In this document: positions 1-37,191 of the stretch, one piece after another
How the letters are laid out: each line of letters begins with the position of its first letter
Numbering within the stretch: the stretch's first letter is position 1
Source of the DNA: Dehalococcoidia bacterium
GTDB taxonomy: Bacteria; Chloroflexota; Dehalococcoidia; Tepidiformales; Tepidiformaceae
Assembly (NCBI GenBank): GCA_007118095.1
Contig: SKSF01000221.1
Coordinates: forward strand, 1 to 37,191
Direction: 5' to 3'
DNA: 37,191 bases
Notes under the pieces: model-generated
What the model was told of the DNA's origin: nothing
The model's input: only the letters and a program-made list of their open reading frames with translations
The model's database searches: none
Made by a program: the position numbers and the translations under genes

Positions 1-2
1 AG

Positions 3-79
3 TGGTCGGGGTGCCCAGATTCGAACTGGGGACCTCTTCGTCCCGAACGAAGCACTCTACCAAGCTGAGCTACACCCCG
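3..79 (-). tRNA. tRNA-Pro (anticodon CGG), CCA encoded
   Basis: Read on the minus strand, the 7-bp acceptor CGGGGTG pairs with CACCCCG, followed by discriminator A and an encoded CCA (bases 5 to 3). The anticodon stem CTTCG/CGAAG encloses the loop TTCGGGA, giving anticodon CGG and proline identity. The T loop is TTCGAAT. It decodes CCG, a codon expected to be common at this GC content. It is the last gene of the minus-strand block and has its own candidate promoter just upstream. Confidence 0.97.
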
Positions 80-86
80 ACTGTGC

Positions 87-114
87 TTCATACTAACAGC
101 GATGCTGTTTTCAG
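87..114 (-). promoter_or_regulatory. candidate promoter of tRNA-Pro
   Basis: On the minus strand a TATGAA -10 hexamer (92 to 87) ends 7 bases before the mature tRNA 5' end. A weak -35, CTGAAA (114 to 109), lies 16 bases upstream. The spacer contains a perfect small inverted repeat, AACAGC-ATC-GCTGTT (95-109). That repeat might instead end transcription from the acetyltransferase gene. Assigned by eye. Confidence 0.4.
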
Positions 115-126
115 CCCATCCCGCTC

Positions 127-606
127 CTAACCCTGGCGCCCCAGCCGCTCGAGCGCGTCGCCGGTGACGCGGTAGGTCGTCCATTCGTCCATGGGCACGG
201 CGCCGAGGGACTTGTAGAACTGGATGGCAGGCTCGTTCCAGTCAAGCACCGACCATTCGAAGCGCCCGCAACCACGCTCGACCGCGATACGCGCGACCTC
301 CACCAGCAGGGCCTTGCCGTGCCCTTTGCCCCGGTGCTCCGGCCAGACGAAGAGGTCTTCAAGCCAGATGCCAGGCTTCCCCAGCCACGTGCTGAAGTTG
401 TGGAAGAACAGCGCGAAGCCGGTCACCGTGCCGCCATCGTCTTCGCAGAGCAACACTTCGGCATAGGGACGGGGCCCAAACAGGTTCCGCCGAAGCTCCT
501 CGCGGTCGAGCTGGACCGCATCGGGCTCACGTTCGTATTCGGCGAGCCCGCGGATGAGCGTGATGATGGTGTCCAGGTCGTCCCCGGTGGCGGGCCGCAA
601 TTGCAT
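127..606 (-). CDS. GNAT N-acetyltransferase, SSAT/diamine acetyltransferase-like
   Basis: A single GNAT fold of 159 residues that should transfer acetyl from acetyl-CoA to an amine. The pattern is that of the spermidine/spermine (SSAT, thialysine) group: LFGP-PYAEVL near residues 42-52, HNFSTWLGKPGIWLEDL at 69-85, the acetyl-CoA loop PEHRGKGHGKALL at 89-101, and DWNEPAIQFYKSLGA at 122-136. The length matches that group. ATG 606 has GAGGGA about 8 bases upstream. It lies 40 bases after thrB on the same strand and is probably cotranscribed. The substrate (polyamine or lysine analogue) is inferred from family resemblance. Confidence 0.88.
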   Translation of the reverse strand: MQLRPATGDDLDTIITLIRGLAEYEREPDAVQLDREELRRNLFGPRPYAEVLLCEDDGGTVTGFALFFHNFSTWLGKPGIWLEDLFVWPEHRGKGHGKALLVEVARIAVERGCGRFEWSVLDWNEPAIQFYKSLGAVPMDEWTTYRVTGDALERLGRQG

Positions 607-646
607 GGTCGATGTCCCTCGCGGGGTGTCGCGATGAAGCGCCAGG

Positions 647-1552
647 TCAGAGCGAGATGAGCTCCACTTTGGCGATCTCGGCGCCGTGGGGCGCCACGCG
701 GGTAATGATGGTGCGCCCGCCCATGTCCGCCGCCTTGAGCGTCTCGAGCATTGCCGTTGCCACGTCGCGTGCCGTCTCGTCCGTGGTAACGGCGGCGATG
801 CTGCTCCCGGCGCCGCTGAGCCACACGGCGTAGGCGCCAGACTGCTTCGCCGCGTTGAAAATGTCCGTGAGCGGTGGAAAGATCTGCGCCCGGTAGGGCT
901 GGTGCAGGCGGTCTTGCGTCGCTTCGTCCAATGCTTCGAGCTTTCCCGAGGCCATGGCGGCGACGAACAGGGCGGCGCGGCCGATATTGAACACAGCATC
1001 GGTGCGGCTGTAGGAATCGGGGAGGACTTTGCGCGCGTCGCGGGTAGACATCGAACTGTCCGGGATGAGGACGACAACGTGGATATTGTTTGGCACCCGC
1101 ACCGGTGCCCTGACGTACTCCCCTTCACGCTCGACGCACACCTGGAGCCCACCGAAGAGCGCGGGGCACGCGTTGTCCCCGTGCCCTTCCAGGTCGCTTG
1201 CAACTACCATGCAGGCCTCGGGGTCGAGGGGGTGTCCCTCCTTTTCGTTCGCCGCGAGCACGCCGGCGACACGGGCGACCGCACTGGCACCGAGCCCGCG
1301 GCCGAGGGGAATTGAAACGGTATAGCGCGCCTGCATGCCGGCCGGGGGCGTCTTTCCCATCCGCGCGTAAGCGCTGCGTACCGCGGTCAGCACCATCTTT
1401 TCGCCGACGTCCTCGGTCGGGGGCAGTTCCTCTTCGCTAAAGGTGACCGTAATTTCCGCGAACAGGTCGAGCGCGAGCCCAAGGGAGTCGAAGCCGGCTC
1501 CCAGGTTGGCACTTGTCGCGGGCACACGGACAGTGACAGCTACCGCATCCAT
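647..1552 (-). CDS. thrB: homoserine kinase (GHMP family)
   Basis: ThrB phosphorylates homoserine to O-phosphohomoserine with ATP in threonine biosynthesis, in the cytoplasm. The 301 residues begin with the family signature PATSANLGAGFDSLGLAL (residues 11-28). They carry the GHMP ATP loop IPLGRGLGASAVARVAG at 81-97, where one Ser of the usual GLGSSA is Gly-Ala. Length is normal. No thrA or thrC is visible, so the threonine genes are dispersed or outside the window. It follows mrpG after 89 bases and precedes the acetyltransferase, so it could be read from the antiporter operon or from its own candidate promoter. Confidence 0.95.
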   Translation of the reverse strand: MDAVAVTVRVPATSANLGAGFDSLGLALDLFAEITVTFSEEELPPTEDVGEKMVLTAVRSAYARMGKTPPAGMQARYTVSIPLGRGLGASAVARVAGVLAANEKEGHPLDPEACMVVASDLEGHGDNACPALFGGLQVCVEREGEYVRAPVRVPNNIHVVVLIPDSSMSTRDARKVLPDSYSRTDAVFNIGRAALFVAAMASGKLEALDEATQDRLHQPYRAQIFPPLTDIFNAAKQSGAYAVWLSGAGSSIAAVTTDETARDVATAMLETLKAADMGGRTIITRVAPHGAEIAKVELISL

Positions 1553-1582
1553 CTCAACTTCCCCGAGACGTCGTAAAGCGGT

Positions 1583-1610
1583 ATGGTAGCAAACCCCTGC
1601 TTCCCGCCAA
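1583..1610 (-). promoter_or_regulatory. candidate thrB promoter
   Basis: In the gap between mrpG and thrB the minus strand has TTGGCG (1610-1605), a 16-base spacer and TACCAT (1588-1583), about 30 bases before the thrB ATG. Assigned by eye and weak in both hexamers. Confidence 0.3.
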
Positions 1611-1637
1611 CCCGCGAACGGCCGATCCTCGCTACCC

Positions 1638-2048
1638 CTACCGGTCCTGTTCGATCAGCGCCGCTTCGATCTCCGCCAGCTCTTCTTCTTCCGCCGCGGT
1701 GAGCTCATGCGTCTCGCGGTCGTAGTGGCTGCCCAGCTCGTCTATCGCGGTGTGCCGCCAGAGGGGCACGCCCAGGAAGTACGCCGCGCGCGCCAGCATG
1801 TGCGCCGCCACCGGCGCTGTGATGAGCAGGAACACGATGACCGCGAGCGCCCGCGTGCCCACCTGCACCGATTCGAAATGCACCGCGACACCGGCGACCA
1901 TCAGCGCACTCCCGAGCGTCGCAGCCTTTGTGGTCGCGTGCATGCGGATCAGGAGGTCCGGCATGCGCAGGATACCGATGGCCGCGAGCAAGATGAGCCC
2001 CGCGCCCGCCAGGATCAGTGTGTGTTCGATCAACTCAAAGACGCCCAC
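1638..2048 (-). CDS. mrpG: Na+/H+ antiporter subunit MrpG (MnhG)
   Basis: A small membrane subunit of the Mrp antiporter complex, 136 residues. It has three hydrophobic stretches (about residues 8-28, 43-58 and 66-90) and the family segment GILRMPDLLIRMHATTKAATLG at 24-45, in part. An acidic C-terminal tail (residues 115-136, rich in Glu) extends beyond the usual core. The GTG at 2048 is preferred because GGAGG stands 7 bases upstream. A longer frame to 2198 is open, but its extra residues overlap mrpF and look like nonsense. It overlaps mrpF by 14 bases and is the last of the seven subunits. Confidence 0.9.
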   Translation of the reverse strand: MGVFELIEHTLILAGAGLILLAAIGILRMPDLLIRMHATTKAATLGSALMVAGVAVHFESVQVGTRALAVIVFLLITAPVAAHMLARAAYFLGVPLWRHTAIDELGSHYDRETHELTAAEEEELAEIEAALIEQDR

Positions 2049-2337
2049 TGCGCCGCCTCCGTGCAAGGGTGCTTCGCTCAAGGAAGGTGGCGAAGGCGAC
2101 AGTCGCGAGGAACGCGATGAGGCCGAGCGCAATTGCGACGTCGAGCAATGTGCCCTTGTCCGTCGCGATCGCATAAAGAGCGATGAAGCCGATGCCAATC
2201 ATGGTGATCATGTCGAGCGCCAGCACGCGGTCCGGCAGGCTCGGGCCCAGGAAGAGGCGGATGAACCCCAGCCCCAGCGCAATGCACAGCATGACCATCG
2301 CAATGATATGGACGGGATGGTCGACCGGGTCCGGCAT
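2035..2337 (-). CDS. mrpF: Na+/H+ antiporter subunit MrpF (MnhF)
   Basis: A three-helix membrane subunit of the Mrp complex, 100 residues. It contains the family motif FLGPSLPDRVLALDMIT (about residues 28-44) and hydrophobic segments at roughly 10-27, 42-60 and 67-87. MrpF carries a conserved acidic residue in the DRV-LD region. In B. subtilis-type systems MrpF has also been tied to cholate/Na+ efflux (established knowledge, not visible here). Its ATG overlaps the mrpE stop by one base, implying translational coupling. Confidence 0.93.
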   Translation of the reverse strand: MPDPVDHPVHIIAMVMLCIALGLGFIRLFLGPSLPDRVLALDMITMIGIGFIALYAIATDKGTLLDVAIALGLIAFLATVAFATFLERSTLARRRRSGRL

Positions 2338-2801
2338 TAGTTCAACACCTCCATGATGCGGCGCTCAAACCCGTCCTTGATGTACCGGCGAAACTCCTCC
2401 GGGTCGCGCAAATGCATCGTGTGGATATAGAGCACCGTCTGGTCGTCCGAGACGTCCATGGTCACACTTCCAGGCGTCAGCGACAGGATGTTCGCAAGCG
2501 CTGTCACCCCCAAAGAGCCCTTGATGTCGAGCGGCACGGCGACAACGCCGGCGCGGATATTCTCGTTCGGCGTGAGGATATCGACCGCCACGCGGACGTT
2601 CGCGACGGCAAGTTCCCAAAGGAAGAAGAGCAGAAACAGGAACAGCTTCCAGGTCCGCACAATGAGGCTGAGGCTCACCTGGCGGCGCAGCAGCAACACG
2701 AGAAAGCCCAGCACGGCTCCTTCGGCCAGGCTGAAGACGCTCAGGTCGCCCGTCATCGCCGTCCACGCCAGCGCCAGCACCAGGATCCAGAGGACGTTCA
2801 C
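2337..2801 (-). CDS. mrpE: Na+/H+ antiporter subunit MrpE (MnhE)
   Basis: A membrane subunit of the Mrp complex, 154 residues, belonging to the MnhE family. The N-terminal half is hydrophobic: helices at about 4-22, 24-38 and 49-70. It is followed by the conserved cytoplasmic half with NILSLTPGSVTMDVSDD (about 103-119) and YIHTMHL. MrpE is needed for full complex activity or assembly, whereas ion translocation resides in A and D. It overlaps mrpD by 4 bases. Confidence 0.93.
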   Translation of the reverse strand: MNVLWILVLALAWTAMTGDLSVFSLAEGAVLGFLVLLLRRQVSLSLIVRTWKLFLFLLFFLWELAVANVRVAVDILTPNENIRAGVVAVPLDIKGSLGVTALANILSLTPGSVTMDVSDDQTVLYIHTMHLRDPEEFRRYIKDGFERRIMEVLN

Positions 2802-4309
2802 TCGGGCTCACCTCCCAGCACCGCTGCAATATAGCCTGACGGATCGGCAAGCTGTTCGCCCGCGCGCTCCAGCAGTTCGAACACGGGCCCGGCCGCCACG
2901 CCCATGGCGACGCCCAGCGCTGCGAAGATCACCGCGGGGATCGTCATCACCAGCATGCCCGGCTGGCGGCGCCGCACCTGGAAGTCACCGGGCAGCTCCG
3001 CCGGATACGGTTTCCAGAACGCTTCGGCCCAGATCTTGGTCATCGAATACATGGTGAAGAGGCCCACCGCCAGGCTCACGCCGACAATGATGTAGTGCTC
3101 CGCTTCGAACCCCGCACGTGCGAGCGCGAATTTGCCGAAGAAGCCCGCGAGCGGCGGGAGCCCGGCCAGGCTGAATGCGCACAGGAAGAAGAGCAGCGTG
3201 ACTTCCGGGCTGTGCTTCGCCAGGCCACCGAGCTTCTTGAGTTCGAAGCTGCCCAGCAACCGGTGCGACAGGCCCGAGACGATGAAGAGCCCCGTCTTGG
3301 CGAACATGTTGTGGGCGACGAAGTAGATGGCTGCTGCATAGCCCAGCGGGGTGAAAAACGCGAGGCCCATCACCATGTAGCCAATCTGGCTCACGATATG
3401 GAACGAAAGGATCCGCCGGAATTCGTTTTGCGCCGCGGCACCAAGCACGCCCGTCACCATCGTGAACCCGGCCACCCAGATGAGCACATCCTGGACGTGC
3501 GCCTGGTCCTCCGCGAATAGCAGGCTGAACACGCGGATGAGCGCGTACACGCCGACTTTCGTCAGCAGCCCGGCGAAGAGCGCCGAGACCGCGACCGGCG
3601 GCGTGTGATAGGACGCCGGGAGCCACGAGAACACGGGGAACACCGCCGCCTTCACCCCGAACGCGACCAGGAACAACATGCTCACCACGAGCACCAGCCC
3701 CTCGTCCTCCACATCCCGCAGGCGGACGGCCAGGTCGGCCATGTTCAGCGTCCCGGCCATGCCGTAGACGAGCCCCACACCGGTCAGGAAGATGATCGAG
3801 GAGAGGAGGTTGAGCACCACGTACTTGATAGCGCCCTCCATCTGCGCGCGCGTGCCGCCGAGGCCCAGCAACACGAACGATGAGATGAGCAGCACTTCGA
3901 ACCACACATAGAGGTTGAACAGGTCACCCGTGAGGAAGGCGCCCATCACGCCCATCAGGAGGATGTTGAAGAGGGGGTAGTAGCCGTAGAGCGCCCTGCG
4001 GTCATCGATGGTCGCAGCCGAATAAATGGCCGCTGAAAAGCCGACGATCGCCGCGAGCAGGACCATGATGGCGCTGAACAAGTCCGCGACCAGGGTGATG
4101 CCGAAGGGCGCAGGCCAATCGGCGACCTGCGTCACGATGACGCGCTCGTCCCACACGACCACCATGAGCGCAATCCCGAGGCCGATCAGGATCGCGGCAT
4201 TGAGGATGGTGAGCGCGGCCTGCACGTGCCGCCAGCGCAGCACGGCGATAGCCAGGCACGCGAAAAGGAGCGGGACGAGCATGGGGAGGATGAGCAGGGC
4301 ATCGTCCAT
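2798..4309 (-). CDS. mrpD: Na+/H+ antiporter subunit MrpD (NuoL/M/N-like)
   Basis: A proton-translocating subunit of 503 residues, homologous to complex I antiporter-like subunits. About 14 hydrophobic segments are visible. Key residues fit the family: Glu138 in LYVWFEVLLISSF, Lys220 in AFGVKAAVFP, Lys251 in LLTKVGVYAL, and the stretch SWLPASYHTPPVAVSALFAGL between them. MrpD works with MrpA in exchanging cytoplasmic Na+ for external H+. The ATG at 4309 shares one base with the mrpC stop, and the 3' end overlaps mrpE by 4 bases. Confidence 0.95.
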   Translation of the reverse strand: MDDALLILPMLVPLLFACLAIAVLRWRHVQAALTILNAAILIGLGIALMVVVWDERVIVTQVADWPAPFGITLVADLFSAIMVLLAAIVGFSAAIYSAATIDDRRALYGYYPLFNILLMGVMGAFLTGDLFNLYVWFEVLLISSFVLLGLGGTRAQMEGAIKYVVLNLLSSIIFLTGVGLVYGMAGTLNMADLAVRLRDVEDEGLVLVVSMLFLVAFGVKAAVFPVFSWLPASYHTPPVAVSALFAGLLTKVGVYALIRVFSLLFAEDQAHVQDVLIWVAGFTMVTGVLGAAAQNEFRRILSFHIVSQIGYMVMGLAFFTPLGYAAAIYFVAHNMFAKTGLFIVSGLSHRLLGSFELKKLGGLAKHSPEVTLLFFLCAFSLAGLPPLAGFFGKFALARAGFEAEHYIIVGVSLAVGLFTMYSMTKIWAEAFWKPYPAELPGDFQVRRRQPGMLVMTIPAVIFAALGVAMGVAAGPVFELLERAGEQLADPSGYIAAVLGGEPE

Positions 4310-4671
4310 CAGCGCTCACCGTCCTCGAACTCGGTCGTCGTCATGTGGTCGGAGTCCTCGGAGCCGACAGACCGGTAGGCGCGGTAGATAAGCACCATGG
4401 CGAAGGCCAGCACGCCAAAGCCGATGACGATGGCGGTGAGCACGAGCGCCTGGGGCAGGGGGTCGCCATAGGGTTCGCTGAGCAGGGTTTCGCCTTCGTC
4501 GATGAAGGCCGGTTCGCCCCGCGTAAGCCCGGCAGCGGTGAAGATGAGGAGGTTCGTCGCATTGGTGAGGATCGCGATGCCCAGGACGACCCGCGCCAGT
4601 GCACGGCGCAGCATGAGGAACACGCCCGCCGCGTACAGCCCGCCGATGACGAACGCGAGGACGGTTTCCAT
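4309..4671 (-). CDS. mrpC: Na+/H+ antiporter subunit MrpC (NuoK-like)
   Basis: A NuoK-like subunit of 120 residues with three membrane helices (about 4-20, 26-48 and 73-95). The family segments GGLYAAGVFLMLRRALARVVLGIAIL (in part) and NATNLLIF are present, as is DPLPQALVLTAIVIGFG at about 69-85. The tail is hydrophilic and acidic. It starts one base after the mrpB stop, consistent with a tightly coupled operon. Confidence 0.94.
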   Translation of the reverse strand: METVLAFVIGGLYAAGVFLMLRRALARVVLGIAILTNATNLLIFTAAGLTRGEPAFIDEGETLLSEPYGDPLPQALVLTAIVIGFGVLAFAMVLIYRAYRSVGSEDSDHMTTTEFEDGER

Positions 4672-4672
4672 A

Positions 4673-5092
4673 TCAGTCCTCCTCCTCGGCCAGGGCGAAG
4701 ACGATGGTCACCACCACCCCCAGCACCGCGAGATAGACGCCGATATCGAAGAGCAGCGGCGTGCCGATGTGGATTTCGCGGTCGGCGATTTCCACGTCCG
4801 CCCAGCGCCCCGTCGCAAATGCGTCGCCCAGCAGCAGCGAGGGGATGCCGCTGATGGCGGCCAGCGCCATGCCCACGCCAATGAGCAGCCGAGAGTCGAT
4901 GACCAGGTTTTGCCGCGCACCCACAGCGCCGAACGCGATTGTGTAAAGCGCGAACGCAGAAGATGCGACGAGCCCGCCGGCGAACCCGCCGCCCGGTTCG
5001 TCGTGCCCGCGCCAGAGCAGGAAGAAGGAAAAGATCAGGAACAGGGTGACAAGCAGCAGCGACGTGGTTTTCAGGATCGTGGAGGAGGTCAT
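4673..5092 (-). CDS. mrpB: Na+/H+ antiporter subunit MrpB (MnhB)
   Basis: An MnhB-type subunit of 139 residues with four hydrophobic stretches. The family hallmark GHDEPGGGFAGGLV lies at about residues 29-42. The next conserved region follows at IAFGAVGARQNLVIDSRLLIGVG (in part), and FDIGVYLAVLGVV is near 114-126. It is a separate gene here, while in some archaeal-type Mbh systems the equivalent is rearranged. It overlaps mrpA by 4 bases. Confidence 0.94.
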   Translation of the reverse strand: MTSSTILKTTSLLLVTLFLIFSFFLLWRGHDEPGGGFAGGLVASSAFALYTIAFGAVGARQNLVIDSRLLIGVGMALAAISGIPSLLLGDAFATGRWADVEIADREIHIGTPLLFDIGVYLAVLGVVVTIVFALAEEED

Positions 5093-7407
5093 TGCTCATC
5101 CCCCTCCGGGTCACGCGCACGGTATTTGAGCAGCGCATAGGCGCCCAGCGCAGCGGCGCCAAGCACGACCACTTCGCCCAGGGTGTCGAGGATGCGGAAG
5201 TCGACCAGGATGACGTTGACCACATTCCGGCCAAAGGCTTCGGCATAAGCCGCTGCCGCGTAGAACTCCGAGACATCGGTGGGGCGGTCCGCATGAACCA
5301 CGCCAAGAACCAACAGGGTCATCGTCGCGCCCACGGCGAGCGAGAGGGCGGCATCACGGACCAGGACGCCGCGCCGCGCCTGCAACATCGGCCCCGGCAG
5401 ATGATAGAACACCAGCACGAAGAGAATGACAGTGAGGACATCGACCAGCAGCTGGGTCATAGCAAGGTCCGGTGCGCTGAAGACGAGGAAGATGAGCGCG
5501 ACGCCCACGCCGACCACTCCCACCGCCGTCACCGCGAAGAAGCGGTTGCGCGCCACCGCGGTCAGCACTCCGCCGCCCAGGACAAGCGCCCCCAGGAACC
5601 ATTCATAGAAATGCACGCCACCAACATCGAAGGCGAGCGGGACCCCCCCATTGGTGAACGCCGCGAGCGCCACCAGCCCGACCGTCGCCAGGGCGGTCGT
5701 CGCAACATACCGGCGCAGCCGGCCATGCTGCAGCTTCCGGGTCTGCCACGCCGAGCCGCGTTTGATGCCGACAAGGAACCCCTCGTAGCCGCGCGTGGGG
5801 CCGACAGTCCCGGCGACGCGCGATTCGACCGGCCAGGTGAGCGCGCGCAACTGCTCCCGGAAGAGATAGGCCACGATCCCGGCAGCGATCGTCATGGCGC
5901 TCACGGCCAGCGGCAGGTTAAAGCCGTGCCAGAGCGCCAGGCGCACTTCGAACTCTTCGCCCGCGACTGCCTGCGCCGCCGGTTCGATCAGCCATCCCTG
6001 CCCGAGCACCGGCGCCAGGCCCAGTACGACGCTTCCCAGGGCAAGGATGCCCGGCCCGGCCCACATGCTCGGCGGCGCTTCGTGCGGGTGTTTTGGTGGT
6101 TCGCCCCCCGCCTGGAAAAACGGGCGGATCGCGATGACGCCCGCGGCGACCACCAGCAGCGGGCTCGAAACAGCAACGACCGCGAGCAGGAGCCAGAACG
6201 CGCCCCACTCGTTCTCGAGCGTCGCTTCGAGCAACACTTCCTTGCCGATGAAGCTGAAAAGCGGCGGAAAGCCGCCCAGCGAAAGCGCACCGATGACCGC
6301 AACCGCCGCCGTGATAGGCATCGCCCGTGCGAGCTTGCCGAGGTGGCGGACGTCGCGCGTCCCCGCTTCGTGGTCGACCGCCCCGGCCATCATGAAGAGC
6401 GCACCCTTGTAGAGCGCGTGGGCGAGCAGGAAGGTCACCATGCCTTTGAGCGCCAGCTCGGTGCCCACGCCGAGCAGCATCACGAGCGTCCCGAGCGCGC
6501 TGAGCGTGGTGTACGCCAGGATGCGTTTCAGGTCGTACTGGTTGAGCGCCAGGTACGCGCCCAGCAACATCGTCGCGCCACCCGCGATCGATAACGCGGC
6601 CGTCCATTCCGTGGTGCCCCCCAGCGACGGGTTGACCCGCGCGAGCAGGAACACGCCTGCCTTCACCATCGTGGCCGAGTGGAGATAGGCGCTGACGGGC
6701 GTCGGCGCCTCCATCGCGCCCGGCAGCCAGAAGTGGAACGGGAACTGCGCCGACTTCGTCGCCGCGCCAATGAGCAGCAGCACCAGGATGGGCACATAAA
6801 GGTGGTGGTCGCGGACCACATCGCCGGCGGCGTTGATCTCGGCAATGCTCTGCGTGTCAGCCGCGATGCCCAGCAACACCAGGCCTGCCAGCATCGCCAG
6901 CCCGCCGCCCGCGGTGACGAGCAGCGCCTGCAGCGCCGCATCGCGCGACGCCTGGTACTCGTGCTTGTAGCCGATGAGCATATACGAGGTGACGCTCGTG
7001 AGCTCCCAGAAAACGAACAGCGTGACCAGGTTGTCGGCTGCCGTGAGCCCGAGCATCGCGCCCATGAAGGAGAGCAGGAACAGGTAGAAGCGCCCCAGCT
7101 TCGGGTCGCCCTTCAGGTACCCGGCGGCGTAGACCACGATGATGGCGCCGATGCCGGATATCAGCAGGCCGAACAGGCGGGACAGGCCATCGATGCGGAA
7201 CGAAAAGTCGACGCCGAGCGCGTCGATCCATGTCCACGAGACTGCCGCGACGTCGTCAGCGCCGAAAGCCAGCGACAGGTAGAAGGCGAAGACGGCGAGG
7301 GGGACAAGTGCGAGGAGATAGCCGCCATAGTGGCCGGCCCGTGCGACGACGAGCGGCGCTACTGCCGCGGCAGCAAATCCGCCGAGAACCGCGAGGGCGA
7401 TATCCAT
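5089..7407 (-). CDS. mrpA: Na+/H+ antiporter subunit MrpA (NuoL-like, with MbhD/E-like C terminus)
   Basis: The largest antiporter subunit, 772 residues, a normal MrpA length. Residues 1 to about 500 are NuoL-like with Glu135 (LFVFWELTSVTSYM), Lys218 (GAATKSAQFPFHFWLPGAM) and Lys249 (SATMVKAGVF), the expected translocation residues. Residues about 600-770 form the extra MbhD/MbhE-like part, with FSAPDLAMTQLLVDVLTVIL and the final LVDFRILDTLGE block. ATG 7407 lies 15 bases after the nhaA stop, so both sodium exporters are probably on one transcript. First gene of a complete A-G set. Confidence 0.96.
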   Translation of the reverse strand: MDIALAVLGGFAAAAVAPLVVARAGHYGGYLLALVPLAVFAFYLSLAFGADDVAAVSWTWIDALGVDFSFRIDGLSRLFGLLISGIGAIIVVYAAGYLKGDPKLGRFYLFLLSFMGAMLGLTAADNLVTLFVFWELTSVTSYMLIGYKHEYQASRDAALQALLVTAGGGLAMLAGLVLLGIAADTQSIAEINAAGDVVRDHHLYVPILVLLLIGAATKSAQFPFHFWLPGAMEAPTPVSAYLHSATMVKAGVFLLARVNPSLGGTTEWTAALSIAGGATMLLGAYLALNQYDLKRILAYTTLSALGTLVMLLGVGTELALKGMVTFLLAHALYKGALFMMAGAVDHEAGTRDVRHLGKLARAMPITAAVAVIGALSLGGFPPLFSFIGKEVLLEATLENEWGAFWLLLAVVAVSSPLLVVAAGVIAIRPFFQAGGEPPKHPHEAPPSMWAGPGILALGSVVLGLAPVLGQGWLIEPAAQAVAGEEFEVRLALWHGFNLPLAVSAMTIAAGIVAYLFREQLRALTWPVESRVAGTVGPTRGYEGFLVGIKRGSAWQTRKLQHGRLRRYVATTALATVGLVALAAFTNGGVPLAFDVGGVHFYEWFLGALVLGGGVLTAVARNRFFAVTAVGVVGVGVALIFLVFSAPDLAMTQLLVDVLTVILFVLVFYHLPGPMLQARRGVLVRDAALSLAVGATMTLLVLGVVHADRPTDVSEFYAAAAYAEAFGRNVVNVILVDFRILDTLGEVVVLGAAALGAYALLKYRARDPEGDEQ

Positions 7408-7422
7408 GCGCTGTGAGCTGCC

Positions 7423-8802
7423 TCAGGCATCGTGTGAACCCTCGGCCTCATCGATCTCCTTGCCCGTGAAACGTAAGTACAGGAAGCCAATGGTACCAGC
7501 CAGCACGCTTGCGGCGAGGATGCCCATCTTCGCCTCGGACACAACTTCGTCGCTCGTGAAGGCGAGGTCCGTTATGAAGAGTGCAACGGTGAATCCGACG
7601 CCGCCGAGCAGCCCCACGCCAATCACCTGCCCCCACGTGACACCCTGCGGCAACGAGGCGATGCCAGACCGCACGGCAATCCAGGTGAAGACAAAGATCC
7701 CGAGCGGCTTGCCCAGCACGAGCCCGAAGATGATGCCTGCCGTCACCGCGCTACCGCTCGCCTCGCCGACGGAGTCACCGGTGATGACGACGCCCGCGTT
7801 TGCCAGCGCAAACAGCGGCACAATCACGTAGCTCACCCATGGGTGGAGCATGTGCATCAGCCGGTCAACGGGTGATTCCGTCTCGCGCGAAAGGAACTCG
7901 ATCTGCCGCAGCGTGGCCTCCACGTCGTCGCCATGGCCGCGCTGCTCGGCGCGGCGGTAGCGGTGGAGAAGGCGCTCGGCCTGGCTTTCGAAGTGTTGGC
8001 GGGAATAGAGGGAAATCGCGGGAGTGAGGAGGGCCAGCACAACGCCGGCGATGGTCGCATGGATACCGGACTCGTAGACGAACAGCCATAAGAGGGCGCC
8101 GAGCGCCAGATAGATGCCGTAGGAGCGCACGTCGTAGCTACGGACGAGCAGGATTGCCGCGATCACCAGGCCGCTCCAGCCAAGCGCCGCGAAGGAGATG
8201 GACTCGGTATAGAAGACGGCGATCACGATGATTCCGCCCAGGTCATCGGCGATCGCCAGGGCCAGCAAGAAGATCTTGAGGCTGAACGGCACCCTGCTAC
8301 CCAGCAGCGCAAGCACGCCGAGCGCGAACGCGATGTCCGTCGCGACGGGGACGCCCCAGCCGCGCGCCGCTTCGCCGCTGAGGCTATTGAAGGCGAGATA
8401 GAACGCGGCGGGGACTGCCATCCCGCCGATGGCCGCCATGGCGGGCAGCGCCGCGCGCCGTGCCGTGGCGAGTTCCCCATGCACCATTTCGCGCTTGATT
8501 TCGAGTCCGACAACAAAAAAGAAGACGACCATAAGGCCGTCGCTCACAAGATGCCCAAGGGTATCGTCGATACTGACGACCCCCAGTTCCACCGACACGG
8601 TGGTACTCCAGATGTCGAAGTAGAACTCCTGCCAGGGGGAATTTGCCCAGGCAAGTGCAACGAGGGCCGCGACAACAATGACGACGCCGCCCGCCACCTC
8701 GGTCCGCATGAAATGCTGGATGGGGCGGACAAAATTCCGCTGAACGAACTTCCGGCGCGCGTTTGGCCGCACTTTGCTGCCAAAGAGACTAACGTGCTGC
8801 AC
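7423..8802 (-). CDS. nhaA: Na+/H+ antiporter NhaA
   Basis: An electrogenic Na+/H+ antiporter of 459 residues in the inner membrane. The paired transport aspartates are in the motif LALAIADDLGGIIVIAVFY, equivalent to Asp163/Asp164 of E. coli NhaA. Also clear are GLEIKREMVHGEL, WGVPVATDIAFALGVLALL and SGIHATIAGVVLAL. A hydrophilic insert of about 50 residues (SRQHFESQAERLLHRYR onward) lies after the eighth helix, followed by HPWVSYVIVPLFALANAGV, as in many longer NhaA proteins. GTG 8802 has GGGAAG just upstream; a second GTG at 8844 would add 14 unconvincing residues. Mrp follows directly. Confidence 0.95.
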   Translation of the reverse strand: MQHVSLFGSKVRPNARRKFVQRNFVRPIQHFMRTEVAGGVVIVVAALVALAWANSPWQEFYFDIWSTTVSVELGVVSIDDTLGHLVSDGLMVVFFFVVGLEIKREMVHGELATARRAALPAMAAIGGMAVPAAFYLAFNSLSGEAARGWGVPVATDIAFALGVLALLGSRVPFSLKIFLLALAIADDLGGIIVIAVFYTESISFAALGWSGLVIAAILLVRSYDVRSYGIYLALGALLWLFVYESGIHATIAGVVLALLTPAISLYSRQHFESQAERLLHRYRRAEQRGHGDDVEATLRQIEFLSRETESPVDRLMHMLHPWVSYVIVPLFALANAGVVITGDSVGEASGSAVTAGIIFGLVLGKPLGIFVFTWIAVRSGIASLPQGVTWGQVIGVGLLGGVGFTVALFITDLAFTSDEVVSEAKMGILAASVLAGTIGFLYLRFTGKEIDEAEGSHDA

Positions 8803-9344
8803 GGTGCTTCCCGTCCTCGAACGCGAGGCGCACGAATGATGCACGAACGATGCCGTCCGCGCACCGCCTCGCGGTATTCCGCATCGATTTCCGATTCAAA
8901 GTGCTGAGAGGGGCGCTGAGCTGTGGCGACGGCAGGCCCGACCGCGAGCCCGTCGCTACAAGCAACATGCCGCGCTGGACACTTCCGGCAGTGCCTCGCG
9001 ATCGCCCGTAACGATATGCTGAACTATCCCGCCGCCACGGCGGGATAGAACATTCGTCGTCTTCGCTATCCGCCCCGGTCGCTTCGTCCACGGTTGCCAG
9101 CGCGGCCGTGGACCGCCGAGATGCGACATCGTTCCTGGACATCTATCCAATCCGTATGTTCGCTCTCGCGGCGGACACCATCGATGCGGCGAGCAGCCAC
9201 AATCGAGTCATCCGCACATCGTGAACATAGCCCGGATTCCCAGTATTGTCAGCCCTGGTTGCGACATTGCGGAGCCGCGGTGGGCTGGTTCACACAACCG
9301 TGCAGCCAAGCCCCACCGGGCCAGGATCTGAACAGGGTGTGCGC
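8803..9344. other. divergent non-coding region between nhaA and the PAS gene
   Basis: I see no convincing gene here. It should hold the promoters and 5' leaders of both divergent genes. It contains a 7-bp hairpin (GCGACGG 8926-8932 with CCGTCGC 8950-8956) and a perfect 11-bp inverted repeat at 9024-9048. The nhaA leader could be up to about 500 bases, room for a structured regulator. I cannot match it to a known Na+ or Li+ riboswitch by eye. Confidence 0.5.
9024..9048. promoter_or_regulatory. perfect 11-bp inverted repeat (operator or terminator hairpin)
   Basis: CTATCCCGCCG, the three bases CCA, then CGGCGGGATAG. No T tract follows on the plus strand, and only TTCAG follows on the minus strand. 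An operator or RNA hairpin in the divergent promoter region is at least as likely as a terminator. Confidence 0.6.
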
Positions 9345-10049
9345 GTGACAGGAGAAGCCCCCGAACTGCAGGCGTTGCGCCAACAGATCGCAGAGTTGGA
9401 AGCGGAGCTGGCACAAAGGCGCACCGAGGTCGATGAGCTCCTGGAGCTGCTGCCGGTCGCGATGGTCGAAATCGAACTTGCGACACTCCGCGTCGTCTCG
9501 ATGAATCGTCTCGCCCGGATAGTTCTCGGCTACGACCCCGACGGTGAGCCCCCTGCGCTGACGACCAGCGACATCGTCACGCCCGAGGAGTTCAGCCGCT
9601 TGCTCGCGGTCACCATGGAAACGCAGCAAAAGGGACTCCAGCCGGATGGGACCTACCGGCGCACCGGCGAACAAGAAATCTTCGAGACAGTGGGCGTGCG
9701 TCGTGATGGCTCCCGGTTTCCTGTCGAATTCCAGCCTGTCTTCGTGCTCAATGATGAGCAGGTGCCGGTTGCGTCACGGCTGATTTTTCGTGATATCAGC
9801 ACGCGCAAGGCGGCGGAGGCTGAACGGGAGCAGCTGGTTGCGGAGCTCCGGGAAGCGCTCTCGAACGTGCGCAAACTCGAGGGACTCTTGCCCATCTGCG
9901 CGTGGTGCAAGAAAGTGCGCGACGACGGCGGATACTGGAGCGAGCTGGAGGCCTATGTCGACGCCCACAGCGACGCCCGCTTCAGCCACGGGATCTGCCC
10001 GTCCTGTGCCCGGCAGTTCGAAGAAGAGTACACCGGGACTGAGCACTGA
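9345..10049 (+). CDS. PAS-domain protein with C-terminal CxxC...CxxC motif
   Basis: A soluble sensor-like protein of 234 residues. Residues 4-32 are a heptad-like coiled coil (LQALRQQIAELEAEL). A PAS domain spans about 35-155, ending in the PAC-like stretch RLIFRDISTRKAAE, and a second short helix follows. The C-terminal block has CAWCKKVRDDGGYW (Cys185, Cys188) and FSHGICPSC (Cys218, Cys221), a module seen at the ends of many bacterial PAS proteins and probably metal-binding. There is no kinase, GGDEF or other output domain. GTG 9345 is chosen for AGGG 7 bases upstream; TTG 9246 or GTG 9339 are alternatives. The ligand is unknown. Confidence 0.82.
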   Translation: MTGEAPELQALRQQIAELEAELAQRRTEVDELLELLPVAMVEIELATLRVVSMNRLARIVLGYDPDGEPPALTTSDIVTPEEFSRLLAVTMETQQKGLQPDGTYRRTGEQEIFETVGVRRDGSRFPVEFQPVFVLNDEQVPVASRLIFRDISTRKAAEAEREQLVAELREALSNVRKLEGLLPICAWCKKVRDDGGYWSELEAYVDAHSDARFSHGICPSCARQFEEEYTGTEH

Positions 10050-10067
10050 ACGCCAAACAGGTAGGAT
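10039..10067 (+). promoter_or_regulatory. candidate selC promoter
   Basis: TAGGAT (10062-10067) ends 7 bases before the first base of tRNA-Sec. A weak -35, CTGAGC (10039-10044), stands 17 bases upstream, inside the end of the PAS gene. If correct, the transcript starts at or next to G1 of the tRNA with almost no 5' leader. Confidence 0.4.
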
Positions 10068-10074
10068 GTCTTAC

Positions 10075-10172
10075 GGGAGTGGATGGGGCCCGGTGGCCCC
10101 CGCCGTCTTCAAAACGGTTGCCCCGCCGCCTGCGCGGCGGGGGGTGGGTTCGACTCCCATGCACTCCCGCCA
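10075..10172 (+). tRNA. selC: tRNA-Sec (anticodon TCA), selenocysteine
   Basis: A 98-nt tRNA with every tRNA-Sec hallmark. The acceptor GGGAGTG pairs with CACTCCC, followed by G73 and an encoded CCA. The anticodon loop CTTCAAA gives UCA, reading UGA. A long variable arm has CCCCGCCG paired with CGGCGGGG. The T loop is TTCGACT, as in E. coli selC. It delivers selenocysteine to UGA through SelB and a SECIS element. No selA, selB, selD or recognisable selenoprotein is in the window. It lies 25 bases after the PAS gene and 9 bases before the convergent DUF4342 stop. Confidence 0.97.
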
Positions 10173-10181
10173 CACCGCACC

Positions 10182-10508
10182 TTACGGCCGCGGCGGCTCT
10201 TCGCTATCTTCGCCGGGGAGGTCGGGCTCCCACGCGGGCTCTTCCGCCGCCTGTTCCGATGGTTCGCCGCGGCGCTCGATCCGCAGCGCGTACCCCATGA
10301 TCACGGCAAGCACGAGTCCGATCGCAACGAGCCACGGCGCTATCAACGCCGCAATGATGAGCAGCAGAAGCGGAAGGTCGACGGGCCTGTAGTGGCCCTT
10401 TTTCTCCACAATCACATGCCGGGCCAGGCTCTCGTTCCAGAGAAACTGGGCCCATTCCGCAAAGCTGCGTGACTCGTCCTTCGCCGTACTCTTCGCGCCG
10501 TTGCTCAC
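10182..10508 (-). CDS. DUF4342-like membrane protein
   Basis: A protein of 108 residues. The N-terminal part is soluble, with FAEWAQFLWNESLARHVIVEKKG at about 16-38 (in part). It is followed by the DUF4342-type hydrophobic block PLLLLIIAALIAPWLVAIGLVLAVIMGYALRIER (about 45-78, in part) and an acidic Pro/Glu tail. The family typically couples a UBA-like N terminus with one or two membrane helices; its function is unknown. GTG 10508 is preferred because GGGAGG lies upstream; an ATG at 10541 is also open. It converges on selC. Confidence 0.68.
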   Translation of the reverse strand: MSNGAKSTAKDESRSFAEWAQFLWNESLARHVIVEKKGHYRPVDLPLLLLIIAALIAPWLVAIGLVLAVIMGYALRIERRGEPSEQAAEEPAWEPDLPGEDSEEPPRP

Positions 10509-10643
10509 CGTGCTCGCCCTCCCCTGTGACGCATGTCGCACCCAGTCTGCGGCACGGGCACGCAGGCTGCCACTCCGGCGCCCTTGCGAGCAGCCATCGC
10601 TGCCTCTATGACACCTTCAGCAAACCCTGGAGGGACAGGCATC

Positions 10644-11021
10644 ATGATCGGGGAGTTCCGGGACTTCATTTTGCGCGGCAGCGTCGTCGACCTCGCGGTG
10701 GCCGTCGTTATTGGCGCCGCGTTCGGCGCTGTCGTCACATCGCTCGTCGATAACATCATTACGCCCCTGGTGGCCGCCATCTTCGGCGAGCCTGACTTCT
10801 CGGCGCTCACGTTCACCATCAACAACTCGGTCTTCGGCTATGGCGCGTTTATCAACAGCCTCCTTGCGTTCGTGCTGGTAGCCGCGGCCGTGTTCTTCGT
10901 CATCGTGAAACCGATCAACGCAGCCCGCGCCCGGCGGCAGGCGCCCGAAACGGAGTGGGAGATGCCAGCGCCGGAGGACATCGAGCTCCTGCGCGAAATC
11001 CGCGACCTGCTTCGGCGGTAA
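10644..11021 (+). CDS. mscL: large-conductance mechanosensitive channel MscL
   Basis: A homopentameric membrane channel that opens on hypo-osmotic shock. The 125 residues fit the family. The N-terminal amphipathic helix MIGEFRDFILRG is followed by the pore helix VVDLAVAVVIGAAFGAVVTSLV and DNIITPLVAAI. The second helix is at about 70-95 (FINSLLAFVLVAAAVFFVIV) and the C-terminal charged bundle PEDIELLREIRDLL. ATG 10644 is chosen because it gives the canonical N terminus and has GGAGGG upstream; the frame is open further upstream. Confidence 0.97.
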   Translation: MIGEFRDFILRGSVVDLAVAVVIGAAFGAVVTSLVDNIITPLVAAIFGEPDFSALTFTINNSVFGYGAFINSLLAFVLVAAAVFFVIVKPINAARARRQAPETEWEMPAPEDIELLREIRDLLRR

Positions 11022-11079
11022 TCCGCGGGTGACCCGCCGCCTGTAGGCTGGACAAACGAGAGCAACAGGAGGGCCAGCC

Positions 11080-11517
11080 ATGACAAAGGTGACCGTTGAG
11101 TCACTGCCGAACTACACCCACGCGCAGCTCCTCACCGCGCCGGGCATGTCGCTCGTCGCAGACGAACCGGCAGGCCAGGAAGGCGACGACCTGGGGCCAA
11201 CGCCGTACGACCTCCTCACGTGGTCGCTCGGTGCGTGCACCGCGATGACGCTACAAATGTACGCGCGCCGGCGCGGCTACGCGCTCGAACACGTCTCGGT
11301 GGACGTCGAGCACGAGCGCATCCACGCAAAGGACTGCGCCGAGTGCGAGCAGCCACGAGAGGGCCGCATCGAGGTATTCCGCAGGCACATCACGGTGAGC
11401 GGCAACCTTTCGGACGAGGAGCGCGCCGACCTGCTCCGGGTGGCGGCACGGTGCCCCGTGCACAAAACCCTCTCGAACGCGCCCGAGATCCTCGACACGA
11501 TCGACGTCGCGGGCTAA
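11080..11517 (+). CDS. OsmC/YhfA-family protein
   Basis: A probable thiol-dependent (hydro)peroxide-handling protein of 145 residues. The two redox cysteines of the OsmC fold are Cys53 (SLGACTAMTLQMYA) and Cys125 (AARCPVHKTLSN). An extra pair, Cys86 and Cys89 (HAKDCAECEQ), sits in the central loop, as in the YhfA-like subgroup. A strong AGGAGG lies 9 bases before ATG 11080. Its TAA overlaps the stop codon of the convergent terminase gene. Confidence 0.92.
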   Translation: MTKVTVESLPNYTHAQLLTAPGMSLVADEPAGQEGDDLGPTPYDLLTWSLGACTAMTLQMYARRRGYALEHVSVDVEHERIHAKDCAECEQPREGRIEVFRRHITVSGNLSDEERADLLRVAARCPVHKTLSNAPEILDTIDVAG

Positions 11518-12911
11518 CGAGTGCGGCCGGCAGCGACGCGCTTCGGCCCGGCTGCGCCAAGCGCCCGGGCGCACAGCGCGAGCGCCACAACATGGTCGTC
11601 ACTGCCGCGGTCGTCGCCCCAGCGGAAGCCGCCGCCCGAGCGCCAGGCCCGGCAGGACCGCAGCTCGGCGACGCACTGCCGGTAGGCGGGCGAACCATCG
11701 TCGCCGTGGAGCCGCAGGCGGCCGGTTTCGGCCGCGGCGACCAGTCCGTAGCCAAGGTCGGCCTTCATCGCAGGGGTGAAGGTGACGCGGTCGATGGGCG
11801 TCGTGACCCGCCGCTGTAGCGCATCGACCAGCGGTCCGCCCAGGCCGGTGCCGTCAGCGCAGACCATCGCTGGCCGCCAACGCTGGAGCACCGCGGCAAT
11901 CTCTTCGATGACTGTCTCGTACGGTGCGCCCGTGGTGGCTTCGACCCGCACGACCTCGGCCGTTTCGCCGGCGACCCGCGCTATCACGAGGACGGTGGCG
12001 TCGGCCCCGGCGCCATCACCGCCGAAGTCGAGCCCGGCGACGTACCGCTCACCGCGCACGGGGGCGGTCAGGGGTTCATGGTCTGCCAGGACGCGCGCCA
12101 CCTGCGCGTCTGAGAGCAGCCGCCCGGCCGACTGCACCGTACGCAGTTCGTACTGCGTCACAAACAGCGGATGCTCCGCGCCGAGCCGGTCGCGCTCCTG
12201 CCGTACGTAGTCGCCATAGCCGGGCACCGACGCCGCGACATCCTGCCAGCTCACCTGGTGGTGGAAGCGCTGCGGGCCGCCCTGGCCGTCGCGGGCACGG
12301 TTCCGGGCTGCCGCGGTTTCGAGCAACGAGTCACCGGCCCAGGGCGTCCCGAACAGCACGGTGGGCGCGCCCGTCGAGGCAGCCATCGGCCGGAACTGCC
12401 GGTTGAACCAGTCCGCGTCGATGTTCTGCGCCTCGTCACCGATGAGCGCCAGCGACGCCGTGTGCCCGGCGACATGCGCGTGGGGCGACGCGCTCAGGAA
12501 GATGGCCCGCGCCCGCCCCACGGTCAGCACATTGTCCCGGCGGCCGACGCCCCGGCCAGCGGGCAACCCCTGCCGCTGCAGCGCCGCCGCTGTCCTGTCC
12601 AGGCTGATGGAGGCCTGCGGATAGAGCGTCGGCGCACAGACGATGACTGTCCCGCCACTGCGGGCGTGGTCGAGCAACAACCACGCGACCAGCGCCGCGG
12701 AGATTTCATTCTTTCCGGACTGCCGCGGAAACATCACGGTGAAGGTTTCGCCGGGGCACGTGGCGACCCCCCGCACGAGCGAACGCAACACGCGGAGCTG
12801 GTACCCCCTAAGATGTGGCCGCGCGCCGGTTTCCACACCTTCCATGCTCGGCAGCCAGCCGGCGGAGGCCCGAGCCATCGCTGGCGTCCGCACGACCGGT
12901 CCTGCCGCCAT
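11514..12911 (-). CDS. phage-type terminase large subunit (isolated)
   Basis: A 465-residue protein with both TerL domains. The ATPase has the Walker A-like RQSGKNE (63-69), Walker B LALIGDE (154-160, Asp159-Glu160) and the coupling motif LFGTP (187-191). The RNase H-like nuclease has Asp295 (AGLDFGGD), Asp353 (VCADGTGLGG) and Asp438/Asp439 (SDDHVVALAL). All catalytic positions are intact, so it does not look degraded. TerL normally packages phage DNA into proheads, but no portal, capsid or tail gene is nearby. Base composition resembles the neighbours. It may be a remnant, or domesticated. The start is uncertain (ATG 12911 has a weak ribosome site). Confidence 0.85.
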   Translation of the reverse strand: MAAGPVVRTPAMARASAGWLPSMEGVETGARPHLRGYQLRVLRSLVRGVATCPGETFTVMFPRQSGKNEISAALVAWLLLDHARSGGTVIVCAPTLYPQASISLDRTAAALQRQGLPAGRGVGRRDNVLTVGRARAIFLSASPHAHVAGHTASLALIGDEAQNIDADWFNRQFRPMAASTGAPTVLFGTPWAGDSLLETAAARNRARDGQGGPQRFHHQVSWQDVAASVPGYGDYVRQERDRLGAEHPLFVTQYELRTVQSAGRLLSDAQVARVLADHEPLTAPVRGERYVAGLDFGGDGAGADATVLVIARVAGETAEVVRVEATTGAPYETVIEEIAAVLQRWRPAMVCADGTGLGGPLVDALQRRVTTPIDRVTFTPAMKADLGYGLVAAAETGRLRLHGDDGSPAYRQCVAELRSCRAWRSGGGFRWGDDRGSDDHVVALALCARALGAAGPKRVAAGRTR

Positions 12912-12968
12912 TGCGGGTCCGGCACCGGGCGGCGTAGCCTCTGCGCACCTTCTGCAGGGGTTGCCGCC

Positions 12969-13775
12969 ATGTCACTCATAGACCCGGATTCCATCGCCGT
13001 CGACGAACCCGCCGAATACAACTGGAACGAACTCGTCGATTCCCTCTACCGGCTGCTCCGGCTCAAGACCACACCCATCGGCATGAAGCTGTTCGAAACG
13101 GTGGAGGAGATGGAAGCCGTGCCACGCATCCGCCGGCCAAATGCGATCCATACGACCGACCAGGTCGTGGCGCAGGCAGCACGGCTCGGGTGGACCGTCG
13201 GCATCACCAACGACGACCTGGTCGGGGCGCAGTGCGGCGCGGTCATCGGTCTGCACCCGCAGGATGAGGCCTGGCGCTCGGGCAAGAACATGTCAGGCGT
13301 CTGGTTCGAAACAGACGAAGACGCGCGGGCCCACCAGGAAGCGATGGACGTCGTCCCCTACGGCACGTACACGGCGATGGCTGTCTCCCCGCTGGCCTCG
13401 GGACGGCTCGACCCGCCGGACATCGCCATGATCTACGCGACGCCCGGCCAGATGATGATCTTCATCAACGGCCTCCAGTGGTCCGGCTACCGCAAGTTCG
13501 AATGGAGTGTCGTGGGCGAATCCGCCTGCGCCGACTCGTGGGGCCGCGCGCTCGCCACGGGCGAACCCAGCCTGGCGATCCCGTGCTTCGCCGAACGGCG
13601 CTATGGTGGCGTGCTCGATGACGAGCTGCTCATTGCGCTCCCGCCGAAGTACCTGCCGCGGGCGATAGCAGGCATGGAGCGGCTCTCCGCCAACGGCCTG
13701 CGCTACCCCATCCCCCAGTACGGCATCCAGTCGGACGCGCGCGCCGGGCTCGCCGTGAGCTACGGGGAACGATAG
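12969..13775 (+). CDS. DUF169-family protein
   Basis: A soluble protein of 268 residues resembling the DUF169 (COG2043) family. It begins YNWNELVDSLYRLLRLKTTPIGMKLFE (in part, about residues 16-43). The body has conserved-looking blocks PDIAMIYATPGQMMIFINGLQW and SACADSWGRALATGEPSLAIPCFAERRYG (in part), with Cys in QCGAV, SACADS and IPCFAE. No enzyme motif is apparent, and the biochemical role of the family is not established. It is transcribed divergently from the terminase gene, 57 bases apart. ATG 12969 lacks a strong ribosome site but matches the expected N terminus. Confidence 0.83.
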   Translation: MSLIDPDSIAVDEPAEYNWNELVDSLYRLLRLKTTPIGMKLFETVEEMEAVPRIRRPNAIHTTDQVVAQAARLGWTVGITNDDLVGAQCGAVIGLHPQDEAWRSGKNMSGVWFETDEDARAHQEAMDVVPYGTYTAMAVSPLASGRLDPPDIAMIYATPGQMMIFINGLQWSGYRKFEWSVVGESACADSWGRALATGEPSLAIPCFAERRYGGVLDDELLIALPPKYLPRAIAGMERLSANGLRYPIPQYGIQSDARAGLAVSYGER

Positions 13776-13780
13776 CCAGC

Positions 13781-13820
13781 CGCTGGCGGGGACATGCCAG
13801 CGCGGCAAATGCGTTTGCCG
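13781..13820 (+). terminator. two adjacent hairpins after the DUF169 gene
   Basis: CGCTGGC (13781-13787) pairs with GCCAGCG (13796-13802). Immediately after, CGGCAAA (13803-13809) pairs with TTTGCCG (13814-13820) around TGCG. The first starts 6 bases after the DUF169 stop. No T run follows, so termination is not certain. They may also shape the leader of the next gene. Confidence 0.45.
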
Positions 13821-13842
13821 GTAGCGAGGGCATTCTCGGATC

Positions 13843-14319
13843 ATGCCTTCGGCGGACGAGAGATGCGGGTCGCAGACGCGGTCGGGGGGCGAATGCTCCT
13901 GGCCGGCGGACGAATGCCCGCACCATCAAGTCCGGGACACGGGGCCGGCTGCGCGCGCTGCTGGGAAGGAAGCGCACGGCCCGCGCGAAGCATCGCCCGT
14001 GCCGCCTGGACGCGACCTGCATGAGCTGGCCTGGTGGCTCATCACAGAAACGGTCTCAGGCAAGGTCTCACCGGCACAGGGGGGCGTCATCATCTCTGCG
14101 ATGCGCGTGCTGGCAGGCCTCGGCGAACCAGCCGAGACAGAGGACGACCGGCTATTGACGATCGAGCTGAACGCGCGGCTCATGCACGGCTTCCAGCCGG
14201 CAAACCGGGAGCAATGGGAACGCGCGCGGCAGCAATTCACGCCGGAAGCGCTCGAAGAGTTCGCCCGCTGGCCGGCCTTGGACCAGGGCTCAAGGAGCGC
14301 TGAGACGTTCGACCCGTGA
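13843..14319 (+). CDS. hypothetical protein with N-terminal Cys/His cluster
   Basis: 158 residues, not recognised as a named family. The N terminus has RCGSQTRSGGECSW-ADECPHH (residues 7-28), resembling the C-x-x-x-T-x-S-G-x-x-C...C-x-x-H motif of small proteins common in mobile elements. A basic, disordered stretch follows to about residue 58. A folded helical part covers about 59-140 (DLHELAWWLITETVSGKVSPAQ, then two further helices with many Glu and Arg). The location near an isolated terminase makes a terminase-associated role conceivable, but this is inference only. The ribosome site at ATG 13843 is weak, so the start may lie downstream. Confidence 0.6.
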   Translation: MPSADERCGSQTRSGGECSWPADECPHHQVRDTGPAARAAGKEAHGPREASPVPPGRDLHELAWWLITETVSGKVSPAQGGVIISAMRVLAGLGEPAETEDDRLLTIELNARLMHGFQPANREQWERARQQFTPEALEEFARWPALDQGSRSAETFDP

Positions 14320-14327
14320 GCCCGCCG

Positions 14328-15455
14328 CTATTCGTCCGGCGGAGGATCGGCTGTCGGCTCCGGCGTCGCCTCTTCGTCGTCACCGCCGTTCGGCGTGGCT
14401 GTCCGCTGTGGCGTCCGGGTCGGTTCCGGTGTTGGTGTCCGCGTCGGCACCGGCGTGGGGGTGGACGTCGGCTCGGGCTCCGGCGTCGCGGTCGGCGCGG
14501 GAGTGTCAGTTGGTTCCGGCGTCGCCGTTGGGTCGGGCGCCGGCGTCGGGGTGTCCGTCGGCCGGGGCTCAGTTGGAGCGGGAGTGGGCGTTTCGCGGAC
14601 CGGGGTCGTCGTCGGGTCGCGGTCATCCTCGCTGCCGCCGGCCGCCGACACGCCGCCTCCGCTACCATCGTCACCGTCACCGCCGCCGCTGCCATCGCTG
14701 CCACCGCCGACGGTTTGCGCGGACACCATCGCCTCGTCGACCTCATCGGCCAGGTCCGGGTGTTCATCGCGGAGGGAGTTGAGCACCTCGCTGCTGCTCT
14801 GCGCGATCGAGCGGATGCGTTCGCTGCCCTCCGGGTCCAGGTCGCCCTCCTCTTCGAGCACCGCGACCTCGTCCAGGTAGCCCTTCATGCGCTCGATCCG
14901 GTCGGGCGTGACGTCGCCACGCGACAACAGCTCCTGCATCTCGGCGATGCGCTCTTCCTTGTGCCGGAGCTCCACATTGGTGCGCTCGGGCTCGCTGGCG
15001 AGCGCGTATTCGACCCGTTCGCCCGCGATCTTGAAGGCGTAGTTCCAGTCCCCCGGCACCGCATCGTCCGCCGTCACAAAGCCGAGCGTGAGCACCCCGA
15101 CGGCGACGCCGCCGGCGACCACAGTCATGCCCGCCAGCGCGCCCCGCACCGTGCCGAGCGCACCCGGGACACGGCTGTCGGCCGCTGGTTCCGCGAGCTG
15201 CCCCTGTGCCAGCTCCTCGCCCGCGGCAACGAACCGGTTCTTGAGCGACGCCTCGAAGAAGAAGCTGGGCTCTTCGGCGCGGAGGACATTCGTCAGCGAA
15301 TCCGCCGTCCGCAGCTCCGGTTCGAGCCAGTCGGCGTCGTCCGGGTAGAGGCCAAGCACGAAGTCAACATCGAGCCCGTCTTCGAGCAGCGCCTGCGCCT
15401 CGGCGAAGATGCGGTCGCGGTCATTGGGCCGCCGGCGAAAACGGTCGGGAATCAT
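14328..15455 (-). CDS. DUF5667 membrane protein, probable anti-sigma partner
   Basis: 375 residues. The cytoplasmic N terminus (1-104) contains a short helical segment like those of ECF-linked regulators (LVDFVLGLYPDDADWLEPEL region). One membrane helix follows at about 105-126 and a DUF5667-type extracytoplasmic domain at about 129-230 (DDAVPGDWNYAFKIAGERVEYAL). A Gly/Ser linker leads to a Thr/Pro/Glu-rich tail to the end. The ATG overlaps the sigma-factor stop by 4 bases, so the two are translated together. Regulation of that sigma factor is inferred from this arrangement; no zinc-binding anti-sigma motif is visible. Confidence 0.78.
   Translation of the reverse strand: MIPDRFRRRPNDRDRIFAEAQALLEDGLDVDFVLGLYPDDADWLEPELRTADSLTNVLRAEEPSFFFEASLKNRFVAAGEELAQGQLAEPAADSRVPGALGTVRGALAGMTVVAGGVAVGVLTLGFVTADDAVPGDWNYAFKIAGERVEYALASEPERTNVELRHKEERIAEMQELLSRGDVTPDRIERMKGYLDEVAVLEEEGDLDPEGSERIRSIAQSSSEVLNSLRDEHPDLADEVDEAMVSAQTVGGGSDGSGGGDGDDGSGGGVSAAGGSEDDRDPTTTPVRETPTPAPTEPRPTDTPTPAPDPTATPEPTDTPAPTATPEPEPTSTPTPVPTRTPTPEPTRTPQRTATPNGGDDEEATPEPTADPPPDE
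14331..14615 (-). repeat. low-complexity Thr/Pro/Glu coding repeat
   Basis: Degenerate short repeats encode about 95 residues of PTP/EPT/TPT units at the end of the DUF5667 protein. The DNA shows recurring GGCGTCGGGGT-like units without exact periodicity. It is a coding cell-surface spacer, likely exported and disordered, and prone to length variation between strains. Confidence 0.7.
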
Positions 15456-16024
15456 AGCCGGTGTCCCACCAGTTTCTGGAGCTTTTGGACGGCCTTGTGC
15501 TGGAGGACTTTCACGTTGTTTTCGGACTTGCCCAGGGTGGTCGCGGTCTCGGCGACGGAGAGGCCGGCGCCAAACCGGAGTGCGATCACCTGGCGTTGCG
15601 CTTCGGGGAGGTGTTCAGTGGCTTCACGGACGATGTCGAGTTGCGATTGCTGTTCGACATATTCCACGTGGTCCTGCGACGAATCCGGGATGGATTCACT
15701 CAGTTCCGTTGTGGCCGCCCTGTACTTTTGCTTCCGCAAATGCGAAACCACTTCGTTCCGGGCGATCCGGAAAACCCACGAACCAAAAGGGGAACCGCGC
15801 CAGGAGAACCCGCTGATGTTGTTGATGATCTTGAGGAAGATCTCCTCGGTCACATCCTCCGCATCTTCTCCACTGCGGAGCCGGGCAACGACGTAGCGAT
15901 AGACCCGCGGGAAGTAGAACTCATACAGCGCGGCGAGCGCGTCATTGCTGCCCTCTTTCGCCGCTTCGACGACCGCATGTTCGTCGAAATCTGGAACGAG
16001 CTCGTCGACCGAGAGTCCCGCCAC
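15452..16024 (-). CDS. ECF-type RNA polymerase sigma factor
   Basis: 190 residues with only regions 2 and 4, as in group 4 sigma factors. Region 2 is ALYEFYFPRVYRYVVARL through DAEDVTEEIFLKI and WVFRIARNEVVSHLRKQ. Region 4 is LPEAQRQVIALRFGAGLSVAETATTLGKSENNVKVLQHKAVQKL (in part), a helix-turn-helix binding the -35 element. GTG 16024 has a strong GAGGGGGG upstream. It should direct a regulon under control of the overlapping downstream membrane protein. Possible self-promoters with an AACC/CGT pattern lie upstream. Confidence 0.95.
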   Translation of the reverse strand: MAGLSVDELVPDFDEHAVVEAAKEGSNDALAALYEFYFPRVYRYVVARLRSGEDAEDVTEEIFLKIINNISGFSWRGSPFGSWVFRIARNEVVSHLRKQKYRAATTELSESIPDSSQDHVEYVEQQSQLDIVREATEHLPEAQRQVIALRFGAGLSVAETATTLGKSENNVKVLQHKAVQKLQKLVGHRL

Positions 16025-16115
16025 AAATCCCCCCTCGGCCAGCGCCGGGGCTGTAACTGCGTCCGATTGCCTCCTTTAGCGAGGATAGGCAGCTGCCTGC
16101 CTGTGTACCAGTAAG

Positions 16116-16138
16116 AACGCAGTCCCGCCGCAAAGGTT
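16116..16138 (-). promoter_or_regulatory. candidate ECF-type promoter of the sigma gene
   Basis: On the minus strand AACC (16138-16135), 15 bases, then CGTT (16119-16116), about 90 bases before the sigma start. It resembles the AAC...CGT layout of ECF-dependent promoters and would allow autoregulation. By eye only. Confidence 0.3.
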
Positions 16139-16201
16139 AATACCTACCCTTGCACACCCGGGGCTCGCGTGGCGCACAAAACAGGACCGCCGCAACAGGA
16201 C

Positions 16202-16228
16202 GGTAACCTGCGCACGCTACGCTGCGTC
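16202..16228 (+). promoter_or_regulatory. candidate ECF-type promoter of the divergent small ORF
   Basis: GGTAACC (16202-16208), a 16-base spacer and CGTC (16225-16228) on the plus strand. The predicted start is near 16235, about 35 bases before the ATG of the 63-residue ORF. It shares AACC and CGT with the candidate facing the sigma gene. Confidence 0.35.
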
Positions 16229-16269
16229 CCGTGGCGCCACACATTTCCCCCGGCGCGAAGGAGCGCGTA

Positions 16270-16461
16270 ATGGACACCCCACACCGCACCACAACCCGTA
16301 CGCCGCGCCATTCGCGCGCCAGCGATCCCCCGCGTCGTCCCGGCGGCCTGCGGGGACTCTATGCCCGGCTCGCCGCCCCGCTCGGCAACGGTGACGACCT
16401 CGTCGACGACTACAGGGGATGGCGGGAAGCCCGCCGCGCAGCGCGCCGGGACCGCAGCTAA
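16270..16461 (+). CDS. small basic hypothetical protein
   Basis: 63 residues, strongly basic (many Arg), with no family recognised. The N-terminal 30 residues are Arg/Pro/Thr-rich and probably disordered. The C-terminal part GLYARLAAPLGNGDDLVDDYRGWREAR may form a helix. GAAGGAG stands 7 bases before ATG 16270, a good ribosome site. A possible ECF-type promoter lies upstream, so it might be a target of the divergent sigma factor. It could still be a chance frame. Confidence 0.42.
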   Translation: MDTPHRTTTRTPRHSRASDPPRRPGGLRGLYARLAAPLGNGDDLVDDYRGWREARRAARRDRS

Positions 16462-16523
16462 GGCCCGGTGTCGCCGGCCGCGTCCACCGGTCCCACGCGA
16501 GATATGCCTGACACAAATGTTCG

Positions 16524-16552
16524 TTGACACCCCCCGGGGGCCGGAATAGGGT
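16524..16552 (+). promoter_or_regulatory. sigma70-type promoter of pyrG
   Basis: A perfect -35 TTGACA (16524-16529), a 17-base spacer and -10 TAGGGT (16547-16552). The expected start is near 16559, giving a 22-base leader that contains GGGGGG before the pyrG ATG. The spacer contains the palindrome CCCCCGGGGG. This is the best consensus promoter in the window. Confidence 0.75.
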
Positions 16553-16580
16553 AGAACGAGCACTGGATTTGCGGGGGGAC

Positions 16581-18221
16581 ATGCCGAAGCTCATCTTCGT
16601 AACCGGCGGTGTTGTCTCCTCAGTGGGCAAGGGAATCACCACTGCGAGCCTCGGCAGAATCCTCAAGTCCCGTGGCCTCCGCGTCACCATCCAGAAGCTC
16701 GACCCCTACCTGAACGTCGACCCCGGCACCATGTCGCCGTACCAGCACGGCGAAGTATTCGTGACCGCCGACGGCGCCGAGACGGACCTCGACCTCGGTC
16801 ACTACGAGCGCTTCCTGGACCAGGAGCTCCCGGCAGGTTCATCCGTTACCAGCGGCCAGGTCTACTACTCGGTCATCGAACGCGAGCGCCGTGGCGACTA
16901 CCTGGGCGGTACGATCCAGGCGGTCCCGCACCTCACCGACGAGATCAAGCGGCGCATCTACGATGTCATCGAGGATGCGCAGGCCGACGTGATCATCTGC
17001 GAAGTCGGCGGGACTGTCGGCGACATCGAAGGCCAGACCTTCCTCGAAACTATCCGCCAGATCCGGCACGAAGAGCCCCGGCACGACACGCTGAACGTCC
17101 ACGTGACCTTCCTTCCTTACATCGCGGCCGCCCGGGAGCTCAAGACGAAACCGACGCAGCACTCCGTGCGCGAGCTCCGCTCCATGGGCATCCAGCCGGA
17201 CGTCATCATCGCGCGCAGCGACCACCACGTGCCGCGCGACATCTGCGACAAGATCGGCCAGTACTGCGACGTGCAGCCGCACGCCGTCATCCCGCTCGAA
17301 ACTGCCGACACCATCTATGAAGTGCCACTCCTGCTCGAACAGCGGGGACTCGGCGACTTCGTGATGGAGCGGCTGGGACTCATGGGCGCCCCCGGCCTGG
17401 GCGAATGGACCGAGATGGTCCACCGGCTCCAGCACCCCGAGCGGGAGGTCACGATCGCGGTCGTCGGGAAATACGTTGAGCTCCGCGACGCCTACCTGTC
17501 CGTAAACGAAGCCCTGACGCACGCCGGCATCGCGCACAAGACCGACGTGAAGATGCGTTGGGTCCACGCCGAAGATTTCGAAGCGCGGGATGCGGGCAGC
17601 CTGCTCGACGGCGTCGACGGCATCATCGTGCCGGGCGGCTTCGGCGAACGCGGATGGGAAGGGAAGATCACGGCCGCCCGCTACGCGCGGGAACACGGTA
17701 TCCCCTACCTTGGCCTCTGCCTGGGGATGCAGGCGATGGTGACCGAATACGCCCGCAACGTCTGCGGGCTCGAAGGCGCGAACTCCACCGAGTTCGACCC
17801 GGAGACCCGCCACCCGGTCATCAGTCTGCTCGACGAGCAGCGGGATATCACGGACAAAGGTGGCACGATGCGGCTCGGCCACTACCCCTGCCGGCTCGCC
17901 CCCGGTTCGCACGCCGCCGCGGCCTACGGCACCGACATCACCATGGAACGCCACCGGCACCGCTGGGAGTTCAACAACGATTACCGCGAGCCGCTCGAAG
18001 CCGCGGGACTCACCGCCAGCGGCACGTCGCCGGACGGCAACCTGGTGGAGATTTCCGAAGTACGCGACCACCCGTTCATGCTGGGGACGCAGTTCCACCC
18101 CGAGCTTCAGAGCCGCCCGAACCACGTCCACCCGCTCTTCGGCCAGTTCGTCCGCATCGCGCTGGAGCATGCGGAGGAACGCCACCCGGGTGCATCGGCC
18201 ATCGCCGTCTCATCTTCCTGA
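16581..18221 (+). CDS. pyrG: CTP synthase
   Basis: Converts UTP, ATP and glutamine to CTP, the last step of pyrimidine nucleotide synthesis. The 546 residues have the usual two domains. The N-terminal amidoligase starts [19 protein letters not shown] with the P-loop at about residues 8-20. The C-terminal class I glutamine amidotransferase has GLCLGMQ (nucleophile Cys), GGFGERG and the His-Glu pair in [13 protein letters not shown] 16581 follows GGGGGGAC; the frame is open upstream to 16524, but that part covers the promoter. Confidence 0.98.
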
Positions 18222-18252
18222 ACACCCACCTGCCCGCAAGGAAAAGCTGCGA

Positions 18253-18295
18253 TAGGATGAAGTCCATGCCAGCCGCGACCGGAGTCTGCCCCTAA
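18253..18295 (+). promoter_or_regulatory. candidate -10 and 12-codon leader ORF before the membrane gene
   Basis: TAGGAT (18253-18258) could be a -10. From ATG 18257 (or 18266) a short frame encodes MKSMPAATGVCP and stops with TAA directly abutting the ATG of the next gene in the same frame. This could be a leader peptide allowing re-initiation, or chance. Confidence 0.25.
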
Positions 18296-18763
18296 ATGGA
18301 TTGGTGGCGGATCCTCCATTCGCTCGCCCTCATCTGGCTGGGCGCCGGGCTTGGCGCCAGTTATGTCCTCGTATTGAAAGCCTGGTGGGCCAAGGACCTC
18401 CGACACCAGATGTACTGCCTCATCGAGGCGGCGAACAACGAGACACGCGTCCTGCTGCCCGGCGCCATGCTCGCAGGCGTCACCGGCTTCTTCTGGGGCG
18501 TGGCTGCGAACTATCACCTGTTCCAGGACGCCTGGTTCGGGATGCTGGCACTGCTGTTCGTCATCTTCTGGCTCGTGTGCCTGCCGCTCTACGGCTTCGG
18601 CCTGCGCCGCGCGCGCATCGCCGCGCTAACTGCCCAGAAAAAGAACGAAGAGACGCCCGAGCTCCGCGAAATCCTGGACGACAAGGTCCCGCTCGTCTTC
18701 GGCACTGTGCTCCTCCTGAGCGTGCCCCTGATGGCGTGGATCGCGGTCTTCAAGCCGATCTAG
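18296..18763 (+). CDS. small integral membrane protein (DUF2269-like)
   Basis: 155 residues with four predicted helices (about 8-28, 53-72, 81-103 and 131-151). The helix pattern and N terminus WWRILHSLALIWLGAGLGASYVL recall DUF2269/CopD-like membrane proteins, a loose assignment by eye. A charged loop (RIAALTAQKKNEETPELREILDDKV) precedes the last helix. Function is unknown. GGAG stands 11 bases before ATG 18296. It ends inside the stop of the convergent PAP2 gene (4-base overlap). Confidence 0.72.
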   Translation: MDWWRILHSLALIWLGAGLGASYVLVLKAWWAKDLRHQMYCLIEAANNETRVLLPGAMLAGVTGFFWGVAANYHLFQDAWFGMLALLFVIFWLVCLPLYGFGLRRARIAALTAQKKNEETPELREILDDKVPLVFGTVLLLSVPLMAWIAVFKPI

Positions 18764-19566
18764 ACCGGCTGGCGATAATCTCCGCGGCGGAATAGCCATC
18801 GCTGTCCCCACCCTGGGCGCTCTTCGACCCAGCGCTCCCAGCGATACGCGAGCAAGAATGCCACGAGCACCAAGACGCCGCCGGCCACCATGTCCAGGAA
18901 GTAATGGTTTGCGGTGACGACAATCGTGACCGACATCCAGGCGATGAACGCCACCGCCAGCGCGCGCACCCAGGGTGACCGGGCGAACCACCAGGCTCCG
19001 ATGACAAGCAGCAGAATCCAGCCAAAGTGGTAGGAGGGCACCGCCGCATAGTCGTTCACCAGGAATTCGGCAATGGCCCGCCGCTCTTCGCCCACGGTGT
19101 CGACAAAGGCCTGCTCGTCCGTGTGGAGGTGGAGCAGGCGCGGCGGCGTCACCGGGAACAGCCAGTAGACAGGGATGGCGAGGAAGCCAGAGAGAAGCAG
19201 CGAGTTCCGCAGCACGCGGTATTTCCGAAGGTCGACGAAGAAGAACAGTGCCCCACACAGCAAAAGGAAGGGCATGTGCAGGTAGTTGTAGGTGAAGTTC
19301 GCCACGTCGATGAACCAATCGCGGTCCATCGCCCATTCGTGCCACGATGGTTCCACGAAGATGCCGAGCGTCTGCTGTACATCGATGATCCAGAGCGCGT
19401 TGTCGGTGGCCACGCGGGGCCGGTCCACGACCATCCCCCGCCCCAGGAAGTAGAGCCCGAAGAACGCGAAGAAGACCAGCAGTTCGAACGCGAGCAGCAC
19501 CGATCGGCCCGCCAACCAGCGGACCCGCTCACGTGTAAGGCCCCCTTCGCCCGGGAAAGCCGGCAT
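18760..19566 (-). CDS. PAP2-superfamily membrane protein, Aur1/IPC synthase-like
   Basis: A membrane phosphatase/phosphotransferase-type protein of 268 residues with about six helices. The catalytic pattern fits the Aur1-like PAP2 group: PVTPPRLLH (138-146) in the place of motif 1, PSYH (177-180) for motif 2 and ANHYFLD (219-225, His221 and Asp225) for motif 3. Such enzymes transfer or remove phosphate head groups on membrane lipids; the actual lipid is unknown. ATG 19566 begins a hydrophilic N terminus. It lies downstream of the toxin/antitoxin-like pair on the same strand. Confidence 0.83.
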   Translation of the reverse strand: MPAFPGEGGLTRERVRWLAGRSVLLAFELLVFFAFFGLYFLGRGMVVDRPRVATDNALWIIDVQQTLGIFVEPSWHEWAMDRDWFIDVANFTYNYLHMPFLLLCGALFFFVDLRKYRVLRNSLLLSGFLAIPVYWLFPVTPPRLLHLHTDEQAFVDTVGEERRAIAEFLVNDYAAVPSYHFGWILLLVIGAWWFARSPWVRALAVAFIAWMSVTIVVTANHYFLDMVAGGVLVLVAFLLAYRWERWVEERPGWGQRWLFRRGDYRQPV

Positions 19567-19661
19567 CGCACCTCCGAGGGCAGTCCGGTATCCGGCGACA
19601 CCTGCCCCGTGGCTCTACCGTAACGGCCCGGGCGGTGAGACAACGCAAACACCGCGTCCGG

Positions 19662-19823
19662 TCAGCTCCCCGGGGGCTCGTCCTTCCCCCGCGGCAACGG
19701 CTCGATGGTCACACGCATCCCCCGGCGGCGAACGAGTTCCGTGAGCGCTTCCGTCGCGTCGCGGACTCCGTCGCCGCGCGCCGCCGCAAGCGCCGCATTC
19801 CGGATGAACTCGCCGTTCTTCAT
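19662..19823 (-). CDS. small antitoxin-like protein coupled to a toxin-like frame
   Basis: 53 residues beginning MKNGEFIRNAALAAARGDG, followed by the helix VRDATEALTELVRRRG and the strand-like MRVTIEPLPRG. No family is recognised with certainty. ATG 19823 overlaps the TGA of the upstream toxin-like frame as ATGA, the usual coupling of toxin-antitoxin pairs, with the toxin first as in BrnTA. A longer frame to 19874 exists, but it lies within the toxin reading region. An antitoxin role is inferred from arrangement and size. Confidence 0.5.
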   Translation of the reverse strand: MKNGEFIRNAALAAARGDGVRDATEALTELVRRRGMRVTIEPLPRGKDEPPGS

Positions 19824-20140
19824 CCCTGCCTTTTCTCGTGCGGACTGCTGACCCAGCCGGTAACCGGCCGCCACTTGGCCCGGATATGCGTCTCTGCAAT
19901 GACAATCGTCACCCGGAGACCTCCGCGATCCCGCCCAATAACGCGGTAATCACCACTTCCTTCACGTTTGTTCCGCAACGCAATGTAGTTTCCTTCGAGG
20001 ACGCTCGTGAGCTGTACCCGCGTGAACCCATGGCGCGCGAGATGCTCCTCGTTCGAATCGTCCCACTCGAACTCGTCGCTATTCGCTGTACTACGTGCGC
20101 CATGCGAATGCAGGACGAGGCAACACGGCAGCCACAGGCG
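19820..20140 (-). pseudogene. BrnT/DUF4258-like toxin frame without a canonical start codon
   Basis: The minus-strand frame is open from the LLM gene stop (20141) to TGA 19822-19820. From base 20071 it encodes 83 residues starting FEWDDSNEEHLARHGF, then RVIGRDRGGLRVTIVIAETHIRAKW (in part). FEWD-N-HL-RHG is typical of BrnT-type RelE-fold toxins. No ATG, GTG or TTG occurs in frame before the FEWD motif. An ATG at 20103 is in another frame. Either the start was lost, a frameshift occurred, or a rare start such as CTG is used. By hand count, bases 19921-20040 are about 58% GC, lower than the surroundings, which fits acquisition. Confidence 0.6.
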
Positions 20141-21040
20141 CTACCGCAGGCCCGGCGCCACCTCGTTGATGAACGTGTCCATCACGGCCTTCTTCTGGTC
20201 CGGGTCACGGCCCAGCGTGAAGTCCGGGACGATGAACTCGTCGACGCCAGCATCGCGGTACTGTTCCATAACCGCACGGACCTCATCGGGGCTGCCAGCC
20301 ACGGCGGCGCGGCCCGAACCGGCGGCACGCTCTTTCACCTCCGGGTCGGCGGTGATGAACAGGAGCGCCTGCGCCGAACGCGTAATCGTCTTCGGGTCGC
20401 GGCCGAGGTCCGCGCAATGCCCATCAAGCACGCCCATCTTCTGACGCAGGACATCGGGGGTGCCCCAGACGTTCCACTCGTTCGCGTACTTCGCCGCAAT
20501 GCGCATCGTCCGCTTCTCGCCGCCACCGCCAACGAGCAAAGGCAACGGGTCCTGCACGGGCTTCGGGTCGAGCGGCGCGTCGTCGAGCTGGTAGTGCTTG
20601 CCGTCAAAGCTCGCCCGCTCCTGGGTGAGCAGCCTGGTGATCACTTCGCACGCCTCTTCGAACCGGTCCATCCGCTCCTTCAGTGTGTAGAAGGGGATGC
20701 CGTACTTCTGATGCTCGTTTTCCTGCCAGCCAGCGCCGACGCCCAGCACGATGCGCCCGCCACTGATGTTATCCGCCGTGGCCGCCATATTCGCCAGCAC
20801 CGCGGGATGTCGGTAGGTGTTGCCGCTCACCAGCGCGCCCAGCCGGATGCGCGGCACGGCCGCCGCAAGCCCGGCGAGCGTGGTCCAGCATTCGCTTGTC
20901 GGGCCGGTGGCCTCTGCGGTGTTTGGCATGAAGTGGTCGGCGAACCAGGCGCCGTCCCACCCGGTCGCCTCGGCGTGGCGCACCAGGTCGAGCGTGTCGG
21001 CCCAGGAATTGTTCGGGCCGGGCCAGAAGCTAAAGCGCAT
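20141..21040 (-). CDS. LLM-class, probably F420-dependent oxidoreductase
   Basis: A luciferase-like TIM-barrel oxidoreductase of 299 residues. Family blocks visible are AEATGWDGAWFADHF (28-42), ALVSGNTYRHPAVLANMAATADNISGGRIVLGVGAGWQENEH (in part) and PLLVGGGGEKRTMRIAAKYANEWNVWG (in part). The GAGWQ and non-prolyl-cis-like SGNTYRHP regions favour the F420-using branch over FMN enzymes, but the cofactor is inferred. The substrate is unknown. ATG 21040 has GAGGA about 7 bases upstream. The toxin-like frame follows directly. Confidence 0.92.
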   Translation of the reverse strand: MRFSFWPGPNNSWADTLDLVRHAEATGWDGAWFADHFMPNTAEATGPTSECWTTLAGLAAAVPRIRLGALVSGNTYRHPAVLANMAATADNISGGRIVLGVGAGWQENEHQKYGIPFYTLKERMDRFEEACEVITRLLTQERASFDGKHYQLDDAPLDPKPVQDPLPLLVGGGGEKRTMRIAAKYANEWNVWGTPDVLRQKMGVLDGHCADLGRDPKTITRSAQALLFITADPEVKERAAGSGRAAVAGSPDEVRAVMEQYRDAGVDEFIVPDFTLGRDPDQKKAVMDTFINEVAPGLR

Positions 21041-21215
21041 TGTGTCGTCCTCTCAGCAGCGTGTTTTCAGCGCACGATACTGGCGCCACCCGGCCAGCGC
21101 CACGAATGCCTGCGCCGATGACGTTCGTTACCGCGCCGCAACGAACGACAGCAGGTGTCGCGGGGTGACGCCAGGCTATTGGACGTCTCGATTTATTGCT
21201 CCAGGAGTCCTCTCA

Positions 21216-21650
21216 ATGCGCATAGCTGTCCTCATCATCGGGCTGGTCCTATCCGTTGGCCTCTTCATCCAGTCGATACTCGCCGCGACCGGCGCGGCGA
21301 TCTTCGAAGACGACGACGTAGGCGAAGCCGCCGGCATCGGTGTCTTCATGGCGCTGATGTGGGTCGTCGGTGCGGCACTGGCGATACCGCTTCCGCGCGT
21401 GTCCCTGGTGCTGTTCGCGCTCGCCGGGCTGTTCGGCCTCATGGGCATGGCCGCGTTCCCCGACCTGGCCGTCTGGTCGGGCATCTCGTTCGTCCTCGCC
21501 GTCTTCTGCTATTTCGGCTTTCGCGGCAAGCGCAAGGCGGAAGCCAAGGAGCGCGAACGCGACGAGCTGCTCCGGCAGGCCGTGGCCAACCAGCAACAGC
21601 AACCGCAGCAGGCCACCGATTCCACCGGGGGCGGGGAGCGGCAGGAGTAG
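21216..21650 (+). CDS. small membrane protein with Gln-rich tail
   Basis: 144 residues, no family recognised. Four hydrophobic segments (about 3-25, 43-60, 62-80 and 85-103) are followed by a basic, coiled-coil-like tail KRKAEAKERERDELLRQAVAN and a Gln-rich end. The layout resembles small bacterial proteins annotated only as membrane proteins. AGGAG 8 bases before ATG 21216 supports the start. It is divergent from the LLM gene (175 bases) and 96 bases before the MFS gene. Confidence 0.75.
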   Translation: MRIAVLIIGLVLSVGLFIQSILAATGAAIFEDDDVGEAAGIGVFMALMWVVGAALAIPLPRVSLVLFALAGLFGLMGMAAFPDLAVWSGISFVLAVFCYFGFRGKRKAEAKERERDELLRQAVANQQQQPQQATDSTGGGERQE

Positions 21651-21733
21651 CCACGCGGGGCGCCGGGCCGCTGGCGTGCCGGCCCCGCGCCCGACGCCAT
21701 CATCCCTCGAAAGCGTTTCCCCCCGGCCGCGCC

Positions 21734-21739
21734 TATACT
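21734..21739 (+). promoter_or_regulatory. -10 TATACT of a probable leaderless MFS transcript
   Basis: TATACT ends 7 bases before ATG 21747, so transcription would begin at or next to the start codon. There is no ribosome site, and the -35 is weak. Confidence 0.5.
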
Positions 21740-21746
21740 CCCCGGC

Positions 21747-23042
21747 ATGCAGGGATTCTTCGAGCGGCGCGAATCGCTTTCGCCGCTCGCGTTCCGGGAC
21801 TTCCGCCTGCTGGTCATCGGGACGCTGTTCGTCCAGCTCGCCTTGCCCATGCAGTTCCTCACCCAGATCTTCTGGGTGCAGGAGCACTACGCCGGGCGCG
21901 AAGTGCTGTATGTCGGACTCATCGCCGGGAGCCGCGGCCTGGCCATGCTGCTCTTTGGCATCCTCGGCGGCGCCATCGCCGACCGGTACGAGCGCCGTCG
22001 CGTGATGTTCCTCAACCAGTGTTGCGCGCTCGGGCTCAACGCCGTCATCGCGGTCCTCATGCTGACGCGGCCCGTCGGCGAAGCGACGATAGCGCCGCTG
22101 CTGGTCGTCACCTTCCTCGTCTCCTGCACGTTCGCAATCGACATGCCCGCGCGGCAGGCGAGCATCCCGGCCATCGTGGGCATGGACCGGCTCAGCGGCG
22201 CTATCAGTTTGAACATGACGGCCATGCAACTCGCCATCCCGCTCACCCTCCCGCTCGTCGGCTTCCTCAACAGCCTGTTCGAACCAGGATCCGTCTATGC
22301 CGGGACGCTGCTCATCTGGTTGCTCATCCTCCCCGCCGTTGCGGCGCTCCGGTTCACCAGCGAAGGCCAGGCGAACCGCACGGAGAACGTCATCCAGAAC
22401 ATGACCGCCGGGATCCGCTACATCCGGCGCGACGCCGTCATCTTTGGGGTCGTGACCGTGGTCGTCACCATGCAGCTCCTGGCGATGCCCGGCGTCGCGC
22501 AGCTCGGCCCGGTGTGGTTCACGAGCGTGCTGGGGCTGAGCGAAGCGCAATTCGGGCTCATTGCGGTCACCTGGGGCGCCGGCGGCGTGACGGCCTCGGC
22601 GCTCCTCACGCGGCGCAACGACCTCTCGCGCAAAGGAAAGACCCTCTGCTTCACGGTGCTCACTTTTGCGCTCCTGGTGCTGGTGTTCGGCTATTCGCGC
22701 TTCATCCCGCTCACGGCGGCGGCGAACTTCGGGCTCGGCTTCATGATGGTCGCGACCATGGTCAGCTCTGCCTCGATCACCCAGCACGTCACGAGCGACG
22801 AGATGCGCGGCCGCGTGATGGGTCTGTTCCCGCTCACAATCGGCCTGTCCATGATGGCGGCCGCGCCCGTGGGCTTCCTGGGCCAATGGCTCACCCTGCC
22901 GGTCGTCGTCCCGGCCCTCGGCTGGCTCACGCTGGGCATCGCAGCGCTGATCATCTTACGCACCCCACAGCTTCGGAACGCCAACCCGGGGCCCATGAAA
23001 GCTGCCGAGGCGCCCGCTCCCTCACCTGGGGGTGGCGAATGA
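21747..23042 (+). CDS. MFS transporter, EntS/MFS_3-like
   Basis: A major facilitator exporter of 431 residues with about 12 helices. The N terminus FRDFRLLVIGTLFVQLALPMQ and the loop 2-3 motif GGAIADRYERRRVMF (Asp-Arg-x-x-Arg-Arg type) are typical of the EntS/transmembrane-secretion-effector group. That group exports siderophores, drugs or other hydrophobic compounds. The C terminus is short and cytoplasmic. It has no ribosome site and may be leaderless. The substrate cannot be told from sequence or context. Confidence 0.93.
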   Translation: MQGFFERRESLSPLAFRDFRLLVIGTLFVQLALPMQFLTQIFWVQEHYAGREVLYVGLIAGSRGLAMLLFGILGGAIADRYERRRVMFLNQCCALGLNAVIAVLMLTRPVGEATIAPLLVVTFLVSCTFAIDMPARQASIPAIVGMDRLSGAISLNMTAMQLAIPLTLPLVGFLNSLFEPGSVYAGTLLIWLLILPAVAALRFTSEGQANRTENVIQNMTAGIRYIRRDAVIFGVVTVVVTMQLLAMPGVAQLGPVWFTSVLGLSEAQFGLIAVTWGAGGVTASALLTRRNDLSRKGKTLCFTVLTFALLVLVFGYSRFIPLTAAANFGLGFMMVATMVSSASITQHVTSDEMRGRVMGLFPLTIGLSMMAAAPVGFLGQWLTLPVVVPALGWLTLGIAALIILRTPQLRNANPGPMKAAEAPAPSPGGGE

Positions 23043-23249
23043 CACGTGCGTGTAAACACTTTATGAAGATTCATCCAGGTCCGTGCGGTCGTGCTCACTG
23101 ACTGTCCACCAGACGTAGTCCTTTGAAGGCATCGTTGATATAGTCCCGGCAGTCCCGTAGCCAGCGGGGTGAACGCTCTCCGGGGCGTTGGCGCGGGATG
23201 CTGGAGAGCCCCGTGCCCAATTCGAGGCGAGAAGGAGGACGGTCCTACC

Positions 23250-25793
23250 GTGACCGAACCTCTCCAGGTCGGACAATTTGGGATCGTTGAACACGAACCC
23301 GTAGACCGCAGCCCGAACGCCGGCATCTTCCAGGGGAAGGGTGCCCCTGGCGAACGCACCGAACTCTTTCTCATTGCCGAAGGCACGACCGCCGCGGGTG
23401 AATCCTTCGCGGGCCACATCGTCACCGGGATAGGTGAGGCGTGGTCCCACCTGGATATGAGCCTGACGGGTGCCCTTCGCCGGGTTTTTGCCGAAGCACG
23501 CCACGAGACGGCGGAATGGAACCGCACAAGCGTGCCCGAACACCAGGTGTACCTCGGCATGGGCTGCTTCGCGCGCAAGGGTGACTACTCGGTCATCGCA
23601 CAGGCGGGGCCCACGATCGCATTCCACCAGAGCGGGTCCACCGTCACCCCCTATACTCCACCGGGCGACGCCGCCAACCCCATCGGCGCCGAGGGCCCGG
23701 CCGAGCCGCGCATCACGCGCATCCGCACCCGGCCCGGCGACCGCATCCTGCTCGTCTCCACCGCCGCACTCGACGATGTTGATGATGAGATCGTGGCCGG
23801 CATCCTGCGCCTCCCCGGCGTGAAAGCATTGCAAGACCTCTACCGCCGGGTGAAGCGCCACCGGCACCTCACCGTCGTTCTGATCGAAGTCCCGGCAAGC
23901 GTTGGGGAGGAAGACCAGGCGGACGAGGAGCAAGCCGAGGCAGCGCCGCCGCCCCCGCCACAGCAACAGGCGCCACCAGACGAACCAATGATTGGCGGGC
24001 CCAACACGCGACTGCAACGCAAGGCACTCCAGCCAAGCCTGTTCGTCGACAGCCCGGAACCGAAGCAGCGCGCGGCTGACGATGCACGCGAAAAGCTCAC
24101 CCCCATTACCCGGCGGCAGCCCATCCAGCGCATGACCCTGGACGACATCGGCGAAGAGGTGAAGCCGCTGGAACGCACACCAGCCGACAACAGGCTGGGC
24201 GAGCTTGCCGCTACACAGCGCCAACGTGCCTCCCGGAGCAGCCTCTCCGCCGCTTCGGCGGCCGCCGTCGCGCAGTCGGCCAGCAGCCGGCCTTCGTGGC
24301 GCAGCGCCGCGCTCGCGGAAGCGCGCATTTCCCACGGGGGCTTCGACGATGGCGGCCCCGGCGCCACATCCCAGAGCTTCACACGCGGCCTCGTGCGCGA
24401 GCGCTCTAACCCGCTGCCCGACCCTGGCCGGAGCGACGCACCGCTTCCTTCGGAGATTGTCCGGGCGCGACGCACGGTCGCTATCCCTGCAGAGACGGCA
24501 GAGGAACCCGCGGACGCCCCGCTGCCCGTGCGCGAAGACGATGAATCAGCCCACTACGAAGCCACACCGCTCGTGAAGCCGCGAAGCAACATGGGTGGCC
24601 GCTGGCGCGCCAACGGCGCCCTGTCGCGCCGGACAATTGGCGGCGTCCATGCGCCTTCGACGCGGCTCGTCGTAGGTATCGGGCTCGCGCTGCTCCTCAT
24701 CCTCGTCGGCTTCCTCACGGCGCCCCGCATCTTCGGGAACGACGACGGAAGCCGCGTCGCAGGCCTCGTCGAACAGGCCGAACAACACCTGTCGACCGCG
24801 CAGGTCCAGGACGCACCGCGCGAACGCCGGTCCGCGCTCACCAGCGCGCAGGCACTCCTGCTCGAAGCCGAGCAGGTCGGTGGACAGACGACCACCACCC
24901 AGGAATTACTGAACGAAGTCCAGTCAGAGCTTGAAACGCTCGACGCCATCGTCGAGCCGGCGGTCGTCGAGGAGCTCGGCAGCCTCCGCTCATACGGCGA
25001 TTCGGCCATCACGCCCGCCACCATCACCGCCGGGCCCGGGATGGTGTTCCTGCTCGATACGACGGCGGGCCAGGTCATCGCCCAGCCACGTGACGGCAGC
25101 AACGCCAGCACCATCTACGCCGAAGATGCGGACGCCGGCCTGGGCCGCCCGGCCGCCATCGCCTACCTCCACCCCGCGACAAGCACGAACGGCGGGAACC
25201 TGCTCATCGCCGATGGCGACGGGGGGCTCTGGAGCTTCACCCCGGCGGACGGCCTTGGCTCCGTGGAACTGAACCTCCCGGACGACGCGCACGTGACGGA
25301 CATCGCCACCCGCAGCGGCGAACTCTTCGTACTCGACGCGGACGCCGGCATCATCTACCGGATGACCGGCATCGATGGTGCGTTCCCCTACGAAGCACAG
25401 GTGTTCGAAGAGCGCGAAGAACTGCGCGGCGCCTCGCATATCATGGTCCGCGACGAAGTGTTCGTTTCCACGAGCGCCGGTTCACTTCAGCGCTACAGCG
25501 GCGAGCTCATGCTCGAACTTTCGCAGGGCGGCATCGACCACCGGCTCACCCACGCCGCCACCCCCTGGATCACAGACGATGGCCTCCTCGCCATCGCCGA
25601 CCCCTCCCGCGACCGCATCGCCGTGTTCAATGTGGACGGCAGCTTCGTGCGGCAATACCGGCATCAGCACTTCCAGGACATGAGCGCATTCACCATGGAC
25701 GGCGAAGCCGGCTTCGTCTTCGCCGGGGGCTCGCTTTATCACGTTACCTGGGACGAGCCGGGCGACGAAGCTGGCACAGACCCGGCCGAATAG
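23250..25793 (+). CDS. PP2C-like pseudophosphatase / transmembrane / beta-propeller protein
   Basis: 847 residues. Residues about 1-215 resemble a PPM/PP2C phosphatase fold, but the metal motifs are altered: the GDSR-type motif is AGPTIAFH (119-126) and the SDGL-type motif is STAALDD (170-176), so catalysis is unlikely. A disordered, Pro/Arg-rich linker runs from about 220 to 465. One membrane helix follows at 472-490, then a helical segment to 575. The C-terminal part (about 580-832) has repeats such as LFVLDADAGIIYRM and IAIADPSRDRIAVFNVDGSFVRQY (in part), like an NHL/YVTN beta-propeller outside the cell. Starts at GTG 23250 with AAGGAGG upstream. Role inferred: transmembrane signalling. 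Confidence 0.75.
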   Translation: MTEPLQVGQFGIVEHEPVDRSPNAGIFQGKGAPGERTELFLIAEGTTAAGESFAGHIVTGIGEAWSHLDMSLTGALRRVFAEARHETAEWNRTSVPEHQVYLGMGCFARKGDYSVIAQAGPTIAFHQSGSTVTPYTPPGDAANPIGAEGPAEPRITRIRTRPGDRILLVSTAALDDVDDEIVAGILRLPGVKALQDLYRRVKRHRHLTVVLIEVPASVGEEDQADEEQAEAAPPPPPQQQAPPDEPMIGGPNTRLQRKALQPSLFVDSPEPKQRAADDAREKLTPITRRQPIQRMTLDDIGEEVKPLERTPADNRLGELAATQRQRASRSSLSAASAAAVAQSASSRPSWRSAALAEARISHGGFDDGGPGATSQSFTRGLVRERSNPLPDPGRSDAPLPSEIVRARRTVAIPAETAEEPADAPLPVREDDESAHYEATPLVKPRSNMGGRWRANGALSRRTIGGVHAPSTRLVVGIGLALLLILVGFLTAPRIFGNDDGSRVAGLVEQAEQHLSTAQVQDAPRERRSALTSAQALLLEAEQVGGQTTTTQELLNEVQSELETLDAIVEPAVVEELGSLRSYGDSAITPATITAGPGMVFLLDTTAGQVIAQPRDGSNASTIYAEDADAGLGRPAAIAYLHPATSTNGGNLLIADGDGGLWSFTPADGLGSVELNLPDDAHVTDIATRSGELFVLDADAGIIYRMTGIDGAFPYEAQVFEEREELRGASHIMVRDEVFVSTSAGSLQRYSGELMLELSQGGIDHRLTHAATPWITDDGLLAIADPSRDRIAVFNVDGSFVRQYRHQHFQDMSAFTMDGEAGFVFAGGSLYHVTWDEPGDEAGTDPAE

Positions 25794-25841
25794 CCTGACC
25801 CGGCTACCCCGCCCGCCCGTGCATTCGGGCAGCACAACGGG

Positions 25842-25847
25842 TACAAC
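25842..25847 (+). promoter_or_regulatory. -10 TACAAC of a probable leaderless stress-protein transcript
   Basis: TACAAC ends 7 bases before GTG 25854. There is no ribosome site between them, and the -35 is weak. Same geometry as the MFS and 57-residue genes. Confidence 0.42.
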
Positions 25848-25853
25848 TGTCGT

Positions 25854-26714
25854 GTGACTCTTCTTGTTGCTGTCGACCAATCTTCCGTAACGCCACGCGT
25901 GCTCGCCCATTCAGCCGCCTTCGCGCGCGCCGCCGGGCTCAACATGCACATCATCCGCGTGCTCGACCCGAAGCTCGATGTCGTACTCTCGGGCGAGTCG
26001 AGCGACGAAGTCATCGCCAGTGTCAGCGCAGGGTGGAAAGAACAGCTCTTCGACCAGCTTTCCGAACTCGGTGTTGCTGGCGACGTATCCGTCCCGGTCA
26101 TGGGTTCACGCGAATCGCTCCACCACGCCATCCACCGGACAGCAGGGGAAATCCGCGCGCGCGCCATCGCCATGGGGTCGCACGGCGCCGGGTTGCTCCG
26201 CCACACCGTGATGGGCAGCGTCGCGATGGGCGTCATTGGCAGTGCCGACGTCCCCGTCCTGGTCGTCGGCCCGCACGGCTCCGATGCGCCGGCGCCTTCG
26301 GAAACCTACCGGCTCATGATTACCGAAGACGGGAGCCAGGATTCCCGCGCTGTCGTGGATGCCGTGGAGCCGCTGCTCCGCACCGCGCAGATGGACACCA
26401 TCCTCTTTCACCTGTACGAACCGCGCCTGGGCGATGAAGGCGAAGGAGAGGAAATCGACCGCGCGCTCCGGGGCCTCGAAACCGAGCGCGAAGGTCTGCC
26501 CGACCCCTCGCGCGTCACCTCCATCGTCCGCACCCTGCCCGACTACGAGCGCGTCGACGTCGGCATCCTCCGCAACGCTACCGAACTCGGCGCCCAGGCC
26601 ATCGCGATGGCCACACACGGCTATTCCGCCCGGAAACACCTGGTCGCCGGGAGCACCGCTGTTGGGGTACTCAAGCAGGCCGAAATCCCCGTGCTGCTGG
26701 TGCGTCGCCCCTGA
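25854..26714 (+). CDS. tandem universal stress protein (UspA family)
   Basis: A cytoplasmic protein of 286 residues made of two Usp domains (about 1-145 and 150-286). The first begins TLLVAVDQSSVTPRVLAHS and ends with the nucleotide-binding signature GSHGAGLLRHTVMGSVAMGVI, then VPVLVV. The second ends THGYSARKHLVAGSTAVGVLKQAEIPVLLV. The G-x2-G-x(9)-G-(S/T) pattern is complete in the first half (ATP-binding type). In the second half the first glycine remains but the second is Arg/Lys-rich, so binding may differ. GTG start, probably leaderless. Confidence 0.92.
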   Translation: MTLLVAVDQSSVTPRVLAHSAAFARAAGLNMHIIRVLDPKLDVVLSGESSDEVIASVSAGWKEQLFDQLSELGVAGDVSVPVMGSRESLHHAIHRTAGEIRARAIAMGSHGAGLLRHTVMGSVAMGVIGSADVPVLVVGPHGSDAPAPSETYRLMITEDGSQDSRAVVDAVEPLLRTAQMDTILFHLYEPRLGDEGEGEEIDRALRGLETEREGLPDPSRVTSIVRTLPDYERVDVGILRNATELGAQAIAMATHGYSARKHLVAGSTAVGVLKQAEIPVLLVRRP

Positions 26715-26787
26715 AGGCCCGTCCGTAGGCAGCGCCCCCGGCGCCGTGGCATACTGAAGCTCTCAAGCACACCGTGCCGGGGGCGAA

Positions 26788-27267
26788 ATGGCAGGTTTGA
26801 GAGATTCCAGCTCCCCGCCCGATGCCCCGGCGAACGGGGTCTCGGCCGAGGCCCGCGCAGTCGTTCGCGAGGGAGCAGCCGGGACTGCGGGGCGCAGCCG
26901 CGCCGCCCGCCTCTTCTACATGGGCGCCGGCAGCACGTGTGTCGGAATTGGCACCGTGGGCATGTTCGTGCCCCTGGTACCGACGACCATCTTTCTCATC
27001 CTCGCGGCAGCGTGCTACGGGCGCAGCTCGGACCGGGCCTACCGCTGGCTCACCACAAACCGGCTCTTCGGAAGTTACCTCCGGAACTACCAGGAGCGTC
27101 GCGGCGCCACGGTCCGGCACAAAGTCATTTCCATCATCAGCCTCTGGGTGGGCATCGGCACCACCATCGTCTTTGTGCCAACACCGCTGCTTGTGAACGT
27201 CCTGCTGCTGGGCATCGCGATCGGCGTTACCTGGCACCTCGTCTCCATCGCCACCATCCGCGACTGA
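26788..27267 (+). CDS. DUF454 (YbaN-like) inner-membrane protein
   Basis: 159 residues. After a long hydrophilic N terminus (1-42), the DUF454 core follows: GTVGMFVPLVPTTIFLILAAACYGRSS (about 56-82, in part), then RLFGSYLRNYQERRG and two C-terminal helices VISIISLWVGIGTTIVFV and LLVNVLLLGIAIGVTWHLV. Function unknown. ATG 26788 is preceded by GGGGG, and a CATACT -10 candidate lies at 26750-26755. A strong terminator follows 22 bases after the stop. Confidence 0.88.
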   Translation: MAGLRDSSSPPDAPANGVSAEARAVVREGAAGTAGRSRAARLFYMGAGSTCVGIGTVGMFVPLVPTTIFLILAAACYGRSSDRAYRWLTTNRLFGSYLRNYQERRGATVRHKVISIISLWVGIGTTIVFVPTPLLVNVLLLGIAIGVTWHLVSIATIRD

Positions 27268-27289
27268 TGGCGCTCCCGGCGACAGACAA

Positions 27290-27322
27290 AGAGGCCGGCT
27301 CAATGAGCCGGCCTCTCGTTTT
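27290..27322. terminator. strong bidirectional Rho-independent terminator
   Basis: AGAGGCCGGCTC pairs perfectly with GAGCCGGCCTCT (12 bp) around the loop AAT. CGTTTT follows on the plus strand and TTTGTCTGT on the minus strand. It ends transcription of the DUF454 gene and, on the other strand, of the SPFH gene, whose stop is at 27345. Confidence 0.9.
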
Positions 27323-27344
27323 GCGCGCGTAAGAAGAAAAGCGC

Positions 27345-28367
27345 CTAGTTGCCACCAGTCTGAGGCTGCTGCACCGGTGGCGCGTCATCGTCGTCATCCT
27401 CGTCGTCGTCTGGCGACGGCGATGGCATGTCCTCCATCTCGCCGAGCAGTGTGGTCGGGTCGATGATTACGCCCTGCCCGCTCGGCACCAGGGCAATCTG
27501 GATGTTGTCCGAAAGCCGCTGCACAGCCTGGAACTGGATAACCTCGGGGGTCAGCGACTCGGAGATCATCCGGTTCGCATCTGCCTGGGCTTCGGCCGCG
27601 ATACGGACGGCTTCCGCATCGCCACGCTCTTGCTCAATGACCTGGTCCGCCTCGGCACGGGCCTGGCGGATCCGCTCCTCTTCGCGAAGCGCGTCCTGGG
27701 TTGCGATCTGCTTCTGCTCAATCGAGAGCTTGAAGTCTTCTTCGAAGTCGATCTCGTCGAGCAGCAGATCGTTCACGGTGATGGAGTACTGTTCCAGGTC
27801 CCCCTGGAGTTTGTCCCGCACTGCCGTTCGGATGGCTTCGCGGTTTGGCGCGACATCCACCGTCTGGTACTGCACCACCTCTTGCTTGAAGAAGTCCTGC
27901 ACGCGTGGCTCGATGAGTTCGTCGAACCAGCTCGGGCCGACGTTTCGGTAGAGGTCCTGCACCGCTGCCGGCGAAACCGAGTAGTTCAGCGTCGCCACGA
28001 CCCACACGTCCTGGGTTTCCTGCGAGAACGCCTGGACCTGTTCGAACCGTGCGCGCCGGACCTGGATGCTTTCTGTCCGCATGCTCTGCCAGGGCGCGAT
28101 GAACTGCAGGCCTTCGCTCCGCTGACCAACAATGGAACCAAACTGGTAAACGATGCCGACGTGGCCGGCTTCCACCTGGCGGGTTGAGGTCGTCCCGGTA
28201 TGAATGCCGACCCAGAGAACCCAGATGAGCACGGCGGCGCCCATGATGAGCAGCCCCCGGTCAGCTTCGGGAGACTTCGGCTGGCTTTCAGCCCGGATGG
28301 CCCGTCCCACGAGGAAGGCTGCGCCACAGATGATGGTTGCGACAATGACGCTCCCGATCCAGACCAA
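27345..28367 (-). CDS. SPFH/band-7 (prohibitin-like) membrane protein
   Basis: 340 residues. Two N-terminal hydrophobic segments (about 3-22 and 40-58) are followed by the SPFH domain: VEAGHVGIVYQFGSIVG (67-83), EGLQFIAPWQSMRTESIQV and the helix ending in VNDLLLDEIDFEEDF. A coiled coil follows (IEQKQIATQDALREEERIRQARAEADQVIEQERGDAEAVRIAAEAQA, in part). The acidic tail has a run of Asp. It likely forms an oligomeric membrane scaffold. TTG 28367 is chosen for AGGAG 8 bases upstream. It is divergent from tsaD. Confidence 0.92.
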   Translation of the reverse strand: MVWIGSVIVATIICGAAFLVGRAIRAESQPKSPEADRGLLIMGAAVLIWVLWVGIHTGTTSTRQVEAGHVGIVYQFGSIVGQRSEGLQFIAPWQSMRTESIQVRRARFEQVQAFSQETQDVWVVATLNYSVSPAAVQDLYRNVGPSWFDELIEPRVQDFFKQEVVQYQTVDVAPNREAIRTAVRDKLQGDLEQYSITVNDLLLDEIDFEEDFKLSIEQKQIATQDALREEERIRQARAEADQVIEQERGDAEAVRIAAEAQADANRMISESLTPEVIQFQAVQRLSDNIQIALVPSGQGVIIDPTTLLGEMEDMPSPSPDDDEDDDDDAPPVQQPQTGGN

Positions 28368-28484
28368 ATCCTTCTCTCCTCTTTTTGTGCTCGCTTTACA
28401 CTAACAGGCCCCGTCATTCCTCGCTGCAATATCCGGGCCGCAAACCTGCGCCCCTTACCTTCGCCGTGCGATACGCTGGACCGT

Positions 28485-29501
28485 GTGAGAGTCCTCGCCA
28501 TCGAATCTTCGTGTGACGAAACCGCCGCCGCGGTTGTCGAAGACGGCCGGGCCGCCCTATCGTCCGTCGTTTCAAGCCAGGTCGACCTGCATGCACGCTA
28601 TGGCGGCGTCGTGCCCGAAGTGGCCAGCCGGCAGCATCTGCGCAAAATCCGTCCCGTCATCGAAACTGCGCTCGACGAAGCCGGCTGCACACTGGACGAC
28701 ATCGATGCGGTCGCCGGGACTCGCGGTCCCGGGCTCGCCGGTGCCCTGCTGGTGGGATACAACGCGGCCAAGGCGATCGCGTTCGGCCGCGACCTCCCGT
28801 TCCTCGGCGTGAACCACCTCGAGGGCCATGTCTACGCCAACTGGCTGATGGAAGGGCCAGAGCCACGCTTTCCCGCGCTTTGCCTGGTCGTTTCCGGCGG
28901 CCATACCGACCTGGTGCTCATGCGGGGCCACGGCGAGTACCAACGCCTGGGCGGCACACGCGACGACGCCGCGGGCGAAGCCTTCGACAAGGTCGGCCGG
29001 CTGCTTGACCTGCCGTTCCCCGGCGGCCCGCATGTCTCAAAGGCCGCGGAATCGGGCGGGCCATCGTCCCTCGCCCTGCCCCGCGCCTGGATGCACGGTA
29101 CCTACGATTTCAGCTTTAGCGGGCTGAAGACCGCCGTCCTCCACACTGTCCGGAGCGGCGCCCACGATGTGCCAACCATCGCGTGGGAGTTTCAGGAAGC
29201 CGTCGTCGACGTGCTGGCCGGAAAGACATCACGTCTTTCACGTGAACTCGGCGCCGCCGAGGTACTTGTCGCCGGGGGCGTTGCCGCGAATAACCGTCTG
29301 CGCGAAGAACTGCATGCGCGCTGTCCGGTGCCGGTCCGCATCCCCCCGCCACACTATTGCACCGACAACGCCGCGATGATCGGTGCGGCCGCGGAGTTCC
29401 GGCTCGAACTCGGCCAGCGCTCGCCCATCGACGAAGACGTGTTCACCACCAACGACTGGGATTCCCCGGCTCGCTTCACCCCCGCTGCCGCCGGGGCCTG
29501 A
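28485..29501 (+). CDS. tsaD: tRNA N6-adenosine threonylcarbamoyltransferase
   Basis: TsaD transfers the threonylcarbamoyl group to A37 of ANN-decoding tRNAs with TsaB and TsaE. The 338 residues start RVLAIESSCDETAAAVV. The metal-binding HLEGH motif is at His111/His115 (GVNHLEGHVYA), with GGTRDDAAGEAFDKVGRLL and GGVAANNRLREEL further on. Length is normal. The GTG at 28485 follows the -10-like TACGCT (28472-28477) by 7 bases and has no ribosome site. The frame is open upstream, but that region belongs to the opposite strand's gene. Confidence 0.97.
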   Translation: MRVLAIESSCDETAAAVVEDGRAALSSVVSSQVDLHARYGGVVPEVASRQHLRKIRPVIETALDEAGCTLDDIDAVAGTRGPGLAGALLVGYNAAKAIAFGRDLPFLGVNHLEGHVYANWLMEGPEPRFPALCLVVSGGHTDLVLMRGHGEYQRLGGTRDDAAGEAFDKVGRLLDLPFPGGPHVSKAAESGGPSSLALPRAWMHGTYDFSFSGLKTAVLHTVRSGAHDVPTIAWEFQEAVVDVLAGKTSRLSRELGAAEVLVAGGVAANNRLREELHARCPVPVRIPPPHYCTDNAAMIGAAAEFRLELGQRSPIDEDVFTTNDWDSPARFTPAAAGA

Positions 29502-29505
29502 GCGG

Positions 29506-30453
29506 CTACACGTCCCGCGGCTCACACTTTATGTCATGCGCGCTCGCCTGGACGCCGGCCGCGTCGGGAAAGGCACAGCACTGCACCGCCTCGTGCAGCT
29601 CGCGCGTCTCCGGCTGGAGGGTCACATGGGCGATGCCGTGACGCTCGCGCAGCAGCCGGCTGAACGCGGCAAGCTGCCGGGCCGCATCGCGCATGTCGCG
29701 GACCTCCAGGTGCGCGCTGAGCGCCGTGAAGTGCGGTGCGACCGACCATACGTGCAGGTCGTGGACACCGGCGACGCCATCGATGGTCTCGGCATCGCGC
29801 CGGATGGATTCGACCGAGACGGACCCCGGCGCCGTTTCGAGCAGAATGGCGATGCTCTGCCAGCCGAGCCGCAGTGCCCGCGGCACGATGAGCGCCGCGA
29901 TCACCAGCGCAACAAGGATGTCGATACCAGTCCACCCGGTGGTCATGAGGACAACCGCCGAGATGATGACGCCGACCGAGGCAAACGCGTCCACCAGCAC
30001 TTCGAGAAACGCCCCGCGCGTGTTCAGGCTCCCGTGCGAATGCGCGTGCAGCAGCCGCAGCGCGAACAGGTTCACGGCAAGCCCGCCCACTGCGACGAAC
30101 AGTACCGGCAGCGCATTGATGCTCTGCTCCGCCCCCATGCGCCCGAACGCCTCCCAGGCGATGTACCCGGCAATGCCAAGCATCAACAGCACGTGCAGCG
30201 GGACCACGAGTACTTCGACCCGGGCATAACCGAAGCTGCGCAACGAATCGGGCGGACGGCGCGCCAGCAAGCCCGCGATCAGCGCCAGCGCCAGGCCGGC
30301 CGAGTCCACCAGTGTATGGCCCGCGTCGGCGAACAACGCCAGCGAACCCGTGATCCAGCTCGCAACAAACTGGATCGCCGCGAACGAAAGGACCAGGGCC
30401 AGGCTGAAAACCAGGGCGCGCGACGCGCCGCCGTGTGAATGGTGACCGCTCAC
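29506..30453 (-). CDS. cation diffusion facilitator (CDF) metal exporter
   Basis: 315 residues with six helices and a cytoplasmic ferredoxin-like C-terminal domain (DGVAGVHDLHVWSVAPHFTALSAHLEV, in part, about 227-253). The helix 2 site is DAGHTLVD (His46, Asp50), as in Zn exporters. The helix 5 site is EVLVD (Glu151, Asp155), where the usual residue is His. A His-rich loop HAHSHG lies at 136-141. Starts at GTG 30453. The closest relatives by pattern are ZitB/CzcD-like proteins; the metal is uncertain because of Glu151. It converges on tsaD (4 bases between stops). Confidence 0.93.
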   Translation of the reverse strand: MSGHHSHGGASRALVFSLALVLSFAAIQFVASWITGSLALFADAGHTLVDSAGLALALIAGLLARRPPDSLRSFGYARVEVLVVPLHVLLMLGIAGYIAWEAFGRMGAEQSINALPVLFVAVGGLAVNLFALRLLHAHSHGSLNTRGAFLEVLVDAFASVGVIISAVVLMTTGWTGIDILVALVIAALIVPRALRLGWQSIAILLETAPGSVSVESIRRDAETIDGVAGVHDLHVWSVAPHFTALSAHLEVRDMRDAARQLAAFSRLLRERHGIAHVTLQPETRELHEAVQCCAFPDAAGVQASAHDIKCEPRDV

Positions 30454-30533
30454 AACCCCAGCGTAGCCCGGGGTTCAAAGCGACTCCAAATCAGATGGAA
30501 CGAAGTGTCAGAAATCGCACGCAGATGCGGCAG

Positions 30534-31013
30534 CTACCCGGGCGGATCGCCAACAGCCTCCAGGAACTCGATGCTGCGGAAGATGTCCAGCGCAATATCG
30601 GTGCCGTCTTCGTCCGCGGCGCGTACCAGGACCATGAGGCTTTCGCCTGTCCCGATGTCGTCGATACGCATCACGACCGCGTACGGGCGGCCGGTCCCGC
30701 CCTCAACCTCGAAAAATTCAGCCGTCGCGTCACGCTCATCGGCGGTGAAAAACGCGACCTGGTATGGCTGCTGGCCCTGCAGCGCCGGGTCATCGAGCAT
30801 GCCGCCGAACTCGTAGGCCACCTCGAGCTCGCCGTTGACCAGCCGGCCGGAGTCTCCGTTTCCCGGCTCGTGTTCCAGGTCTTCGGGCACGCTCATGCGC
30901 ATGCGGTCGTCTACCCGTACTTCGCGCATACCATCGCCGCCACACGCCGCGAGCATCACGGCCAGGCCAAGCACGCCAGCACAGAGGCAGCGGGAAAGAA
31001 CAGGACGCATCAT
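30534..31013 (-). CDS. putative lipoprotein
   Basis: 159 residues with a signal peptide and lipobox LAVMLAACGG, so the mature protein starts at that Cys and is membrane-anchored. The body (about 25-150) has an alternating strand pattern and the block YAVVMRIDDIGTGESLMVLVRAADEDG. The family is not recognised. Possible starts are GTG 31022, ATG 31013 and ATG 31010; the middle ATG is chosen, none having a strong ribosome site. It is divergent from the MoaD-like gene. Confidence 0.8.
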   Translation of the reverse strand: MMRPVLSRCLCAGVLGLAVMLAACGGDGMREVRVDDRMRMSVPEDLEHEPGNGDSGRLVNGELEVAYEFGGMLDDPALQGQQPYQVAFFTADERDATAEFFEVEGGTGRPYAVVMRIDDIGTGESLMVLVRAADEDGTDIALDIFRSIEFLEAVGDPPG

Positions 31014-31099
31014 GAGGAGCACGCCGCCACAGCCATGCCCTGATCATCGCCACTCCATTCACGACTCGATAGTCCCGGGCGGCTGCACGGCGCTCCCGT

Positions 31100-31105
31100 T
31101 ACAAT
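31100..31105 (+). promoter_or_regulatory. -10 TACAAT of the MoaD-like gene
   Basis: TACAAT has five of six consensus positions, with a weak GGGCGG at the -35 distance. The expected start near 31112 gives a 39-base leader with GGAGG ahead of ATG 31151. Confidence 0.4.
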
Positions 31106-31150
31106 TGACCGGCGCCAGAGCAGCACCAATTCCCCGGATGCGGAGGCCCA

Positions 31151-31390
31151 ATGTCAGTCCATGTCAAGTGGTTCGCCACCCTCGTGAAACGCACACGGTC
31201 GCGCCAGGCGCAGACCGAAGTGCCGCACAACGACGGCCTCACGCCGATGAAGATCTTCCTGGACGAGGGATTCAACGAGGTCGACGCCGAGTCGGTCATG
31301 ATGCTCGTGAACGACGAGCAGGCCGAAGCCGACCACCAGCTCCGCGACGGCGACCGCGTCGAGTTCATGGTGAGCATCCAGGGAGGCTAG
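31151..31390 (+). CDS. MoaD/ThiS-like sulfur-carrier protein
   Basis: 79 residues ending in Gly-Gly (VSIQGG), with the beta-grasp pattern MSVHVKWFATL at the N terminus and LRDGDRVEFMV near the end. Such proteins carry sulfur as a C-terminal thiocarboxylate for molybdopterin, thiamine or other pathways, after activation by an E1-like enzyme. No moaE, moeB, thi or E1-like gene is in the window, so the pathway is unknown. GGAGG stands just upstream of ATG 31151. Confidence 0.78.
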   Translation: MSVHVKWFATLVKRTRSRQAQTEVPHNDGLTPMKIFLDEGFNEVDAESVMMLVNDEQAEADHQLRDGDRVEFMVSIQGG

Positions 31391-31406
31391 GGCCGCGCCG
31401 GCAGCG

Positions 31407-31412
31407 TACACT
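31407..31412 (+). promoter_or_regulatory. -10 TACACT of a probable leaderless small gene
   Basis: TACACT ends 7 bases before ATG 31419 with no ribosome site between. It lies 17 bases after the MoaD-like stop. Confidence 0.42.
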
Positions 31413-31418
31413 CATCCC

Positions 31419-31592
31419 ATGATGGGGTTCGTGGTCGGCATCCTGAGCCTTCCACTTTTCCTGTGGTCGTGGCTTGTGGGGAAGAACGAAGAAGACGGCG
31501 ACCTCGCACTGTCGCTCATCGCATGCCTGGTCTTCATCGCGGTCACTGCATGGGTGACGTTGTGGGCGCTCGGCCTGCAGCCCTGGCCATAG
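31419..31592 (+). CDS. 57-residue two-helix membrane protein
   Basis: An ATG-started frame encodes MMGFVVGILSLPLFLWSWLV, the short charged loop GKNEEDGD, then LALSLIACLVFIAVTAW and VTLWALGLQPWP. Two transmembrane helices joined by an acidic turn are predicted, with no other domain and no family recognised. Hydrophobicity, the loop charge pattern and the promoter spacing favour a real gene. ATG 31422 is an equal start. It stands between the MoaD-like and SDR genes. Confidence 0.55.
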   Translation: MMGFVVGILSLPLFLWSWLVGKNEEDGDLALSLIACLVFIAVTAWVTLWALGLQPWP

Positions 31593-31656
31593 GGAATCGC
31601 CCTGTGGCTGGCAGCCTTCCGCTGCCCGGCCTTTTCCGCCCTGCCGGATCTGCGGC

Positions 31657-31662
31657 TACACT
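31657..31662 (+). promoter_or_regulatory. -10 TACACT of the SDR gene
   Basis: TACACT would give a start near 31669 and a 27-base leader containing GGAGG before ATG 31696. The -35 region is weak. Confidence 0.35.
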
Positions 31663-31695
31663 CTGGCACGCACCTACCCGGAGGATTGGAAACAC

Positions 31696-32478
31696 ATGGA
31701 CTTGCAGTTGACGGGCTACGCGGCCCTGGTAACCGGCGGCAGCGAAGGCATCGGCAAGGCTGCCGCCCTGGAGCTCGCACGCGAAGGCGCCCACGTCGCC
31801 ATCTGTGCGCGCCGTTCGGACGTGCTGGGCGCCGCCGCCGAGGAGATACGCCGCCACGCCACCGGCAAGGTGGTCGAGGTAGTCGCCGACGTCACACGCC
31901 ACGAAGACATCGAGCGCTTCGTCCAAGAGGCACACCGCCAGTTCGGCCGCGTCGATATCCTGGTGAACAACGCCGGGACAGCCGCCGGCGCCGCGTTCGA
32001 CACGGTTCCGGACGAAGCATGGGATTCTGACCTCAACCTCAAGCTCATGGGGGCGATCCGCGCGAGCCAGGCTGCCATACCGCACATGAAGCAACAGGGC
32101 GGCGGCCGCATCATCAACATCACCCACGTTGGCGGCAAAGCCCCGGGGCCGAACTCGCTCCCCAGCTCGGTGAGCCGCGCCGCCGGCATCGCACTCACCA
32201 AGGCGATGTCGAAAGACCTGGCGACACACAACATCCTGGTCAACACCATCTGCGTCGGCGTCATCAAGAGCGGCCAGATCTCCCGCGCCGCCACGACCCG
32301 CTACCCCGACGTCCCGCTCGAGGACGCGTACAAGAAAATGGCGGCCCCCATCCCGCTCGGCCGCATCGGCGAAGCGCGCGAGGTGGCCGCGCTCGTGACC
32401 CTCCTGGCCTCGCCGCTCGGCGGCTACGTCACCGGCGCATCCATCAACGTCGACGGGGGCATGGGCGCCACGGTCTAA
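31696..32478 (+). CDS. SDR-fold oxidoreductase lacking the classical catalytic triad
   Basis: 260 residues with the Rossmann motif TGGSEGIGKA (13-22) and NNAG (91-94), so NAD(P) binding is expected. In the classical Ser-Tyr-x3-Lys site, His144 (NITHVGG), Ser157 and Arg161 (LPSSVSRAAG) stand where Ser, Tyr and Lys normally lie. The rest of the family pattern is intact, including the end GGYVTGASINVDGGMGATV. It is either a subfamily with a different chemistry or a non-catalytic binding protein. GGAGG before ATG 31696 is clear. Confidence 0.88.
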   Translation: MDLQLTGYAALVTGGSEGIGKAAALELAREGAHVAICARRSDVLGAAAEEIRRHATGKVVEVVADVTRHEDIERFVQEAHRQFGRVDILVNNAGTAAGAAFDTVPDEAWDSDLNLKLMGAIRASQAAIPHMKQQGGGRIINITHVGGKAPGPNSLPSSVSRAAGIALTKAMSKDLATHNILVNTICVGVIKSGQISRAATTRYPDVPLEDAYKKMAAPIPLGRIGEAREVAALVTLLASPLGGYVTGASINVDGGMGATV

Positions 32479-32485
32479 CGCTATG

Positions 32486-32512
32486 GGGAGGACGGCCCCC
32501 GGGCCTCCTCCC
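32486..32512. terminator. candidate bidirectional hairpin between convergent genes
   Basis: GGGAGGA (32486-32492) pairs with TCCTCCC (32506-32512). After one bulged C the stem continues as GGCCC with GGGCC. It lies 8 bases after the SDR stop and 42 from the stop of the convergent lipoprotein gene. There is no T run, so it is probably a weak terminator. Confidence 0.45.
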
Positions 32513-32553
32513 GTGCGCGTATCGAGCGGCGTACGATCGCCGGCCCTGCGTCC

Positions 32554-33174
32554 CTAACCGCAGTTCACGTCCAGGACGCCGATGCCGACGTGCTCTTCTT
32601 CGTCCTCGGCAGCACCTTCAACGACGGTGAAGCCCGCCTCCATGGCAACTGATGAGGCATCGGGTTCGAACAGCGGCCACTCCAGGCCTGACTCGGCGAC
32701 TGTCGTGTCGCCCGTGCCCGTCGTGGTATCGCCCATCTGGATGCGGAGGCTCTGATAGGTCACCGCCGGCGGAAAATCGTCGCCAATCCACAAGCTCACA
32801 TTCTGCGAGTTCATGTCCTCGGACAGCTGGGCTTCAAGCACATCAATGGTGAACATGTCGCCATCAGCAGTCTCGCCGCGGCCCGTGAGGGCAAATGAGA
32901 CATCCTCGGTGCGCCCGTCCGGGTCGAACCCACATGCGACCACATCGAAGGCAAACGTGATGCCATCGACGGTGAGTGTTCCACTCCCGCTGCCGCTGGC
33001 GGGCTGTTCGGCGGCGCTATCGTCGCCCGTTTCGGTCGAACCGGTATCGCCGGTCCCGGCGTCATCGTCAGAGCTGGCGGGTTGCCCGGAGCTGTCCCCG
33101 GAGTCGTCGTTGCCACACGCAACCAGCACCGCGAGGAGCATCCCCGCGATGAGAACGGGCACTACTTTGGGCAT
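32554..33174 (-). CDS. putative lipoprotein with acidic Ser/Gly linker
   Basis: 206 residues. The signal peptide MPKVVPVLIAGMLLAVLVAC ends in a lipobox, so Cys20 should be lipidated. A disordered, acidic Ser/Asp/Gly-rich linker follows (about 21-70). The domain from about 72 starts GTLTVDGITFAFDVVACGFD and ends with the Cys-containing VLDVNCG; Cys in VACGF and the final Cys may pair. No family is recognised. ATG 33174 has GGAAGGAA just upstream, so longer frames are rejected. A hairpin lies 12 bases upstream. Confidence 0.8.
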   Translation of the reverse strand: MPKVVPVLIAGMLLAVLVACGNDDSGDSSGQPASSDDDAGTGDTGSTETGDDSAAEQPASGSGSGTLTVDGITFAFDVVACGFDPDGRTEDVSFALTGRGETADGDMFTIDVLEAQLSEDMNSQNVSLWIGDDFPPAVTYQSLRIQMGDTTTGTGDTTVAESGLEWPLFEPDASSVAMEAGFTVVEGAAEDEEEHVGIGVLDVNCG

Positions 33175-33185
33175 GGAGTTCCTTC

Positions 33186-33246
33186 CTCGCGCGGAGTGTC
33201 TTCCGCGCGCTGCCGAAGGCAAGCGTAGCACCTCATCCCGTACGGG
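33186..33246. promoter_or_regulatory. hairpin and perfect palindrome upstream of the lipoprotein gene
   Basis: CGCGCGGA (33186-33193) pairs with TCCGCGCG (33200-33207), directly next to the ribosome site of the lipoprotein gene. The 14-bp palindrome ATCCCGTACGGGAT lies at 33233-33246. Both are in the gap to the RpiB-like gene on the same strand. They may be a terminator, an operator, or part of a leader. Confidence 0.5.
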
Positions 33247-33280
33247 ATTGCGAAGCAATTGGTAAGGGAGGCGGGGCTCC

Positions 33281-33733
33281 CTACGCCCCTGTCCTCGCGG
33301 CGTCCATCTCGGCCAGGCGGTCCAGGCTGAGCCGCTCCTCTTCGTCAACCAGAATGTCGTCAAACCACGCATCCAGGATGCCGCGCAGCTCGTCAACGCC
33401 CGTCGAAGCAAGCGAAAGGCACAGGACATTGGCGTCGTTCCAGGCGCGAGCCCCGCGCGCCGTCTCGGCATCACGGCACAGGGCAGCCCGGGTACCGGGC
33501 ACCTTGTTCGCAGCGATGGAGACGCCGGTGCCCGTATGGCAGCAGGCAATCCCGGCATCGGCCTGCCCCGACACGACATCCTGCGCGACGCGCTCGCCAA
33601 TTTCGGCCCAGGGCTCGTCGCGCCCCGCCATCGGCCCATAGGCAACGGTCTCGAACCCGCGGCGTTCAAGCTCCACGAGGAGCGCATCGGTCAACGGCGT
33701 CCGGTCGTCAGCTCCAATAGCAACCCGTGTCAT
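33281..33733 (-). CDS. RpiB/LacA/LacB-family sugar-phosphate isomerase-like protein
   Basis: 150 residues of the RpiB fold (ribose-5-phosphate isomerase B or galactose-6-phosphate isomerase). The block ACCHTGTGVSIAANKVPGTRAALC (about 66-89, in part) includes the catalytic-type Cys and the GTG-SIAANK loop. The usual DHAG at the N terminus is DDRT (GADDRTPLTDALL). In ARAWNDANVL, Trp replaces the usual His before NDANVL. The substrate is therefore in doubt. ATG 33733 gives a normal N terminus; longer frames are not supported. Confidence 0.82.
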   Translation of the reverse strand: MTRVAIGADDRTPLTDALLVELERRGFETVAYGPMAGRDEPWAEIGERVAQDVVSGQADAGIACCHTGTGVSIAANKVPGTRAALCRDAETARGARAWNDANVLCLSLASTGVDELRGILDAWFDDILVDEEERLSLDRLAEMDAARTGA

Positions 33734-33785
33734 GCGCCGATCGTAGCAAAGCGGGAGCCGCCCGGCCCCGTGCGAAACTGCCCCC

Positions 33786-34091
33786 ATGACGGCAGTGCCA
33801 GGAATCGACATCGGTACCCTCATCGAGCGCAAACCAGGCGTCAACGGTGGCAGGCCTGTGCTGAAGGGCACTGGCATGTCCGTGCACCAAATCGCCGTCC
33901 TTCTCACGGAAGGGCTCGACGCCGAAGCGATTCGCCACGAGTATCCGCACCTCGATCGGCTGCGCATCCAGGCCGGGATCACCTTTTATCTCGCGAACCA
34001 GGAACGGATTGACCGCGAGATTGAGGACGAAGAGCGAGAATACCGGGAAGCAGCCGCACAGCAACCACTTCTCCGACAGTCCGGGCACTGA
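33786..34091 (+). CDS. DUF433 protein (antitoxin-like)
   Basis: 101 residues with the DUF433 core GRPVLKGTGMSVHQIAVLLTEGLDAEAIRHEYPHLDRLRIQAGITFYLANQERID (in part, about 22-76), a small helix-turn-helix-like domain, followed by an acidic helical tail. DUF433 proteins are often antitoxins of DUF5615/PIN-like toxins. No such toxin frame follows, and the next gene is a TPP enzyme, so it appears to be an orphan. There is no ribosome site. The weak -10-like GAAACT ends 7 bases before ATG 33786. Confidence 0.85.
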   Translation: MTAVPGIDIGTLIERKPGVNGGRPVLKGTGMSVHQIAVLLTEGLDAEAIRHEYPHLDRLRIQAGITFYLANQERIDREIEDEEREYREAAAQQPLLRQSGH

Positions 34092-34108
34092 TCTGTTTGC
34101 GGCCCGGA

Positions 34109-34135
34109 GCCGCCACTACCCGGTATAGTGGCGGC
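34109..34135. promoter_or_regulatory. 10-bp inverted repeat over a -10 element
   Basis: GCCGCCACTA (34109-34118) and TAGTGGCGGC (34126-34135) form a perfect inverted repeat around CCCGGTA. The likely -10 TATAGT of the next gene (34124-34129) lies within it. It is a good candidate operator; as RNA it could also end transcription of the DUF433 gene. Confidence 0.5.
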
Positions 34136-34163
34136 ACATCCCGGCGTCCGCGGAGGAATGCGC

Positions 34164-35807
34164 GTGCGAGAAATGACTGGCGGCGAAGCCGTTTACGAGG
34201 CGTTGCAGGCACTCGGCGTCGAACACGTCTTCGGCATCGTCAGCGTCCACAACATCCCCATCTACGACGTCATCCAACAGCGCGGCGGCATCACGCCCAT
34301 TAGCGTGCGCCACGAACAGGCTGCCCTCCACGCCGCCGATGGGTATTCGCGCGCCACAGGCAAGCTCGGCGTGGCCATCACCAGCACCGGCCCCGGCGCC
34401 GCCAATGGCATGCCGGGACTGTTCGAAGCGCAGTTCGCGTCGTCGCGCGTGCTCATGATCACCGGGCAAATCGAGACCCAGTACTACGGCAAGGGCAAGG
34501 GCTTCCTCCACGAAGCCGAAAACCAGCCGCAGATGCTCCGCACCCTGGCGCCCCACACGGAGAGCATCCCGCGCACCGAAGACATCGCCGAGACCATCGT
34601 CCGCGTCGCCAGGCAGGTCTGCACCGGCCGCCCCCGCCCGGGCGCCGTCGAAATCCCGATCGACCTCCAGTACGGCCGCGGCGAGGTGGACGTCCCCCAC
34701 GTCGAAGGCTGGCCACGGCCGAAACCGAGCCGCGAAACGCTCTCGCAGGCGTCGGCGCTCCTCCGCGATTCGAAACGGACGGTGATCTGGGCCGGTGGCG
34801 GTGTCATCAATGCCAATGCCGCGGGCGAACTCACGCAGCTCGCCGAGACGCTCAACGCACCGGTGTTCACCTCGATCAACGGCCGCGGCAGCATCCCCGA
34901 AGACCACCCGCTGGCACTCGGCCCGCTGGCGAACATGCCGAACTTCGCCGACGTGCTCAAAAACGCCGAGGTCGTCCTCGCGGTGGGGACCCGCTTCCAG
35001 GGCGGCGCCACCCGCAACTGGCAGCTCGAACTGGGCGGGAAGCTCATCCACATCGACGCGGACCCCGGTGCCATCAACCGCAACTACCATGCCGACGTCG
35101 CAGTCCAGGGCGACGCCCGGCTCGCGCTCGCCGAATTGCTCAAGGAGCTGGACAGCGCTGGCAACGACAACGGCTACACGGCAGACGCCACCAACACCCG
35201 CGACGCCGCCCGCGAGCAGATCCGCGGCGAGATCGGCCCCGACTACAGCGCCATCATGGACGCGATGCGCGATGCGCTCCCGCGCGACGCCAACATCGTC
35301 CGCGACGCCACCGTGCCGGCCTATCTCTGGGGCAACCGGCTCTTCCCCATCTACGAGCCGCGCACATCGATGAACCCCACCTCCGCCGCCATCGGCCCCG
35401 GGCTCCCGCTGGGCATGGGCGCGGCCGTCGCCACCGGCAAGAAGACGGCCATCATCCAGGGCGACGGCGGGTTCATGCTCAGCATCGGCGAACTCGCCAC
35501 CTGCGCGCAGCACAACATCCCCGTGGTCATCTGCGTGTTCAACGATGGGGGGTACGGCGTCCTGCGCACGGTCGAAGCGCGGACCTTCGAGGGCCGCCAG
35601 TTCGGCGTCGACCTCGCAACACCCGACTTCGCCAAAGTGGCCGAGGGCATGGGCATCCATGGGGAGCACGTGAGCGGCGTCGATGCGTTCAGGGATGCGT
35701 TTGCGCGCGCCGTCGCAGCCGACGGACCCGTCCTGCTCGACATCGATATGACGGCTCTGACGCCCATGGCCGGGCTCGGTAGCCCGCCGCGCAAGAAAGA
35801 GGACTGA
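34164..35807 (+). CDS. thiamine diphosphate-dependent enzyme (acetolactate synthase-like)
   Basis: 547 residues with the three domains of the ALS/benzoylformate decarboxylase/oxalyl-CoA decarboxylase group. Glu51 (ISVRHEQAALHAADGY) activates the ThDP ring. The central domain runs about 190-325. The C-terminal PP domain has QGDGGFMLSIGELATCAQHNIPVVICVFNDGGYG (in part), including the GDG...N metal-binding motif. No small regulatory subunit gene is nearby, so ALS itself is less likely than a related carboligase or decarboxylase. GTG 34164 is chosen because GGAGG stands 7 bases upstream; ATG 34158 is too close to it. Confidence 0.92.
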   Translation: MREMTGGEAVYEALQALGVEHVFGIVSVHNIPIYDVIQQRGGITPISVRHEQAALHAADGYSRATGKLGVAITSTGPGAANGMPGLFEAQFASSRVLMITGQIETQYYGKGKGFLHEAENQPQMLRTLAPHTESIPRTEDIAETIVRVARQVCTGRPRPGAVEIPIDLQYGRGEVDVPHVEGWPRPKPSRETLSQASALLRDSKRTVIWAGGGVINANAAGELTQLAETLNAPVFTSINGRGSIPEDHPLALGPLANMPNFADVLKNAEVVLAVGTRFQGGATRNWQLELGGKLIHIDADPGAINRNYHADVAVQGDARLALAELLKELDSAGNDNGYTADATNTRDAAREQIRGEIGPDYSAIMDAMRDALPRDANIVRDATVPAYLWGNRLFPIYEPRTSMNPTSAAIGPGLPLGMGAAVATGKKTAIIQGDGGFMLSIGELATCAQHNIPVVICVFNDGGYGVLRTVEARTFEGRQFGVDLATPDFAKVAEGMGIHGEHVSGVDAFRDAFARAVAADGPVLLDIDMTALTPMAGLGSPPRKKED

Positions 35808-35868
35808 CCGCCCGCGTTGAAAGCCGTGCTCCGCGGCTGCACCGGGAAGCGCAGACTGGAGGGCCACG

Positions 35869-36258
35869 ATGGACAGCGGTGCCGCGATTGAACACCTGCG
35901 GGCGATTTGTCTCGCCTTTCCCGAGGTCAACGAACGGCCGAGCCACGGTGAGCCCGCCTGGTTCGTCCGTGACAAAGAGCTATTCGTGACGTTCGCCGAC
36001 CGGCACCACGACGACCGGATCGCCTTCTGGTGCGCCGCATTGCCGGGTGCGCAGGAGACGCTGGTCGAAAGCGCGCCGGACCGCTTCTTCCGCCCGCCCT
36101 ACGTCGGCCACCGGGGGTGGCTCGGTGTCTACCTGGATGTCCCGGTCGACTGGGAGGAAGTCGCTGCACTGGTCGAAGACGCCTACCGGGCCGTGGCCCC
36201 ACGGAAGCTCGTCGCGCTGATCGATGCCCGGGCGATCAGCACCGCCGTGGAAGGGTAA
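35869..36258 (+). CDS. MmcQ/YjbR-family protein
   Basis: 129 residues with the CyaY-like fold of MmcQ/YjbR proteins. The N-terminal ICLAFPEVNERPSHGEPAWFV and the block GHRGWLGVYLDVPVDWEEV (95-113, approximately) match the family. Some members bind DNA in vitro, but the role of most is unknown. GGAGGGCC lies just before ATG 35869. It precedes the flavodoxin gene by 10 bases on the same strand and is probably cotranscribed. Confidence 0.88.
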   Translation: MDSGAAIEHLRAICLAFPEVNERPSHGEPAWFVRDKELFVTFADRHHDDRIAFWCAALPGAQETLVESAPDRFFRPPYVGHRGWLGVYLDVPVDWEEVAALVEDAYRAVAPRKLVALIDARAISTAVEG

Positions 36259-36268
36259 CGGTGCGCAC

Positions 36269-36811
36269 ATGGCCGTGCTCGTCGGCTACGCAACCGCCCA
36301 CGGCTCCACCCGCGACATCGCACGGCGACTGGCCGAACGGCTCCGTGCGCGTGGCATTGCCGCAGTGGCGCAATCCCTCGACGCGGTCTCCAACCCGGCC
36401 GCATACGACGCCTTCGTGCTGGGTAGCGCGATCCACAACCAGGAGTGGCTCGAACCTGCCGCAAAATTCGTGCGCACCCACCACCGCCTGCTGAAGCAGC
36501 ACCCGACCTGGCTCTTCAGCGTCGGCTCCATCGGCGAGACGAGCGGCGCCTTTCCGGGCTGGCTCAACCGGTCCATCGCCCGTTTCCGTGGCGAGAGCAA
36601 GCAGCTTCGGCGCTACCGCGAAGGAACCGGCGCGCGTGGCCACCGCTACTTCGCCGGCGTCGTCCGCTCTGATGTCCCGAACGTGGCCGGCAAGACCTTG
36701 GTAACCGTCTTCCGCGGCCGTTACGGCGACCATCGCGACTGGGCCGACATTGCTGCATGGGCGGATAGCATCGCGCGTGAGCTGTCAGCATCGAAGAGCG
36801 CACGGCGATAA
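36269..36811 (+). CDS. flavodoxin domain protein (HemG-like)
   Basis: 180 residues with an FMN-binding flavodoxin fold. The phosphate loop is GYATAHGSTRDIARRLA (6-22). The next FMN contacts are probably in VLGSAIHNQEWL (about 50-61) and FSVGSIGETSG (85-95). The family includes menaquinone-dependent protoporphyrinogen IX oxidase HemG, but many members have other roles, so I do not assign HemG. ATG 36269 is used; the frame is open to 36224, where it overlaps the previous gene. Confidence 0.86.
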   Translation: MAVLVGYATAHGSTRDIARRLAERLRARGIAAVAQSLDAVSNPAAYDAFVLGSAIHNQEWLEPAAKFVRTHHRLLKQHPTWLFSVGSIGETSGAFPGWLNRSIARFRGESKQLRRYREGTGARGHRYFAGVVRSDVPNVAGKTLVTVFRGRYGDHRDWADIAAWADSIARELSASKSARR

Positions 36812-36966
36812 CTCGACCGCAGCCTTTTCCCCGATTCCTTTGAACGTCTCCCGGTTCGGTGGCGCGCCCGCCATCCCCGCAACCGGCAACCTCTGGGCCA
36901 AACGCGACGGCGACGGCCTCGTGGACATCGCCTACATGATCATGCGGGATGAGGAAGGAGCCGTCA

Positions 36967-37191
36967 TCAGCGCGGCAGGTCTTCTTCGTACAGGCCGAAC
37001 AACGCCGGCGGTGCGATGCCCTGCTGCGACAGGTAGCCGCAGAGCTGGCTGCGGTGATGCGTTTCGTGCTCGATGAGCCCCGCGATCACCAGCCGCCACG
37101 CCGGGACCGGCTGCCCCTCCAGCCCTGTCACCTCCTGCTCCAGGTCGGCGCCCTCCAGCCGACGCACCGCCTCGGTCGAGCTGTGCTCGGC
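36967..37191 (-). CDS. DinB/DUF664-like protein, C-terminal part
   Basis: The frame runs off the right edge, so only the last 74 residues are seen. They include AGLIEHETHHRSQLCGYLSQQGIAPPALFGLYEEDL (in part), where HE...HHRSQ is typical of the DinB-like four-helix bundle with a metal site formed by several His. DinB-like proteins often act as thiol S-transferases or have unknown roles. The stretch 36812-36966 before it holds no gene I can support. Confidence 0.8.
   Translation of the reverse strand, partial: AEHSSTEAVRRLEGADLEQEVTGLEGQPVPAWRLVIAGLIEHETHHRSQLCGYLSQQGIAPPALFGLYEEDLPR

Follow-up and report, generated by a model that had tools for sequence, protein, structure and literature searches.

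FdhA-centred selenoproteomes have been described in bacteria (PMC1794560). In the tRNA-Sec of E. coli, the pairs C7-G66, G49.U65 and C50-G64 are needed for recognition by SelB and for rejection of EF-Tu (PMC9976931), and tRNA-Sec variants with a 7/5 layout or with bulges are known, including that of Dehalogenimonas lykanthroporepellens in Chloroflexota (PMC5330540). Selenoproteins of the UGSC family are covered by NF041046 and PF24696 and by the GOS paper (PMC2398784). The selC gene presented here lies in a stretch of 37,191 nt, which we call the window, and its genome has been assembled into 227 contigs (3.23 Mb, 98% complete). It belongs to an already known type of system, found here in an uncultured relative within Chloroflexota. 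The CTP synthase encoded in the window is most similar to Chloroflexota records (67% identity to a Chloroflexota bacterium, followed by Thermoflexus, Anaerolineae and Dehalococcoidia), which gives good support for the phylum; the class is likely Dehalococcoidia. SelA, SelB, SelC and SelD, together with a Sec-containing SelD, are common to this genome and the FdhA-centred selenoproteomes; the differences are that no Sec-containing formate dehydrogenase was found here and that the other predicted selenoproteins are of the thiol-redox type. Judging from sequence, this selC is almost certainly functional, within a selenocysteine (Sec) system that would serve at least seven proteins. The features are listed in Table 1.

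Table 1. Features of selC in the window (first six rows) and genes with an in-frame TGA on other contigs of the same genome (remaining rows)
Feature	Location	Strand	Detail	Basis
selC, tRNA-Sec gene	10075-10172	+	UCA anticodon; CCA encoded	ARAGORN; Rfam RF01852, 72.6 bits
Anticodon TCA	10109-10111	+	reads UGA	ARAGORN, position 35
G8 of acceptor stem	10082	+	faces G at 10161	D arm and T loop register; non-canonical in Rfam alignment
Acceptor pair 8, 3' partner	10161	+	G	same register
Long variable arm	10119-10143	+	stem of about 9 bp, by reading the sequence	Rfam alignment
Discriminator G73 and encoded CCA	10169-10172	+	G73 at 10169, CCA at 10170-10172	sequence
selD	contig C48		one in-frame TGA, SCGG-U-ASK	
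UGSC gene	C205:33086-33514		one TGA	NF041046 search
UGSC2 gene	C27:32410-32841		one TGA	NF041046 search
Peroxiredoxin (BCP/PrxQ-like)	C116		FTGGU	peroxiredoxin/CMD family searches, translation
ResA-like WAxxUGC thioredoxin-like protein	C214		WASWUGC	NF041054, 325 bits (cut-off 300)
SelL-related redox protein	C102		UMFC	peroxiredoxin/CMD family searches, translation
AhpD-like protein	C113		CEFU	peroxiredoxin/CMD family searches, translation

A tRNA-Sec gene had been predicted at this place from the sequence alone, and the two programs agree on it. ARAGORN calls tRNA-SeC with exactly the predicted coordinates, and the match of the Rfam covariance model (10075-10168, E 3.6e-13) reaches 72.6 bits, well above the gathering score of 47. 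This is the sole RF01852 match above the cut-off in the 3.23-Mb genome, the runner-up reaching 44.6 bits. The UCA anticodon, long variable arm and encoded CCA, on which the original prediction relied, are all seen in the sequence. The gene resembles RF01852 and E. coli selC in its 8/5 layout, UCA anticodon, D arm (a stem of 6 bp and a loop of 4 nt, the element recognized by SelA), long variable arm, G73 and G49.U65 of the T stem. Reading of the sequence gives an acceptor strand of 8 nt with seven Watson-Crick pairs and G.G as pair 8, followed by a 2-nt linker and the D stem; the anticodon loop is CTTCAAA and the 5-bp T stem has no bulge. The acceptor and T helix is composed of 8 + 5 layers, of which 12 of 13 are standard pairs and pair 8 is the exception. 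Compared with the 7/5 and bulged variants, the 13-bp helix is imperfect in both cases; in the present gene, however, both acceptor strands retain all 8 nucleotides, with one mismatch and none missing or bulged. A 9/4 reading was rejected: position 9 is unpaired with its T-stem-side base in some relatives, and the 5-bp T stem holds. The selC stretch folds more stably than its own shuffles (z -3.15), and its minimum-energy fold differs from the cloverleaf.

The register of pair 8 was set by the D arm and T loop. G.G was found in 28 of the 32 relatives, from many families of the class, or in 21 when the 25 distinct sequences are counted; two of the 32 have a standard pair. With respect to the E. 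coli pairs, G.G takes the place of C7-G66, the first antideterminant, while G49.U65 is kept and C50-G64 is changed to U-A. A control search of IMG/VR, using a pattern that leaves the acceptor unspecified, gave 16 distinct tRNA-Sec sequences. Fifteen of them have A-U, U-A or C-G as pair 8, and one has G.G. By numbers the contrast is strong, but related sequences are being compared and the control, taken from viral contigs, is biased. A tRNA-Sec with the same G.G is located on a viral-collection contig (L270, 10734-10830, minus strand), near the end of the stretch examined, where it may be a gene carried by a phage or may mark an integration site. Mismatches at the same pair were also found, by eye, in plasmid-borne tRNA-Sec-like sequences of Gemmatirosa (G.A) and Indioceanicola (A.C). 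Mismatches at this pair thus occur in two other phyla as well, and the feature is conserved in the group but not unique to it.

The G.G pair is probably a product of functionless drift, a 13-layer acceptor/T helix being able to tolerate one mismatch. The mismatches of Gemmatirosa and Indioceanicola and the 12-bp and bulged tRNA-Sec variants on record in other bacteria (PMC5330540) are consistent with this, whereas the identity of the mismatch in most relatives across many families, and the A-U, U-A or C-G pairs of nearly all IMG/VR sequences, argue against it. Drift competes here with selection for the mismatch and does not touch the identity of selC. Selection, with SelB and EF-Tu of this clade distinguishing tRNA-Sec by a rule unlike that of E. 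coli, is the rather unlikely case; if it holds, G.G would replace the C-G pair that aids recognition by SelB and rejection of EF-Tu in E. coli. The conserved mismatch provides a natural test of the E. coli-derived rule for EF-Tu avoidance.

Inside the window, no sel gene besides selC was found, a codon-bias scan detected no selenoprotein or TGA-interrupted gene, and TGA serves as the stop of ordinary genes, such as the one ending at 10049, just as had been described for the neighborhood of selC. The genome was searched for selA, selB and selD, as the original prediction proposed, and all three are present above curated cut-offs; neither this search nor the covariance score gave the outcome that would have refuted the prediction. 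selB (308 bits, cut-off 242) has a complete open frame of 614 aa, in which the C-terminal winged helix PF09107 is present, and selD (356 bits, cut-off 125) is also complete. selA (429.7 bits) was obtained in two pieces, an N-terminal one (model residues 2-325), cut off by the start of contig C68, and a C-terminal one (model residues 339-453) at the end of contig C209. Because the pieces sit on two contigs, we infer, rather than observe, that selA is intact and is a single gene interrupted by an assembly gap. Selenouridine synthase (ybbB) was found neither in this genome nor in the 36 relatives searched.

TGA-interrupted genes had been predicted elsewhere in the genome, and at least seven genes with an in-frame TGA at an active-site position, selD itself among them, were found there; few families were searched, and the list is a minimum. 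Gene callers that take TGA as a stop would miss or truncate at least seven proteins of this genome. The TGA position of the peroxiredoxin, WAxxUGC, SelL-related and AhpD-like genes is kept in the orthologues of relatives. UGSC2 and the SelL-related and AhpD-like proteins score below some of the curated NCBIfam cut-offs and above those of Pfam. The two UGSC genes have the same TGA-encoded UGSC motif as the known family and do not differ from it in kind. The UGSC matches listed come from 33 of the 61 genomes, and each contains exactly one TGA. This family was met first when codon bias was scanned around the clustered sel genes of a relative (G017), whose SelD has Cys. A BLAST search with TGA-flanking sequences of neighbouring loci gave selD in 29-30 loci; the remainder, mostly antisense and out-of-frame noise, was set aside. 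UGSC2 is followed by a gene of 365 aa (L212:7839-8936), which has no Pfam or NCBIfam match and is possibly a partner of UGSC; in G017, too, UGSC has a similar gene after it. In G057 (L216, contig C108 and other contigs), 12 UGSC-family matches with one TGA each were found, an expansion of this selenoprotein family.

Downstream of the UGA of UGSC, a hairpin (CGUGS-AGUGU-SCACG), the best supported of the UGA-proximal ones, begins 13 nt 3' of the codon, and in 19 sequences 98.9% of its cells are paired. The inner pair is changed from C-G to G-C, on both sides, in 5 of the 19; the change replaces Cys TGC with Trp TGG on one side and is synonymous (Val GTG to GTC) on the other. Since this inner pair shows a compensatory change, there is good evidence, though from one pair, that the hairpin would be formed as an RNA structure. 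The UGA-proximal stretches of the peroxiredoxin (z -4.3) and SelL-related (z -4.7) genes are clearly more stable than shuffles, and the remaining five (z -1.8 to -0.1) do not clearly stand out from them.

One expectation, that of a TGA-containing formate dehydrogenase, failed. The genome has two PF00384 genes, an FdhF/YdeP-like one with Cys and a NuoG-like one, both free of TGA, and no Sec-containing molybdopterin oxidoreductase was found in it. Among the matches listed, no TGA was found in molybdopterin oxidoreductases of the same family, and TGA-bearing ones occur in more distant families.

The patchiness of selenocysteine use, noted in the original prediction for bacteria at large, was seen on a much finer scale. 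tRNA-Sec was found in 42 and selD in 44 of the 61 genomes, and the two are jointly present or absent in 57. All six genomes of the sister genus g13 are devoid of tRNA-Sec, selD and UGSC, and of the two genomes of genus g16 one has the trait and the other does not; the Sec trait is therefore patchy even inside one family. Three genomes (G018 and G023 of genus g18, and G007) have tRNA-Sec and Sec-SelD with 0 UGSC matches. G007 carries a TGA-bearing peroxiredoxin and a WAxxUGC-type gene, and for G018 and G023 the search for selenoproteins beyond UGSC covered molybdopterin oxidoreductases only.

In the proposed mechanism, SerRS would serylate the selC transcript through G73 and the long variable arm, and SelA would convert Ser-tRNA to Sec-tRNA using selenophosphate from SelD, which is itself a predicted selenoprotein in this genome. 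SelB would then bring Sec-tRNA to a UGA followed by a downstream in-frame bSECIS hairpin, and Sec would replace the active-site Cys in enzymes mostly of the thiol-redox type. The genes, their in-frame TGAs, the conservation in relatives and the UGSC hairpin with its compensatory change can be read from the DNA itself; expression, charging of the tRNA and actual insertion of Sec at the UGAs are what we infer. SelD and selenoproteins of the thiol-redox type apparently keep the system going, in a Chloroflexota lineage of which a sister genus lacks the trait.

It is very improbable that the gene is instead a relic, or a tRNA resembling selC but without a role in Sec insertion (selC* tRNA-Cys or an allo-tRNA), with the UGAs being plain stops. 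Look-alikes of selC do exist (PMC7609411) and the G.G at pair 8 would suit one, but the 8/5 layout, 6-bp D stem, G73 and UCA are all there, the genome holds selA, selB and selD, the TGAs of seven genes are at active-site positions conserved in relatives, and g13 has lost selC along with selD and UGSC. As for selC* tRNA-Cys in particular, its 8/4 layout with a T-stem bulge is absent, and the unbulged 5-bp T stem goes together with the sel gene set. That SelD is the sole selenoprotein, the system being self-sustaining or feeding selenouridine synthesis, is a state known in several YbbB-containing species (PMC1794560), but it is the least likely explanation here, being refuted at the sequence level by six other TGA-containing genes and opposed by the absence of ybbB from the genomes searched.

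Apart from the functional Sec system favoured here, several observations were made on the surroundings of sel genes. A lone gene resembling the terminase large subunit (PF17289; PHROG terminase) is located at 11514-12911 on the minus strand of the window, 1.3 kb from selC. Relatives of it with 54-57% identity are found near selC also in G001, G018 and G023, and no other phage genes were noted near these selC-adjacent genes. A TGA-containing terminase frame beside selC in G018 and G023 was judged to be an ordinary gene end. The sel genes, scattered in the window's genome, are clustered in G017, where a segment of about 5 kb on contig C4 (L158/L162) holds selA, selC, the Cys form of selD and a UGSC gene. 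On contig C68 of G055 (L168), which also holds selD and a selB-like frame, two tRNA-Sec genes that are not identical lie 4.5 kb from each other.
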